Source: Chloroflexota bacterium (GTDB lineage Bacteria; Chloroflexota; Anaerolineae; Promineifilales; Promineifilaceae). From it: a stretch of DNA of 42,048 nucleotides. The notes beneath the pieces are model-generated. The model was not told where the DNA came from. It saw only the letters and a program-made list of their open reading frames with translations, and made no database searches. The stretch covers positions 1 through 42,048 of the forward strand of contig JAKEFB010000078.1 of assembly GCA_022616275.1 (NCBI GenBank), read 5' to 3'. The position numbers and the translations under genes were made by a program. Of this stretch, positions 1-42,048 are shown in pieces. How positions within the stretch are numbered: the first letter of the stretch is position 1; each line of letters begins with the position of its first letter.

Positions 1-9
1 AGGTTAGCA

Positions 10-1665
10 ATGCGTTCAGACAGATTAAAGAAAGGCTATGACCGCGCCCCAGCGCGGGCCATGCTCAAAGCGGTTGGCTTTGACGACGAAGCGCTGGAGC
101 GGCCGCTGGTGGGGGTGGCTAACACCTGGATTGAGATCGGGCCGTGCAATTTTCATTTGCGCCGGCTGGCGTCTAAAGTGAAAGAGGGGATTCGCGCTGC
201 CGGGGGGACGCCAATGGAATTCAACACTGTCTCCATTTCCGATGGCATTGCTATGGGCACGGAGGGCATGAAAGCTTCCCTCATCAGCCGGGAAGTCATC
301 GCCGACTCGATTGAGCTGGTCGCCCGCGGCAACCAGTTCGACACCGTCGTGGCCCTCTCCGGCTGCGACAAGACCATTCCTGGCACGATCATGGCCCTGG
401 CCCGGCTGGACGTTCCCGGCCTGATGCTCTACGGCGGCTCCATCGCCCCCGGCCGCTTCGAGGGCCACGACGTCACCATCCAGGACGTTTTTGAAGCGGT
501 TGGGGCTTACGCCGCCGGCCGGATGACGGCCGAACAGTTGAAAGCCCTGGAAGATTCGGCCTGTCCCGGCGCCGGCGCTTGCGGTGGGCAATTCACCGCC
601 AACACGATGGCCACAGCGGCCGAGTTTCTGGGCATCTCGCCCATGGGCAGCGCCAGCGTACCGGCTATGAACTCGCTAAAAGACGAAGTGGCTTTTGCCG
701 CCGGCAAACTGGCGGTCGAGATGCTGCGCCAGGGGAGAACGGCCCGCCAGGTGCTCACCCGCCAGGCCATTGAGAACGCCATTGCTTCTGTCGCCGCCAC
801 CGGCGGCTCGACCAACGCCGTCCTGCACCTGCTGGCCATTGCCCGCGAGACCGGCGTGCCTCTAACCATTGACGTTTTTGACGAGATCAGCGCCCGCACC
901 CCCCTGCTGGCCGACCTCAAGCCGGGCGGCCGCTTTGTGGCCAACGATCTCTACCAGGCCGGCGGCGCCCGGCTGGTCGCCCGGCGGCTGCTCGACGCCG
1001 GCCTGCTACATGCCGACGCTCTGACCGTTACCGGGGAGACGATGGGTGAAGAAGCGCAGAAGGCGGTGGAGACGCCGGGGCAGGAAGTGGTCAGGCCGTT
1101 AGATAATCCCCTCAAACCAACCGGTGGCCTGGTCATTCTCCGGGGCAACCTGGCCCCGGAGGGCTGCGTGGTCAAGCTGGCTGGCCACGATTTGCGCCAC
1201 TATCGTGGCCCGGCCCGCGTTTTTAATTGCGAAGAGGACGCCTTTGCCGCCGTCCAGGCTGGGCAGATCGCGCCTGGCGACGTGGTGGTTATCCGCTACG
1301 AGGGGCCGAAAGGCGGCCCGGGTATGCGCGAGATGCTGGGCGTGACGGCGGCCATCGTCGGGGCCGGCCTGGGCGACTCGGTCGCTCTGTTAACCGACGG
1401 CCGCTTCTCCGGGGCGACGCACGGCCTGATGGCCGGGCACGTGGCCCCGGAGGCAGCCAACGGCGGCCCCATCGCCGCCCTGCGCGACGGCGACACCATT
1501 GTCTTTGACGTGGCCGGCCGGCGGCTGGACGTGGAGCTGTCTGCAACCGAACTCCAGGAGCGCCTCGGCCGCTGGCAGCCCCCCGCCCCCCGCTACACCA
1601 GCGGCGTCATGGCCAAGTACGCCCGGCTGGTTTCTTCGGCGGCCGAAGGGGCAGTCACAGGATAG
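10..1665 (+). CDS. ilvD: Dihydroxy-acid dehydratase
   Basis: Converts 2,3-dihydroxy-isovalerate and 2,3-dihydroxy-3-methylvalerate to the 2-keto acids, the third common step of valine and isoleucine synthesis (cytoplasmic). The 551-residue product has normal family length. Cys46 (IGPCNFH), Cys119 (SGCDKTIPG) and Cys191 ([12 protein letters not shown]) match the three conserved Fe-S cysteines. The GACGG form is the one associated with [2Fe-2S] dehydratases rather than the E. coli [4Fe-4S] type; that assignment is an inference. The C-terminal half has the expected [19 protein letters not shown] motif. ATG at 10 follows an AGG at the very edge of the window, so the promoter and any leader lie outside. 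It is the first visible gene of the ilv-leu operon and is separated from ilvB by a palindromic repeat. Confidence 0.97.
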
Positions 1666-1740
1666 GACTGAGGACTGAGTGATGAGCAATGAGCGATGAG
1701 TAGGGGCATGATGCATCATGCCCCTACTGGCAGCTTTTTA
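1665..1740. repeat. Intergenic tandem repeat plus 28-nt perfect palindrome
   Basis: The ilvD-ilvB gap starts with tandem words of the type GGACTGA and GATGAGCAATGAGCGATGAG. A perfect 28-nt palindrome follows at 1700-1727 (left arm GTAGGGGCATGATG), then CTTTTT at 1734-1739. The palindrome can form a 12-14 bp hairpin. Palindromes of the GTAGGGGC...GCCCCTAC type are, from general knowledge, common dispersed repeats in Chloroflexota and cyanobacteria. It may attenuate or process the message between ilvD and ilvB. Confidence 0.85.
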
Positions 1741-1757
1741 CGAGGAGAAGGGTAAGC

Positions 1758-3458
1758 ATGTTAAAAACTGGCGCTGAGATTATGTGGGAATGTCTGGTGC
1801 GGGAGGGAGTGGAGGTGGTCTTTGGCTATCCCGGCGGGGCCATTATGCCGGCCTACGACGCCATGCTGGACTACCCGGTCCACCACGTCCTGGTCCGCCA
1901 CGAGCAGGGGGCAGCCCACATGGCCGACGGCTACGCCCGGGCCTCGGGTAAGGTCGGGGTGGCCATGGCCACCTCCGGGCCGGGAGCGACCAACCTGGTC
2001 ACCGGCATCGGCACGGCCATGATGGATTCCTCGCCCATCGTCTGCATCACCGGCCAGGTCCCGGTCCACCTCATCGGCGGGGACGCTTTCCAGGAAACGG
2101 ACGTGACCGGCATTACCCTGCCCATCACCAAGCACAACTTCCTGGTTACCAGCGCCGGCGAAATGGCCGAAGTCGTCCGCGAGGCGTTTTACATCGCCCG
2201 CAGCGGCCGGCCCGGCCCAGTGCTCATTGACATCTGCAAAAATGCCCAGGTGGAAAAGGTCGAGTTTATCTACCCGGACGACCCGCAACTACCCGGCTAC
2301 CACCCGCCCAAACACGCCCCCCTGGAAGCATTACAAAAAGCGGCCCGGCTGATTGCCGAAGCGGAACGGCCGGTCATCCTGGTTGGCCACGGCGCGCTCA
2401 AGTCGGGGGCCATCGAAGAGCTGCGCCTCTTTGCCGCCAAGACGCAAACGCCCGTGGCCATGACGCTGCTGGGCCTGGGCTCCTTTCCCGCCTCCCACCC
2501 CCTCAGCCTGGGCATGATGGGTATGCACGGCGAGGCCTACTGCAACAACGCCATCCAGCAGGCCGACCTGTTGCTGGCCTTTGGCATGCGCTTCGATGAC
2601 CGGGTGACCGGCAACCTGCGCACCTACGCCCCCCGGGCCCGCAAAATCCATGTCGAAATTGACCCTTCAGAAATCCACAAAAACGTTCCCGTAGACGTGC
2701 CCCTGGTCGGCGATTTGAAGACGGTGCTGGGTGACCTGCTGCCCCTGGTGGGAGCGGGCGACCACGAAGAGTGGTTGGACCAGATTGCCGACTGGAAGAA
2801 GGATACTGAAGAGCGGGACATCCTGGCCTGGCCGGAAGACGGCCTGCTCTACTCTTCCCACGTCATTCGCGACCTGTGGCAATTCACCGGCGGCCAGTCC
2901 ATCGTCACCACCGACGTCGGCCAGCACCAGATGTGGGCCGCCCAGTACTACCACCTGGAGCAGCCTTACCACTTCATTACCTCCGGCGGCGCAGGCACGA
3001 TGGGCTTTGGCATGCCGGCCGCCATTGGCGCGTGGTTTGCCCACAAGGACCGTGAAATCTGGGCCATCGTCGGCGATGGCGGCTTCCAGATGACCCAGGC
3101 CGAGCTGGCCACAGCCGTCCAGGAGCAGGCCAACGTCAAGGTGGCCATTCTCAACAACAGCTACCTGGGCATGGTCCGCCAGTGGCAGGAATTTTTCTTT
3201 GAAAAGCGCTATTCGGCTGTCCACCTGAAGAACCCTGATTTCGTCAAGCTGGCCGAAGCCTACGGCATTCCCGCCCGGCGGGTGACCCAACGGGAGGAGA
3301 TTCAAGCGGCCGTAGAGTTTGCCCGGCGGACCCCCGGCCCGGTGGTGCTGGAATTTGTGGTCGAGATGGAAGAGGCCGTCTTCCCCATGGTCCCGGCCGG
3401 GGCCGACCTCGACGCCATGATCCGCCGCCCCGTCCGCCGCCAGCCGGCCGCCGCATAA
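1758..3458 (+). CDS. ilvB: Acetolactate synthase, large (catalytic) subunit
   Basis: ThDP-dependent condensation of pyruvate with pyruvate or 2-ketobutyrate, the first common step to valine, leucine and isoleucine. The 566-residue product shows the three ThDP-enzyme domains. The N-terminal domain has the catalytic glutamate (Glu49 in VRHEQGAAHMADGYARASG). A central FAD-type domain follows (LVGHGALKSGA, AFGMRFDDRVTGN). The C-terminal domain has the ThDP/Mg motif GDGGFQMTQAELATA ending in ILNNSYLGMVRQWQ, which marks true acetolactate synthase rather than other ThDP enzymes. ATG at 1758 is preceded by a GAGGAGAAGGG ribosome site. The regulatory subunit gene ilvN lies next, beyond a 129-nt repeat-filled gap. 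Confidence 0.97.
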   Translation: MLKTGAEIMWECLVREGVEVVFGYPGGAIMPAYDAMLDYPVHHVLVRHEQGAAHMADGYARASGKVGVAMATSGPGATNLVTGIGTAMMDSSPIVCITGQVPVHLIGGDAFQETDVTGITLPITKHNFLVTSAGEMAEVVREAFYIARSGRPGPVLIDICKNAQVEKVEFIYPDDPQLPGYHPPKHAPLEALQKAARLIAEAERPVILVGHGALKSGAIEELRLFAAKTQTPVAMTLLGLGSFPASHPLSLGMMGMHGEAYCNNAIQQADLLLAFGMRFDDRVTGNLRTYAPRARKIHVEIDPSEIHKNVPVDVPLVGDLKTVLGDLLPLVGAGDHEEWLDQIADWKKDTEERDILAWPEDGLLYSSHVIRDLWQFTGGQSIVTTDVGQHQMWAAQYYHLEQPYHFITSGGAGTMGFGMPAAIGAWFAHKDREIWAIVGDGGFQMTQAELATAVQEQANVKVAILNNSYLGMVRQWQEFFFEKRYSAVHLKNPDFVKLAEAYGIPARRVTQREEIQAAVEFARRTPGPVVLEFVVEMEEAVFPMVPAGADLDAMIRRPVRRQPAAA

Positions 3459-3462
3459 GCGT

Positions 3463-3572
3463 GTCAGGTGTTTCCGTGTCACGTGTCAAGTAGGGTTGTG
3501 TCAGGTGTTTCCGTGTCACGTGTCACGTAGCTTCAACTCACATGACACTTGATACATGACACATGACACTTG
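3463..3572. repeat. TGTCA-family intergenic repeat with inverted halves
   Basis: The left half carries repeated GTGTCA words (GTGTCAGGTGTTTCCGTGTCACG occurs twice with variation). The right half carries the complement (CATGACAC three times), so the region can fold into a long imperfect hairpin. A second locus of the same family lies between leuD and cimA (9814-9920). The ilvN ribosome-binding site begins immediately after it. Confidence 0.85.
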
Positions 3573-3587
3573 GAAAAGGAGATTTTT

Positions 3588-4220
3588 ATGCGACAGACGT
3601 TAATTGCTATCGTGGAAAATAAGCCGGGGGTGCTTAACCGGGTGGCCTCGCTCTTCCGCCGCCGCAATTTCAACATTGACTCGTTGAACGTCGGCCGGAC
3701 GGAAAACCCCGGCGTGTCGCGGATGACCATCGTCGTCAACAGCCGCGAAGCTGAAGCCCGCAAGGTCGAGGCCAACCTGTACAAGCTGGTCAACGTCATT
3801 GACGTCCAGGACGTGACCAACCAGCCGGCCGTCCTGCGTGAGCTGGCCCTCATCAAGGTCGCCGCCACGCCCGAACACCGCAGTGAAATTATTAGCCTGG
3901 CCGACATCTTTAAGGCCAAGATCGTGGACGTCTGCCCCGAATCGCTCATCCTCCAACTGGCGGCTTCGGAAGAGCGGGTGGACAGCCTGATTGAGCTGCT
4001 GCGCCCCTGGGGCGTCGTCGAAATCGTTCGCACCGGCCACGTGGCTATGATGCGCGGTACGGCCGACGGCGTGCGCCACACCCCTGGCGCCAGCGGCCGC
4101 AAGCCGGCCACCAACGGCCACGGCAATGGCCGCCATGCCCTTGAAGAGATAGAGCCTGAAGTCGAACAAGAAGCTTTTGAGGAAGAAGAGTTACCCACGC
4201 TGGCTATGGAGAAAGAATAA
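3588..4220 (+). CDS. ilvN: Acetolactate synthase, small (regulatory) subunit with acidic C-terminal tail
   Basis: Regulatory partner of IlvB that confers valine feedback. An N-terminal ACT domain covers residues about 1-78 ([20 protein letters not shown], then [20 protein letters not shown]). The C-terminal ALS_ss domain follows ([41 protein letters not shown]). ATG at 3588 is chosen because GGAG at 3578-3581 precedes it at good spacing; an in-frame TTG at 3570 would swallow that site. The product is 210 residues, against about 160-170 for typical bacterial IlvN. The excess is a low-complexity tail of about 45 residues, glycine/asparagine-rich then strongly acidic ([17 protein letters not shown]). 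Its stop lies 2 nt before the ilvC start, so the two are probably translationally coupled. Confidence 0.95.
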
Positions 4221-4222
4221 TA

Positions 4223-5236
4223 ATGGCAACCATTTATTACGACCAGGACGCCAACCCGGCGCTCATTCACAACAGCAAAGTGGCCGTCGTCGGCTACGGC
4301 TCCCAGGGCCACGCCCACGCCCTGAATCTACGCGACAGCGGCGTAGACGTGACCGTCGGCCTGCGGCCCGGCAGCAAATCGTGGGCCAAAGCCACGGCCG
4401 AGGAGCTGAAGGTAGAACCGGTGGCCGCGGCCGCCACCTGGGCCGATACGATTATGATCCTGGCCCCGGATACCACGCAGCCGGCCATCTATGCTGAGCA
4501 CATCGCCCCCCACCTGGCCCCCGGCAAGACCCTCATGTTCGCCCACGGCTTTAACATTCGCTTTGGCGCTATCGTTCCCCCGGCCGGGGTGGACGTGAGC
4601 ATGGTCGCTCCCAAAGCCCCTGGCCACCGCGTCCGGGAGGTGTTTGTCGAGGGTGGCGGAACGCCCTGCCTGCTGGCCGTCCACCAGGACGCCAGCGGCC
4701 AGGCCAGGGAGAACGCCATTGCCTACGCCTGGGGCCTGGGCGGGACCCGCGCCGGCGTGCTGGCCACCACCTTCGCCGAAGAAACGGAGACGGACCTCTT
4801 TGGCGAGCAGGCCGTTCTCTGCGGCGGCGTTTCCGCCCTGGTCAAGGCCGGCTTCGAGACGCTGGTAGAAGCCGGTTACCAGCCGGAGGTGGCCTACTTC
4901 GAGTGTATGCACGAGCTGAAGCTGATCGTAGACCTCTTCTACCGGGGTGGCCTCAACTTCATGCGTTACTCCGTCTCCGACACGGCCGAGCACGGCGACT
5001 ACACTGCCGGCGAGCGAATCATCACCGAGGAAACACGCTACGAGATGAGCCAGATTTTGCGGGAAATCCGGGACGGCTCCTATGCCCGCAAGTGGATCGA
5101 GGAGAACCAGAACGGCCGGCCCTGGTTCAACACCGAACGCCGCCGCCAGCAGGAGCACCTCATCGAGCAAGTCGGCGCGGACCTGCGCGGCATGATGCCC
5201 TTCGTCAACCCCGTCACCGTCCGGCCGGGCGATTAA
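4223..5236 (+). CDS. ilvC: Ketol-acid reductoisomerase (class I)
   Basis: Mg- and NADPH-dependent isomeroreduction of acetolactate and acetohydroxybutyrate. The 337-residue length is that of class I enzymes. The N-terminal Rossmann domain has [19 protein letters not shown] and the cofactor-specificity loop GLRPGSKSW. The C-terminal knotted domain has the metal ligands in [12 protein letters not shown] and the substrate-binding [15 protein letters not shown] at 4223 follows the ilvN stop directly (TAATAATG). It sits in the expected ilvBNC order. Confidence 0.97.
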
Positions 5237-5244
5237 GGAATTGG

Positions 5245-5379
5245 GACGCAGATTTTCATGATAACCGCTGATTGCTTTATCGCGAATAACGCAAATGGGC
5301 GAATGGCGCCAATCTTTTTTAATAATCATTCGAGCTTCGCGTTTTATATCTGCGTCATCTGCGTTCATCAGCGTCCAGT
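5245..5379. repeat. GCGAAT/GACGCAGAT-type intergenic palindromic repeat
   Basis: The 162-nt gap between ilvC and leuA contains inverted arms GACGCAGAT (5245-5253) and ATCTGCGTC (5348-5356). A core of GCGAATAACGCAAATGGGCG words closely resembles the repeats at 25618-25700 and 30083-30173. There is no ORF of note. A weak AGGA at 5386-5389 serves leuA. Confidence 0.8.
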
Positions 5380-5398
5380 CTCCACAGGATAGAAAACA

Positions 5399-7048
5399 AT
5401 GAGTGGAAATTACATCCGTATTTTTGATACCACGTTGCGTGACGGCGAGCAGTCGCCGGGGGCGACGCTGACCTCGGCCGAAAAGCTGGAGATTGCCCGG
5501 ACCCTGGCCCGGTTGGGGGTGGACATCATCGAAGCCGGCTTCCCGGCCGCCTCGCCCGACGACCTGGAAGCGGTCCGCCGCATTGCTCTGGAGGTTGGCC
5601 ACCTGCCGGGTCCGGCCGGCCAGCCGCCGGTCATTTGTGGCCTGGCCCGGGCCACCCGGAGCGACATTGACCGGGCCTGGGAAGCAGTCCAGCACGCCGC
5701 CCGGCCGCGCATCCACACCTTCCTGGCCACCTCGCCTATCCACATGAAATATAAGCTGCGCCTGGACCCCGAGGAGGTCGTCGAGCAGGTGCGAGAGATG
5801 GTCGCCTACGCCCGGAGCACCTGCGCCGACGTCGAATTTTCTCCCGAGGACGCCGGCCGGAGCGACCCGGAATTTCTCTACCTGGTCCTGGGCGAAGCCA
5901 TCAAGGCCGGGGCGACGATATTGAACATTCCCGATACGGTCGGTTATACCACCCCGGACGAATTTGGCGCGCTGATCGCCGGCATCGTCGCCCACACACC
6001 AGGTGTCGAAGACGTCGTCGTCTCCGTCCACTGCCACAACGACCTGGGGCTGGCCACGGCCAACACCCTGGCCGGGCTGCGGGCCGGCGCCCGGCAGGCC
6101 GAAGTGACGATCAACGGCATTGGCGAGCGGGCCGGCAACACCTCGTTGGAAGAGGTAGTCATAGCCCTGCACACCCGCCGGCCGGTCTTCAACCTGGAAA
6201 CGGGCATTGACACCACCCAGATCATCCGCGCCAGCCGGCTGGTCTCCAATTACACCGGCATCCCCGTCCAGCCCAACAAGGCCATCGTCGGCGCTAACGC
6301 TTTCGCCCACGAGGCTGGCATTCACCAGGACGGGATGCTCAAGCACAACGAGACCTACGAAATCATGCGGCCGGAAACGGTCGGCCTGCAGCGCTCCACC
6401 CTGGTCCTGGGCAAGCATTCCGGCCGGCACGCCTTTCGGGTGCGGCTGGCCGAGATGGGCTACGACCTGAGCGAAGGTGAATTAACCGAGGCCTTTGCCC
6501 GTTTCAAAGAGCTGGCCGACAAGAAAAAACATATCGCCGACGCCGACCTGGCCGCCCTCATTACCGACCAACTGTACCAGCCGCGCGAAGTCTACATCCT
6601 GGACGGCCTGCAGGTCGCCTGCGGCACGATGGGTATGCCCACGGCCACGGTCCGCCTCACCGGGCCCGATGGCCAGCAACACATCCAGGCGGCCGTCGGC
6701 ACCGGCCCGGTGGACGCTACCTACAAGGCCATTGACGCCATCGTCCAGGCCCCCAACACACTGCTGGAATTTGCTGTCCGCTCCGTTACTGAGGGCATTG
6801 ACGCCATCGGCGAGGTGACCGTCCGCCTGGAGGCCCACAACGGCGCCACCCACCAGCGCACCTCGCCCCAGAGCGGGCAGCCCCGGCCGCGCACCTTCGG
6901 CGGCCACGGGGCCGACACAGACATCATCGTCGCCAGCGCCAAAGCCTACCTGACCGCCCTGAACAAACTGCTGGTGGCCAGCGGCCGCTACGACGCCCAG
7001 GTAGAGGCAGAGCATCCGGCCGTTGTCGCGGCGCAAGTGGTGGCTTAA
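5399..7048 (+). CDS. leuA: 2-isopropylmalate synthase
   Basis: Condenses acetyl-CoA with 2-ketoisovalerate, the committed step of leucine synthesis. The 549-residue product has an HMGL-like TIM barrel ([17 protein letters not shown] near residue 10, [16 protein letters not shown] metal ligands, [14 protein letters not shown]). A C-terminal allosteric LeuA dimer domain gives leucine feedback (residues about 390-520). The pairing of GERAGNTS with NPPE-like barrel features marks LeuA; cimA downstream is the divergent paralogue. ATG at 5399 has a weak AGGA 9 nt upstream. The TAA stop overlaps the ATG of the methyltransferase gene (TAATG), implying coupled translation. Confidence 0.96.
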
Positions 7049-7785
7049 TGTCTTATAATTACACCGTCTGGCAGACCCCAGAACTGGCGCATACCTACCT
7101 GACCGGCGTGCGCGGCGCTATCCCCCTGGCCCAGGAACAAATCAGCGTCGTGCTACACCTCATTCGTCTGGCCCGGCCAGCCCTCAGTACCTTCCTCGAC
7201 CTGGGCTGCGGCGACGGTGTTCTGGGCCACGCTATTCTTGACGAGCATCCAACAGCCAGCGGCGTCTTTGTAGATTTTTCCGAGCCAATGCTGGCCGCTG
7301 CCCAGGAGCGGCTAAGTCACTACCGGCACACTGCCTTTCTACAATTGGATTATGGCGACCCAGCCTGGGTCCGGCCGGTGGCCGCCTACGCCCCCTTCGA
7401 TCTTATCGTGTCCGGCTATTCCATCCATCACCAACCAGACGCGCGCAAGCGGGCGATTTACGCCGAGTTGTACCATTTACTGCAACCGGGCGGCCTTTTC
7501 CTCAACCTGGAACACGTCGCTTCCCACACCACATGGGGAGAACAGGCTTTTGACCACTATTTCTTAGACAGCCTTTATACCTTTCACCGGCAAAATGGCG
7601 GCCGCAAGTCGCGAGAGCAAATCAATCGCGACTACTACGAACGGCCGGACAAAGCCGCCAACATCCTGGCCCTGGTCGAGACTCAATGTGAGTGGCTGCG
7701 CCAGATCGGCTTCGATCACGTGGACTGTTTCCTGAAAATCTTCGAGCTGGCCCTGTTCGGCGGCATCAAACCGGAGAAGCAATGA
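7048..7785 (+). CDS. Class I SAM-dependent methyltransferase, function unknown
   Basis: The 245-residue protein has a Rossmann-type methyltransferase fold: motif [19 protein letters not shown] (residues about 50-67), an acidic strand-2 end [15 protein letters not shown], motif post-[11 protein letters not shown] and motif [21 protein letters not shown]. This resembles the ubiE/Methyltransf_25 group of small-molecule methyltransferases. The gene overlaps leuA by 1 nt at its start and leuC by 4 nt at its end (ATGA), so it is an integral member of the leu operon rather than a passenger. No step of leucine synthesis needs a methyltransferase, so its substrate cannot be read from context. The class call is firm; a specific function is not. 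Confidence 0.85.
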
Positions 7786-9197
7786 CACAACCGCGTACGC
7801 TCTTCGACAAAATTTGGGACTCACACGTCGTCGTCCAGGAGCCGGGATCGCCGGCCGTGCTGTATATAGACCTGCACCTGGTCCACGAAGTCACCTCGCC
7901 CCAGGCCTTCGACGGCCTGCGGGTCAGGGGGCTGCGGGTGCGCCGGCCGGACCGGACGGTGGCGACGATGGACCACTCCATACCCACCACCCCGCCCTCC
8001 CTGACGGTTGTAGACGAGATGGCCGCCCGCCAGTTGCGCCAGTTGCAGATCAATTGCCAGGAATTCGGCATCCCCCTCTACGACTTCGACAGTCCCGACC
8101 GGGGCATCGTCCACGTCATTGGCCCGGAACTGGGGTTGACCCAACCCGGCCTGACCATCGTTTGCGGCGACAGCCACACCTCCACCCACGGCGCCTTTGG
8201 CGCGCTGGCCTTTGGCATCGGCACCAGCGAGGTGGAGCACGTCCTGGCCAGCCAATGCCTCCTGCAATACCGGCCGAAGACGTTCCAGGTTAACTTCACC
8301 GGCCGGCTCGGCCGGGGGGTAACAGCCAAAGACATGATCCTGGCCCTGATTGCCCAGATTGGCGTCGGCGGTGGGGCCGGTCACGTCTTTGAATACGGTG
8401 GCCCGGCCGTCCAGGCTCTCTCCATGGAAGCGCGGATGACGCTGTGCAACATGTCCATTGAGGGCGGGGCGCGGGCCGGGCTGGTCGCCCCTGACGACAC
8501 CACCTTTGAATACCTGGCCGGCCGGCCCTTTGCTCCCCAAGGTGCGGCCTGGGAGCAGGCCCTGGCCGGCTGGCGCGTTCTACCGACCGACGAAGGCGCT
8601 GCCTTCGACCGAACTATCACCATCCCCGTAGACGACCTGGAGCCGATGATCACTTACGGCACCAACCCCGGCATGGGCCTGCCCATCAGCCGGCCGGTGC
8701 CCGACCCCGGCCAGGAACCGGACCTCAATCGCCGGACTACGCTGGAGAAAGCTCTGCGCTACATGGACCTGCAGCCGGGGCGGTCGTTGCTGGGTCACAA
8801 GGTGGACGTGGTCTTTATCGGCAGTTGCACCAATTCTCGCCTGTCCGATCTGCGCCTGGCGGCCGGCCTGATCCAGGGGCGCAAAGTGGCCGAAGGGGTG
8901 CGCATGCTGGTCGTACCCGGCTCGGAAACCGTCCGCCGCCAGGCCGAAGCCGAAGGGCTGGACCGCATCTTCCGCGAGGCCGGCGCGGAGTGGCGGCTGG
9001 CCGGCTGCTCGATGTGTATCGCCATGAACGGCGACCAACTGGAGCCGGGCCAGTACGCCGTCAGCACCAGCAACCGCAACTTTGAGGGCCGCCAGGGCAA
9101 AGGCGGCCGGACCTTCCTGGCCAGCCCCCTGACGGCCGTGGCCACGGCCGTCAACGGCTGTGTGACCGACCCCAGGACGTTGCTGAATGAGTGCTGA
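7782..9197 (+). CDS. leuC: 3-isopropylmalate dehydratase large subunit
   Basis: With LeuD, isomerises 2- to 3-isopropylmalate, and probably citramalate to 3-methylmalate in the CimA route. The aconitase-type 471-residue protein has [20 protein letters not shown], and its three [4Fe-4S] cysteines sit in [14 protein letters not shown] and [15 protein letters not shown] at 7782 ([17 protein letters not shown]) matches family N-termini and overlaps the preceding stop (ATGA). A longer in-frame reading from 7692 only extends back into the methyltransferase gene. The gene is followed by a short GAGGACT repeat and then leuD. Confidence 0.96.
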
Positions 9198-9220
9198 GGA
9201 CTGAGGACTGAGGACTGAGG
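9196..9220. repeat. GAGGACT tandem repeat
   Basis: Three tandem copies of GAGGACT (heptamer spacing) fill the 23-nt leuC-leuD gap and also provide the only purine-rich ribosome-site-like sequence (CTGAGG) before the leuD ATG. The same heptamer type occurs at 1665-1680 after ilvD. Confidence 0.8.
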
Positions 9221-9811
9221 ATGGAACCGTTCAGACAGTTAATTTCTCATGTGGTCCCGTTGCCCTATAACGACGTGGACACGGACCAGATTATTCCGGC
9301 GAATTATCTGAAAGTGACCACCCGCGACGGGCTGGTGGATGGCCTCTTTGCCCGCTGGCGCTACCGGCCGGACGGCAGCCTGAACCCTGACTTCCCCCTG
9401 AACCGGCCGGAACACCAGGGGGCGCGCATCCTGCTGGCCGGCGACAATTTCGGCTGCGGTTCCTCCCGCGAACACGCCCCCTGGGCCCTGGCCGGCTGGG
9501 GCTTCCAGGCCGTCATCAGCACCTCCTTCGCCGACATTTTCTGCAACAACGCCCTCAAAAACGGCCTGCTGCCGGTCGTCGTGGACGTGACGACCCAGCA
9601 GCAATTGTTTTCGCTGGTCGCCGAAGAGCCGGACGTGGACGTGACGATTGATCTCGCCAGCCAGACCCTCACCCTGCCCGACGGCCGGCGGGTGACGTTC
9701 CCCATTGATGCCTTCAGCAAGACCTGCCTGCTGGAAGGCATTGACCAGCTTGGGTATCTGCTGAAGCACGAAGTGGCCATTGCTGCTTACGAACAAGGGA
9801 ATGTCAAGTGA
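9221..9811 (+). CDS. leuD: 3-isopropylmalate dehydratase small subunit
   Basis: Swivel-domain partner of LeuC. The 196-residue product shows the typical start (LISHVVPLPYNDVDTDQIIPANYLK), the substrate-binding FGCGSSREHAPWAL and FADIFCNNALKNGLLPV. Length and motifs match the bacterial LeuD of about 200 residues rather than the shorter archaeal or citraconase types. ATG at 9221 directly follows the GAGGACT repeat. LeuCD is the only isomerase in the window and would serve both LeuA and CimA products. Confidence 0.96.
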   Translation: MEPFRQLISHVVPLPYNDVDTDQIIPANYLKVTTRDGLVDGLFARWRYRPDGSLNPDFPLNRPEHQGARILLAGDNFGCGSSREHAPWALAGWGFQAVISTSFADIFCNNALKNGLLPVVVDVTTQQQLFSLVAEEPDVDVTIDLASQTLTLPDGRRVTFPIDAFSKTCLLEGIDQLGYLLKHEVAIAAYEQGNVK

Positions 9812-9813
9812 TT

Positions 9814-9921
9814 CAGTGTCAAGTGTCAAGTGTTTGAGCTTTGCCTTGCAAAGCCTGTCAAGCATGACACGGCACCTGCCACATGACACCTGACACCTGA
9901 CACATGACACCTGACACGGAA
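9814..9921. repeat. TGTCA-family intergenic repeat with central CCTTG-loop hairpin
   Basis: Left half: TGTCAAGTGTCAAGTG. Right half: repeated CATGACAC/CTGACAC words (CTGACAC occurs three times). In the middle is a 17-nt palindrome at 9838-9854 (GCTTTGCCTTGCAAAGC). Its CCTTG core recurs in the repeats at 22534-22552 and 27617-27633. The cimA start follows at 9928. Confidence 0.85.
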
Positions 9922-9927
9922 ACTACC

Positions 9928-11505
9928 ATGACCAGCAAGTCCATCTACGTTTACGACACGACGCTCCGTGACGGCGCCCAGCGGGAAGGGCTTTCCCTGT
10001 CGCTGAACGACAAGCTGAAGATTGCCCAACGCCTGGACGACTTTGGCGTCCACTACATTGAAGGCGGCTGGCCAGGCTCCAATCCCAAGGACGCCGACTT
10101 TTTCCGGGCTGCCCGGCAGATGACCTTCCGTCACGCCAAAATTGCCGCCTTTGGCTCGACGCGGCGCAAGGATACTACCCCCGACGCTGACCCCAACATC
10201 CAGGCCCTGCTGGCGGCCGAAACTCCGGTGGTGACCCTGGTCGGCAAAAGCTGGGACCTGCACGTCTACGACGTGCTGGAGACCGACCTGGAAGAAAACC
10301 TGGCCATGATTGCTGAGAGCGTCGCCTACTTGAAGGCCCAGGGCAAGGAGGTCGTTTACGACGCCGAGCACTTCTTCGATGGCTACAAGGCCAAGCCCGA
10401 GTACGCCCTGTTGACCCTGAAAGTGGCCGCCGGGCATGGGGCTGGCGTGGTTGTGCTCTGCGACACCAATGGCGGCTCGCTGCCCTGGGAAGTGGAAAGT
10501 ATTGTCGGCCGGGTCGTTGCCCACCTCGGTGCGCCGGTCGGCATTCACACCCACGACGATGGTGGCTGCGGCGTGGCCAACACCCTGGCCGCCGTGCGGG
10601 CCGGGGCCGTCCACGTCCAGGGCACGATCAACGGCTACGGCGAGCGAGTGGGCAACGCCAATTTGTGTACCGTCATTCCCGACCTGCAGCTCAAAATGGG
10701 CAAGCAGTGTGTCCCCCCGGAAAATCTGGCTCGCCTGACGGAGCTGTCCCGCTTTGTGGCCGAGGTGACCAACCTGGGCCACGCCAGCCACCAACCGTTC
10801 GTCGGGACCAGCGCCTTTGCCCACAAAGGGGGCATCCACGTCGCCGCCATGCGCAAGAACGCCGCCAGTTACCAGCACGTGGACCCGGCGCTGGTCGGCA
10901 ATCTCAAGCGCACCGTCGTCTCCGAGCTGTCCGGCCGGGGCAACGTCCTGGACAAGGCCGCCGAGTACGGGGTGGACCTGGACAGCGACCAGGCCCGCCA
11001 CGTCTTGCAGCAAATCAAGGAATTGGAAGCCCAGGGCTTCTCCTTTGAAAGCGCCGAAGCCTCTATGAGCCTGATGCTGCGCCGCCTGCAGCCCGGTTAC
11101 CGGCCGCCCTTCGAGCTGCTGGACTTCACCGTGCTCGTCCAGCAGCGCCAGGACAAAGGGATGTGCGCCGACGCCACGGTCAAGGTCCGGGTGGGCGACC
11201 AGGTGTTGCACACGGCCGCCGAGGGCAACGGCCCGGTGAACGCCCTGGACGCCGCCCTGCGTAAGGCGCTCCTGAGTGTCTACCCTATGCTGGCCGGCGT
11301 GCGTCTGGCCGACTACAAGGTGCGCATCCTGGATAGCGAGAATGGCACCGGGGCAACCGTCCGCGTCCTGATTGACACCGAACAGGAGCTGCGCCACTGG
11401 AGCACGGTCGGGGCCAGCGCCAACATCATCGAGGCCAGTTGGCGGGCGCTGGCCGATAGCTTGGAGTTCGCCCTATTGAACGGCAACGCTCAGGGAGAGC
11501 AGTAA
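9928..11505 (+). CDS. cimA: (R)-citramalate synthase
   Basis: Condenses pyruvate with acetyl-CoA to citramalate, opening a threonine-independent route to 2-ketobutyrate and isoleucine. The 525-residue HMGL-like barrel has YDTTLRDGAQREGLSLS, GIHTHDDGGCGVANT and NGYGERVGNANLCTV. A C-terminal LeuA_dimer-type regulatory domain follows (VRVGDQVLHTAAEGNGPVNALD). DGAQREG in place of DGEQSPG and GERVGNANL in place of GERAGNTSL are the signatures of the CimA subgroup. ATG at 9928 (MTSKSIYVYDTTLRDG) is preferred; an upstream in-frame ATG at 9904 lies inside the repeat. leuB follows 3 nt after the stop. Confidence 0.93.
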   Translation: MTSKSIYVYDTTLRDGAQREGLSLSLNDKLKIAQRLDDFGVHYIEGGWPGSNPKDADFFRAARQMTFRHAKIAAFGSTRRKDTTPDADPNIQALLAAETPVVTLVGKSWDLHVYDVLETDLEENLAMIAESVAYLKAQGKEVVYDAEHFFDGYKAKPEYALLTLKVAAGHGAGVVVLCDTNGGSLPWEVESIVGRVVAHLGAPVGIHTHDDGGCGVANTLAAVRAGAVHVQGTINGYGERVGNANLCTVIPDLQLKMGKQCVPPENLARLTELSRFVAEVTNLGHASHQPFVGTSAFAHKGGIHVAAMRKNAASYQHVDPALVGNLKRTVVSELSGRGNVLDKAAEYGVDLDSDQARHVLQQIKELEAQGFSFESAEASMSLMLRRLQPGYRPPFELLDFTVLVQQRQDKGMCADATVKVRVGDQVLHTAAEGNGPVNALDAALRKALLSVYPMLAGVRLADYKVRILDSENGTGATVRVLIDTEQELRHWSTVGASANIIEASWRALADSLEFALLNGNAQGEQ

Positions 11506-11508
11506 GCA

Positions 11509-12600
11509 ATGGAAGCCCGGATTGTCGTCCTGCCTGGCGACGGGATTGGCCCGGAAGTGGTGGCCGCCGCCCTGGCTGTGCTGCCGGCCGTTGCTGCCCG
11601 GTACGGTCACACCTTTGAGACCGAAGAGCATTTGATCGGCGGCGGCGCCATTGACGCCTGCGGCACAGCCTTGCCGGATGAAACACGCCGGGCCTGCTTG
11701 CAGGCCGACGCCGTTCTGTTGGGGGCAGTCGGCGGCCCCCAATGGGACGATCCGGCCGCGCCCGTCCGGCCGGAGCAGGGCTTGCTGGCCATCCGCCAGG
11801 CAATGGGCCTCTTTGCCAATCTGCGACCGGTCCGGCCCCACCCTGATCTACTGGCCGCCTCCCCGCTACGGCCGGAACGGCTGCAAGGGGTAGACCTGCT
11901 GGTGGTGCGCGAATTGACCGGCGGCATTTACTTTGGCACGCCCCGCGAGCGGCGAACTGTCAACGGTGAAATCCAGGCCGTAGATACCCTGGTCTACAGC
12001 CAGAGCGAGATCCGCCGGGTGAGCCACGTGGCTTTCCAGGCCGCCCGCCAGCGCCGGGGCAAAGTCACCTCGGTGGACAAGGCCAACGTCCTGGAAAGCT
12101 CGCGCCTCTGGCGGCAGACGGTCAACGAGGTCGCCGCCGAATACCCCGGCGTGGTCCTGGAGCACGTGCTGGTAGACGCGGCCGCCATGCACCTGCTCAC
12201 CCGGCCGGCCAGCTTCGACGTCATTGTGACCGAGAATATGTTCGGCGACATCCTGACCGACGAGGCTTCGGTCCTGGCCGGCTCGATGGGCAACCTGCCC
12301 TCGGCCTCGTTGGGCGAGACCAGGAACCGGCACGGCTTTCCCCGGGGATTATATGAGCCCATTCACGGCTCGGCCCCGGACATTGCCGGCCGGGGCATCG
12401 CCAATCCCATCGGCACGATTCTTTCCCTGGCCCTGCTGCTGCGCCATTCGCTGGGGCTGGAAGGCGAGGCCAGGGCGGTGGAAGCGGCCGTCGCTCAAAC
12501 GCTGGCCGCCGGCTACCGCACGGCCGACCTGGCCGCCAATGGCCAAAAGCCGTTGAACACCCAGGAGATTGAGGCGGTTATTGTCAGCCACTTGGGCTGA
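11509..12600 (+). CDS. leuB: 3-isopropylmalate dehydrogenase
   Basis: NAD-dependent oxidative decarboxylation of 3-isopropylmalate, and of 3-methylmalate in the CimA route. The 363-residue product has [11 protein letters not shown] at the N-terminus, [16 protein letters not shown] (LeuB rather than isocitrate dehydrogenase signature), the metal/substrate segment [15 protein letters not shown], and the NAD loop [20 protein letters not shown] at 11509 lies 3 nt beyond the cimA stop, with AGGGAGAGCAG in the cimA end as ribosome site. It is followed by a TTATTGG repeat and ilvE. Confidence 0.97.
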
Positions 12601-12602
12601 AA

Positions 12603-12660
12603 TTATTGGTTATTGGTTATTGGTTATTGGCTCCGCTGGCTGATAACCAATAACCAGTAG
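12603..12660. repeat. TTATTGG tandem/inverted repeat, hairpin-forming
   Basis: Four tandem TTATTGG heptamers (12603-12630) are followed by the inverted copy ATAACCAATAACC at 12643-12655, giving a 13-bp stem across a short loop. Same family as 13706-13763 and 30209-30228. It lies between leuB and ilvE with no T-run of its own. Confidence 0.85.
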
Positions 12661-12678
12661 CCCAAGAGAGGAGACAAC

Positions 12679-13701
12679 ATGGACCGGACTATCTATCAGA
12701 ATGGCCAGGGCAACGGCGCCGGGGTCAAGGCCCAAACGGCGACCACCAACCAGGCCCGGCCGGCGCGCTCGACGATGCAGTCAGAGTACATCTGGCTGGA
12801 TGGCGAACTGGTCCCCTTTGAGCGGGCCACCGTCCATTTTCTGAACCCCACCCTCCACTATGGGCCAGGGGTCTTTGAGGGCATCCGCTGCTACGCCACG
12901 GCGCGCGGCCCGGCCGTCTTTCGTTTGCGGGAACACCTGGAGCGCTTCCTGGCTTCGGCCCGCGTCCTGGGCGTCACCGATCTGCCCTATGGCCTGGACG
13001 AGCTGCGCGACGCCATCTGCCGGACGGTCTGCGCCAATGGCTTCAGCGAATGTTACATCCGCCCCCTGATGTACTTTGACGGTCCGCTGGGGCTAAACCT
13101 GGACGCCTATCGCCCGGTAGTCGCCATTGCTGCCTGGAAATGGGGCGCCTACCTGGGCCAGGAGGGGCTGGAGACCGGCGTCCGGATGATGGTCTCCTCC
13201 ATGACCCGCATGCACCCCAATTCTAGCATGACCAAGGCCAAAATCAGCGGCCAGTACGTCAATTCCATCCTGGCCAAGACAATGGCCGCCCGGGCCGGCT
13301 TTGACGAGGCAGTCATGCTCGACCCGGACGGGTACGTGGCCGAGTGTACCGGCGAAAATCTGCTGCTGGTCCGTGACCGGATTATTTATACCACCCCTCG
13401 GGCGGCCATCCTGGAAGGCATTACCCGGGATACGGTCATTACCCTGGCCCGCGACGCCGGCTACACGGTGGTGGAAGAGCGCCTCTCCCGCGACCAACTG
13501 TACATCGCCGACGAGGTCTTTGTCTGCGGCACGGCCGCCGAGGTTGCGCCGGTCCGGGAGATTGACTACCGCGCCATCGGCAACGGCCGGGTCGGCCCGG
13601 TGACCCATCACCTGCAGCAGCTCTTCTACAGCGCCGTTCGTGGCGAACACCATCGCTCGGCCGAGTGGCTGGACTACATGGTCATGGAGCCGATGATCTA
13701 G
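12679..13701 (+). CDS. ilvE: Branched-chain amino acid aminotransferase
   Basis: PLP class IV transaminase performing the last step of Val, Leu and Ile synthesis with glutamate as donor. Recognisable features are YIWLDGELVPFERATVHFLNP, GVFEGIRCYAT, the PLP lysine in MTKAKISGQYVNS (about Lys188), AECTGENLLLVRDR and TPRAAILEGITRDTVI. ATG at 12679 has a good GAGAGGAGA ribosome site. It gives a 32-residue N-terminal extension rich in Gln/Asn/Ala ahead of the family start (MQSEYIWLDG, ATG at 12775), which has no ribosome site. From 12775 the length would be the usual 308. The gene ends the ilv-leu operon at a bidirectional palindrome. Confidence 0.95.
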   Translation: MDRTIYQNGQGNGAGVKAQTATTNQARPARSTMQSEYIWLDGELVPFERATVHFLNPTLHYGPGVFEGIRCYATARGPAVFRLREHLERFLASARVLGVTDLPYGLDELRDAICRTVCANGFSECYIRPLMYFDGPLGLNLDAYRPVVAIAAWKWGAYLGQEGLETGVRMMVSSMTRMHPNSSMTKAKISGQYVNSILAKTMAARAGFDEAVMLDPDGYVAECTGENLLLVRDRIIYTTPRAAILEGITRDTVITLARDAGYTVVEERLSRDQLYIADEVFVCGTAAEVAPVREIDYRAIGNGRVGPVTHHLQQLFYSAVRGEHHRSAEWLDYMVMEPMI

Positions 13702-13705
13702 GCTG

Positions 13706-13763
13706 GTTATTGGTTATTGGTTATTGGGTATTCGTCGAGGGGCAATAACCAATAACCAATAAC
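13706..13763. terminator. 21-bp perfect TTATTGG inverted repeat between convergent stops
   Basis: The arms 13706-13726 (GTTATTGGTTATTGGTTATTG) and 13743-13763 are exact reverse complements across a 16-nt loop. The element fills the gap between the ilvE stop (13699-13701) and the regulator stop (13764-13766) on the other strand. It probably acts as a bidirectional terminator or stabilising 3' hairpin, although it lacks a classical GC-rich stem plus T-run. It belongs to the TTATTGG repeat family. Confidence 0.6.
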
Positions 13764-15419
13764 TCATTCAACTTCGGGTTGGAGCTGCCAGAGCTTGAGG
13801 GCCAGGTGGAGGGCCAGGCGCATGTCGGCCTGGTTCAGATCCTGGCCGGTCAATTCCTGGATACGCTCCAGGCGGTAGAGGAGGGTGTTGCGGTGAATGA
13901 AGAGGGCTTCGGCCGTCTGGCTGATGTTGCCGTGGTGGTTAAAGTAGGCGGTGATCGTCTGGACCAGGCCGCTGCGGTGCTGCTTGTCGTACCGGGCCAG
14001 GGGGCCAATGAGCTGGTTGCAAAAGCGCCGTAGCGCCGGCAAGTTGTCCAACTGGGCCAACAACTGGTAGATGCCCAGGCTGTTAAACTCTACCAACTGG
14101 TCCAGTTGCAGCCGTTTACCGACTTGCATGGCCTGGACTGCCTGCCGGTGGGTCTCCGGCCAGGCGGCCAGCGTTTTGGCCGGGCCGCTCAGGCCGCCCA
14201 GCAGCCGGGACCTGGGGTACTCGGCCCGCAGGTGCTCGCGCAGCCGGTGGGCCAGCTCCCGGGTGGTGGGCATGTCCTCGTCGCTGTCCTCCAGGGCCTG
14301 GAAAACGCAGACGTGGTCGTCGCTGTAGATGTGGGTCAGGGCCGGCCGGTTGTGGCTGGAGAGCAGCCAGTTGACGGTGGTCTCCAGGCGGCGCAGCGAC
14401 GGTATCTCCGGCCCATCCCAGGCAAAGGTCATCACGGCGTGGGGCTGGCTGGTGTTGTGGTCCAGCCGGCCGGCTAATCGCTCGATCTCCTTCTCCGGCA
14501 GGCTGCCCGCCAGCAGACCCTCCAGAAAGTCGCCGCGCAGCGCCTTCTTGGCCTCGCTGACGGCCTTGGCCTTGGCCATTTCCAGGGCGCAGGCCGCCGC
14601 CCCGTGCTCGGCCGTGAGCGTGTCCAGCAGGTCCAGCTCGTCAGGCGAGCCAATGAGGGAGAGATAACCCCGCGCCCGGTCGCCAGAAATAATGGGACTG
14701 AGCAGCCGGGCCATTTTCTTGTTATTGACCGGTAACAGTTGCTGCCAGTGACTCTGCCGCGCCCTGGCCGCCGCCTTCCGGTTGCGCAGGACGGGCGGCA
14801 AATTTTCGTAGTCGCCCAGCACCCCGCGAATACTCTTTTCGTCCACCTCGCTGTTAGGTGGGATGGTCATAGCCTGGATCTCCAGGCGTTTATCCTGGAC
14901 GACAACGATCTTGCCCGTCAACTGGGACATGATCTCCGTCATCGCCTCCAGGCCCTGCCCCTCGCGGGACATCTCCGTCAACCGGCGGTACAATTGCATG
15001 CCGCGCTCAGTAATTTGCTTTTGGCGGTCTATCAGCAGGGCCGCCACCCCCTGGTGAATTTCGCGCAGCGAGGCATCGCCGGTCACGACCAGGATGGGTA
15101 GTTCGTATTTCGCCGCCGCCTGGGCCACCGGGCCGGCCACCGGCCGGAAAGTAAGCAACGCGGCGGCCGGTGATTCGCCCAACTGGCCCAGGGCCTCCAC
15201 CAGTTCGCCATCCTGGATCTGGCCCTGCAGCGCCGGGGGTAAAATGACCAGGTCGCCGGGCTGTACCTGCTCCATCAAGATATCCAGCCCGGTGAGCATG
15301 GCCACCCAATGGACTACCCGATCCGTGTGCTCCCCACCCATCACCAGGGTATTCAGGGGCAGCACCAGGCGCAACACGTCATTTAAAGTCACTTTATTGG
15401 CTGACTGTTGCTCTTTCAT
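13764..15419 (-). CDS. PucR-family transcriptional regulator
   Basis: The 551-residue regulator has an N-terminal PucR domain (residues about 8-125: VTLNDVLRLVLPLNTLVMGG, QPGDLVILPPAL, ELPILVVTG). A variable middle region follows, then a C-terminal PucR-type helix-turn-helix (residues about 485-545: TITAYFNHHGNISQTAEALF then IHRNTLLYRLERIQELTG). Such proteins usually activate catabolic or nitrogen-related genes on binding a small effector. The start is the ATG at 15419 (MKEQQSANKVTLND); a longer in-frame reading upstream is antisense to pheA. It diverges from pheA with only 21 nt between start codons, so the two promoters must overlap each other's coding sequence. Its targets could be pheA, its own gene or the ilv operon; the sequence does not decide. 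Confidence 0.9.
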   Translation of the reverse strand: MKEQQSANKVTLNDVLRLVLPLNTLVMGGEHTDRVVHWVAMLTGLDILMEQVQPGDLVILPPALQGQIQDGELVEALGQLGESPAAALLTFRPVAGPVAQAAAKYELPILVVTGDASLREIHQGVAALLIDRQKQITERGMQLYRRLTEMSREGQGLEAMTEIMSQLTGKIVVVQDKRLEIQAMTIPPNSEVDEKSIRGVLGDYENLPPVLRNRKAAARARQSHWQQLLPVNNKKMARLLSPIISGDRARGYLSLIGSPDELDLLDTLTAEHGAAACALEMAKAKAVSEAKKALRGDFLEGLLAGSLPEKEIERLAGRLDHNTSQPHAVMTFAWDGPEIPSLRRLETTVNWLLSSHNRPALTHIYSDDHVCVFQALEDSDEDMPTTRELAHRLREHLRAEYPRSRLLGGLSGPAKTLAAWPETHRQAVQAMQVGKRLQLDQLVEFNSLGIYQLLAQLDNLPALRRFCNQLIGPLARYDKQHRSGLVQTITAYFNHHGNISQTAEALFIHRNTLLYRLERIQELTGQDLNQADMRLALHLALKLWQLQPEVE

Positions 15420-15440
15420 ACCAGGATAAGTATAGATGTT

Positions 15441-16301
15441 ATGAACAAAAAACAAAACACCCTGGTTGCCTTTCAGGGTGAGCCAGGGGCTTACTCGGAA
15501 CAGGCCATCCGCCGCCATTTTGGCCCGGAAGTAACCACGCTGCCCTGCCGGGCCTTTGCCGAAATCTTTGAGGCCATCCACCACGGCCGGGCCGGACACG
15601 GGATGTTGCCGGTCGAAAACTCCCTGGCCGGCACCGTGGTCCCGGCTTACGACCAACTGGTGGACCACGATTTGCGCATCCAGGCCGAGGTGATCCTCAA
15701 GGTGGAGCATTGCCTTATGGCACCGGCCGGCGCGACCCTGGCCGGCATCCGCCGGGTCATCTCCCATCCCCAGGCGCTGGCCCAGTGCGAGCAGACGCTG
15801 CGCCGGCTGGGTCTGGAGCCGGTAGCCCATTACGACACGGCCGGCGCGGCCCGCGACCTGGCGGCTAACCCCGAGCCGGGCACGGCGGCCCTGGCCAGCG
15901 AGCTGGCTGCCCAGACCTACGGTCTGACCATCCTGGCCCGCAACCTGGAAGACCTTGCTTTTAACTACACCCGTTTCTTTCTCCTGGGCCTGGCGGACCC
16001 GCCCCGGCAAGACCCCAGCAAGACCTCCGTCATCTTCACCACCCGCCACACGCCGGGGGCGCTTTACGCCGTGCTGGGCGAGCTGGCCCAGCGCGGCATC
16101 AACCTGACCAAGATCGAGTCCCGGCCGCGCCGCAACCGCCCCTGGCACTACCTCTTCTACGTAGACTTCGAGGGCCACGAAGACGACCCGGTCGTTCGCG
16201 AAGCCTTATTGGGTATTCTCAAACGCGCCTCTTTTCTCAAAGTCCTCGGCTCCTACCCGGCCGCCCAGCCGCCGGCCGTGCCGGAGGCTCCGGACGATTG
16301 A
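15441..16301 (+). CDS. pheA: Prephenate dehydratase
   Basis: Converts prephenate to phenylpyruvate in phenylalanine synthesis. The 286-residue monofunctional enzyme starts VAFQGEPGAYSEQAIRRHFG, has GMLPVENSLAGTVVPAYDQL and the catalytic NYTRFFLLG. A C-terminal ACT domain with GINLTKIESRPRR (the Phe-binding ESRP motif) follows from about residue 200. No chorismate mutase domain is fused. ATG at 15441 gives the family N-terminus; a longer reading from 15408 overlaps the regulator start. It is an isolated aromatic gene among Ile/Val/Leu and Arg genes, divergent from the PucR regulator. Confidence 0.95.
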   Translation: MNKKQNTLVAFQGEPGAYSEQAIRRHFGPEVTTLPCRAFAEIFEAIHHGRAGHGMLPVENSLAGTVVPAYDQLVDHDLRIQAEVILKVEHCLMAPAGATLAGIRRVISHPQALAQCEQTLRRLGLEPVAHYDTAGAARDLAANPEPGTAALASELAAQTYGLTILARNLEDLAFNYTRFFLLGLADPPRQDPSKTSVIFTTRHTPGALYAVLGELAQRGINLTKIESRPRRNRPWHYLFYVDFEGHEDDPVVREALLGILKRASFLKVLGSYPAAQPPAVPEAPDD

Positions 16302-16333
16302 TAGCAAGGGGTACAATAGACAGCGGAGGTTCC

Positions 16334-18106
16334 ATGAAACCCACCCGCCAGATTTTGCCGTTCATCTTCGCGGCCGTGCTCATTCTGGCTTGCAACATCC
16401 TCAGTACTGACCCGACCCCTACAGCCGCATCGCCGGCAGCCACCGTTACCCGGCCGGCTACGGCCACTCCGGCCGTTACTCCCTCCCCCACCCCCTCTAC
16501 CACCCCCACCCCGCCGCCCCCACCGGCCGAACACCCCATTCAAATTCGCCTGGCCGGCGGCGTAGCCGAATTTTACGACCGGCGCACCGGCGAGCCGTTC
16601 ATCCCCCGCGGCGCCAACTACTTCTATATCGTTCCAGTCTCTGGCGGCTTCGAGGACCGCTTCTTCGGCGTCGGCATCTTTGACCCGGCGCGGGTCGCGG
16701 CCGATTTCGCCCTGCTCAAAGAGTACGGCTACAACACCGTCCGCATCTTCCTCGATTCTTGCAGCGGCGGGAGCGGCTGCGCCGGCAATCCTTCAGGGCC
16801 GGGTCTGAACCCGCCTTACCTGGACAACATTGCCGAGACGATGCGGCTGGCCCGGGAAGCCGGCCTGTTTCTACTGCTGACTTCCAACGACCTGCCCGGC
16901 CAGGGCGGCTACTGGGCGCTGGTGGATACGGCCGTCAACGATCAATTTGGCCCGTACCGCAACGCCCATTATCTCACGGAGCCGGGTGTAGAGGCCGGCC
17001 GGCGCTACTGGGAAGATTTAATGGCCGGCCTGGCCGAACGCGGCGCGCCCTTTGAAGTGGTGCTGGGCTGGTCGCTGCTCAACGAACAGTGGTACTTTTA
17101 CACCGACCCGCCCTTCTCGCTCGGCAGCGGCCTCGTCACCACGGCCAACGGCAACACCTACGACCTCTCCGACTCCGGGCAGAAGCGCCGTATGGCCGTC
17201 GAGGGGATAGTCTACTACATCCAGCAGTTGCGGGAGGTCATCTTGCGTTACGACCCCACGGCGCTGATCACCATGGGCTTTTTCGTCCCCGACTACCCCA
17301 ACCCCATCCGCCAGGGGGATTTCCGCTACGTGGAGACCGCCCCGTTGCTGGAGGTCGCTCCCCTGGACTTCTTCGACTTTCACGCCTACCCCGGCGTTGA
17401 CCCCTTCCCGCCCATCGCTGAGAACTTCGGCATGACCGGCTACGAAGCCAGGCCCGTCATTCTGGGTGAGGCCGGGGCGTTCATTGACCGCTACTTCTCC
17501 ATCGAAGCGGCCGTGCGGGCCATGCCAGGCTGGATTGCCGAGTCCTGCCAGGCCGGCTTCGACGGTTTCCTCTACTGGGGCCTGTACCGCGCCCCGGAGG
17601 CCATCGGCGATGCCACCTGGGGCTTGCTGGACGAAGACCGGGCCATGCTGCTGGCCCTCTCCGCCGAGGGGCTGCCCAACCCCTGCGACCCGGCCCTGCT
17701 GCCGCCGGAAAACCTGGCCCTGGGCCGGCCGGTGACGGCCTCCGCCTGGCTGCCCCAAGAGCCGCCGGAAAACGCCGTGGACGGGCTGCCGGCCCAATGG
17801 GGCGCCGGTGGCCACCCACCGCAATGGATTGAAGTTGACCTGGGCCGGCCGGTAGACGTGACGCTCATTCGCCTGGTGGTCGGCCAGTGGCCTGCAGGGG
17901 AAACCGTCCACCAGCTTTGGGGCGGTGGCCCCGGCGAAGAACTGCGCCTGTTCCACGAATTTCGCGGCCAGACGGCCGAGGGCGACGTCCTGGAATTCAC
18001 CCCCGCCACCCCCCTCCCTGGCCTGCAATTTATCCGCGTCGTCACCCTCGCCAGCCCCTCCTGGGTGGCCTGGAAAGAGATTGAAGTTTACAGCACAGGC
18101 AAGTAG
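16334..18106 (+). CDS. Lipoprotein glycoside hydrolase (GH5-like) with C-terminal discoidin-type domain
   Basis: The 590-residue predicted surface lipoprotein has signal MKPTRQILPFIFAAVLILAC with lipobox LILAC and Cys20. A Pro/Thr/Ser-rich linker follows (residues about 24-66), then a (beta/alpha)8 cellulase-like domain (residues about 70-445: FIPRGANYFYIVPV, YGYNTVRIFLDSC). The candidate acid/base is Glu251 (GWSLLNEQWYF) and the candidate nucleophile Glu379 (PVILGEAGAF). The C-terminus (about 455-590: NLALGRPVTASAW, ENAVDGLPAQWG, WIEVDLGRPVDVTLIRLVV) looks like an F5/8 type C carbohydrate-binding domain. ATG at 16334 follows GGAGG. The substrate is not readable; beta-mannan or beta-glucan is typical of relatives. 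It is not functionally tied to the biosynthetic neighbours. Confidence 0.8.
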   Translation: MKPTRQILPFIFAAVLILACNILSTDPTPTAASPAATVTRPATATPAVTPSPTPSTTPTPPPPPAEHPIQIRLAGGVAEFYDRRTGEPFIPRGANYFYIVPVSGGFEDRFFGVGIFDPARVAADFALLKEYGYNTVRIFLDSCSGGSGCAGNPSGPGLNPPYLDNIAETMRLAREAGLFLLLTSNDLPGQGGYWALVDTAVNDQFGPYRNAHYLTEPGVEAGRRYWEDLMAGLAERGAPFEVVLGWSLLNEQWYFYTDPPFSLGSGLVTTANGNTYDLSDSGQKRRMAVEGIVYYIQQLREVILRYDPTALITMGFFVPDYPNPIRQGDFRYVETAPLLEVAPLDFFDFHAYPGVDPFPPIAENFGMTGYEARPVILGEAGAFIDRYFSIEAAVRAMPGWIAESCQAGFDGFLYWGLYRAPEAIGDATWGLLDEDRAMLLALSAEGLPNPCDPALLPPENLALGRPVTASAWLPQEPPENAVDGLPAQWGAGGHPPQWIEVDLGRPVDVTLIRLVVGQWPAGETVHQLWGGGPGEELRLFHEFRGQTAEGDVLEFTPATPLPGLQFIRVVTLASPSWVAWKEIEVYSTGK

Positions 18107-18970
18107 ATGAAAAGCCTCAGACTTACAAAAAGCGCCTTAAGAACATTAAACGCCGGGTTTGCCGGAATGTTCCTGTTTCTCACAGCGGCCACTACCCTTC
18201 AACTCCCTTATCACTTTAGCTGGTACATTTTACACCGTCGTCTCATGTTCCCCAGCCGGCTGGTTCTAGGATGGGCACAGATTGCTATTTGGGAGTTTAT
18301 CCCTACTTTATACCCTCTTAAGCGTATCGAAGTAATTTACGTTATCACTGCCGCCACTCTGGGCTTTCTTGGGAGCTTACTCATGTATTTCCTGTGGACC
18401 AAGCGCTGGATCGGCAAGGTGCTCGTTGGCCTTTTCATCTTAACCCATATCCTGGTAGGCTGGTTTCTATCGTTCTGGCTGGGAGATTTGGTCAGATCAC
18501 CGGCAGAAATATGCCGGGTTGCTGTGACAGATAACGTGAGCATTCGGATTCTCGGGTATGGGCCACAGAACGAATCCTGGTTTGATAACTACTTTGTTCT
18601 ATCAACAGTAGACAGAGGGCAAACCTGGAATCAGGTATTGGTTCAATATTACGACACGTGGGATATGGGTCCACCACCCCCAGATTGTGAAGGTCAGGAG
18701 TTGTATTACCAAACGCTGCCAAACGATGAATTTATCTGGATATGGACAAAGGAAAATTTAAGCATCTCAAACGATGGCGGCCGTAGTTGGCAAAGCTGGA
18801 CTCCTTCCTGTGGGGTACGAGAGCGGTGTGAGTACGGGTCAATTATCGCTGTAACTTTTGAGGATCCGAAGAGGGGGCACATGAAGGCAAGCCTACTTTT
18901 CAAACCAAGAGGAGTGGTAACCGACCTCTATTCATCGGATGGTGGGTTAACCTGGAGTAGGGTGCCCTAG
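18107..18970 (+). CDS. Hypothetical membrane protein with extracytoplasmic BNR-like repeats
   Basis: Not a protein I recognise as a whole. The 287 residues divide into an N-terminal half with three or four hydrophobic segments (about 14-34, 48-66, 78-100 and 104-130) and a soluble C-terminal half. The latter contains three Asp-box-like motifs (VDRGQTWNQV, SNDGGRSWQSW, SSDGGLTWSRVP), as seen in sialidase/BNR beta-propellers, but too few for a full propeller. The start codon follows the previous stop directly (TAGATG), so it is co-transcribed with the hydrolase gene. The sequence is visibly poorer in GC and in CGGCCG words than its neighbours, suggesting more recent acquisition. There is no CDS between its stop and argH. 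Confidence 0.65.
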   Translation: MKSLRLTKSALRTLNAGFAGMFLFLTAATTLQLPYHFSWYILHRRLMFPSRLVLGWAQIAIWEFIPTLYPLKRIEVIYVITAATLGFLGSLLMYFLWTKRWIGKVLVGLFILTHILVGWFLSFWLGDLVRSPAEICRVAVTDNVSIRILGYGPQNESWFDNYFVLSTVDRGQTWNQVLVQYYDTWDMGPPPPDCEGQELYYQTLPNDEFIWIWTKENLSISNDGGRSWQSWTPSCGVRERCEYGSIIAVTFEDPKRGHMKASLLFKPRGVVTDLYSSDGGLTWSRVP

Positions 18971-19024
18971 AGAAATGACCTGTTGCCTTATCAATTCCTT
19001 TGAACCAAGCAGAAAGGTAGTGAT

Positions 19025-20395
19025 TTAATCCACGGCCGCCTCGGCCGCGGCCAGTTGCTGCTGTAGTGCCTGCGGCGCCGTCCCACCCATCACCTGGCGG
19101 CCGGCCAGGGCGGCGGCCACGTCGAAAACGTCCAACGCGCCGGCCTCAAACTGTTCGCTGATCGTTTGCATGTCGGCCAGAGAGAGGTCCGCCAGCGTCA
19201 CCTGCCGGGTCTCGGCCAGTTGCACCGCCTGCCCCACCAGCTCGTGCGCCTGGCGGAAGGGCACACCCCGCCTGACCAGGTAATCGGCCAGCTCCGTCGC
19301 CAGCAGGCCCGGCTCCAGTTGGGCAGCCATCCTTTCCGGCCGCAGCCGCAGCGTGCCCACCACCCCGGCCATCACTGGCAGGGCCAATTCCAGCGTCTCG
19401 GCCGCGTCAAACAATGGTTCCTTATCCTCCTGCAAATCCTTGTCGTAAGCCGAAGGCAACCCCTTCAACGTCGCCAGCAGCCCGGCCAGGTGGCCGATGA
19501 GCCGGCCGGCCTTGCCCCGCGCCAGTTCTAGCGTGTCCGGGTTCTTCTTCTGCGGCATCAGGCTGGAGCCGGTCGTGTAGGCGTCGTCCAGGACGGCGAA
19601 GCCAAACTCGGCGCTGCTGAAGAGGATCAACTGCTCGGCCAGCCGGCTGAGATGCACCCCCAACACGGCCGCCGCGTACAGAAAATCCAGGGCAAAATCC
19701 CGGTCGGCCACCGCGTCCAGGCTGTTCTGGCTGGCGGCGGCAAAGCCCAGCCCGGCCGCCAGCGCCTGGCGGTCCACCGCGACAGGCGTGCCGGCCAGCG
19801 CGCCCGAACCCAGCGGCAAAACGGCCGCCGCCGCCCGCGCCGCGGCCAGGCGGCCGGCGTCCCTGGCCAGCGGCCAGAAGTGGGACAGCGCCCAGTGGCC
19901 CCAGGTCACCGGCTGGGCGTGCTGCAGGTGAGTGTAGCCGGGCATCGGCAGCTCCAGGTTGGCCCTGGCGCTCGCCAGCAACGCCCGCTGCAAAGCGGCG
20001 AGGTGACCTTGTAGCCGGTCCACCGCCCGCATCGTCCACAGGCGAAAATCGGTGGCCACCTGGTCGTTGCGCGACCGGCCGGTGTGCAGCTTGCCCCCCA
20101 CCGGCCCGACCAGCTCCGTCAGCCGCCGCTCGACGACGGTGTGGATGTCCTCGTCGGCTTGGTCAAAGACAATGGTATTGCCCTGGAATTCGGCCCGCAC
20201 CTGCTCCAGCCCACCGATAATCGTCGCCACTTCGTCGGCCGTCAAGATGCCCGCTCCCCCCAGGGTCAGCGCCCAGGCCACGCTGCCGGTAATGTCCTCG
20301 TCGTAAAGCTGGACGTCAAAAGGCAGACTGGCGTTAAAACGATGGGCCAGCGCATCCGTCGCCCCCGCAAACCGGCCGCCCCACAATTTACCCAC
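19025..20395 (-). CDS. argH: Argininosuccinate lyase
   Basis: Cleaves argininosuccinate to arginine and fumarate, the last step of arginine synthesis. Family features: KLWGGRFAGATDALAHRFNAS, EDIHTVVERRL, LHTGRSRNDQVATDFRLW, PGYTHLQHAQPVTWGHW and the signature loop GSSLMPQKKNPDTLELARGK. GTG at 20395 is preferred because a strong AGGAGG lies 10 nt upstream. TTG at 20404 is also in frame but only 1 nt from that site. The product is 456 residues, normal for the family. The start region overlaps the end of the frameshifted small ORF (stop at 20388). It is separated from argJ by two non-arginine genes. Confidence 0.95.
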   Translation of the reverse strand: MGKLWGGRFAGATDALAHRFNASLPFDVQLYDEDITGSVAWALTLGGAGILTADEVATIIGGLEQVRAEFQGNTIVFDQADEDIHTVVERRLTELVGPVGGKLHTGRSRNDQVATDFRLWTMRAVDRLQGHLAALQRALLASARANLELPMPGYTHLQHAQPVTWGHWALSHFWPLARDAGRLAAARAAAAVLPLGSGALAGTPVAVDRQALAAGLGFAAASQNSLDAVADRDFALDFLYAAAVLGVHLSRLAEQLILFSSAEFGFAVLDDAYTTGSSLMPQKKNPDTLELARGKAGRLIGHLAGLLATLKGLPSAYDKDLQEDKEPLFDAAETLELALPVMAGVVGTLRLRPERMAAQLEPGLLATELADYLVRRGVPFRQAHELVGQAVQLAETRQVTLADLSLADMQTISEQFEAGALDVFDVAAALAGRQVMGGTAPQALQQQLAAAEAAVD

Positions 20396-20611
20396 CAGAT
20401 TCAATCCTCCTCATTTCGGCCTCCACTAGCGCCCGTTCACGTTGCCAGGCACTCAAGTCGAAGTGGGATCTATTGGGGTATCTCGCAGAGCCTGGGCCAG
20501 CGAGCCCTGAGCAGGACGAAAGCCAGACGGATCAGGTGGCGTTGCCTTGATCATGGCAATAACCTGTTCTACTGTTAGCTCATCCCCTTCCTGTTCTGTC
20601 AAGTGGTTCAA
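20388..20611 (-). pseudogene. Small antitoxin-like protein gene with a 1-nt frameshift
   Basis: TTG at 20611 with GAGGAG upstream opens 52 codons (TVEQVIAMIKATPPDPSGF, QGSLAQALRDTPIDP) and stops at 20453. The +1 frame continues seamlessly as DLSAWQRERALVEAEMRRI to a TAA at 20390-20388. Restoring one C in the CCC run near 20467 (DP-H-FDLSAWQ) gives a single 75-residue protein whose pattern, from general knowledge, resembles small antitoxin-like proteins of Chloroflexota and cyanobacteria. It starts 21 nt after the preceding gene and its 3' end overlaps argH. This is either a true frameshift or an assembly error in a C run. No obvious toxin gene is adjacent. Confidence 0.6.
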
Positions 20612-20632
20612 GATGCGAAGTCTCCTCTCCCC

Positions 20633-21136
20633 CTACTTCGATATGTCATCTGAGGGATCAACGATATCAAGCCGGAACTGCCAGCCCTCATGCATCGCCA
20701 GGATCTCTCCCAGATCTGCCAGAGTCAATGGTATCCCATCTACAACTACTACCAGCCCTTCTGCCTGGCTCCAAGTGATCCGGCCCCGTATTGTGCCGTG
20801 CATTGGCACATACTGGGAGTCACGCCACGTGATGTGGCGTGTCGCCAGCGAGCGGTACATTTTCTCGCGCAACCTGAAGAGCGCATTGCAGGGACTCGTC
20901 TCGCTAAACGCCGAAAACTCGTAGCCCAGGCCCTCTTTGCCTTCCTCCCGGGCTATCAGAGTATATCCCAACCCAACCGATTCATAGGTGATCTGGAAGG
21001 ATCGTTTATTCCCAAATGCATCTTCGACACTCTCGCGTATGGGGAAATCTTTGTCAGGATCTTCCTCAGGTTCCATGTTGGCTCCCCAGGGCGTTCGATC
21101 ATTTCCGTTGTTCTCCATAGCGTCATCCTGCTTCAT
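20633..21136 (-). CDS. Hypothetical protein, 167 residues
   Basis: Not recognised. The soluble protein has a short, charged N-terminus (MEPEEDPDKDFPIRESVEDA). An alpha/beta domain follows with FQITYESVGLGYTLIAREE, NALFRLREKMYRSLATRHIT, HGTIRGRITWSQAEG, VVVVDGIPLTLADLGEILAM and HEGWQFRLDIVDPSDD. There are no membrane segments and no obvious catalytic motif. It has its own likely promoter (extended -10 at 21159-21164). The small frameshifted gene follows after 21 nt, so the two look like a cassette inserted into the arginine operon between argJ and argH. Codon use is less GC-rich than that of the arg genes. Confidence 0.7.
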   Translation of the reverse strand: MKQDDAMENNGNDRTPWGANMEPEEDPDKDFPIRESVEDAFGNKRSFQITYESVGLGYTLIAREEGKEGLGYEFSAFSETSPCNALFRLREKMYRSLATRHITWRDSQYVPMHGTIRGRITWSQAEGLVVVVDGIPLTLADLGEILAMHEGWQFRLDIVDPSDDISK

Positions 21137-21158
21137 TATGCAAAAATCTTCTTTGTCC

Positions 21159-21164
21159 AGTATA
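21159..21164 (-). promoter_or_regulatory. Predicted extended -10 promoter element
   Basis: Read on the minus strand, TGATATACT gives an extended -10 (TG-N-TATACT) about 22 nt before the ATG of the 167-residue gene. No good -35 is seen, as is usual for extended -10 promoters. It would start transcription of the hypothetical gene, the small ORF and argH separately from the main arg operon. Confidence 0.4.
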
Positions 21165-21242
21165 TCACGAAGGCTACCCGCTTTATGGAGTTACCAACCC
21201 AATCTAAAATCTTGACGAAGATTTGCTTTCGCATCCAAAATC

Positions 21243-22463
21243 TCAAGTTCGATAGTCAGCGTTGATACTCACGTAGTCGTGCGTCAGGTCGCACGTCCAC
21301 ATCGTCGCCTGGGCCTGGCCTTGCCCCAGGTCCAGACGGATAACGATCTCCGGCCGGGCAAAAACGGCCGCCGCGTCCGCCTCAACGTAACCGGTTGAGG
21401 CGCCTTCCTTCACCAGTTGCAGCGCCGGCGCGCCGGGGTTGCTGACCCACAACGCCAGCCGGCCGGCATCCAACTGCACTCCGGCCCGCCCGGCCGCGGC
21501 CAGAATCCGCCCCCAGTTCGGGTCGCCGCCGGCCAACGCCGTCTTTACCAGCGGCGAGGTGGCAATGGTCGCCGCCACCGCTCGCGCCTTCCCCACCCCA
21601 CTCGCCCCGCTGACCTGGATCTCGACAAACTTGCTGGCCCCTTCGCCGTCGGCGACGATCAGCCTGGCCAGCTCGGTGCAGACCGCGTTCAGCCCTTCGG
21701 CCAAATGGGCCAGCGCGGCCTCATTCTCGACGGCGACGCCGCTGGCCCCGTTGGCCAGCAGCAGCACCGTGTCGTTGGTGCTGGTGTCGCCGTCCACGCT
21801 GATGCAGTTGAAGCTCTGGTCTACCGCCTGGTGGAGCAACGCTTGCAGGCTACCGGCCGGAACCGCCGCGTCGGTCGTCAGGACGGCCAGCATGGTGGCC
21901 ATGTCCGGGTGAATCATCCCCGCCCCCTTGGCCATGCCGCCAACCGTCACTGTCCCGCCCGGCAGCGCGACCCGGACCGCCAGTTGCTTCGGCCGCGTGT
22001 CGGTGGTCATAATGGCCTGGGCCGCCGCGCCATTATCTGGTGATAACCCTTTGCTGACTATGCGAAGGCCAGCTTCAATTTTATCCACCGGCAGCGGCAC
22101 ACCAATTACCCCGGTGGATAGCACAAACAGTTGCTCCGGCCGGCAACCCAGGGCCACGGCCGCCGCCTGCTGCACCGCCCGCGCCGCCGCCAGCCCCCCT
22201 GCCCCGGTGCAGGCGTTGGCGTTGCCGGCGTTGGCCACCACTCCCCGAATGTGGTCCCGGCCAGCGGCCAGCACCCCCCGATCCAGGACCACCGGCGCGG
22301 CCGCCACCTGGTTGCGCGTAAACACCCCGGCCGCCGTGCATTCCCGCTCCGAATAGACCACCGCCAGGTCCAGCTTCCCCGACTGCTTCAACCCGCAAGC
22401 CACCGCCGCCGCCCTAAAACCCTGCGCGCTGGTCACACCGCCGCTAACCACTTTCTCGATCAT
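21243..22463 (-). CDS. argJ: Glutamate N-acetyltransferase / amino-acid acetyltransferase
   Basis: Transfers the acetyl group from N-acetylornithine to glutamate, making the arginine pathway cyclic; many homologues also use acetyl-CoA. The 406-residue product has GFRAAAVACGLKQSGKLDLAV, ANAGNANACTG, STGVIGVPLPVDKI, and the autocleavage/nucleophile threonine Thr190 in KGAGMIHPDMATMLAVLTTD. SVDGDTSTNDTVLLLANG is also present. ATG at 22463 abuts an AAGGA; GTG at 22451 is an alternative. Upstream is a GCAAAGACGC repeat, then argG. A separate GNAT-type ArgA is encoded two genes upstream, so the acetyl-CoA activity may be partly redundant. Confidence 0.95.
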   Translation of the reverse strand: MIEKVVSGGVTSAQGFRAAAVACGLKQSGKLDLAVVYSERECTAAGVFTRNQVAAAPVVLDRGVLAAGRDHIRGVVANAGNANACTGAGGLAAARAVQQAAAVALGCRPEQLFVLSTGVIGVPLPVDKIEAGLRIVSKGLSPDNGAAAQAIMTTDTRPKQLAVRVALPGGTVTVGGMAKGAGMIHPDMATMLAVLTTDAAVPAGSLQALLHQAVDQSFNCISVDGDTSTNDTVLLLANGASGVAVENEAALAHLAEGLNAVCTELARLIVADGEGASKFVEIQVSGASGVGKARAVAATIATSPLVKTALAGGDPNWGRILAAAGRAGVQLDAGRLALWVSNPGAPALQLVKEGASTGYVEADAAAVFARPEIVIRLDLGQGQAQATMWTCDLTHDYVSINADYRT

Positions 22464-22483
22464 TCCTTAATGCCTCAAAATTA

Positions 22484-22567
22484 GACGCAAAGGCGCAAAG
22501 ACGCAAAGATCAAATTTTTATCTCTTTGCGTGAACTTTGGCCTTGCCAAAGTCTGCGTCTTTGCGTC
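22484..22567. repeat. GCAAAGAC tandem/inverted repeat with CCTTG hairpin core
   Basis: Tandem GACGCAAAG words (22484-22509) face their reverse complement CTGCGTCTTTGCGTC (22553-22567). A 19-nt palindrome ACTTTGGCCTTGCCAAAGT lies at 22534-22552 and a second inner copy CTCTTTGCGTG at 22522-22532. The element occupies nearly the whole argG-argJ gap and could fold into a long hairpin. A related tandem lies at 27663-27686 in the argC leader. Confidence 0.88.
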
Positions 22568-22579
22568 AAAACCTCTTCC

Positions 22580-23845
22580 TCAATCGCGCTTGAACAGGGA
22601 GTAGTCCGGGGCGGCGTAGCGCGTTTTGCCGCCGTCACTCACTTCCATCATCGCCTTGACCTTCATCTGCAGGCCGAAGAGGTTAATAAAGCCGGCCGCA
22701 TCCTGCTGGTCATAGACGTCATCCTGGCCAAAGGTGGCGAAATCTTCCCGGTACAGGCTATGCTGGCTGGCCCGGCCGGCGACGGCGACGTTACCCTTGT
22801 ACAGCTTCAGCCGCACCCAGCCGCTGACCGTCTCCTGCGTCTGGCTGACAAAAGCTTGCAACCCCTCTCGCAGCGTATGGTACCACTTGCCGAAGTAGAC
22901 CAGCTCGGCGTAGCGCAGCGCCACCTGCTCCTTGTAATGCAGCGTGTCCCGGTCCAGGCACAGCGACTCCAGCTCGCGGTGGGCGGCGTAGAGGATCGTC
23001 CCGCCCGGCGTCTCGTACACGCCGCGCGACTTCATCCCCACCAGCCGGTTCTCCACCAGGTCCACCCGGCCGACGCCATGTTTCGCCCCGACCTCGTTGA
23101 GCGCTTCAATCAGGGCGGCCGGGGCCAGCGGCCGGTCGTTGACGGCCACCGGTACGCCCTTGTCAAAAGTAATCTTGACCACTTCCGGCACGTCCGGGGC
23201 CTGTTCGGGTGCGGCCGTCCACTGGTACATTGCTTCTTCCGGCTCATTGGCCGGGTTCTCCAGCAGCCCGCCCTCGTGCGACAGGTGCCACAGGTTGCGG
23301 TCCCGGCTGTAAATGGACTTTTCCGTCTGGGCCACCGGCACGTTATGCTTCCGGGCGTAGGCCAGCGCGTCCTCCCGCGAGCGGATCTCCCATTCCCGCC
23401 AGGGCGCAATCACCCGCAGCGTCGGGTTAAGCGCCTTGTAGGTTAACTCAAAGCGGACCTGGTCATTGCCCTTGCCGGTGCAGCCGTGGGCCACCGCGTC
23501 GGCCCCTTCAGCTTCGGCCACGGCCACCTGCCACTTGGCGATGAGCGGCCGGGCCACCGAGGTCCCCAGCAGGTATTGCCGTTCGTACACCGCCCCGGCC
23601 TGCAGCATGGGAAAGAGAAAATCGGAGGCAAACTCGTCGCGCAGGTCCTCAATGTACACTTGGCACGCCCCGCTGGCCAGGGCCTTTTCCTGCAAGCCGG
23701 CCAGCTCCTTCTCCCCCTGGCCAATATTGGCGCAAAAACAAATCACCTCGCAGCCGTAATTCTCCCTTAGCCAGGGCACAATCACCGACGTATCCAACCC
23801 ACCCGAATAGGCCAGCACCACTTTGTATACTTTAGGTTTAGACAT
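22580..23845 (-). CDS. argG: Argininosuccinate synthase
   Basis: ATP-dependent condensation of citrulline and aspartate. The 421-residue product, slightly longer than the usual 400, has the PP-loop [15 protein letters not shown] at the N-terminus, [39 protein letters not shown] and [25 protein letters not shown] (substrate-binding, given here only as the family signature region). ATG at 23845 has AAGGAG 8 nt upstream. It lies between argA and argJ in the minus-strand arginine operon. Confidence 0.96.
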
Positions 23846-23873
23846 GGTTCATTCTCCTTTGCGTAAATTCGCG

Positions 23874-24368
23874 TTAACGCAATTTTTTTGCGTCATTCGT
23901 TGCTTCTTCCCTGAATAAATGAAGCACAACCGTCGTCTCATCACACCGCTGCCGGACCGGGCAGCGCCGGCAATCCAGCCAGACCTTTTCCGGGAAGAGG
24001 CTTTTGTCGGCCACCCGAAAGCCGCACCGCTCAAAAAAGCGCACCGCCCGCGTCAGGGCAAAGAGCGTCGGCGTCCGGCGTCGGCGCGCCTCGGCCATGA
24101 GTGCCCGGACCAGCCGGCCGCCCACCCCCTGCCCCTGGACCTCGTCCCGCACCGCCAGCGACCGGACCTCGGCCAGCCCGGAGGTGTAGCGCAGCAGGGA
24201 AACACAGCCGACCACCTCCCCGCCGGCCGTGGCCACCAGCCAGTCGGCCAGGCTATTGGCAATGGCCTGGGCCGAGCGGGGCAGCAGGTTGCCGCGCCGG
24301 GCCTGCTCGTTGACCAGGGCAGTAATGCCCGGCAAGTCGCCGGGAACCGCCGGCCGGATATCTACCAT
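23874..24368 (-). CDS. argA: GNAT-type N-acetylglutamate synthase (short ArgA)
   Basis: Makes N-acetylglutamate from glutamate and acetyl-CoA. The product is a single GNAT domain: IRPAVPGDLPGITALVNEQA, SLAVRDEVQGQGVGGRLVRAL (acetyl-CoA loop Q/RGxGxG/A), then FALTRAVRFFERCGFRVADK and the characteristic tail FPEKVWLDCRRCPVRQRCDE. That tail, with its cysteines, is typical of short stand-alone ArgA proteins in actinobacteria and other phyla, without the kinase-like domain of E. coli ArgA. ATG at 24368 (MVDIRPA) fits homologues and has GGTGAGG upstream. A start at 24416 would add 16 residues and overlap argD. It sits between argD and argG, supporting the arginine role. Confidence 0.85.
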   Translation of the reverse strand: MVDIRPAVPGDLPGITALVNEQARRGNLLPRSAQAIANSLADWLVATAGGEVVGCVSLLRYTSGLAEVRSLAVRDEVQGQGVGGRLVRALMAEARRRRTPTLFALTRAVRFFERCGFRVADKSLFPEKVWLDCRRCPVRQRCDETTVVLHLFREEATNDAKKLR

Positions 24369-24397
24369 CGCCTCACCCAGGGCCGGCGACCTGGGAA

Positions 24398-25585
24398 CTA
24401 CAAGCGCAGCAGACATTGGCCAATCACGTCCACGGCCGTATCAATCTGCTCCCGGTTGATAATCAACGGTGGGCAGAGGCGGACGACGTTCTCGCCGGAG
24501 CCGATAATCACCAGCCCCTGTTCGCGGGCGGCGGCCAGCAGCGGCGCGACGGGCACGGTCAGCTCCAGCCCCACCAACAGCCCGGCGCCGCGCACCTGGA
24601 CGATTTTGTCGGAAGCTAATTCGCACAGCCGCTGCTGCAGATAAAAACCGTTCTCGCGCACGGCCGCCAGGAACTCCGGCCGGTTGACCCGGTCAAAGAC
24701 TATCTGGGCAGCGCGGCAGACCAGCGGCCCGCCGGCAAAGGTGCTGCCGTGGTCGCCCGGCTGCATCACCTGGGCCACCTGCTCGGTGACCAGCGTCACG
24801 CCAATCGGCAGCCCGCCGGCCAGCGGCTTGGCCAGGGTCATGACGTCCGGCGTCACCCCGTAAGCCTGGTGCGCCCACAGGTGGCCCGTCCGGCCGAGGC
24901 CGCACTGGACCTCGTCAAAGATCAGCAGCGCCTGGTGTTCGTCGCACAACTGCCGCAACCCCTTCAGAAATTCAGGCGTGGCCGGGTGAATGCCCCCCTC
25001 CCCCTGGACCGGTTCGACGATGACGGCGCAAGTTTCGGCGTTGATGGCCGCCGCGGCCGATTCCAGGTCGTTAAAGGTAGCAAACGTCACCCCCGGCACC
25101 AGCGGCGCAAACGGCTCACGGTACTTGTCCTTGTGGGTCACGGCCAGCGCGCCCATAGACCGGCCGTGAAAGCTGTCGCTGAAGGCCACGAAGCCTGTCT
25201 TGTCCGGCCGGCCGCTGCTTTGTCTGGCCCACTTGCGGGCAAACTTCAGCGCTGCCTCGTTGGCCTCGCTGCCGGAGTTGCAGAAAAAGACCCGGTCGGC
25301 AAAAGAGTTTTCCACCAGCCGCCGGGCCAGCCCGATTTGGGGCGCGGTATGGTACAGGTTGCTGGTGTGCGTCAGCCGGCCGGCCTGCTCCGCCACCACC
25401 TCGGCCCATTCCGGGTCGGCGTGCCCCAGGGCGTTCACGGCAATCCCGGCCATAAAGTCCAGGTATTGCCGGCCGTCGCTATCGTACAGGTATACCCCCT
25501 GTCCATGCGTAAAAACCACCTCCGGCCGGGCGTACGTCGGCACCAGATACTGCGCCGCCGCTTCAACGATGTCTGCTGCTTTCAC
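24398..25585 (-). CDS. argD: Acetylornithine aminotransferase
   Basis: PLP-dependent class III transaminase converting N-acetylglutamate semialdehyde to N-acetylornithine. Features: YDSDGRQYLDFMAGIAVNALG, FFCNSGSEANEAALKFARKW, LLIFDEVQCGLGRTGHLWAH and the PLP lysine in DVMTLAKPLAGGLPIGVTL. GTG at 25585 is the likely start because AGAGGAGAG lies 8 nt upstream; a TTG at 25615 would put the ribosome site inside the gene. This gives 395 residues, normal for ArgD. Upstream is a GCGAAT repeat that runs into the end of argB. Confidence 0.95.
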   Translation of the reverse strand: MKAADIVEAAAQYLVPTYARPEVVFTHGQGVYLYDSDGRQYLDFMAGIAVNALGHADPEWAEVVAEQAGRLTHTSNLYHTAPQIGLARRLVENSFADRVFFCNSGSEANEAALKFARKWARQSSGRPDKTGFVAFSDSFHGRSMGALAVTHKDKYREPFAPLVPGVTFATFNDLESAAAAINAETCAVIVEPVQGEGGIHPATPEFLKGLRQLCDEHQALLIFDEVQCGLGRTGHLWAHQAYGVTPDVMTLAKPLAGGLPIGVTLVTEQVAQVMQPGDHGSTFAGGPLVCRAAQIVFDRVNRPEFLAAVRENGFYLQQRLCELASDKIVQVRGAGLLVGLELTVPVAPLLAAAREQGLVIIGSGENVVRLCPPLIINREQIDTAVDVIGQCLLRL

Positions 25586-25617
25586 AATCAACTCTCCTCT
25601 TGAGAATAAGGTCAAAA

Positions 25618-25700
25618 ACGCGAATCACGCCAATAAACGAATGGCGCGAATATTTTTATTAAATTCGCGTCATTCGCCTATTCGTATCATTCGTGATTTT
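25618..25700. repeat. GCGAAT-family palindromic repeat overlapping the argB 3' end
   Basis: Words such as GCGAATCACGCC, AACGAATGGCGCGAATA and their inverse (AATTCGCGTCATTCGCC, ATTCGTATCATTCGTGATT) form a long imperfect inverted repeat with outer arms AATCACG (25623-25629) and CGTGATT (25692-25698). The right half lies inside the argB coding sequence and supplies its last nine or so codons and its stop. Related copies: 5280-5320 and 30083-30173. Confidence 0.85.
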
Positions 25701-26449
25701 TCTTCAGTTCCCACAAATAATGTCCCGCCGCCGTTGCCGAGGCCGGCCAGGTTGACAATCCGGGCGCGGTGTACGCCCCGGCCGACCACCGCCAGCGCCG
25801 CTCGCACCTTGGGAACCATCCCGCCGCCGATGACGCCGCTCTCGATCAGCGCTTCTGTCTGGCCGGCCGTCAACGAGCGGACCACCTGACCCTCCTGGTC
25901 CAGCACGCCGGGCACGTTGGAGACGAAGGTCAGCATCCCGGCCGGCAGGGCGGCGGCCAGCGCCCCGGCCGCCTCGTCGGCGTTGACGTTGTACACCTGC
26001 CCATCCAGCCCCAGCGAAATGGGCGCAATCACCGGGGTGATTCCCTGGCTCACCAACTGCCGCACCAGCTCCGGCCGCACCGCCGTCACCTGGCCAACGT
26101 AGCCCAGGTCGGCCGTGGGGTGCTGCTTCTTCACGCAGCGCAGCAGCCCGCCGTCCACCCCACTTAGCCCAACCGCGTCCACCCCGGCCGCCAGCAGCGC
26201 GGCGACGATGACCTTGTTCGTCTGGCCGCACAACACCATCTGGGCCACCGCCAGCGACTCGGCGTCTGTCACCCGCAGCCCATCCACCATCACCGGCCGC
26301 AGCCCCAGCCGCCGCTGCATCTCCCCAATCGCCTTCCCGCCGCCATGCACCACCACCACCGCCTCCCCCAACCCGGCGACCACCCGCCCCAGCCCGGCCA
26401 AAAACCCCTCGTCATCCAACTCATTGCCACCAATCTTTAGAAGTTGCAT
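25670..26449 (-). CDS. argB: Acetylglutamate kinase
   Basis: Phosphorylates N-acetylglutamate, usually the feedback-controlled step. The 259-residue amino-acid-kinase fold has LLKIGGNELD (phosphate-binding lysine and glycines), VVVVHGGGKAIGEMQ, GLSGVDGGLLRC, VYNVNADEAAGALAAAL and the C-terminal ALAVVGRGVHRARIVNLAG. ATG at 26449 (MQLLKIGG) is preferred over an in-frame start at 26479. The last residues after GGGTLFVGTEEK (SRMIRIGE) are encoded by the GCGAAT repeat. No LysW gene is present, so an arginine role is favoured over the LysW-dependent lysine variant. argC lies upstream beyond a palindromic element. Confidence 0.94.
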   Translation of the reverse strand: MQLLKIGGNELDDEGFLAGLGRVVAGLGEAVVVVHGGGKAIGEMQRRLGLRPVMVDGLRVTDAESLAVAQMVLCGQTNKVIVAALLAAGVDAVGLSGVDGGLLRCVKKQHPTADLGYVGQVTAVRPELVRQLVSQGITPVIAPISLGLDGQVYNVNADEAAGALAAALPAGMLTFVSNVPGVLDQEGQVVRSLTAGQTEALIESGVIGGGMVPKVRAALAVVGRGVHRARIVNLAGLGNGGGTLFVGTEEKSRMIRIGE

Positions 26450-26480
26450 CGCACCACCGTTTTTCGCGATTACCAACACC

Positions 26481-26569
26481 TGTCATTCTGAGCCGCCTTG
26501 CGGCGAAGAATCCCTACCAAGTGGATGGAGTGGGATTCTTCACTCCGCTCCGCTGCGTTCAGAATGACA
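26481..26569. repeat. 89-bp palindromic MITE-like element (TGTCATTCTGA type)
   Basis: Outer arms TGTCATTCTGA (26481-26491) and TCAGAATGACA (26559-26569) are exact inverted repeats. Inner arms GAAGAATCCC (26505-26514) and GGGATTCTTC (26532-26541) are also exact. The whole argC-argB gap is this element. From general knowledge, elements with TGTCATTCTGAG...GAAGAATC ends are widely dispersed in genomes of several phyla. Confidence 0.88.
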
Positions 26570-26574
26570 ATGGC

Positions 26575-27582
26575 CTACTCAACCAGGCCCCTTACTTCTT
26601 CTAGCCTAAACATTACGTTCATATTTTGCACCGCCTGGCCGGCCGCCCCTTTCACCAAATTATCAATGGCCGAGGTCAGAATCAGCATGTCCCCGGCCAG
26701 CGTCAAGGCAATAACGCACAGGTTCGTATGGTTGGCGTGGGCCAGCGTAGCCAGCGTCCCGGCCGGCAGAACCTTGACGAACGGCTCATCCGCATATGTT
26801 TCCTGGTACAACGCGCGCAGCGCCCCCTCGCTCCAGCCGTTGTTGAGCGGTACGTAAATGGTCGAGAGGATGCCGCGTGGAACGGGCAGCAGGTGGGGCG
26901 AAAAGATGAGCGGCGGTGGGTCGGCCTGCCAGCAGCGCAGCCCTTGCTCCATTTCCGGCAGGTGGCGGTGTACCCGGCCGATCTTGTACGGCGAAAAGTT
27001 ATTGGCTACCTCGACAAAGTGGGTGTCCTGCCGCGGCGCCCGGCCGGCCCCGGACACGCCCGACTTGGAGTCGGCGATGATCGTCCCCCCCACCGCCCCG
27101 GCCTCCAGCAGCGGCCGGAGCGCCAGCAGGACGCTCGTTGGGTAACAGCCGGGGTTGGCCACCAGCCGGGCTGTTCGCAGCGCCGGCCGGGCAACCTCCG
27201 TCAGCCCATAGACCGCCCCGGCCAGCAGGTGCGGGGCCGGGTGCTCCTGGCCGTACCAGGCCGCGTAGACGGCCGGGTCCTTCAGCCGAAAGTCGGCGCT
27301 CAAGTCTACCACTCGCACGCCGGCGGCCAGCGCCGTCTCGGCCACCGGCGCGGCCACCCCGTGCGGCAGGCACAGAAAGAGCACGTCCACCTCCCCCAGC
27401 GCCGCTTCCTCCTGGGCCACCAACCGCAACGGCGGCGCAGCCGGGTACACGTCCGACAACAACCGGCCGGCCTGCGACTGCGACGTGGCAAACTGAACGG
27501 TAACGGCCGGATGCCGCCCCAAAATCCGCGCCAACTCAAACCCCGTATACCCCGTCGCCCCAATAATACCGGCTCGAATCAT
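26575..27582 (-). CDS. argC: N-acetyl-gamma-glutamyl-phosphate reductase
   Basis: NADPH-dependent reduction of acetylglutamyl phosphate to the semialdehyde. The 335-residue product has AGIIGATGYTGFELARILGR at the N-terminus, FLCLPHGVA, and the catalytic cysteine in VANPGCYPTSVLLALRPLL. GAGRAPRQDTHFVEV and the catalytic-histidine region HRHLPEMEQGL follow. ATG at 27582 has GGAGG 4 nt upstream; an in-frame reading from 27609 would include that site. It is the first gene of the arginine operon and lies directly behind a 270-nt leader with a leader peptide and terminator. Confidence 0.96.
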   Translation of the reverse strand: MIRAGIIGATGYTGFELARILGRHPAVTVQFATSQSQAGRLLSDVYPAAPPLRLVAQEEAALGEVDVLFLCLPHGVAAPVAETALAAGVRVVDLSADFRLKDPAVYAAWYGQEHPAPHLLAGAVYGLTEVARPALRTARLVANPGCYPTSVLLALRPLLEAGAVGGTIIADSKSGVSGAGRAPRQDTHFVEVANNFSPYKIGRVHRHLPEMEQGLRCWQADPPPLIFSPHLLPVPRGILSTIYVPLNNGWSEGALRALYQETYADEPFVKVLPAGTLATLAHANHTNLCVIALTLAGDMLILTSAIDNLVKGAAGQAVQNMNVMFRLEEVRGLVE

Positions 27583-27599
27583 ATTTCCTCCGAACGTAG

Positions 27600-27690
27600 C
27601 GATGAGCAATGAGCGCAGTTGGCAAGGCCAACTACGAGCGATGAGCGATGAGTCAAATAACCTTTGCGTCTTTGCGTCTTTGCGTCAAAG
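27600..27690. repeat. GATGAGC and TTTGCGTC tandem repeats in the argC leader
   Basis: GATGAGCAATGAGCG and GAGCGATGAGCGATGAG flank a 17-nt palindrome AGTTGGCAAGGCCAACT (27617-27633), followed by TTTGCGTC three times (27663-27686). The palindrome shares its GGC-CTTG-CC core with those at 9838 and 22534. It lies between the leader terminator and the argC ribosome-binding site. Confidence 0.8.
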
Positions 27691-27694
27691 TGGC

Positions 27695-27738
27695 AAAAAA
27701 CAAAAAACCCGCCAACCGGTGCTTCGGTCTGGCGGGTT
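27695..27738 (-). terminator. Intrinsic terminator (attenuator) upstream of argC
   Basis: On the minus strand the arms AACCCGCCA (27738-27730) and TGGCGGGTT (27714-27706) pair over 9 bp, with an inner ACCG/CGGT helix. TTTTTTG-TTTTTTG follows down to 27695. It lies 29 nt beyond the leader-peptide stop codon and 113 nt before the argC start, i.e. in the 5' leader rather than after a gene. Confidence 0.88.
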
Positions 27739-27803
27739 CTCGTGTACTTGCGCTGTTGTGTCGCTACTCAGGCAACCCTAAAAACCAGACCAATGGTCTG
27801 GCG
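27726..27803 (-). promoter_or_regulatory. Attenuator pairing segments 1, 2 and 3 of the arg leader
   Basis: On the minus strand segment 1 (CGCCAGACC, 27803-27795) sits on and just after the last CGC arginine codon. Segment 2 (GGTCTGG, 27791-27785) lies before the leader stop, and segment 3 (CGCCAGACC, 27734-27726) is the 5' arm of the terminator. Segments 1 and 3 are identical 9-mers, so segment 2 can pair with either. The 2:3 helix is extended by GGGTT (in segment 2's downstream flank) with AACCC, which removes the whole terminator arm. This is the 1:2, 2:3, 3:4 logic of trp/his-type attenuators. Confidence 0.7.
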
Positions 27804-27851
27804 AGGGCGGCGCACGCGAGGCGCGCAAAGAATAGCGGCCGTTGTTAGCAT
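27768..27851 (-). CDS. Putative arginine-rich leader peptide of the arg operon
   Basis: An ATG at 27851 opens 27 codons ending in TGA at 27770-27768. The middle reads CAPRVRRPRQ, using four CGC arginine codons within six positions (CGC GTG CGC CGC CCT CGC), and a fifth arginine (AGG) follows near the end. There is no ribosome-binding site. A TTGACA/TACCAT promoter is placed so that transcription would begin at or next to the A of this ATG, so the peptide would be translated from a leaderless message. The segment after the arginine codons (CCAGACC) is part of the attenuator pairing scheme. Function as a sensor of charged tRNA-Arg is inferred from the layout. Confidence 0.65.
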   Translation of the reverse strand: MLTTAAILCAPRVRRPRQTIGLVFRVA

Positions 27852-27858
27852 GAGGACT

Positions 27859-27886
27859 ATGGTAACAGATGTAAAGTCCGTGTCAA
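27859..27886 (-). promoter_or_regulatory. Predicted promoter of the arginine operon
   Basis: Minus-strand -35 TTGACA (27886-27881, perfect consensus), 16-nt spacer, -10 TACCAT (27864-27859). Seven nt later comes the ATG of the leader peptide (27851), so the message is probably leaderless. Confidence 0.65.
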
Positions 27887-28018
27887 TCCATTGGGGTTGT
27901 TCAATCTGCACAATATTTTTTGCCACGAATTGCACGAATTGCACGAACCCAATCCGTCAATCGTAAGAAATCATTCACGGGATATCCAAACAGAGGAAAT
28001 TCGCACCGTGTCCCCTCC

Positions 28019-29515
28019 CTACGGCAAATCCGTCTCCCCCATCAAATACCGGTCGCACTCCCGCCCGGCCGCCCGCCCCTCGTGGATCGCCCAGACCACC
28101 AGGCTCTGCCCCCGCCGCGCATCCCCGGCCGCAAACACCCCTGGCACGTTCGTCGCATACCGGCCGGCCGCTGCCCGCATGTTCGACCGCTCGTCCCGCT
28201 CCACCCCCAGTTGGGCCAGCAGCCCCTCCTCCGGCCCCAGGAAGCCCATGGCCAGCAGTACCAGTTGCGCCGGCCAGCGCCGCTCTGTGCCGGGGATCTC
28301 GCGGGGAGCCGGGGCCGGCCGGCCGTTCCCGCCGGCCGCCCAGCTCACCGCCACCGTCTCCACCGCCGCCACCCGCCCCTGCCCGTCGCCAATGAACCGC
28401 TTCGTCATCAGGCCGTACCGGCGCGGGTCGTCGCCAAAGAGGGCCGCCGCCTCTTCCTGGCCGTAGTCCATCTTGTAGACCCGCGGCCACTGCGGCCAGG
28501 GATTGTCTGGGGCGCGTTCGTCGGGCGGCCGGAGCAAAATTTCAAACTGGACCAGGCTGCGGCAACCGTGGCGCAGCGCCGTGGCCACGCAGTCCGTCCC
28601 CGTGTCCCCCCCGCCAATGACGATCACGTCCCGGCCTTCGGCCGAAGTGTACCGGCCGTCCCGGTGCTGGCTGTCCAGCAGGCTTTTGGTGTTGGCGTAC
28701 AGAAAGTCAACGGCAAAGTGGAGACCCTCTAACGGCCGCCCCTCCACTACCAGGTCGCGCGGCCGGGTCGCGCCAGTACAGAGCACGATGGCCTCAAACC
28801 CCCGGCGCAATTCGGCCGCCAACACATCCCGGCCAACCTCCACGTTGGTCACGAATTCAATACCGGCCCCGGCCATGAGGTCTACCCGCCGCTGGACGAT
28901 GGCTTTGTCCAGCTTCATATTGGGAATCCCATACATCAGCAGCCCCCCCACCCTGTCGGCCCGCTCAAAGACCGTGACCTGGTGACCGACCTTGTTCAGT
29001 TGGTCGGCGCAGGCCAGCCCGGCCGGGCCAGAGCCAACCACCGCCACTCGCCGGCCGGTCCGCCGGGCCGGCCGCTCCGGCGCCACCCACCCCTCGGCAA
29101 AGGCCCGTTCGATAATGGCATATTCCAGGCTCTTGATCGTCACCGGCGGATCGTAAATCCCCAGCGTGCAGGCCGCCTCGCACGGTGCCGGGCAGACCAG
29201 CCCGGTAAACTCCGGGAAGTTGTTCGTCCGCTCCAGCCGCAGATACGCCTCCCGCCACAACCCCCGGTACACCAGGTCGTTCCACTCCGGGATGAGGTTG
29301 TTGATCGGGCAACCGGAAGCCATGCCGTTGAGCACTGTTCCGGTGTGGCAGAAGGGAATACCACAGTCCATGCAGCGCGCTGCCTGCCGCTGCAGCCGCT
29401 CTTCCGGCAAATGTAAATGCAGCGGCCGCCAGTCCCGCACTCGCTCTTCCGCCGGCCGCTCGGCCGGCCCCTCGCGCGGGTAAGTCAAGAAAGCAGTGGA
29501 CCTGTCTGTAGTCAT
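28019..29515 (-). CDS. gltD: Glutamate synthase small subunit
   Basis: FAD/NAD(P)H and Fe-S subunit that feeds electrons to GltB. The 498-residue product has the N-terminal cysteine clusters CMDCGIPFCHTG, GCPINNLIPEWNDLVY and CPAPCEAACTLGI. Two dinucleotide-binding motifs follow: RVAVVGSGPAGLACADQLNK (FAD) and DVIVIGGGDTGTDCVATAL (NADPH). The C-terminal NVPGVFAAGDARRGQSLVVWAI completes the FAD site. ATG at 29515 gives the usual N-terminus but has no clear ribosome site. It is separated from gltB by an acetyltransferase gene and two repeats; all three genes run the same way. The gap to the arg promoter (27887-28018) contains only GAATTGCAC tandem words. Confidence 0.96.
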   Translation of the reverse strand: MTTDRSTAFLTYPREGPAERPAEERVRDWRPLHLHLPEERLQRQAARCMDCGIPFCHTGTVLNGMASGCPINNLIPEWNDLVYRGLWREAYLRLERTNNFPEFTGLVCPAPCEAACTLGIYDPPVTIKSLEYAIIERAFAEGWVAPERPARRTGRRVAVVGSGPAGLACADQLNKVGHQVTVFERADRVGGLLMYGIPNMKLDKAIVQRRVDLMAGAGIEFVTNVEVGRDVLAAELRRGFEAIVLCTGATRPRDLVVEGRPLEGLHFAVDFLYANTKSLLDSQHRDGRYTSAEGRDVIVIGGGDTGTDCVATALRHGCRSLVQFEILLRPPDERAPDNPWPQWPRVYKMDYGQEEAAALFGDDPRRYGLMTKRFIGDGQGRVAAVETVAVSWAAGGNGRPAPAPREIPGTERRWPAQLVLLAMGFLGPEEGLLAQLGVERDERSNMRAAAGRYATNVPGVFAAGDARRGQSLVVWAIHEGRAAGRECDRYLMGETDLP

Positions 29516-29534
29516 AGAGTGATGTGGATGGATA

Positions 29535-29592
29535 GAGTTTGCGAGTTTGCGCGTCTGCGAGTTTGCGCGTCACTCGCCTACTCGCCTACTCC
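29535..29592. repeat. GAGTTTGCG tandem repeat overlapping the 3' end of the acetyltransferase gene
   Basis: GAGTTTGCG/GCGTCTGCGA words repeat four times and are followed by CACTCGCCTACTCGCCTACTC. The acetyltransferase stop (29570-29572) and its last codons lie within the element. A related GAGTTTGC/GCGAGTTTGCGAG element is inserted in gltB at 33112-33175. Confidence 0.8.
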
Positions 29593-30064
29593 GCCTCTCC
29601 AGCAACACCGTATCCCGCCACTGGCCGTTGAGCCGGCCAATGCGTTCGCGGACGCCGACCTGGCGGAAGTCGCAGTCCCAGTGGATGGCCAGGCTGGCCC
29701 GGTTCTCGGGAAAGATGCTCGCCTGCAATGTCCAGAACCCGGCCTGCTCCGATTCAGCCACCAAGGCTTGCAGCAGCGCCTTGCCCACTCCCCGGCCGCG
29801 CGCCGCCGCCGCCACGTAAACGCTGACCTCGGCCACCCCAGCGTAGACGCGCCGGCCGGAGACCGGGCTGATCGCCGCCCAGCCGATAACCCGGCCGTTC
29901 TCGCGGGCCACCAGCCGGCCCTCCGGCCGGTGGGCGGCGTCCCACTGCGGCCACGCCGGCGCCTCCGTCTCAAACGTCGCGTTGCCGGTCATCATCCCTT
30001 CACAATAAATCGCCCGCACCGCCTCCCAATCGGCCGGCGCCATCGGTTTGATCTCGAACTTCAT
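29570..30064 (-). CDS. GNAT acetyltransferase, phosphinothricin/methionine sulfoximine (PAT/MnaT) type
   Basis: The 164-residue GNAT protein resembles the PAT/YncA branch: IKPMAPADWEAVRAIYCEGM, GNATFETEAPAWPQWDAAH, GRVIGWAAISPVSGRRVYAG, VAEVSVYVAAAARGRGVGKALLQ (acetyl-CoA loop; family signature region), FPENRASLAIHWDCDFRQVG. Relatives acetylate phosphinothricin, methionine sulfone or sulfoximine, which are glutamine synthetase inhibitors, or plain amino acids. The position between gltD and gltB, in the same direction, fits protection or amino-acid acetylation in glutamine metabolism; this is an inference. ATG at 30064 follows GGATGAGAAG. The C-terminal RRVGE and the stop are encoded by the downstream GAGTTTGCG-type repeat. 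Confidence 0.85.
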   Translation of the reverse strand: MKFEIKPMAPADWEAVRAIYCEGMMTGNATFETEAPAWPQWDAAHRPEGRLVARENGRVIGWAAISPVSGRRVYAGVAEVSVYVAAAARGRGVGKALLQALVAESEQAGFWTLQASIFPENRASLAIHWDCDFRQVGVRERIGRLNGQWRDTVLLERRSRRVGE

Positions 30065-30082
30065 CTTCTCATCCTGCTACCA

Positions 30083-30228
30083 AAGAATCGCAAATGGCGC
30101 GAATAAGCGAATGACACGAATAATTTTCTTTAAAAATTCGCGCTATTTGTCCATTCGCCTGATTCGCGTTTGGCATCTTTAAGTTACCCTGTGGCCGTAC
30201 CACCAACGTGGTCCAATAACCAATAACC
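30083..30228. repeat. GCGAAT-family palindrome followed by TTATTGG-family words
   Basis: The gltB-acetyltransferase gap holds a GCGAAT element (30083-30173). Its left part GCGCGAATAAGCGAATGACACG faces AAATTCGCGCTATTTGTCC and TTCGCCTGATTCGCG. After it comes CCAATAACCAATAACCAAT (30212-30230), a copy of the family seen at 12603 and 13706, then TCTCTAATC words up to the gltB stop. No ORF or other signal is seen. Confidence 0.8.
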
Positions 30229-30247
30229 AATCTCTAATCTCTAATTT

Positions 30248-33200
30248 CTAATTCCCACCCACCCGCGCCACGTCCCGTTTATTCGCCTCAAAGGCGGCCA
30301 TGATGGCTTCGTCGCCGCTGAGGCCATCTCGTTCGGCCTGGGCGATGGCTTGTAGCATCCGCTGGTAGTCTCGGGGCATGACTTTAACGAAGCACGGCCG
30401 GTACTGGTCCCAGGCGGCCAGGATGTGCCAGGCGCGGCGGCTGCCGGTGTGCAGGGCGTGCCGCCAGATGAGGTCCTGGACGGCGTCGCTCTCGGCTTTG
30501 TCCGCTTCGGACATCCCTTCCAGCCGCTCCAGCGTGACCATCTCCTGGTTGCAGCGGCGATGGAAGTCGCCGGCCTCGTCCAGCACGTAGGCCACGCCGC
30601 CCGACATCCCGGCGGCAAAATTCCGGCCGGTCGGCCCCAGGACGACCACCCGGCCGCCGGTCATATACTCGCAGCCGTGGTCGCCTACCGCCTCGACCAC
30701 GGCCTGCAGGCCGCTGTTGCGGACACAAAAACGCTCGCCGGCCACCCCGTAAATGTAGGCCTCGCCGGCCGTGGCCCCGTAAAAGGCCACGTTGCCAATG
30801 ATGACGTTCTCCTCCGGGACAAAGCCCGCCCCGGCCGGCGGGGTGACGACGATCTTGCCCCCGGACAGCCCCTTGCCCAGGTAGTCGTTGGCCTCGCCCT
30901 CCAGAATCAACGTTACGCCCGGGGGAATAAACGCCCCAAAGCTCTGCCCGGCCGCGCCCTGGAAATGCAACTCAATCGTGTCCTCCGGCAGCCCGGCCGG
31001 GCCAAAACGGCGGGTCACCTCGCTGCCCAGGATCGTGCCCACCGCCCGGTGGGTGTTGCTGATCGGCAGCGTGGCCTGTACCGGCCGGCCCTCTGCCAGC
31101 GCCGGCCGGCACAGCGCCAGGAGCACCTGGTTGTCCAGGGCTTTATCCAGCCCGTGGTCCTGGGCCACCCGGCCGGTCCGGCCAACGCCGGATGGTATGG
31201 CCGGCTGGTAGAGGATCTGGCTGAAGTCCAGCCCCCGGGCTTTCCAGTGGTCAACTGCCCGGCGCGGCGCCAGCTTGTCGCTCCGGCCGACCATCTCCTC
31301 GACCGTGCGGAAGCCCAGCCGGGCCATCCACTCCCGCACGTCCTTGGCCACGAAGCGCATGAAATTGACCACGTGCTCCGGGTCGCCGGTAAATTTGCGG
31401 CGCAGCTCCGGGTTCTGGGTGGCCACACCCACCGGGCAGGTGTCCAGGTGGCAGACACGCATCATGATGCAGCCCAGGGCCACCAGCGGGGCCGTGGCAA
31501 AGCCAAACTCCTCGGCCCCCAGTAGGGCGGCAATAACCACGTCCCGGCCGGTCTTCAACTGCCCATCCGTCTCCAACACCACCCTGCTGCGCAGGCTGTT
31601 CAACAGCAACGTCTGCTGCGTCTCGGCCAGGCCCAGTTCCCAGGGCAGGCCGGCGTGCTTGATGCTCGTCTGCGGCGACGCCCCGGTGCCGCCGTCGTGG
31701 CCGCTGATCAGAATCACGTCGGCGTGCCCCTTGGCCACCCCGGCGGCAATCGTGCCCACGCCCACCTCGGAGACGAGCTTGACGCTGATCCGCGCCTGCT
31801 GGTTGGCGTTCTTCAGATCGTAAATCAGTTGGGCTAAATCTTCAATCGAGTAAATGTCGTGGTGTGGTGGGGGAGAAATCAGGCCGACACCGGGGGTGGC
31901 GTAGCGGACGCGGGCAATCCAGGGGTAGACCTTGTGGCCCGGCAACTGCCCCCCCTCGCCGGGCTTGGCCCCCTGGGCCATCTTGATTTGCAGCTCCCTG
32001 GCCTGGACCAGGTAGTGGCTGGTGACGCCGAAGCGGCCAGAAGCCACCTGCTTGATGGCGCTATTGCGCGAGTCGCCGTTGGCGTCAGGCGTGTAGCGGG
32101 CCGGGTCTTCGCCCCCTTCGCCGGTGTTGCTCTTGCCGCCCAGCCGGTTCATGGCAATGGCCAGCGTCTCGTGGGCTTCCTGGCTGATCGAGCCGTAGGA
32201 CATGGCCCCGCTCTTAAAGCGCCGCACAATGGCTTCTACCGGCTCGACCTCTTCCAGCGGGATCGGCTCGGCCAGGCAGTTTAGCTCCAGCAGCCCGCGC
32301 AGCGTACACAGCCGCTCGGCCTGCTCGTTGACGGCCGCGGCGTACTGCTGGTAGGTGGCGTAATCGCCGCTGCGGACGGCGCGCTGCAGGCGGTGGACGG
32401 TAGCCGGGTTAAAGAGGTGGTGTTCGCCGTCGTGCCGCCATTGGTAGCGGCCGCCCTCCTCCAGCGTGTGGCCGTTAGCCGGCCGGTCCGGGAAGGCCTG
32501 GCGGTGGCGGATACAGACCTCCTTGGCCAGCACGTCCAGCCCTACCCCGCCAATCCGCGACGGCGTCCCGGTAAAATAGTCGTCCACCACGCGGCGATGC
32601 AGCCCCAGCGCCTCGAAAATCTGCGCCCCCCGGTAGCTCTGGACCGTGGAAATGCCCATCTTGGAGATAACCTTGACCACGCCCTTGACGATAGATTTGA
32701 CGTACAGGTGGACGGCCGCTTCCCGGTCAATGCCGGTCAACATCTGCCGGTCAACCATGTCGCCCAGCGTCTCAAAGGCCAGGTAAGGGTTAATGGCGTC
32801 GGCCCCGTAACCCAGCAGCACGGCAAAATGGTGGACCTCGCGCGGCTCGCCCGATTCCAACAGCAGGCTCACCTGCGTCCGTGTGCCCTGGCGGACCAGG
32901 TGGTGGTGCAGACCGGCCACGGCCAGCAATGCCGGAACGGCCGCCTGTCGCCGGTCCACCGCCCGGTCAGACAAAATCAGCAGGTTTGCCCCTCTGGCCA
33001 TCGCCCGGTCGGCCGCTTGCCACAGCTCAACCAGCGCTTCCCTTAACCCCGCCTCACCCTCTTCCACCGGAAACAGGATCGGCAACGTTACCGCACAGAA
33101 GTTGTGTAGGGGTGTATGAGAGTTTGCAAGTTGGCGAGTTTGCGAGTCACTTGCCACTTGTACACTTGCATACACGCCGCGACCTTTGGTCGCCGCTCGC

Positions 33201-35053
33201 ACACTCGCCAACTCTTCGTTGGTGAGGATCGGCGTTTCCAGGCGGAGGCGGCGGCAATCTTCCGGCCGGGGAGCCAGCAGGTTGCCCTCCGGCCCCAGCA
33301 GGACCTCCGTGCTGGTGACCAATTCCTCGCGGTTAGCGTCAATGGGCGGGTTGGTGACCTGGGCAAAGAGCTGGCGAAAATAGTTGTAGAGCGGTTGGGG
33401 CTTGTGGGACAGCACGGCCAGCGGCGTGTCGTCGCCCATCGAGCCGACCGGCTCGACGCCGTTTTTGGCCATTGGGGCCATGATCAGGCGCAAATCCTCA
33501 AAGGTGTAGCCAAAAGCCTGCTGGCGCTGCACCAACGTCAGCGGCGGACCCTCTCGCCCACCGGAGGAGGTCGCATCCTCAGATGCGACCGTTGCGGCAT
33601 CTGAGGATGCCGCGCTCCTTTGGGAAGCGCCATAGATGGAAAGGGAACCCCCTGGGGCCAGGGGTGCTCCAGGGGGCCAGCGCGGCGGGAGGTCGGCAAG
33701 CGACAGCAAATGTTGATCCAGCCACGGCTGGTAAGGCTCGGCCGTGGCGATATCACGCTTGATTTCTTCGTCAGAAATGATCCGCCCAGCGGCCGTGTCC
33801 ACCAGCAACATCCGGCCGGGTTGCAACCTGCCCTTCTGCTTGACCTGCTCCGGGGCAATGTCCAGCACCCCCGCTTCCGAAGCCATAACCACCAGGCCGT
33901 CATGCGTCACCAGGTAACGGGCCGGCCGCAGGCCGTTACGGTCCAGCACCGCCCCCACCCGGACGCCGTCGGTAAAAGCCATGGCCGCCGGCCCGTCCCA
34001 CGGCTCCATCAGGCAACTGTGGTACTGGTAAAAAGCCAGCTTGTCGTCGTCCATCGTCTCGTGCTTCGACCACGGCTCCGGGATCATCATCATCACGGCG
34101 TGGGGCAGCGATCGGCCGGCCAGGACCAGAAATTCCAGGCAGTTGTCGAACATAGCCGAATCGCTGCCGTCCTCGTGGATGACCGGCAACACGTTGGCCA
34201 GATCGTCGCCGAACAGGGGCGAAGCGAATTGCGCCTGGCGGGCGTGCATCCAGTTGACGTTGCCGCGCAGGGTGTTGATTTCGCCATTGTGGATAATGAC
34301 CCGGTTCGGATGGGCCCGCTCCCAACTGGGGAAGGTGTTGGTGCTGAAGCGCGAGTGGACCAGGGCCAGCGCCGTTTCCACGGCCGGGTCGGCCAGGTCC
34401 GGGTAGTAGCTCTCCAATTGGGTAGCCAGCAACATGCCTTTGTAGACGATGGTCTTGCCCGACAGGCTGGCCAGGTAAAAACGCTCCCCGCCGGGCAGAT
34501 CACCGTAGCGGATACCGTTTTCGGCCCGCTTGCGGATCACGTACAGCTTGCGCTCAAAGGCGTCACCGCCGGCCAGCGCCGGCGAGCGGCCGATGAACAC
34601 CTGGCGAATGCAAGGCTCAGCGGCTCTGGCCGTCTCGCCCAGCAGGCGGTTGTCGGTGGGGACCGTCCGCCAGCCCAGGAACTGCTGCCCTTCTTCGCGG
34701 ATAATCGCTTCCAGCCGCTCCTCGCAGAGGCGGCGCTGCGCCGGCTCTTGGGGCAGGAAGACCATCCCCACCCCATAATCGCCGGCCGCCGGCAGTTCAA
34801 TCCCTTCGGCCGTACCGACCTGTTGTAGAAAAGCGTGGGGCAGTTGCAGCAGGATACCGGCCCCATCGCCGGTGTTCGGTTCGGCCCCGGTCGCGCCCCG
34901 GTGGGCCAGGCTCAGCAATACGGCCAACGCCTGGCGGACAATGGCGTTGGAGCGGCACCCCTGAACGTCGGCGACGAAGCCGATGCCGCAGGCGTCGTGC
35001 TCAAATTGGGGATGGTAAAGGCCCTGTTCGGCCGGTAGACCTGTCCTAAGCAT
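30248..35053 (-). CDS. gltB: Glutamate synthase large subunit, with two in-frame palindromic insertions
   Basis: Transfers glutamine amide nitrogen to 2-oxoglutarate. After a 21-residue propeptide, Cys22 ([11 protein letters not shown]) starts the class II amidotransferase domain. A central domain, an FMN-binding synthase barrel ([28 protein letters not shown]), the 3Fe-4S cysteines in [18 protein letters not shown] near residue 1200 and the C-terminal GXGXG beta-helix follow. ATG at 35053 has GAGGAG upstream; a longer reading from 35116 enters the leader hairpins. The product has 1601 residues, against about 1480-1530 usually. The excess matches two insertions, residues about 460-495 ([16 protein letters not shown] region) and 618-650 ([20 protein letters not shown]), both encoded by palindromic repeats. 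The reading frame is intact. Confidence 0.95.
33112..33175. repeat. Palindromic element inserted in frame in gltB (element 1)
   Basis: Outer arms GTGTATGAGAGTTTGCAAGT (33112-33131) and the imperfect inverse ending in GCATACAC (33175) match at 16 of 20 positions. The interior reads TTGGCGAGTTTGCGAG, like the intergenic repeat at 29535. It encodes part of a segment between [13 protein letters not shown] and VTLPILFPV that glutamate synthases normally lack. Confidence 0.75.
33569..33676. repeat. Composite palindromic element inserted in frame in gltB (element 2)
   Basis: Three hairpins in tandem: GGTCGCATC/GATGCGACC (33569-33590), GCGGCATC/GATGCCGC (33594-33613) and CCCCCTGG/CCAGGGGG (33648-33676). 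The loops of the first two, CTCA and TGAG, are complementary. It is 108 nt, a multiple of three, and encodes a low-complexity Ala/Ser/Asp stretch between LLSLADLPP and [13 protein letters not shown]. Confidence 0.75.
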
Positions 35054-35078
35054 GTCCACTTTCTCCTCACCATGGTAC

Positions 35079-35099
35079 AAAAAACCGCCCATCGGGCGG
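35079..35099 (-). terminator. Intrinsic terminator in the gltB leader
   Basis: Minus-strand CCGCCC-GAT-GGGCGG followed by TTTTTTG, 26 nt before the gltB ATG at 35053 and just before its ribosome site. Its location inside the 5' leader makes it a candidate attenuator. Confidence 0.75.
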
Positions 35100-35127
35100 C
35101 TGCGCTGGTCTGGCACACTCAGGATGG

Positions 35128-35193
35128 AGAGACCCCAGGGTTATGACTTTATGCAATCCACCGCTTACCAGGGAAAAGGGCCCTGGGGTCTCT
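35128..35193 (-). promoter_or_regulatory. Structured RNA element in the gltB leader (riboswitch-like)
   Basis: Arms AGAGACCCCAGGG (35193-35181 on the minus strand) and CCCTGGGGTCTCT (35140-35128) are exact complements over 13 bp and close a 40-nt internal region. The CCAGGG end of the first arm can alternatively pair with a nearer CCCTGG (35173-35168), so two folds exclude each other. It lies between the predicted gltB promoter and the leader terminator. It does not match any riboswitch consensus I can recall. Confidence 0.45.
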
Positions 35194-35210
35194 ATGGCTA
35201 CTCCATTTTT

Positions 35211-35239
35211 ACTATAAAAAGAACCCCGGCCGCTGTCTA
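35211..35239 (-). promoter_or_regulatory. Predicted gltB promoter
   Basis: Minus-strand -35 TAGACA (35239-35234), 17-nt spacer, -10 TATAGT (35216-35211). It predicts a start near 35204 and a leader of about 150 nt. Confidence 0.6.
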
Positions 35240-35339
35240 CGGGCAAGGTGTCTAAAGGATCGGCCGGGATTCTTGTCAAAGTTAGCCAAAGGGCGCTCGG
35301 CCGTTAGACAGGTTGCACAACCGGCCGTGGCCCTTTTTT
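35220..35339 (+). other. Two-hairpin region ending in a T-run; possible small RNA
   Basis: Hairpin 1 pairs AGAACCCCGGCCG (35220-35232) with CGGCCGGGATTCT (35261-35273), 12 of 13 bp. Hairpin 2 (35290-35333) stacks GGGC/GCCC, CGGCC/GGCCG and GGTTG/CAACC and is followed by T6 (35334-35339), a good plus-strand terminator. The loop of hairpin 1 (CTGTCTA and TGTCTAA) is complementary to the TTAGACAG bulge of hairpin 2. No strong plus-strand promoter is seen upstream, and hairpin 1 overlaps the gltB promoter. No ORF of note lies here. Confidence 0.3.
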
Positions 35340-35354
35340 GGCCAATGTGGCGAA

Positions 35355-35383
35355 TTGACGCTGGGCCGCCCGGCCGGTAAAGT
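35355..35383 (+). promoter_or_regulatory. Predicted promoter of the transporter gene
   Basis: -35 TTGACG (35355-35360), 17-nt spacer, -10 TAAAGT (35378-35383). It would give a leader of about 135 nt before the ATG at 35525. Confidence 0.55.
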
Positions 35384-35423
35384 GTTTGGCAGGCACAACA
35401 GGATAGCTGATTTTCTGGGCCAT

Positions 35424-35473
35424 GACGCCCCCAACGACGACTGAACTGTCGCACGTGGGGGCGTCTGCCTTTT
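35424..35473 (+). terminator. Leader hairpin/terminator upstream of the transporter gene
   Basis: GACGCCCCCA (35424-35433) and TGGGGGCGTC (35456-35465) form a perfect 10-bp stem followed by TGCCTTTT. It lies between the predicted promoter and the transporter start, so it may attenuate that gene. Confidence 0.55.
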
Positions 35474-35481
35474 CTAGAGTT

Positions 35482-35514
35482 AACTTCCGGGAGGTTCGGA
35501 ACCTCCCGGAAGTT
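35482..35514. repeat. 33-nt palindrome just upstream of the transporter start
   Basis: AACTTCCGGGAGGTTC and its inverse form a 16-bp stem with a single central mismatch. The transporter ribosome site (GAGGA, 35516-35520) begins immediately after it, so the folded hairpin would abut or limit ribosome access. Palindromes of this AACTTCCGGGAGG type are a recurrent dispersed repeat in related genomes (general knowledge). Confidence 0.8.
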
Positions 35515-35524
35515 CGAGGAAGTG

Positions 35525-36838
35525 ATGTTTATTGCCATTGGCGTTTTCGTCGTCGCTTACGTGGCCATTGCCAGTGAAAAATTCCCCCGGCACTGGGTCG
35601 CCCTCCTTGGCGGTGGGGCGCTGCTGCTGCTCGGCGTGCTCAGTCCGGTAGAAGCCTTGAGCTACATCAACTGGGAAACGCTTGGCCTGTTGTGCGGTAT
35701 GTTCATTCTCGTTGCCATCCTGCACGAGGCGGGGTTCTTCACCTGGCTGGCCATGACGGCCGTGCGCCAGGTCAATTACCACCCCACCTACCTCTTTATC
35801 GCCTTACTCTTTCTGGCGGCCGTCCTGGCCATGTTGATGGACAGCATCACGGTGATGCTCTTCCTCTCCGCCCTCACCTTTCAACTATGCCGTCTGCTGA
35901 AGCTCGACCCTGTGCCTCTCATCATTGCCGAAGTGTGTGCCGCCAACACCGGCGGCGCGGCCACCCTGGTCGGCGACCCACCCAACGTCATCCTGGGCAC
36001 GACGTTGGGCTTCAACTTTGCCGACTTTGCCACCCATACCGGCCCGGTTTCAGCCGTCGCCGCCCTGCTCTTGATGGCTGTCTTTTACCTCGTTAATCGC
36101 CGGAAGCTCCGTGACGCCCATGCCGCCTTGACGGATGAGGCCGTGCGTGAGATCGAAGCCCTGTACTGTGATCCGCTACACCTGCAACTGACCCGCACCG
36201 GCCTGATTGGTTTTGGCGCGGCCGTTCTGCTGCTCATCTTCCATCATTGGCTGATGGAATGGACCCGTTTGCCGGTTAACGCCGCCGTTTCGGCCCTGGT
36301 CCCGGCCGGGCTAACCATTGCCGCCTTACCACGCGTTAACCGGGGCAAGGTCTTTCACAAACTGCTGAAAGAGGATGGCGAGAGCCTGCTGTTCTTCGCC
36401 GGCCTGTTCGTGCTCATTGGTGGGCTGGAAAAAGTCCGCCTCTTTGAAATGATGGCCGATACCCTGGCCAGCTCGGCCGCCAACCACCAACACGGCCTGG
36501 TTATCGCCCTGCACTGGGGGCCGGGAATTCTCAGCGGCGTCGTGGACAACGTGCCGCTGGCCCTGGCCATGAGTTACGTGCTCAAAGATCTGGCCCAGTC
36601 CCCTGGCATGCCCGCGCTGGCCTTGATGGTCTGGTCGCTGGCCCTGGGCGTGGACATGGGTGGAAACCTGACGCCCATTGGGGCCTCGGCCAACGTGGTC
36701 GCCTACTCCTTCATGGAGAGGCACCACGGACCTGTTGGCTGGAAGCGCTGGCTGCTCATTGCCGTGCCGCCGACGATATTGGCCATGCTGCTGGCTTCGG
36801 CCCTGGTCACGTTAAAGAGTATTGCTGGTTGGTATTAA
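35525..36838 (+). CDS. Ion transporter superfamily permease (ArsB/NhaD-type, citrate/Na+ antiporter fold)
   Basis: The 437-residue inner-membrane protein has about 11-12 hydrophobic segments. Family motifs include WETLGLLCGMFILVAILHEA, LAMLMDSITVMLFLSALTF, CAANTGGAATLVGDPPNVIL (hallmark TxxGDPPN loop of the IT superfamily), ILSGVVDNVPLALAMSYVL and ALGVDMGGNLTPIGASANVV (second hairpin with the GNLTPIGASAN signature). It could export arsenite, exchange Na+/H+ or move dicarboxylates; the sequence does not separate these. ATG at 35525 follows GAGGA by 4 nt; a GTG at 35522 is too close to that site. It diverges from gltB and precedes amtB. Confidence 0.88.
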   Translation: MFIAIGVFVVAYVAIASEKFPRHWVALLGGGALLLLGVLSPVEALSYINWETLGLLCGMFILVAILHEAGFFTWLAMTAVRQVNYHPTYLFIALLFLAAVLAMLMDSITVMLFLSALTFQLCRLLKLDPVPLIIAEVCAANTGGAATLVGDPPNVILGTTLGFNFADFATHTGPVSAVAALLLMAVFYLVNRRKLRDAHAALTDEAVREIEALYCDPLHLQLTRTGLIGFGAAVLLLIFHHWLMEWTRLPVNAAVSALVPAGLTIAALPRVNRGKVFHKLLKEDGESLLFFAGLFVLIGGLEKVRLFEMMADTLASSAANHQHGLVIALHWGPGILSGVVDNVPLALAMSYVLKDLAQSPGMPALALMVWSLALGVDMGGNLTPIGASANVVAYSFMERHHGPVGWKRWLLIAVPPTILAMLLASALVTLKSIAGWY

Positions 36839-36903
36839 CAAAGTTGATAGTTGGCAGTTGGTAGTTGATAGCCGGTGGTTAGCGGCTGATAGCTGACAGC
36901 TAT
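36839..36903. repeat. AGTTGATAG/AGTTGGTAG tandem repeat with terminal palindrome
   Basis: Words AGTTGATAG, TTGGCAGTTGGTAG and TTGATAGC repeat, then ATAGCTGACAGCTAT (36889-36903) forms a short palindrome. It fills the gap between the transporter gene and the amtB ribosome site. Confidence 0.7.
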
Positions 36904-36923
36904 TTACTGAGAAGGAGGAAACG

Positions 36924-38519
36924 ATGATGAGATTTGCCAAATTGCACCGCTGGTTTATTCCCGTGCTGGCCCTGTTGGCGCTGCTCCTGGCGGCCGGAAC
37001 AGCCTTCGCCCAGGACGAGCAGCCGCTGGCTGAGACTACGGCCGATACGGTGGTCAGTCTGAACGTCTTGTGGGTGCTGCTGGCTGGCTTCCTGGTCTTC
37101 TTTATGCAGGCCGGCTTCGCCTTGGTCGAGACAGGCTTCACCCGCGCCAAGAACGTCGCCCACACGATGATGATGAATATGATGGTCTTCTGTATTGGGG
37201 CCATCGGCTACTGGTTGACCGGTTTTGCCCTGCAATTCGGCGGCGTCAACCACACCTATCCCGAGATTAGCAGCAATTTGCCGGCCTGGGCCTTCTCGCC
37301 GGTCACGATGGGCGATTGGAGCGGCCTGTTGGACAAGCCCCTGTTGATCGGCGGTTCCGGCTTCATGGGTCTGACCGGCTTCATGCTGGCCGGTCTGAGC
37401 GCCAACTTCGGCGTCCTGGCCTTTTTCCTGTTCCAGATGGTCTTTATGGACACGGCCGCCACGATTCCTACCGGCTCAATGGCCGAGCGCCTCAAGTTCG
37501 TCGGCTTCGCCCTGATGGGCATGTGGGTTAGCATGTTCATTTACCCCCTCGTCGGCGGCTGGGTCTGGGGCGGCGGCTGGCTGGCCAACCTGGGCCGCAC
37601 GGCCGGACTGGGCAACGGGGCGGTGGACTTTGCCGGTTCCGGCGTCGTCCACATGATTGGCGGCTCTCTGGCTCTGGCCGGGGCCATTGTCCTCGGCCCG
37701 CGCCTCGGCCGCTTCAACAAAGACGGTTCCCCCAACCCCATCCCTGGCCACAATATTCCGATGGGCGTGCTGGGCACGATTATCCTCTTCTTTGGCTGGT
37801 TCGGCTTCAACCCGGGTTCGGCCCTGGGTTTCACCGGCGCGTTTCGCAACCTGGCCGTCCTGGCCGCGGTCAACACCCTATTGGCCGGCGCGGCTGGCGG
37901 GGTCTCGGCCATGCTCTATATGTGGCTCATTAGCCCCACCAGGAAACCGGACCCGGGCCTGTCCGTCAACGGTATCCTGGCCGGCCTGGTGGCCATCACT
38001 GCTCCCTGCGCCTTTGTCAGCACCACGGCCGCCGTCGTCATTGGCCTGGTGGCCGGGGTGCTGGTCTGCCTGGCTACTGTCTGGCTAGAGAAGGCCCGGA
38101 TTGACGACGCCGTAGGCGCTGTCCCCGTCCACTTCGTCAATGGCATGTGGGGCGTCCTGGCCGTAGGCATTTTCGCCAATGGCAACCCTGACACAGCCCT
38201 CTGGAATGGCGTTGACACACCAGTGACGGGCTTATTGTATGGTGGCGGCACACAAATCCTGGCCCAACTGGCGGAGGTGATCGCCATTGCCGTCACCGTC
38301 CTGGGCCTGTCGTTGGTATTCTTCAAAGTCCTCAATGCCTTTGGTCTGTTGCGCGTGTCCCAGGCTGACGAACTGGCCGGCCTGGACCTGCCCGAAATGG
38401 GCGTCAAGGGCTACGTCGAATCTGACGGCGTTGCGCTGCCGGGCGTCCAGATGAAGGAATGGCATTTCCCGGCGGCCGGCAACGACCATCCGGCAAGAGT
38501 CTTAGAGGAAGAAGTTTGA
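36924..38519 (+). CDS. amtB: Ammonium transporter
   Basis: Amt/Rh-family channel importing ammonium. The 531-residue product has a cleavable-looking signal sequence (FIPVLALLALLLAAGTAFA then QDEQ) and a short periplasmic linker. About 11 membrane segments follow. The twin pore histidines are in GVVHMIGGSLAL and PVHFVNGMWGVL, and the Amt signature is around FFGWFGFNPGSALGF. A cytoplasmic tail of about 60 residues follows the last helix (DELAGLDLPEMGVKGY). ATG at 36924 has AAGGAGG at 5-nt spacing. No glnK/PII gene is adjacent, unlike most amtB loci. It lies directly upstream of glnA, completing an ammonium uptake and assimilation set with gltBD. Confidence 0.95.
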   Translation: MMRFAKLHRWFIPVLALLALLLAAGTAFAQDEQPLAETTADTVVSLNVLWVLLAGFLVFFMQAGFALVETGFTRAKNVAHTMMMNMMVFCIGAIGYWLTGFALQFGGVNHTYPEISSNLPAWAFSPVTMGDWSGLLDKPLLIGGSGFMGLTGFMLAGLSANFGVLAFFLFQMVFMDTAATIPTGSMAERLKFVGFALMGMWVSMFIYPLVGGWVWGGGWLANLGRTAGLGNGAVDFAGSGVVHMIGGSLALAGAIVLGPRLGRFNKDGSPNPIPGHNIPMGVLGTIILFFGWFGFNPGSALGFTGAFRNLAVLAAVNTLLAGAAGGVSAMLYMWLISPTRKPDPGLSVNGILAGLVAITAPCAFVSTTAAVVIGLVAGVLVCLATVWLEKARIDDAVGAVPVHFVNGMWGVLAVGIFANGNPDTALWNGVDTPVTGLLYGGGTQILAQLAEVIAIAVTVLGLSLVFFKVLNAFGLLRVSQADELAGLDLPEMGVKGYVESDGVALPGVQMKEWHFPAAGNDHPARVLEEEV

Positions 38520-38569
38520 AAGGTATTCACCCCGGCCGGTAGTACGGCGGAGGAGTAATTCAGTCTCAT

Positions 38570-38594
38570 AGTGCGCGGCGCATAACCGCGCACT
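38570..38594. repeat. Inverted repeat upstream of glnA
   Basis: AGTGCGCGG (38570-38578) and CCGCGCACT (38586-38594) are exact inverted repeats with a 7-nt loop, 28 nt before the glnA ATG. No T-run follows on either strand. It could be an operator, a 5' stabilising hairpin or another dispersed repeat. Confidence 0.7.
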
Positions 38595-38621
38595 AAATAC
38601 TCACTATTGGAGGAATAAAAG

Positions 38622-40109
38622 ATGATCACCAAAGTCAAGGAAAACAAAATAGTGGCTACTCCCGATCAAAATGGCCAAGCGCCCGCACTGTTGAATGCGC
38701 CTCAGGAAGTACTGGCTTACGCCCGTGAGGCCGGCATTCAAATCGTGGACGTGAAGTTCGTAGACTTGCTGGGGCTGTGGCGGCATTTCAGCCTGCCCTT
38801 GTCGGCGCTCGGCGAGCGAGATTTTGAGGAGGGGCTTGGCTACGACGGCTCGTCCATCATCGGTTTCCAGGGCATCCATGAAAGTGACCTGATCCTCATC
38901 CCCGATCCGACGACGGCCGTCCAGGACCCCTTGTTAGCAGTGCCCACCCTCAGCCTGATCTGCAACGTCTACGATCCCATCACCCGCCTACCCTACTCGC
39001 GCGACCCCCGCCGGGTAGCCCAGGCGGCCGAGCGCTATCTGATCGAGACAGGCATTGCCACCACCAGCTATTGGGGGCCAGAAGCCGAGTTCTTCGTCTT
39101 CGGAGACGTGCGCTTCGACAACACCCCCCAGGCCGCCTATTTCTTTCTGGACGGCGAGGAAGCGGAGTGGAACTACGGCCGGAACGGTGGCCAGCCCAAT
39201 CTGGGCCACCGCGCCCGGCACAAAGAGCACTATTTCCAGTCGCCGCCGGTGGACACGATGCAGGACCTGCGCTCGGAGATAGCCCTGCGATTGATCGAGG
39301 CCGGCGTCCAGGTCGAAGTACACCATACCGAGGTCGGTTCCGGCCAGCAGGAGATTGACCTGCGCTTTAATTCTCTGACCAAAATGGCCGACTGGCAGAT
39401 GATGTATAAGTACGTCATCAAAAACGTCGCCCGGCGGCACGGCTACACGGCCACCTTCATGCCCAAGCCCATCTTTGGCGACAACGGCTCCGGGATGCAC
39501 GTCCACAACAGCCTGTGGCGCGACGACGAAGCCCTCTTCTTCGACGCCGGGGGCTACGCCATGCTCTCCGAGCTGGCCCTCCACTACATCGGCGGGGTGC
39601 TCAAGCACTCGGCCGCCCTGCTGGCCTTCTGCGCCCCCACTACCAACTCCTACCGCCGGCTGACGCCCGGCTTTGAAGCGCCGGTTAACCTAGTCTACTC
39701 CCAGCGCAACCGCTCGGCCGGCATCCGCATCCCCCGCTACTCGGACAGCCCCAGGGCCAAGCGCATTGAGTACCGCTGCCCCGACCCGACGGCCAACCCC
39801 TACCTGGCCTTCAGCGCCATCCTCATGGCCGGCCTGGACGGCATCCAGAACCGGATTGACCCTGGCGACCCGGCCGACTTCGACCTGTACGAGCTGGAGC
39901 CGGAAGAGGCCGCCAAAATTAAGACGGTCCCCAGCTCTCTATCCGAATCCCTGGCCGCGCTGGAAGCTGACCACGAGTTCCTGCTGAAGGGTGGCGTCTT
40001 TACGCCGGATTTGATTGAAACGTGGATCAAGACCAAGCGGGCCAACGAAATAGATCCCCTCCGGTTGCGGCCGCACCCCTACGAATTTTATCTGTACTAC
40101 GACGCGTGA
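38622..40109 (+). CDS. glnA: Glutamine synthetase, type I
   Basis: ATP-dependent amidation of glutamate. The 495-residue product has a beta-grasp N-terminus (IVDVKFVDLLGLWRHFSLPL, EGLGYDGSSIIGFQGIHESD) and the catalytic domain motifs YWGPEAEFFVF, VEVHHTEVGSGQQEIDLRF (metal glutamates) and FMPKPIFGDNGSGMHVH. NSYRRLTPGFEAPVNLVYSQ and the arginine of RNRSAGIRIPRY are also present. A tyrosine lies in DLYELEPEE, where adenylylated GS-I enzymes carry their modification site (NLYDLPPEE), so GlnE control is possible but no glnE is seen. ATG at 38622 follows GGAGG. Its 3' end overlaps the convergent XRE gene by 13 nt. Confidence 0.96.
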   Translation: MITKVKENKIVATPDQNGQAPALLNAPQEVLAYAREAGIQIVDVKFVDLLGLWRHFSLPLSALGERDFEEGLGYDGSSIIGFQGIHESDLILIPDPTTAVQDPLLAVPTLSLICNVYDPITRLPYSRDPRRVAQAAERYLIETGIATTSYWGPEAEFFVFGDVRFDNTPQAAYFFLDGEEAEWNYGRNGGQPNLGHRARHKEHYFQSPPVDTMQDLRSEIALRLIEAGVQVEVHHTEVGSGQQEIDLRFNSLTKMADWQMMYKYVIKNVARRHGYTATFMPKPIFGDNGSGMHVHNSLWRDDEALFFDAGGYAMLSELALHYIGGVLKHSAALLAFCAPTTNSYRRLTPGFEAPVNLVYSQRNRSAGIRIPRYSDSPRAKRIEYRCPDPTANPYLAFSAILMAGLDGIQNRIDPGDPADFDLYELEPEEAAKIKTVPSSLSESLAALEADHEFLLKGGVFTPDLIETWIKTKRANEIDPLRLRPHPYEFYLYYDA

Positions 40110-41731
40110 TCCTCGCGGTTGCCCACGGGCGGGCCAGGCCCTGCAACTGGCTCGCCCACCGCATCTCCTCCCCTCCGCCAGGCCAGCGCCAGAATGGCCA
40201 GCGTCGCCAGGCCGAACAAACCGGCCGCTGCCCATTCGGGCAACAGGCTCCGTTGGACCAGGACGGCGCTGGCCCCTCCGGCCAGGACCACTGCCCAATA
40301 GGCCAGCGGAAACCAGACGTATTGTTTCCCCCAACGCCACCAGGCCAGCACGGCCATGATAACCATGACCCGGCCGGCCCACAGGTTGGCTTCCAGAATC
40401 AACCATAGCAAACCCAGAACCAACAGCAGCCCGATGCCTCCGGCCAGGGTGGCATGAAGTTGTTTGTGGGCCATCAACACGACCGTAGAGGCTACAATAC
40501 CGATCAGGATCGACGTTTCCAGGAGACCCGCCCCGGAGGATAAGCTTTCCAACACCAGAAGCCCGCCAAAGATACCGGCCCAGACGTGTGGCGGGATAAG
40601 TGAGGAGCCAGTCCGGCGATGCTGCCAGGCCATCATCGCGGCCAACGCGCCAATGGCCAGGATAATCGTTGTCGGGCCAAGGGTAAGGTCCAGGAATTGA
40701 TGATGGTAAGCATAGAAGCCCCATGCCCATAACGGCCCCAGGGGAATAAAGATAAAGAAGATGCCGCCGTCGCTCCACGACAAACCATTGGAGGCCCGCC
40801 ATAAATTAGATGGTACGGCTCGGGCCGCTATGTAACCCAGGACGACCGGCCAGGCCGCCGCTACTCCAGCAACCAGAGGGGAAACATTTCTCACGTCCAG
40901 GTAATAGAGAACCAGGGCAACAAAAAAGACCATCAAATAACCGATCTGAAAGCCAATGTACGCCCCCTGATAGGTGTAGAGGCGAACCATCAGGTGAGGC
41001 GCCTTGTCCTGCGCTTGCCAGTAGGGATGTTTGCTGGTCTGGGTTAAAGCCCCAATAAGCAGTGGGATGACAAGCGAACCACCTGCGTAAGAGAAGGCAG
41101 CCAAAAGAGCCGTGGGCTGGTCAGCAAATGGCCAGTCCATAAAGGGAAAGGTTAACCGCCACACCAGCAGCCAGGCTGTCACCCATCCCACTGCCTGCAA
41201 AACGTCGGCGCGCGAACAATGGCCGCCTGGCCAACCCAGGCCACGTAGCATAAGGGCAAAGGGCTGTGGCAATGGTCCCTCTTCCGGCCGCCGGCGTAGC
41301 TTTTCTCTCAGGTCAAGAAGCCACCGGGGCCAGGGGCTTTCGGCCGATGGTGGAGTATCAGGTAGTGGCTCAGGCTCTGCTTCTTTCTCTCCTCCTTCTA
41401 AGCCGGGAAAAATGATCTGCTGCTCAACCTGATTCAGGGCACGATAATTGCCGGCCTCCAGCAAGGCATTGGCTTCGGCCGCGCTTTTCAGGCCACCATA
41501 GTCGTGCAGTACCCTGACCAGAGCCACGAGCACTGGGCGATAATCTTCATGAATCTTACTTCTGCCACGTTCCCATTCGCTGACGGCGGCACCAGTGAAC
41601 CCAAAGGTGCCAAGTTCTTGCCCTAAAAGTTCACCTAAGCGTTCCTGAGTAAGGGGCCTTCCCCTTTGAGGGTCTAACGCTCTAGCCCGATAGTAGCGTA
41701 ATAACTCACCAAATTGACTCATATTATGCAT
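40097..41731 (-). CDS. XRE-type helix-turn-helix protein fused to a multi-spanning membrane domain
   Basis: The 544-residue protein has an N-terminal XRE-like helix-turn-helix at residues about 6-78 (FGELLRYYRARALDPQRGRP, LTQERLGELLG, GAAVSEWERGRSKI). A Pro/Glu-rich linker covers about 110-170, followed by some 12 hydrophobic segments to the C-terminus (for example VLQAVGWVTAWLLVWRLTF, IGYLMVFFVALVLYYLDV, IGLLLVLGLLWLILEAN). I do not recognise the membrane domain. The architecture suggests a membrane-tethered DNA-binding regulator that senses a membrane or extracellular signal. ATG at 41731 has a weak upstream GAG; ATG at 41722 is an alternative. A dyad operator lies just upstream, suggesting autoregulation. 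It converges on glnA with overlapping stop regions. Confidence 0.75.
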   Translation of the reverse strand: MHNMSQFGELLRYYRARALDPQRGRPLTQERLGELLGQELGTFGFTGAAVSEWERGRSKIHEDYRPVLVALVRVLHDYGGLKSAAEANALLEAGNYRALNQVEQQIIFPGLEGGEKEAEPEPLPDTPPSAESPWPRWLLDLREKLRRRPEEGPLPQPFALMLRGLGWPGGHCSRADVLQAVGWVTAWLLVWRLTFPFMDWPFADQPTALLAAFSYAGGSLVIPLLIGALTQTSKHPYWQAQDKAPHLMVRLYTYQGAYIGFQIGYLMVFFVALVLYYLDVRNVSPLVAGVAAAWPVVLGYIAARAVPSNLWRASNGLSWSDGGIFFIFIPLGPLWAWGFYAYHHQFLDLTLGPTTIILAIGALAAMMAWQHRRTGSSLIPPHVWAGIFGGLLVLESLSSGAGLLETSILIGIVASTVVLMAHKQLHATLAGGIGLLLVLGLLWLILEANLWAGRVMVIMAVLAWWRWGKQYVWFPLAYWAVVLAGGASAVLVQRSLLPEWAAAGLFGLATLAILALAWRRGGDAVGEPVAGPGPPVGNREDHAS

Positions 41732-41735
41732 CTCT

Positions 41736-41777
41736 AAACGAGATAAACTAGGGAATTAATATGATAGTTTCTCGTTT
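41736..41777 (-). promoter_or_regulatory. Dyad operator-like site upstream of the XRE membrane gene
   Basis: AAACGAG-AT-AAACTA (41736-41750) faces TAGTTT-CTCGTTT (41765-41777), 13 complementary positions around a 14-nt AT-rich centre (GGGAATTAATATGA). It lies 5 nt from the start codon, where the gene's -10 region must be. The symmetry suits binding of a dimeric XRE repressor, perhaps the product of the adjacent gene. Confidence 0.5.
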
Positions 41778-41789
41778 GCGCCGCCAAAC

Positions 41790-42048
41790 TTAGAGATATT
41801 CGAAGTTCCTAATCCATTGCGCTACTAACTCAGCCTGTATCCTGTAACCATTATCTAAAGGTTCTATAATGTCTCGCCACAACAAATATTGTAAAGATTT
41901 CCCTAGTGAAAACTGAGTTTGGCGGGACAATTCGTCCCGGCTTAGACCACTCTGCCCTGCGCGTGCTAAAACCCTTAGAATTGCTCGTTGTGCTGCATCG
42001 GTATCTGAACCATTCCAAATCTCAGTGAAATAGGCCGATGCTGTATAT
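41790..42048 (-). CDS. C-terminal part of a probable AAA/STAND-like ATPase (truncated by window edge)
   Basis: An open frame enters from the window end and stops with TAA at 41792-41790, giving 85 residues. The text (AYFTEIWNGSDTDAAQRAIL, LSRDELSRQTQFSLGKSLQY, LLWRDIIEPLDNGYRIQAEL, VAQWIRNFEYL) reads as a winged-helix tail. It matches the type found at the end of many bacterial AAA-like ATPases, where a final YRFxVELVxxWI motif is common. The nucleotide-binding part is outside the window, so the family call is tentative. It runs towards the XRE gene, 58 nt away. Base composition is AT-rich compared with the rest of the window. Confidence 0.5.
   Translation of the reverse strand, partial: YTASAYFTEIWNGSDTDAAQRAILRVLARAGQSGLSRDELSRQTQFSLGKSLQYLLWRDIIEPLDNGYRIQAELVAQWIRNFEYL

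Follow-up and report, generated by a model that had tools for sequence, protein, structure and literature searches.

A probable leaderless arginine-codon attenuator upstream of the argC operon in Anaerolineae and related Chloroflexota

In the window (the whole stretch of DNA that was analyzed, 42,048 nucleotides of a Chloroflexota contig), the region between gltD and argC on the minus strand very probably encodes a ribosome-mediated attenuator of transcription whose signal is charged arginyl-tRNA, as judged by sequence comparison with relatives and folding of the leader RNA. This interpretation had been proposed in an initial annotation of the window, and it gained support from Arg-rich leaders in related genomes, covariation of the pairing segments, codon changes matched to the downstream gene, and the lack of an ArgR or T-box match. 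The anatomy of the leader, its conservation, the covariation of its helices, the coding constraint on arginine, and the gene-matched codon changes can all be demonstrated in the sequences compared. Presumably, argC is the first gene of the controlled operon, and the downstream order is argC-argB-argD-GNAT-argG-argJ (Table 1). The GNAT acetyltransferase scored slightly under its family cut-off (149.6 bits against 154 for PRK07757). A GACGCAAAGACGCAAAG-type repeat was also observed between the terminator and argC (window positions 27655-27689), with at least 41 further matches in the same genome when part of the candidates was scored.

Table 1. Positions of leader elements and neighboring genes in the window
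Feature	Position	Strand	Basis or remark
gltD	28019-29515	-	upstream of leader; name from similarity, family not tested
Promoter TTGACA-N16-TACCAT	27859..27886	-	sequence; same geometry in 42 selected loci
Leader peptide ORF MLTTAAILCAPRVRRPRQTIGLVFRVA, 27 codons plus TGA	27768..27851	-	counterparts in relatives
Arg codon cluster, CGC at codons 12, 14, 15, and 17	27801..27818	-	
Segment 1 CCAGACC	27795..27801	-	pairs with segment 2
Segment 2 GGTCTGG	27785..27791	-	alternative partners: segment 1 or segment 3
GGGTT, extension of 2:3 antiterminator	27774..27778	-	less conserved
Segment 3 AACCCGCCAGACCG	27725..27738	-	terminator 5' arm and antiterminator 3' arm
Segment 4 CGGTTGGCGGGTT	27706..27718	-	terminator 3' arm
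T tract TTTTTTGTTTTTT	27695..27707	-	of the terminator
argC	26575..27582	-	TIGR01850, 389 bits (cut-off 234)
argB	25670..26479	-	TIGR00761 over cut-off
argD	24398..25615	-	TIGR00707 over cut-off
GNAT acetyltransferase resembling amino-acid N-acetyltransferases	23874..24416	-	best NCBIfam match PRK07757, 149.6 bits
argG	22580..23845	-	TIGR00032 over cut-off
argJ	21243..22463	-	TIGR00120 over cut-off

On the minus strand, TTGACA (27886-27881) is followed by a 16-nt spacer, TACCAT (27864-27859), 7 nt, and the ATG of the leader ORF (27851-27849). These coordinates bear out the promoter that had been placed before a 27-codon ORF, and it was the single promoter-like site detected in 27500-28100, where shuffles predict 0.3. 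The site is located upstream of the terminator, and none was found downstream of it within the same interval. From this spacing, the transcript is inferred to begin at the ATG or adjacent to it; if transcription does start at the position predicted by the promoter, a Shine-Dalgarno sequence would not fit ahead of the ORF. The leader ORF stops at a TGA (27770-27768). All four of the CGC codons noted earlier are present, codon 25 is an additional AGG, and the CGC cluster is proposed to be the arginine sensor.

Twin segments of CGCCAGACC lie at 27803-27795 and 27734-27726 with GGTCTGG at 27791-27785, exactly as had been claimed. The second CCAGACC (27732-27726) is part of the terminator 5' arm and a rival partner for GGTCTGG. 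Both sequence and folding place an intrinsic terminator between the leader ORF and argC. The initial annotation had described it as a 9-bp stem with two T-runs; the terminator and its T6-G-T6 tract are real and the stem is longer than that, consisting of AACCCGCCA/TGGCGGGTT plus an inner GACCG/CGGTT with one bulge. This terminator was absent from the output of a simple terminator scan. The leader RNA folded with a z-score of -4.96 relative to 200 dinucleotide shuffles, none of which was equally stable. Codons 14-17 (27812-27801) adjoin segment 1 (27801-27795), and the TGA is 14 nt past segment 2.

As in attenuators of the trp/his type, the leader has a cluster of codons for the operon's product amino acid. 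Start site, translation, arginine response, and folding order in the following scheme are those that we infer. The transcript would start at or a few bases from the leader ATG, and a ribosome would load on its leaderless 5' end. When arginine is ample, the ribosome would clear the CGC cluster and arrive at the TGA, where its footprint would block the pairing of segment 2, and the 3:4 terminator would form ahead of argC. When Arg-tRNA is scarce, the ribosome would instead wait at codons 14-17 and mask segment 1; segment 2 would then pair with newly made segment 3, pre-empting the terminator and allowing argCBD-GNAT-argGJ to be transcribed. If the leader were untranslated, 1:2 would form and termination would be the default. 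The geometry of the sequence is consistent with this scheme, given that a stalled ribosome is placed to mask segment 1 and the stop codon is near segment 2. Taking the general footprint size of a ribosome, one with codon 17 in the A site would lie over segment 1, and one with the stop codon in the A site would reach back to approximately segment 2. Folding energies at equilibrium favored the terminator over the antiterminator, also with the ribosome stalled (-29.3 versus -20.3 kcal/mol), so the switch would have to be kinetic, with the decision made while segment 4 is still unmade.

In order to examine conservation, an ArgC-like protein was located in 53 of 60 genomes (source genome included), 50 loci were inspected, and 37 leader candidates were tabulated. 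A selection rule, composed after the first argC loci and leaders had been inspected, called for a terminator, an ATG ORF of 8-45 codons ending nearby, and a promoter-like pair with the end of the -10 hexamer 4-13 nt before the ATG; it contained no amino-acid criterion. From 129 upstream regions, 7 shorter than 200 nt and 15 duplicates were removed, leaving 107 distinct regions that precede argC or argC-like genes, some of them not from Chloroflexota. The rule was passed by 42 of these 107, including 30 of the 31 usable argC regions (at least 200 nt upstream) from the family and order of the window. The 12 further positives were outside the window's order or in named records; among the named positives were an Ardenticatenales, a Thermoflexales, a Roseilinea, a Caldilineaceae, and several Anaerolineae records.

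An Arg-rich ORF is kept in the related argC leaders, as had been anticipated, and the -10 hexamer ended 6-10 nt before the ATG in all 42 rule-passing regions (the rule permits 4-13). The promoter spacer was 16 nt in 34 of the 42 loci, and the distance from stop codon to terminator was 18-49 nt (median 28). Dinucleotide shuffling of the 42 positive regions yielded only 3 sequences in 840 that passed the rule, and none of 424 control genes taken from the same loci and the window (operon-internal genes included) passed; a chance ORF was rejected on this comparison with 42 of 107 argC regions.

The sole exception in the family and order (genome G024) carries this leader too, but its codon 7 is an in-frame TAG; the leaders of two genomes of the same genus (G003 and G183) do not have the TAG. 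This leader (locus L025, G024:C1 near 3208900) comes from a 3-contig genome and has intact helices and promoter despite the TAG. The 65 regions that failed the rule include Chloroflexales, non-Chloroflexota, and distant argC-like genes, and in some of them an Arg-rich ORF and a terminator were present with a weaker promoter match. No argC leader was found under the rule in the Chloroflexales, Oscillochloris, and Herpetosiphonaceae records listed, nor an Arg leader at the Chloroflexales loci L089, L093, L109, L118, L126, L127, and L133. A leader under the rule was also missing upstream of six more remote argC-like genes (38-41% identity), which probably belong to the lysine pathway.

Coding constraint was examined in the 42 leader peptides, all of which contain at least three Arg residues (at least four in 37). 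Arg accounted for 20.9% of their 994 residues; the other two frames contained 8.0% and 6.5% Arg and were interrupted by stops in 30 and 24 of the 42 leaders. The most constant Arg codon (codon -3) encodes Arg in 27 of 31 leaders, with entropies of 0.66, 0.55, and 1.52 bits at positions 1-3, so the amino acid is kept while the third base drifts. No third-base drift was seen at the codon whose last base begins segment 1 (entropies of 1.25, 0.88, and 0.55), as expected if pairing holds that base. The codon patterns of these leaders show that Arg has been selected as an amino acid.

For the pairing segments, one alignment (A1) was made from 31 of the 37 tabulated leaders, with six distant ones excluded, and a second (A2) from 27 of these 31. 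The covariation of 1:2, 2:3, and 3:4 that had been suggested persists across relatives, and the mutually exclusive helices found comparative support, modest in the case of 1:2 (93.5% paired over 31 rows). Within helix 2:3, the GGTCTGG:CCAGACC core was 98.6% paired, and the helix had 11 double-change cells versus 4.4 in shuffles. The GGGTT:AACCC extension of this helix does exist in the window (27778-27774 and 27738-27734), as had been stated, but it was only 59.4% paired across the 31 relatives. Helix 3:4 was 97.9% paired, and 8 of its 11 pairs showed double changes (27 cells in all), a result matched by none of 500 shuffles; its register was chosen after a slide control, and the window's own terminator carries a bulge.

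Segment-3 arms were then swapped among the 42 genomes, and 2:3 pairing averaged -15.6 with the own arm versus -13.4 with another. None of 20,000 permutations was as good as the own arms, and the outcome for a hand-picked divergent subset of 18 agreed with that for all 42. The own segment 3 was hardly better or worse than the average other arm in several leaders (among them L026, L037, L045, L072, L074, L085, L115, L116, and L134).

Cassettes of related architecture were found before other genes. A covariance model built from 27 argC leaders was run on 249 genomes of the class, 63 of which contained a match at E <= 0.01 (many weakly), and the stretches around 20 matches were read for the downstream gene. 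Gene names were family-tested for L189, L192, argD, argG, and argH and assigned by resemblance for the remainder. Five of the 20 matches precede alaS (L173, L174, L176, L177, and L178). ATG leaders with long Ala runs were read in L174 (MLNVPFKHVNFAAAAQTASLVGIVA, at L174:791-932) and L177 (MNQFSSIIQNSAAAAAGQTSGLDRLCA); the leader of L173 has AAA, a GTG start, and leaderless spacing, L176 has scattered Ala and another ORF between leader and alaS, and the ATG leader of L178 was read as MINFFVIRFSSRAARQTQVWHR without an Ala run. An Ala-run leader in L175 is at a contig end, with the downstream gene beyond it. Arg leaders were found before argD in L179, whose genome has an argC without a leader in the 193 nt upstream, and before argG-argH in L182; L180, L181, and L186 are distant argC leaders. 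Lys-rich leaders precede homocitrate synthase or LysX-like genes in L184, L187, L189, L190, and L192. The matches L183, L185, L188, and L191 look like chance and were set aside.

When the same rule was applied upstream of alaS, 8 of 32 regions were positive (7 of 29 after removal of the three model-derived regions, L173, L174, and L177), and 7 of the 8 leaders contain at least four consecutive Ala; L197 has scattered Ala. The other 24 regions, including that of the window's own alaS, had no leader under the rule. Runs of AAAA or AAAAA were observed in L174, L209, L213, L214, L215, L218, and L222, where the promoter is 6-10 nt before the ATG and the RNA scaffold is the same. The rule identified no leader upstream of trpE in 22 usable regions.

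Residue runs (at least four of one residue in eight) were also counted among the regions having a terminator. Arg runs occurred in 47 of 68 argC regions (Ala in 4, Lys in 3), Ala runs in 8 of 14 alaS regions (Arg and Lys in none), and Lys runs in 9 of 14 homocitrate synthase regions (Arg and Ala in 2 each). The 16 of 18 ilvB regions with Ile/Leu/Val runs are to be read against a class that is common everywhere (31 of 68 argC regions). KKSKK-like Lys-rich ORFs with terminators were seen upstream of lysine genes of the aminoadipate pathway (homocitrate synthase or LysX-like), and Lys-rich leaders also occur at L223-L226, L228, L229, L231, and L236-L240. The Ile/Leu/Val-rich ilvB leaders (L254, L257, L260, L263, L264, L266-L271, L273-L275, L277, and L278) often have a CCGCCCAACAGGGCGG-type terminator and mostly do not have leaderless spacing. 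An ilvB gene is also present in the window (1767-3425; locus L262), with no leader passing the rule directly upstream. A promoter pair scoring at least 8 directly before the ATG was found in 3 of 16 ilvB leaders and in none of the 9 homocitrate synthase Lys leaders examined, although L192 has a Lys leader with such a pair directly before its ATG. Leaderless spacing is rare in ilvB leaders and missing from most Lys leaders, so a predicted leaderless start characterizes the Arg and Ala leaders and is not common to all.

Leader codons therefore usually match the downstream gene, with Ala before alaS, Lys before lysine genes, and Arg kept before argD and argG-argH. The balance tips slightly towards a single ancestral leaderless attenuator cassette in Anaerolineae and allied Chloroflexota, in which ArgR was undetected, that was copied and re-aimed by codon change. 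On this reading, Arg runs would direct the cassette to arginine synthesis, Ala runs to alanyl-tRNA synthetase, and perhaps KKSKK-like runs to lysine synthesis. If so, the CCGCCAGAC...GTCTGGCGG elements shared by argC and alaS leaders, and the peptide end shared by several of them (QTxGL), would reflect common descent, and the cassettes would constitute a natural codon-swap series.

An improbable alternative to tRNA sensing is a stall caused by the nascent peptide or a small molecule (for example, ornithine in the tunnel with an Arg-rich peptide), in which case the signal would not be tRNA charging. The C-terminal part of the peptide is indeed conserved as well, approximately as RRRQTxGLVFxV in many loci, and speF has a leader ORF containing Arg codons, orf34, whose response to both arginine and ornithine is described in PMC6386406. 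However, segments 1 and 2 code for the conserved C-terminal residues, whose conservation is therefore explained by RNA pairing. In addition, several alaS leaders retain QTxGL but have Ala runs in place of the Arg run, and more distant leaders retain Arg with the rest lost.

Control by a protein, with ArgR or another repressor acting on the leader or promoter and the RNA feature secondary, is highly unlikely. ArgR controls arg operons elsewhere, but TIGR01529 was over cut-off in none of the 60 genomes (two weak matches, and none in the source genome) and in none of 29 Chloroflexota (classed by record title) among 33 further genomes, of which two Firmicutes were positive as a control; nor does protein control predict gene-matched codon changes. 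An ArgR regulon was rejected on the count in the 60 genomes. ArgR was likewise not over cut-off in the genomes of the leader-negative Chloroflexales loci, so the absence of ArgR alone does not predict a leader. No Rfam family reached gathering score in the window or in 20 leader-bearing loci, and 11 leader-negative loci yielded tRNA and rRNA matches alone; two weak sub-gathering matches over 27640-27920 belong to unrelated families. A T-box riboswitch was rejected given that no gathering-score match occurred in any of these sequences, and none was found in the Chloroflexales loci L089, L093, L109, L126, and L127.

Equally hard to sustain is the view that the hairpin simply ends the gltD transcript, that an ordinary promoter for argC comes after it, and that the short ORF arose by chance: a gene named gltD by similarity does lie upstream on the same strand and the hairpin has a good T tract, but gltD was identified in only 1 of the 42 leader loci, the window's own (search reach at least 256 nt, mostly at least 900 nt, upstream of argC), and therefore the terminator belongs with argC; moreover, relatives retain promoter, ORF, Arg codons, and overlapping helices together, and the only promoter-like site found is upstream of the terminator rather than downstream.

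The amino acids of textbook attenuators are His, Trp, Leu, Ile-Val (Ilv), Thr, and Phe, and bacterial arginine synthesis is taught as the domain of ArgR. A lineage without detected ArgR appears here to place an Arg-codon attenuator before its arg operon, with related Ala and Lys cassettes elsewhere, which would be a simple answer to the control of arginine synthesis without ArgR. The natural gene-matched codon changes are evidence for the sensing principle, and leader peptides that are seemingly translated without a ribosome binding site could be useful for studies of leaderless initiation. The combination of a terminator, a leaderless ORF, and amino-acid-rich codons also suggests a cheap search rule.

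On features that can be tested in sequence, the predicted attenuator works like, and belongs with, the trp/his type of Proteobacteria. Shared features are a leader peptide enriched in the amino acid that the operon makes, hairpins that exclude one another, and an intrinsic terminator before a biosynthetic operon. It differs in its amino acid (arginine), its predicted leaderless start, its occurrence in Chloroflexota, and the lack of any Rfam family at gathering score; the first three of these are what is new. Leaderless poly-Cys short ORFs of mycobacteria are attenuators whose codons also sense one amino acid, but that amino acid is cysteine and they are not known to have this terminator/antiterminator layout. 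A survey of attenuation (Lopatovskaya et al., 2010) may include related cases. In the titles and selected passages of open-licence PMC full-text literature, no attenuator of an arginine-synthesis operon, or any in Chloroflexota, was found.

A His-type ribosome-mediated attenuator has been described (PMC9413887). Arg codons in a leader ORF sense arginine in speF orf34 of Salmonella (PMC6386406) and in rbfL of Staphylococcus aureus (PMC13009471). The former differs in acting on ornithine decarboxylase through Rho-dependent termination and mRNA decay, and the latter in acting on translation of a biofilm regulator whose ribosome binding site is blocked; in the relevant passages of these two sources, neither governs arginine synthesis through an intrinsic terminator. 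The cysS uORFC-8-2 motif of Rhodobacterales is, like the alaS leaders here, a predicted attenuator before an aminoacyl-tRNA synthetase, but with Cys codons and another RNA (PMC8632094). The nearest leaderless precedent found is the ilvBNC attenuator of Corynebacterium glutamicum, which, in the passages describing it, starts transcription one nucleotide from the leader start codon and likewise combines this near-leaderless start with terminator and antiterminator hairpins; it differs in responding to branched-chain amino acids, in belonging to the Actinomycetota, in its hairpin layout, and in having been tested by experiment (PMC11857589).

What the first reader, a model, noticed from the sequence alone, without database searches (positions are those of the whole stretch)
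27695..27886. Ribosome-mediated arginine attenuator with a leaderless, Arg-codon-rich leader peptide
Seen: a TTGACA-N16-TACCAT promoter placed so that transcription starts at the ATG of a 27-codon ORF; four CGC codons in six positions; two identical CGCCAGACC segments (27803-27795 and 27734-27726) competing for one GGTCTGG (27791-27785); and a 9-bp terminator with two T-runs whose 5' arm is the second copy. The 2:3 helix gains GGGTT:AACCC, so it fully disarms the terminator. A ribosome stalled at the CGC codons would cover segment 1 and favour 2:3 (read-through). One reaching the TGA would cover the segment 2 flank and allow termination. Known: this is the logic of trp/his/ilv attenuators. Bacterial arg operons are usually controlled by ArgR or T-boxes, so an Arg leader peptide of this kind would be unusual.
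Basis: partly seen in the sequence, partly recalled or inferred. Interest (0 to 1): 0.87.

Follow-up and report, generated by a model that had tools for sequence, protein, structure and literature searches.

The report
Arginine-codon leader switch before argC
In front of its arginine-making genes this bacterium of the phylum Chloroflexota carries a tiny arginine-rich reading frame and an RNA switch that very probably lets the genes be transcribed only when ribosomes run short of arginine, and relatives reuse the same switch with other codons for other amino acids.

Summary
Of 36 argC leaders parsed (the window's and 35 others, Chloroflexota), 35 have at least 3 Arg in 7 codons. A promoter ends 6-10 nt before the ATG in 32, and all 36 have a terminator. 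In 31 alignable leaders the terminator shows double changes at 9 of 13 pairs and the antiterminator core is 99.1% paired. Codon -3 is Arg in 28 of 28 in-frame rows, spelled CGC, CGT or CGA. ArgR was found in 0 of 60 genomes.

A covariance model built from the Arg leaders also found the scaffold with Ala codons before alaS (22 loci), Lys codons before lysX, and Arg codons before argD and argG. This codon swap is the strongest evidence that the codons are read. Lys leaders, six of them in tandem, precede 10 of 10 lysX loci examined; Phe leaders precede pheS, also in this genome. T-boxes coexist for other genes.

The mechanism is the trp/his kind; its Arg, Ala and Lys versions and Chloroflexota host turned up in none of ten paper searches. 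Nothing is bench-tested.

The parts
27881..27886 (-). -35 box TTGACA
   Evidence: Sequence; only promoter-like site listed in 27000-28600; similar box at the same place in 32 of 36 leaders.
27859..27864 (-). -10 box TACCAT, 16 nt spacer, preceded by TG
   Evidence: 7 nt to the ATG; 6-10 nt in the 32 of 36 leaders with a score of 9/12 or more.
27768..27851 (-). Leader ORF of 27 codons, MLTTAAILCAPRVRRPRQTIGLVFRVA*, inferred leaderless start
   Evidence: Translation; Arg-rich ORF at the same place in 35 of 36 parsed leaders.
27801..27818 (-). Regulatory codons CGC GTG CGC CGC CCT CGC (Arg at codons 12, 14, 15, 17)
   Evidence: codon -3 relative to segment 1 is Arg in 28 of 28 in-frame rows.
27795..27803 (-). 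Segment 1, CGCCAGACC
   Evidence: pairs with segment 2 in 95.8% of cells over 31 leaders.
27785..27791 (-). Segment 2 core, GGTCTGG
   Evidence: last six bases invariant in the 31 aligned leaders; pairs with segment 3 in 99.1% of cells.
27774..27778 (-). Segment 2 flank GGGTT, can pair with AACCC of segment 3
   Evidence: in the register counted on the alignment the flank pairs in 68.4% of cells; the window itself fits the neighbouring register.
27726..27738 (-). Segment 3, AACCCGCCAGACC, 5' arm of the terminator
27706..27738 (-). Terminator hairpin 3:4
   Evidence: Present in the minimum-energy fold; 9 of 13 pairs show changes on both sides in relatives, 0 of 500 shuffles as high.
27695..27707 (-). 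T-run TTTTTTGTTTTTT after the terminator (first two T lie in the stem)
26575..27582 (-). argC, N-acetyl-gamma-glutamyl-phosphate reductase, first gene controlled
   Evidence: NCBIfam TIGR01850 argC, 389 bits, cut-off 234.
25670..26443 (-). argB, acetylglutamate kinase (start codon not settled)
   Evidence: NCBIfam TIGR00761 argB, 215.5 bits, cut-off 151.
24398..25579 (-). argD, acetylornithine aminotransferase (start codon not settled)
   Evidence: NCBIfam TIGR00707 argD, 510 bits, cut-off 410.

Best explanation
It is a ribosome-mediated transcription attenuator of the argC-argB-argD genes, with arginine codons as the sensor and (in this lineage) a leaderless leader peptide. RNA polymerase starts at or within about 3 nt of the ATG. 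A ribosome starts on the 5' end and follows it. When Arg-tRNA is scarce, the ribosome stalls in the CGC run and covers segment 1, so segment 2 pairs with segment 3 (2:3), the terminator cannot form and argCBD are transcribed. When Arg-tRNA is plentiful, the ribosome reads through to TGA: while it sits there it covers the 3' part of segment 2, and once it leaves, 1:2 re-forms; either way segment 3 is free to make the 3:4 terminator. Shown here in silico: anatomy, conservation, terminator covariation, codon swapping that matches the downstream gene, and predicted folds for each ribosome position. Inferred: the transcription start, the stall, the coupling of ribosome and polymerase, that argB and argD share the transcript, and the physiological response.
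For: (1) Conservation: 35 of 36 parsed argC leaders have at least 3 Arg in 7 codons; the exception (L017) has an in-frame stop before the run. (2) Codon-level selection: 167 of 842 codons of the 35 leaders are Arg, spelled CGC 83, CGT 55, AGG 11, CGA 9, CGG 8, AGA 1; codon -3 is Arg in 28 of 28 in-frame rows with three spellings. (3) RNA switch: 3:4 has 24 double-changed cells at 9 of 13 pairs, 0 of 500 shuffles as high; 2:3 core 99.1% paired, one pair A-U instead of G-C in 4 leaders; 1:2 95.8% paired. (4) Folding with ribosome masks: at the best stall position 2:3 forms (at least 6.0 of 7 pairs expected in 30 of 30 Arg leaders, at least 5.0 in 19 of 19 Ala leaders tested); the open state favours 1:2 over 2:3 in 22 of 30 and 19 of 19. 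(5) Codon swap: model R1, built only from Arg leaders, finds the scaffold before alaS with Ala runs (16 of 18 leaders with a clear start; Arg runs 0 of 18), before lysX with a Lys run (L179), and before argD and argG with Arg runs. (6) Pairing between the stretch after the run and the terminator's 5' side exceeds dinucleotide shuffles (p<0.05) in 10 of 17 Arg leaders that were not used for R1. (7) ArgR found in 0 of 60 genomes, in 9 of 14 control genomes. (8) T-boxes are plentiful in these genomes but none of those listed lies on an argC locus.
Against: No transcript, 5' end, readthrough or arginine response has been measured. L017 (a 3-contig genome) has a stop codon before its Arg run, which would lock the switch off unless it is an error. 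In 8 of 30 Arg leaders the open-state fold does not prefer 1:2 over 2:3, and averaged over all stall positions 2:3 can be weak (means down to 2.8 pairs). 1:2 shows one compensatory cell (no more than shuffles, 176 of 500); for 2:3 the number of pairs with double changes is no more than shuffles (201 of 500). 5 of 40 family genomes gave no model match at E<=1e-4, some of them incomplete. Of 20 argC upstreams outside the class only 3 have a clear Arg leader. The argG leader L183 fails the antiterminator-pairing test (p 0.33). The own genome's alaS has no Ala leader.
Confidence: 0.93

Rival explanations
1. An arrest peptide: the nascent Arg-rich peptide binds free arginine in the exit tunnel and stalls the ribosome, as in the fungal arginine attenuator peptide (recalled), rather than codons sensing Arg-tRNA.
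For: The peptide is Arg-rich and short; the part after the run often reads QTxGLVF.
Against: What follows the run tracks the pairing segments, not a peptide: L002, L011 and L013 read segment 1 in another frame and L018, L020, L025 and L028 stop earlier than most. The same scaffold carries Ala, Lys or Arg runs according to the downstream gene. The logic would also be inverted: stalling at high arginine would turn the operon on.
Confidence: 0.03
2. A DNA operator: the perfect palindrome CCAGACC-ATT-GGTCTGG just downstream of the promoter is the site of a repressor such as ArgR.
For: The segment 1-segment 2 unit is a perfect 17-base palindrome in the window.
Against: ArgR found in 0 of 60 genomes. 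In relatives most changes keep RNA pairing by G-U but break DNA symmetry, e.g. G-U instead of A-U in 10 of 31 at one pair. A separate terminator with a further copy of the segment is conserved and covaries.
Confidence: 0.02
3. A T-box or riboswitch that senses tRNA or arginine directly, with the ORF incidental.
For: Terminator/antiterminator architecture; T-boxes are common in these genomes (37 of 37 searched have at least one match, 6 in the own genome).
Against: No Rfam match at gathering scores in the window, only sub-threshold matches to other families in this stretch. Arg codons are conserved at amino-acid level.
Confidence: 0.01
4. The hairpins are ordinary terminators of the upstream gltD gene, and the Arg run is chance in GC-rich DNA.
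For: The element lies downstream of a gltD-like ORF on the same strand; the Arg cluster alone has a chance of 1.6% in base shuffles.
Against: Conserved upstream of argC in relatives and, on the same scaffold, of alaS, lysX, argD or argG; a promoter lies right before the ATG.
Confidence: 0.01

Closest known systems
Ribosome-mediated attenuators of proteobacteria (trp, his, ilv, leu, thr, pheA, pheST); textbook knowledge, recalled
   Same: Leader ORF with a cluster of codons for the pathway's amino acid; mutually exclusive 1:2, 2:3 and 3:4 helices; intrinsic terminator; same stall-gives-readthrough logic.
   Different: Arg (and Ala, Lys) are not among the classical specificities I know; here the ORF starts at or near the inferred 5' end; host is Chloroflexota; one scaffold is re-targeted by codon swapping.
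Leaderless leader-peptide attenuators: C. glutamicum ilvBNC (PMC11857589, passages seen), S. meliloti trpL (PMC7298713, passages seen), mycobacterial polycysteine ORFs (seen only as a reference title in PMC13236596)
   Same: Leader ORF begins at or one nucleotide from the 5' end of the transcript and controls the downstream operon through codons of the pathway's amino acid.
   Different: Other amino acids and other phyla; for mycobacterial cys leaders no conserved terminator hairpins are reported (PMC1262725, passages seen).
Salmonella speF leader orf34 (PMC6386406, abstract and passages seen)
   Same: A bacterial leader ORF where pausing at consecutive Arg codons changes mRNA folding.
   Different: Two Arg codons, Rho-dependent termination, RNase G and RBS masking; controls ornithine decarboxylase, not arginine synthesis; its ORF has a Shine-Dalgarno and a long leader.
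Actinobacterial attenuators (PMC1262725, passages seen)
   Same: Leader-peptide attenuators for trp operons, trpS, leuS and candidates for ilv outside proteobacteria.
   Different: That paper reports no conserved RNA structures for arginine and lysine operons in Actinobacteria.
Fungal arginine attenuator peptide (arg-2/CPA1), recalled
   Same: Short upstream ORF tied to arginine supply of an arginine gene.
   Different: Eukaryotic translation control by a conserved arrest peptide; no terminator.

Membership tests
Ribosome-mediated transcription attenuator (trp/his kind) | Short leader ORF with a cluster of codons for the amino acid of the downstream pathway | tested here: met
   35 of 36 parsed argC leaders; a screen over 20 amino acids (promoter required) finds Arg in 31 of 37 argC upstreams, next Pro in 3.
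Ribosome-mediated transcription attenuator (trp/his kind) | Codons, not peptide sequence, are conserved | tested here: met
   CGC/CGT/CGA at codon -3 in 28 of 28 in-frame rows; codons swapped to Ala before alaS on the same scaffold.
Ribosome-mediated transcription attenuator (trp/his kind) | Mutually exclusive 1:2, 2:3, 3:4 helices | tested here: met
   covariation strong for 3:4, slight for 2:3, almost none for 1:2 because the segments barely vary; 8 of 30 Arg leaders do not prefer 1:2 when open.
Ribosome-mediated transcription attenuator (trp/his kind) | Intrinsic terminator before the first gene | tested here: met
   Hairpin plus T-rich tail found by script in 36 of 36 parsed leaders.
Ribosome-mediated transcription attenuator (trp/his kind) | Ribosome at the stop codon blocks segment 2 | tested here: inconclusive
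   Assumed footprint covers 3 of 7 core bases in 21 of 30, 7 of 7 in 4, none in 5.
Ribosome-mediated transcription attenuator (trp/his kind) | Readthrough rises on starvation for the amino acid | not testable with these tools
   Needs a reporter experiment.
Leaderless mRNA | Promoter placed so that the transcript starts at the start codon | tested here: met
   Promoter of 9/12 or better with a 6-10 nt gap in 32 of 36 leaders against 0.43% of 13,848 control positions.
Leaderless mRNA | Mapped 5' end at the start codon | not testable with these tools
   No transcript data.
ArgR-controlled arg operon | ArgR encoded in the genome | tested here: not met
   PF01316 in 0 of 60 genomes (own included), control rings in 9 of 14.
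T-box or known riboswitch | Match to the Rfam family at this locus | tested here: not met
   No gathering match in the window; nothing above threshold in this stretch. T-boxes exist elsewhere in the genome.
Arginine arrest peptide | Conserved peptide sequence independent of RNA pairing | tested here: not met
   Frame differences and early stops after the run in relatives.

The most novel reading that the evidence does not exclude
The Arg switch is one member of a modular, codon-swappable attenuator family that, beside T-boxes, is a main RNA control of amino-acid genes in these Chloroflexota and stands in for the missing ArgR. One RNA scaffold was copied and re-targeted by replacing only the codon run (Arg before argC, argD and argG; Ala before alaS; Lys before lysX). 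Similar leaderless designs on other sequences serve further Lys and Phe genes, Lys attenuators are stacked in tandem so that two stalls gate one operon, and the same gene (pheS) is under a Phe leader in one lineage and a T-box in others.
Probability: 0.75. Interest if true: 0.85.

Novelty: new variant of a known kind. Interest (0 to 1): 0.77.

Why it matters
It would add arginine, alanine and lysine to the specificities of leader-peptide attenuation known to me and extend the mechanism to Chloroflexota. It also offers a natural codon-swap experiment: the same RNA switch with a different codon run in front of a different gene, so the claim that the codons are the sensor can be checked across genomes and then directly with a reporter. 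It explains how arginine synthesis can be controlled in a lineage where ArgR was not found. The leader ORFs, too short for gene finders, give ready amino-acid specificities for annotating operons in uncultured bacteria.

Tried and rejected
Rfam scan for a known RNA: none at gathering scores, only noise in the stretch. ArgR as the regulator: not found. DNA operator reading of the palindrome: G-U pairs in relatives speak for RNA. Ala leader in the own genome: alaS found at G000:C71 but its upstream has no Ala run. Trp leaders before trpE as a negative control: only ORFs with two adjacent Trp codons were sought; 4 of 18 loci have one, 0.6-1.3 kb away and unlike a leader by eye (promoters not scored; one locus offered only 200 nt). 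The T-box search explains this: 13 of the 18 trpE loci have a listed T-box within 2 kb upstream on the same strand.

A first antiterminator-pairing test, with base shuffles and without the terminator loop, gave p<0.05 in 20 of 30 near Arg, 10 of 17 other Arg, 3 of 11 first Lys, 1 of 6 second Lys and 9 of 17 Phe leaders. A second, with the loop included (Lys segment 3 lies partly there) and dinucleotide shuffles, gave 19 of 30, 10 of 17, 9 of 11, 4 of 6 and 5 of 18. The second was run after seeing the first. Fisher p-values treat related leaders as independent and are too small.

Rows left out: L008, L024 and L030 (contig ends) and L022 (leader start beyond the slice, run visible) were not parsed. 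Of 80 loci I read the upstream of 16, four of them genomes already held; L044 and L070 have no such leader. In one search, four of 22 Ala hits were left out (L174 at a contig end; L176, L233 and L235 without an ATG at the model start); one search leaves out L176, L233 and L235, and L017. L246 (GTG start) was left out. Lys (except L179) and Phe leaders were found by looking for those runs, so their 100% is by construction; with a promoter required, and all amino acids screened alike, the figures are 9 of 10 and 18 of 30 (Ala runs also appear in 8 of the 30 pheS upstreams). The lysX loci came from argC-like second matches; one (G054) was also taken because of a weak R1 match. Most weak R1 matches were not examined.

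Full report
What is there. argC, argB and argD follow (NCBIfam). The genome is an 8.5-Mb, 309-contig assembly.

Is it more than chance? From the single sequence only weakly: 1.6% of base shuffles and 6.2% of codon shuffles reach such an Arg cluster. From relatives, clearly. argC-like matches were found in 55 of 60 genomes, the own included; upstream DNA of 30 loci (window included) was read and of 16 more from named records. 36 leaders were parsed: 26 of the 30 and 10 of the 16. 35 of 36 have at least three Arg in seven codons. 32 of 36 have a promoter of at least 9/12 ending 6-10 nt before the ATG, against 0.43% of 13,848 control positions in the same DNA; by eye L041 is a further case. The distance from ATG to the terminator's 5' arm is 95-129 nt.

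Selection on codons. 167 of 842 codons of the 35 leaders are Arg (19.8%), mostly CGC (83) and CGT (55). Anchored on segment 1, codon -3 is Arg in 28 of 28 in-frame rows (L017 among them), spelled CGC 14, CGT 12 and CGA 2; codons -6 and -5 are Arg in 22 and 18. Three of the 31 aligned leaders (L002, L011, L013, from the sister family of the order) have segment 1 in another frame and keep the Arg run, so run and pairing are separate constraints.

The RNA switch. In 31 alignable leaders the consensus fold is 1:2 plus 3:4. 3:4: 94.3% of cells paired, 9 of 13 pairs changed on both sides in at least one leader, 24 such cells, 0 of 500 shuffles as high. 2:3 core: 99.1% paired; the outer pair is A-U instead of G-C in four leaders, but the number of pairs with double changes is not beyond shuffles (201 of 500); the five-pair flank is 68.4% paired in the register counted, and the window fits the neighbouring register. 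1:2: 95.8% paired, with variation mostly by G-U and one double change. Masking a ribosome of assumed footprint (A site +12 nt), with the RNA ending at segment 3: stalled at the best regulatory codon, at least 6.0 of 7 pairs of 2:3 are expected in 30 of 30 Arg leaders, though averages over all stall positions go down to 2.8; with no ribosome, 1:2 beats 2:3 in 22 of 30. For the window leader the values are 7.0 pairs of 2:3 at best when stalled, and 7.0 pairs of 1:2 and none of 2:3 when open. L017 has no readable run and was not in this test.

The codon swap. Model R1, built from the Arg leaders only, was searched in 298 class genomes (99 with a match at E<=0.01, many weak and not examined) and 40 family genomes (35 with a match at E<=1e-4). 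Besides argC leaders, strong matches were the same scaffold with Ala codons before alaS (22 loci; an alaS-like ORF is visible downstream in 21, in L177 and L178 only 0.7-0.8 kb away behind another ORF; L174 is at a contig end), for example MKQSCVISAAAAAQTSGLV and MNQFSSIIQNSAAAAAGQTSGL; a Lys run before lysX (L179); and Arg runs before argD (L182) and argG-argH (L183). One alaS, lysX, argD, argG and pheS each was checked against NCBIfam with the first 120-228 residues: best matches as named, partial scores below the whole-protein cut-offs as expected for pieces. In the 18 Ala leaders with a clear start, 16 have at least three Ala in seven and none has such an Arg run; two have fewer Ala. Ala leaders keep 1:2 in 90.3%, 2:3 in 96.1% and 3:4 in 95.5% of cells, with little covariation beyond shuffles. 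In 19 of 19 tested, 2:3 forms at the best stall (at least 5.0 pairs) and 1:2 beats 2:3 when open. Some weak R1 matches (L181, L184-L187, L238-L240) have, by eye, no such leader.

Related designs. Ten lysX upstreams all have a Lys-run ORF, and six have two Lys leaders, each with a terminator, in series. pheS is preceded by a leaderless Phe-run ORF in 18 of 30 loci, including the window's own genome (L144/L265, MKQMLFVFDFFFSSAANAASAWEVRLA). Scored against dinucleotide shuffles, pairing between the stretch after the run and the terminator's 5' side reaches p<0.05 in 19 of 30 near Arg, 10 of 17 other Arg, 9 of 11 first Lys, 4 of 6 second Lys and 5 of 18 Phe leaders (an earlier version is).

T-boxes beside it. 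All 37 genomes searched have T-box matches (36 of 37 over the gathering score), six in the own genome. In the capped list, 13 of the 18 trpE loci have a T-box within 2 kb upstream, and pheS of G040, G041, G045 and G047, which are outside the order, has one directly upstream, while the family uses a Phe leader there. None of the listed T-boxes lies on an argC locus.

How far it reaches. In ten class members outside the order, seven have an Arg-run leader before argC, one has a single Arg, one is cut by a contig end, and in one argC seems to follow another gene directly; several of these have, by eye, the ATG well away from the -10, so leaderlessness is a lineage trait rather than part of the mechanism. 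In 20 genomes of the phylum outside the class, three (family f80) have a leaderless Arg leader with its own pairing sequences, GGTTCGG/CCGAGCC in one and GGTTCAG/CTGAACC in another; one more (L331) is unclear, and 16 (one cut at 244 nt) show no Arg-rich ORF together with a terminator.

Regulator context. ArgR (PF01316) is found in 0 of 60 genomes, while 9 of 14 control genomes ring.

Literature. Ten searches of the open library listed no arginine-, alanine- or lysine-codon leader attenuator with an intrinsic terminator and none in Chloroflexi; I read listings and, for seven papers, passages only; most subscription papers are not held, and I recall but could not check comparative-genomic surveys of attenuators by other groups. 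Papers seen in passages: PMC6386406, PMC1262725, PMC3160421, PMC11857589, PMC7298713, PMC13236596, PMC3766115. PMC3160421 lists leaderless genes in 4 of 12 Chloroflexi genomes; here the pattern TTGACA-N16-18-TANNNT-N4-9-ATG occurs 46 times in the own genome against 1 for the reversed pattern, though many of those ATGs open only tiny or chance ORFs.

Verdict. It works like a trp/his attenuator and meets the sequence-testable features of one, except that blocking of segment 2 by a ribosome at the stop codon stays inconclusive; the physiological features are untested.

Noticed in passing
L255, L256, L257, L260, L261, L262 (upstream of lysX): Two Lys-rich leader ORFs, each with its own terminator, in series before lysX in 6 of 10 loci: tandem leader-peptide attenuators, apparently from one promoter.
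   Followed up: partly
G000:C12:3533 (L144, L265): Leaderless Phe-rich leader with terminator before pheS in the window's own genome; a Phe-run leader with promoter in 18 of 30 pheS loci.
   Followed up: yes
   Followed up: partly
L017 / L114 (G024:C1:3208789-3208935): argC leader with an in-frame stop before the Arg run in a 3-contig genome, while congeners G003, G150 and G313 have intact leaders; a decayed or locked-off switch, or an assembly error.
   Followed up: partly
L224, bases 1200-1400 (G000:C71, upstream of alaS): The own genome's alaS has a promoter-like site but no Ala leader, although many family members have one.
   Followed up: no
window 27602-27690: Short direct repeats (GACGCAAA x3, CTCATCG repeats) between terminator and argC; other simple repeats fill this spacer in L022, L027 and L019.
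   Followed up: no
G000, 46 sites: Promoter-then-ATG pattern occurs 46 times against 1 for the reversed control, suggesting that leaderless starts may be common in this genome; some open full-length genes.
   Followed up: partly
L044 upstream of argC: An Atribacteria record's argC is preceded by what looks by eye like a T-box (GGGTGGCACC stretch); not tested.
   Followed up: no
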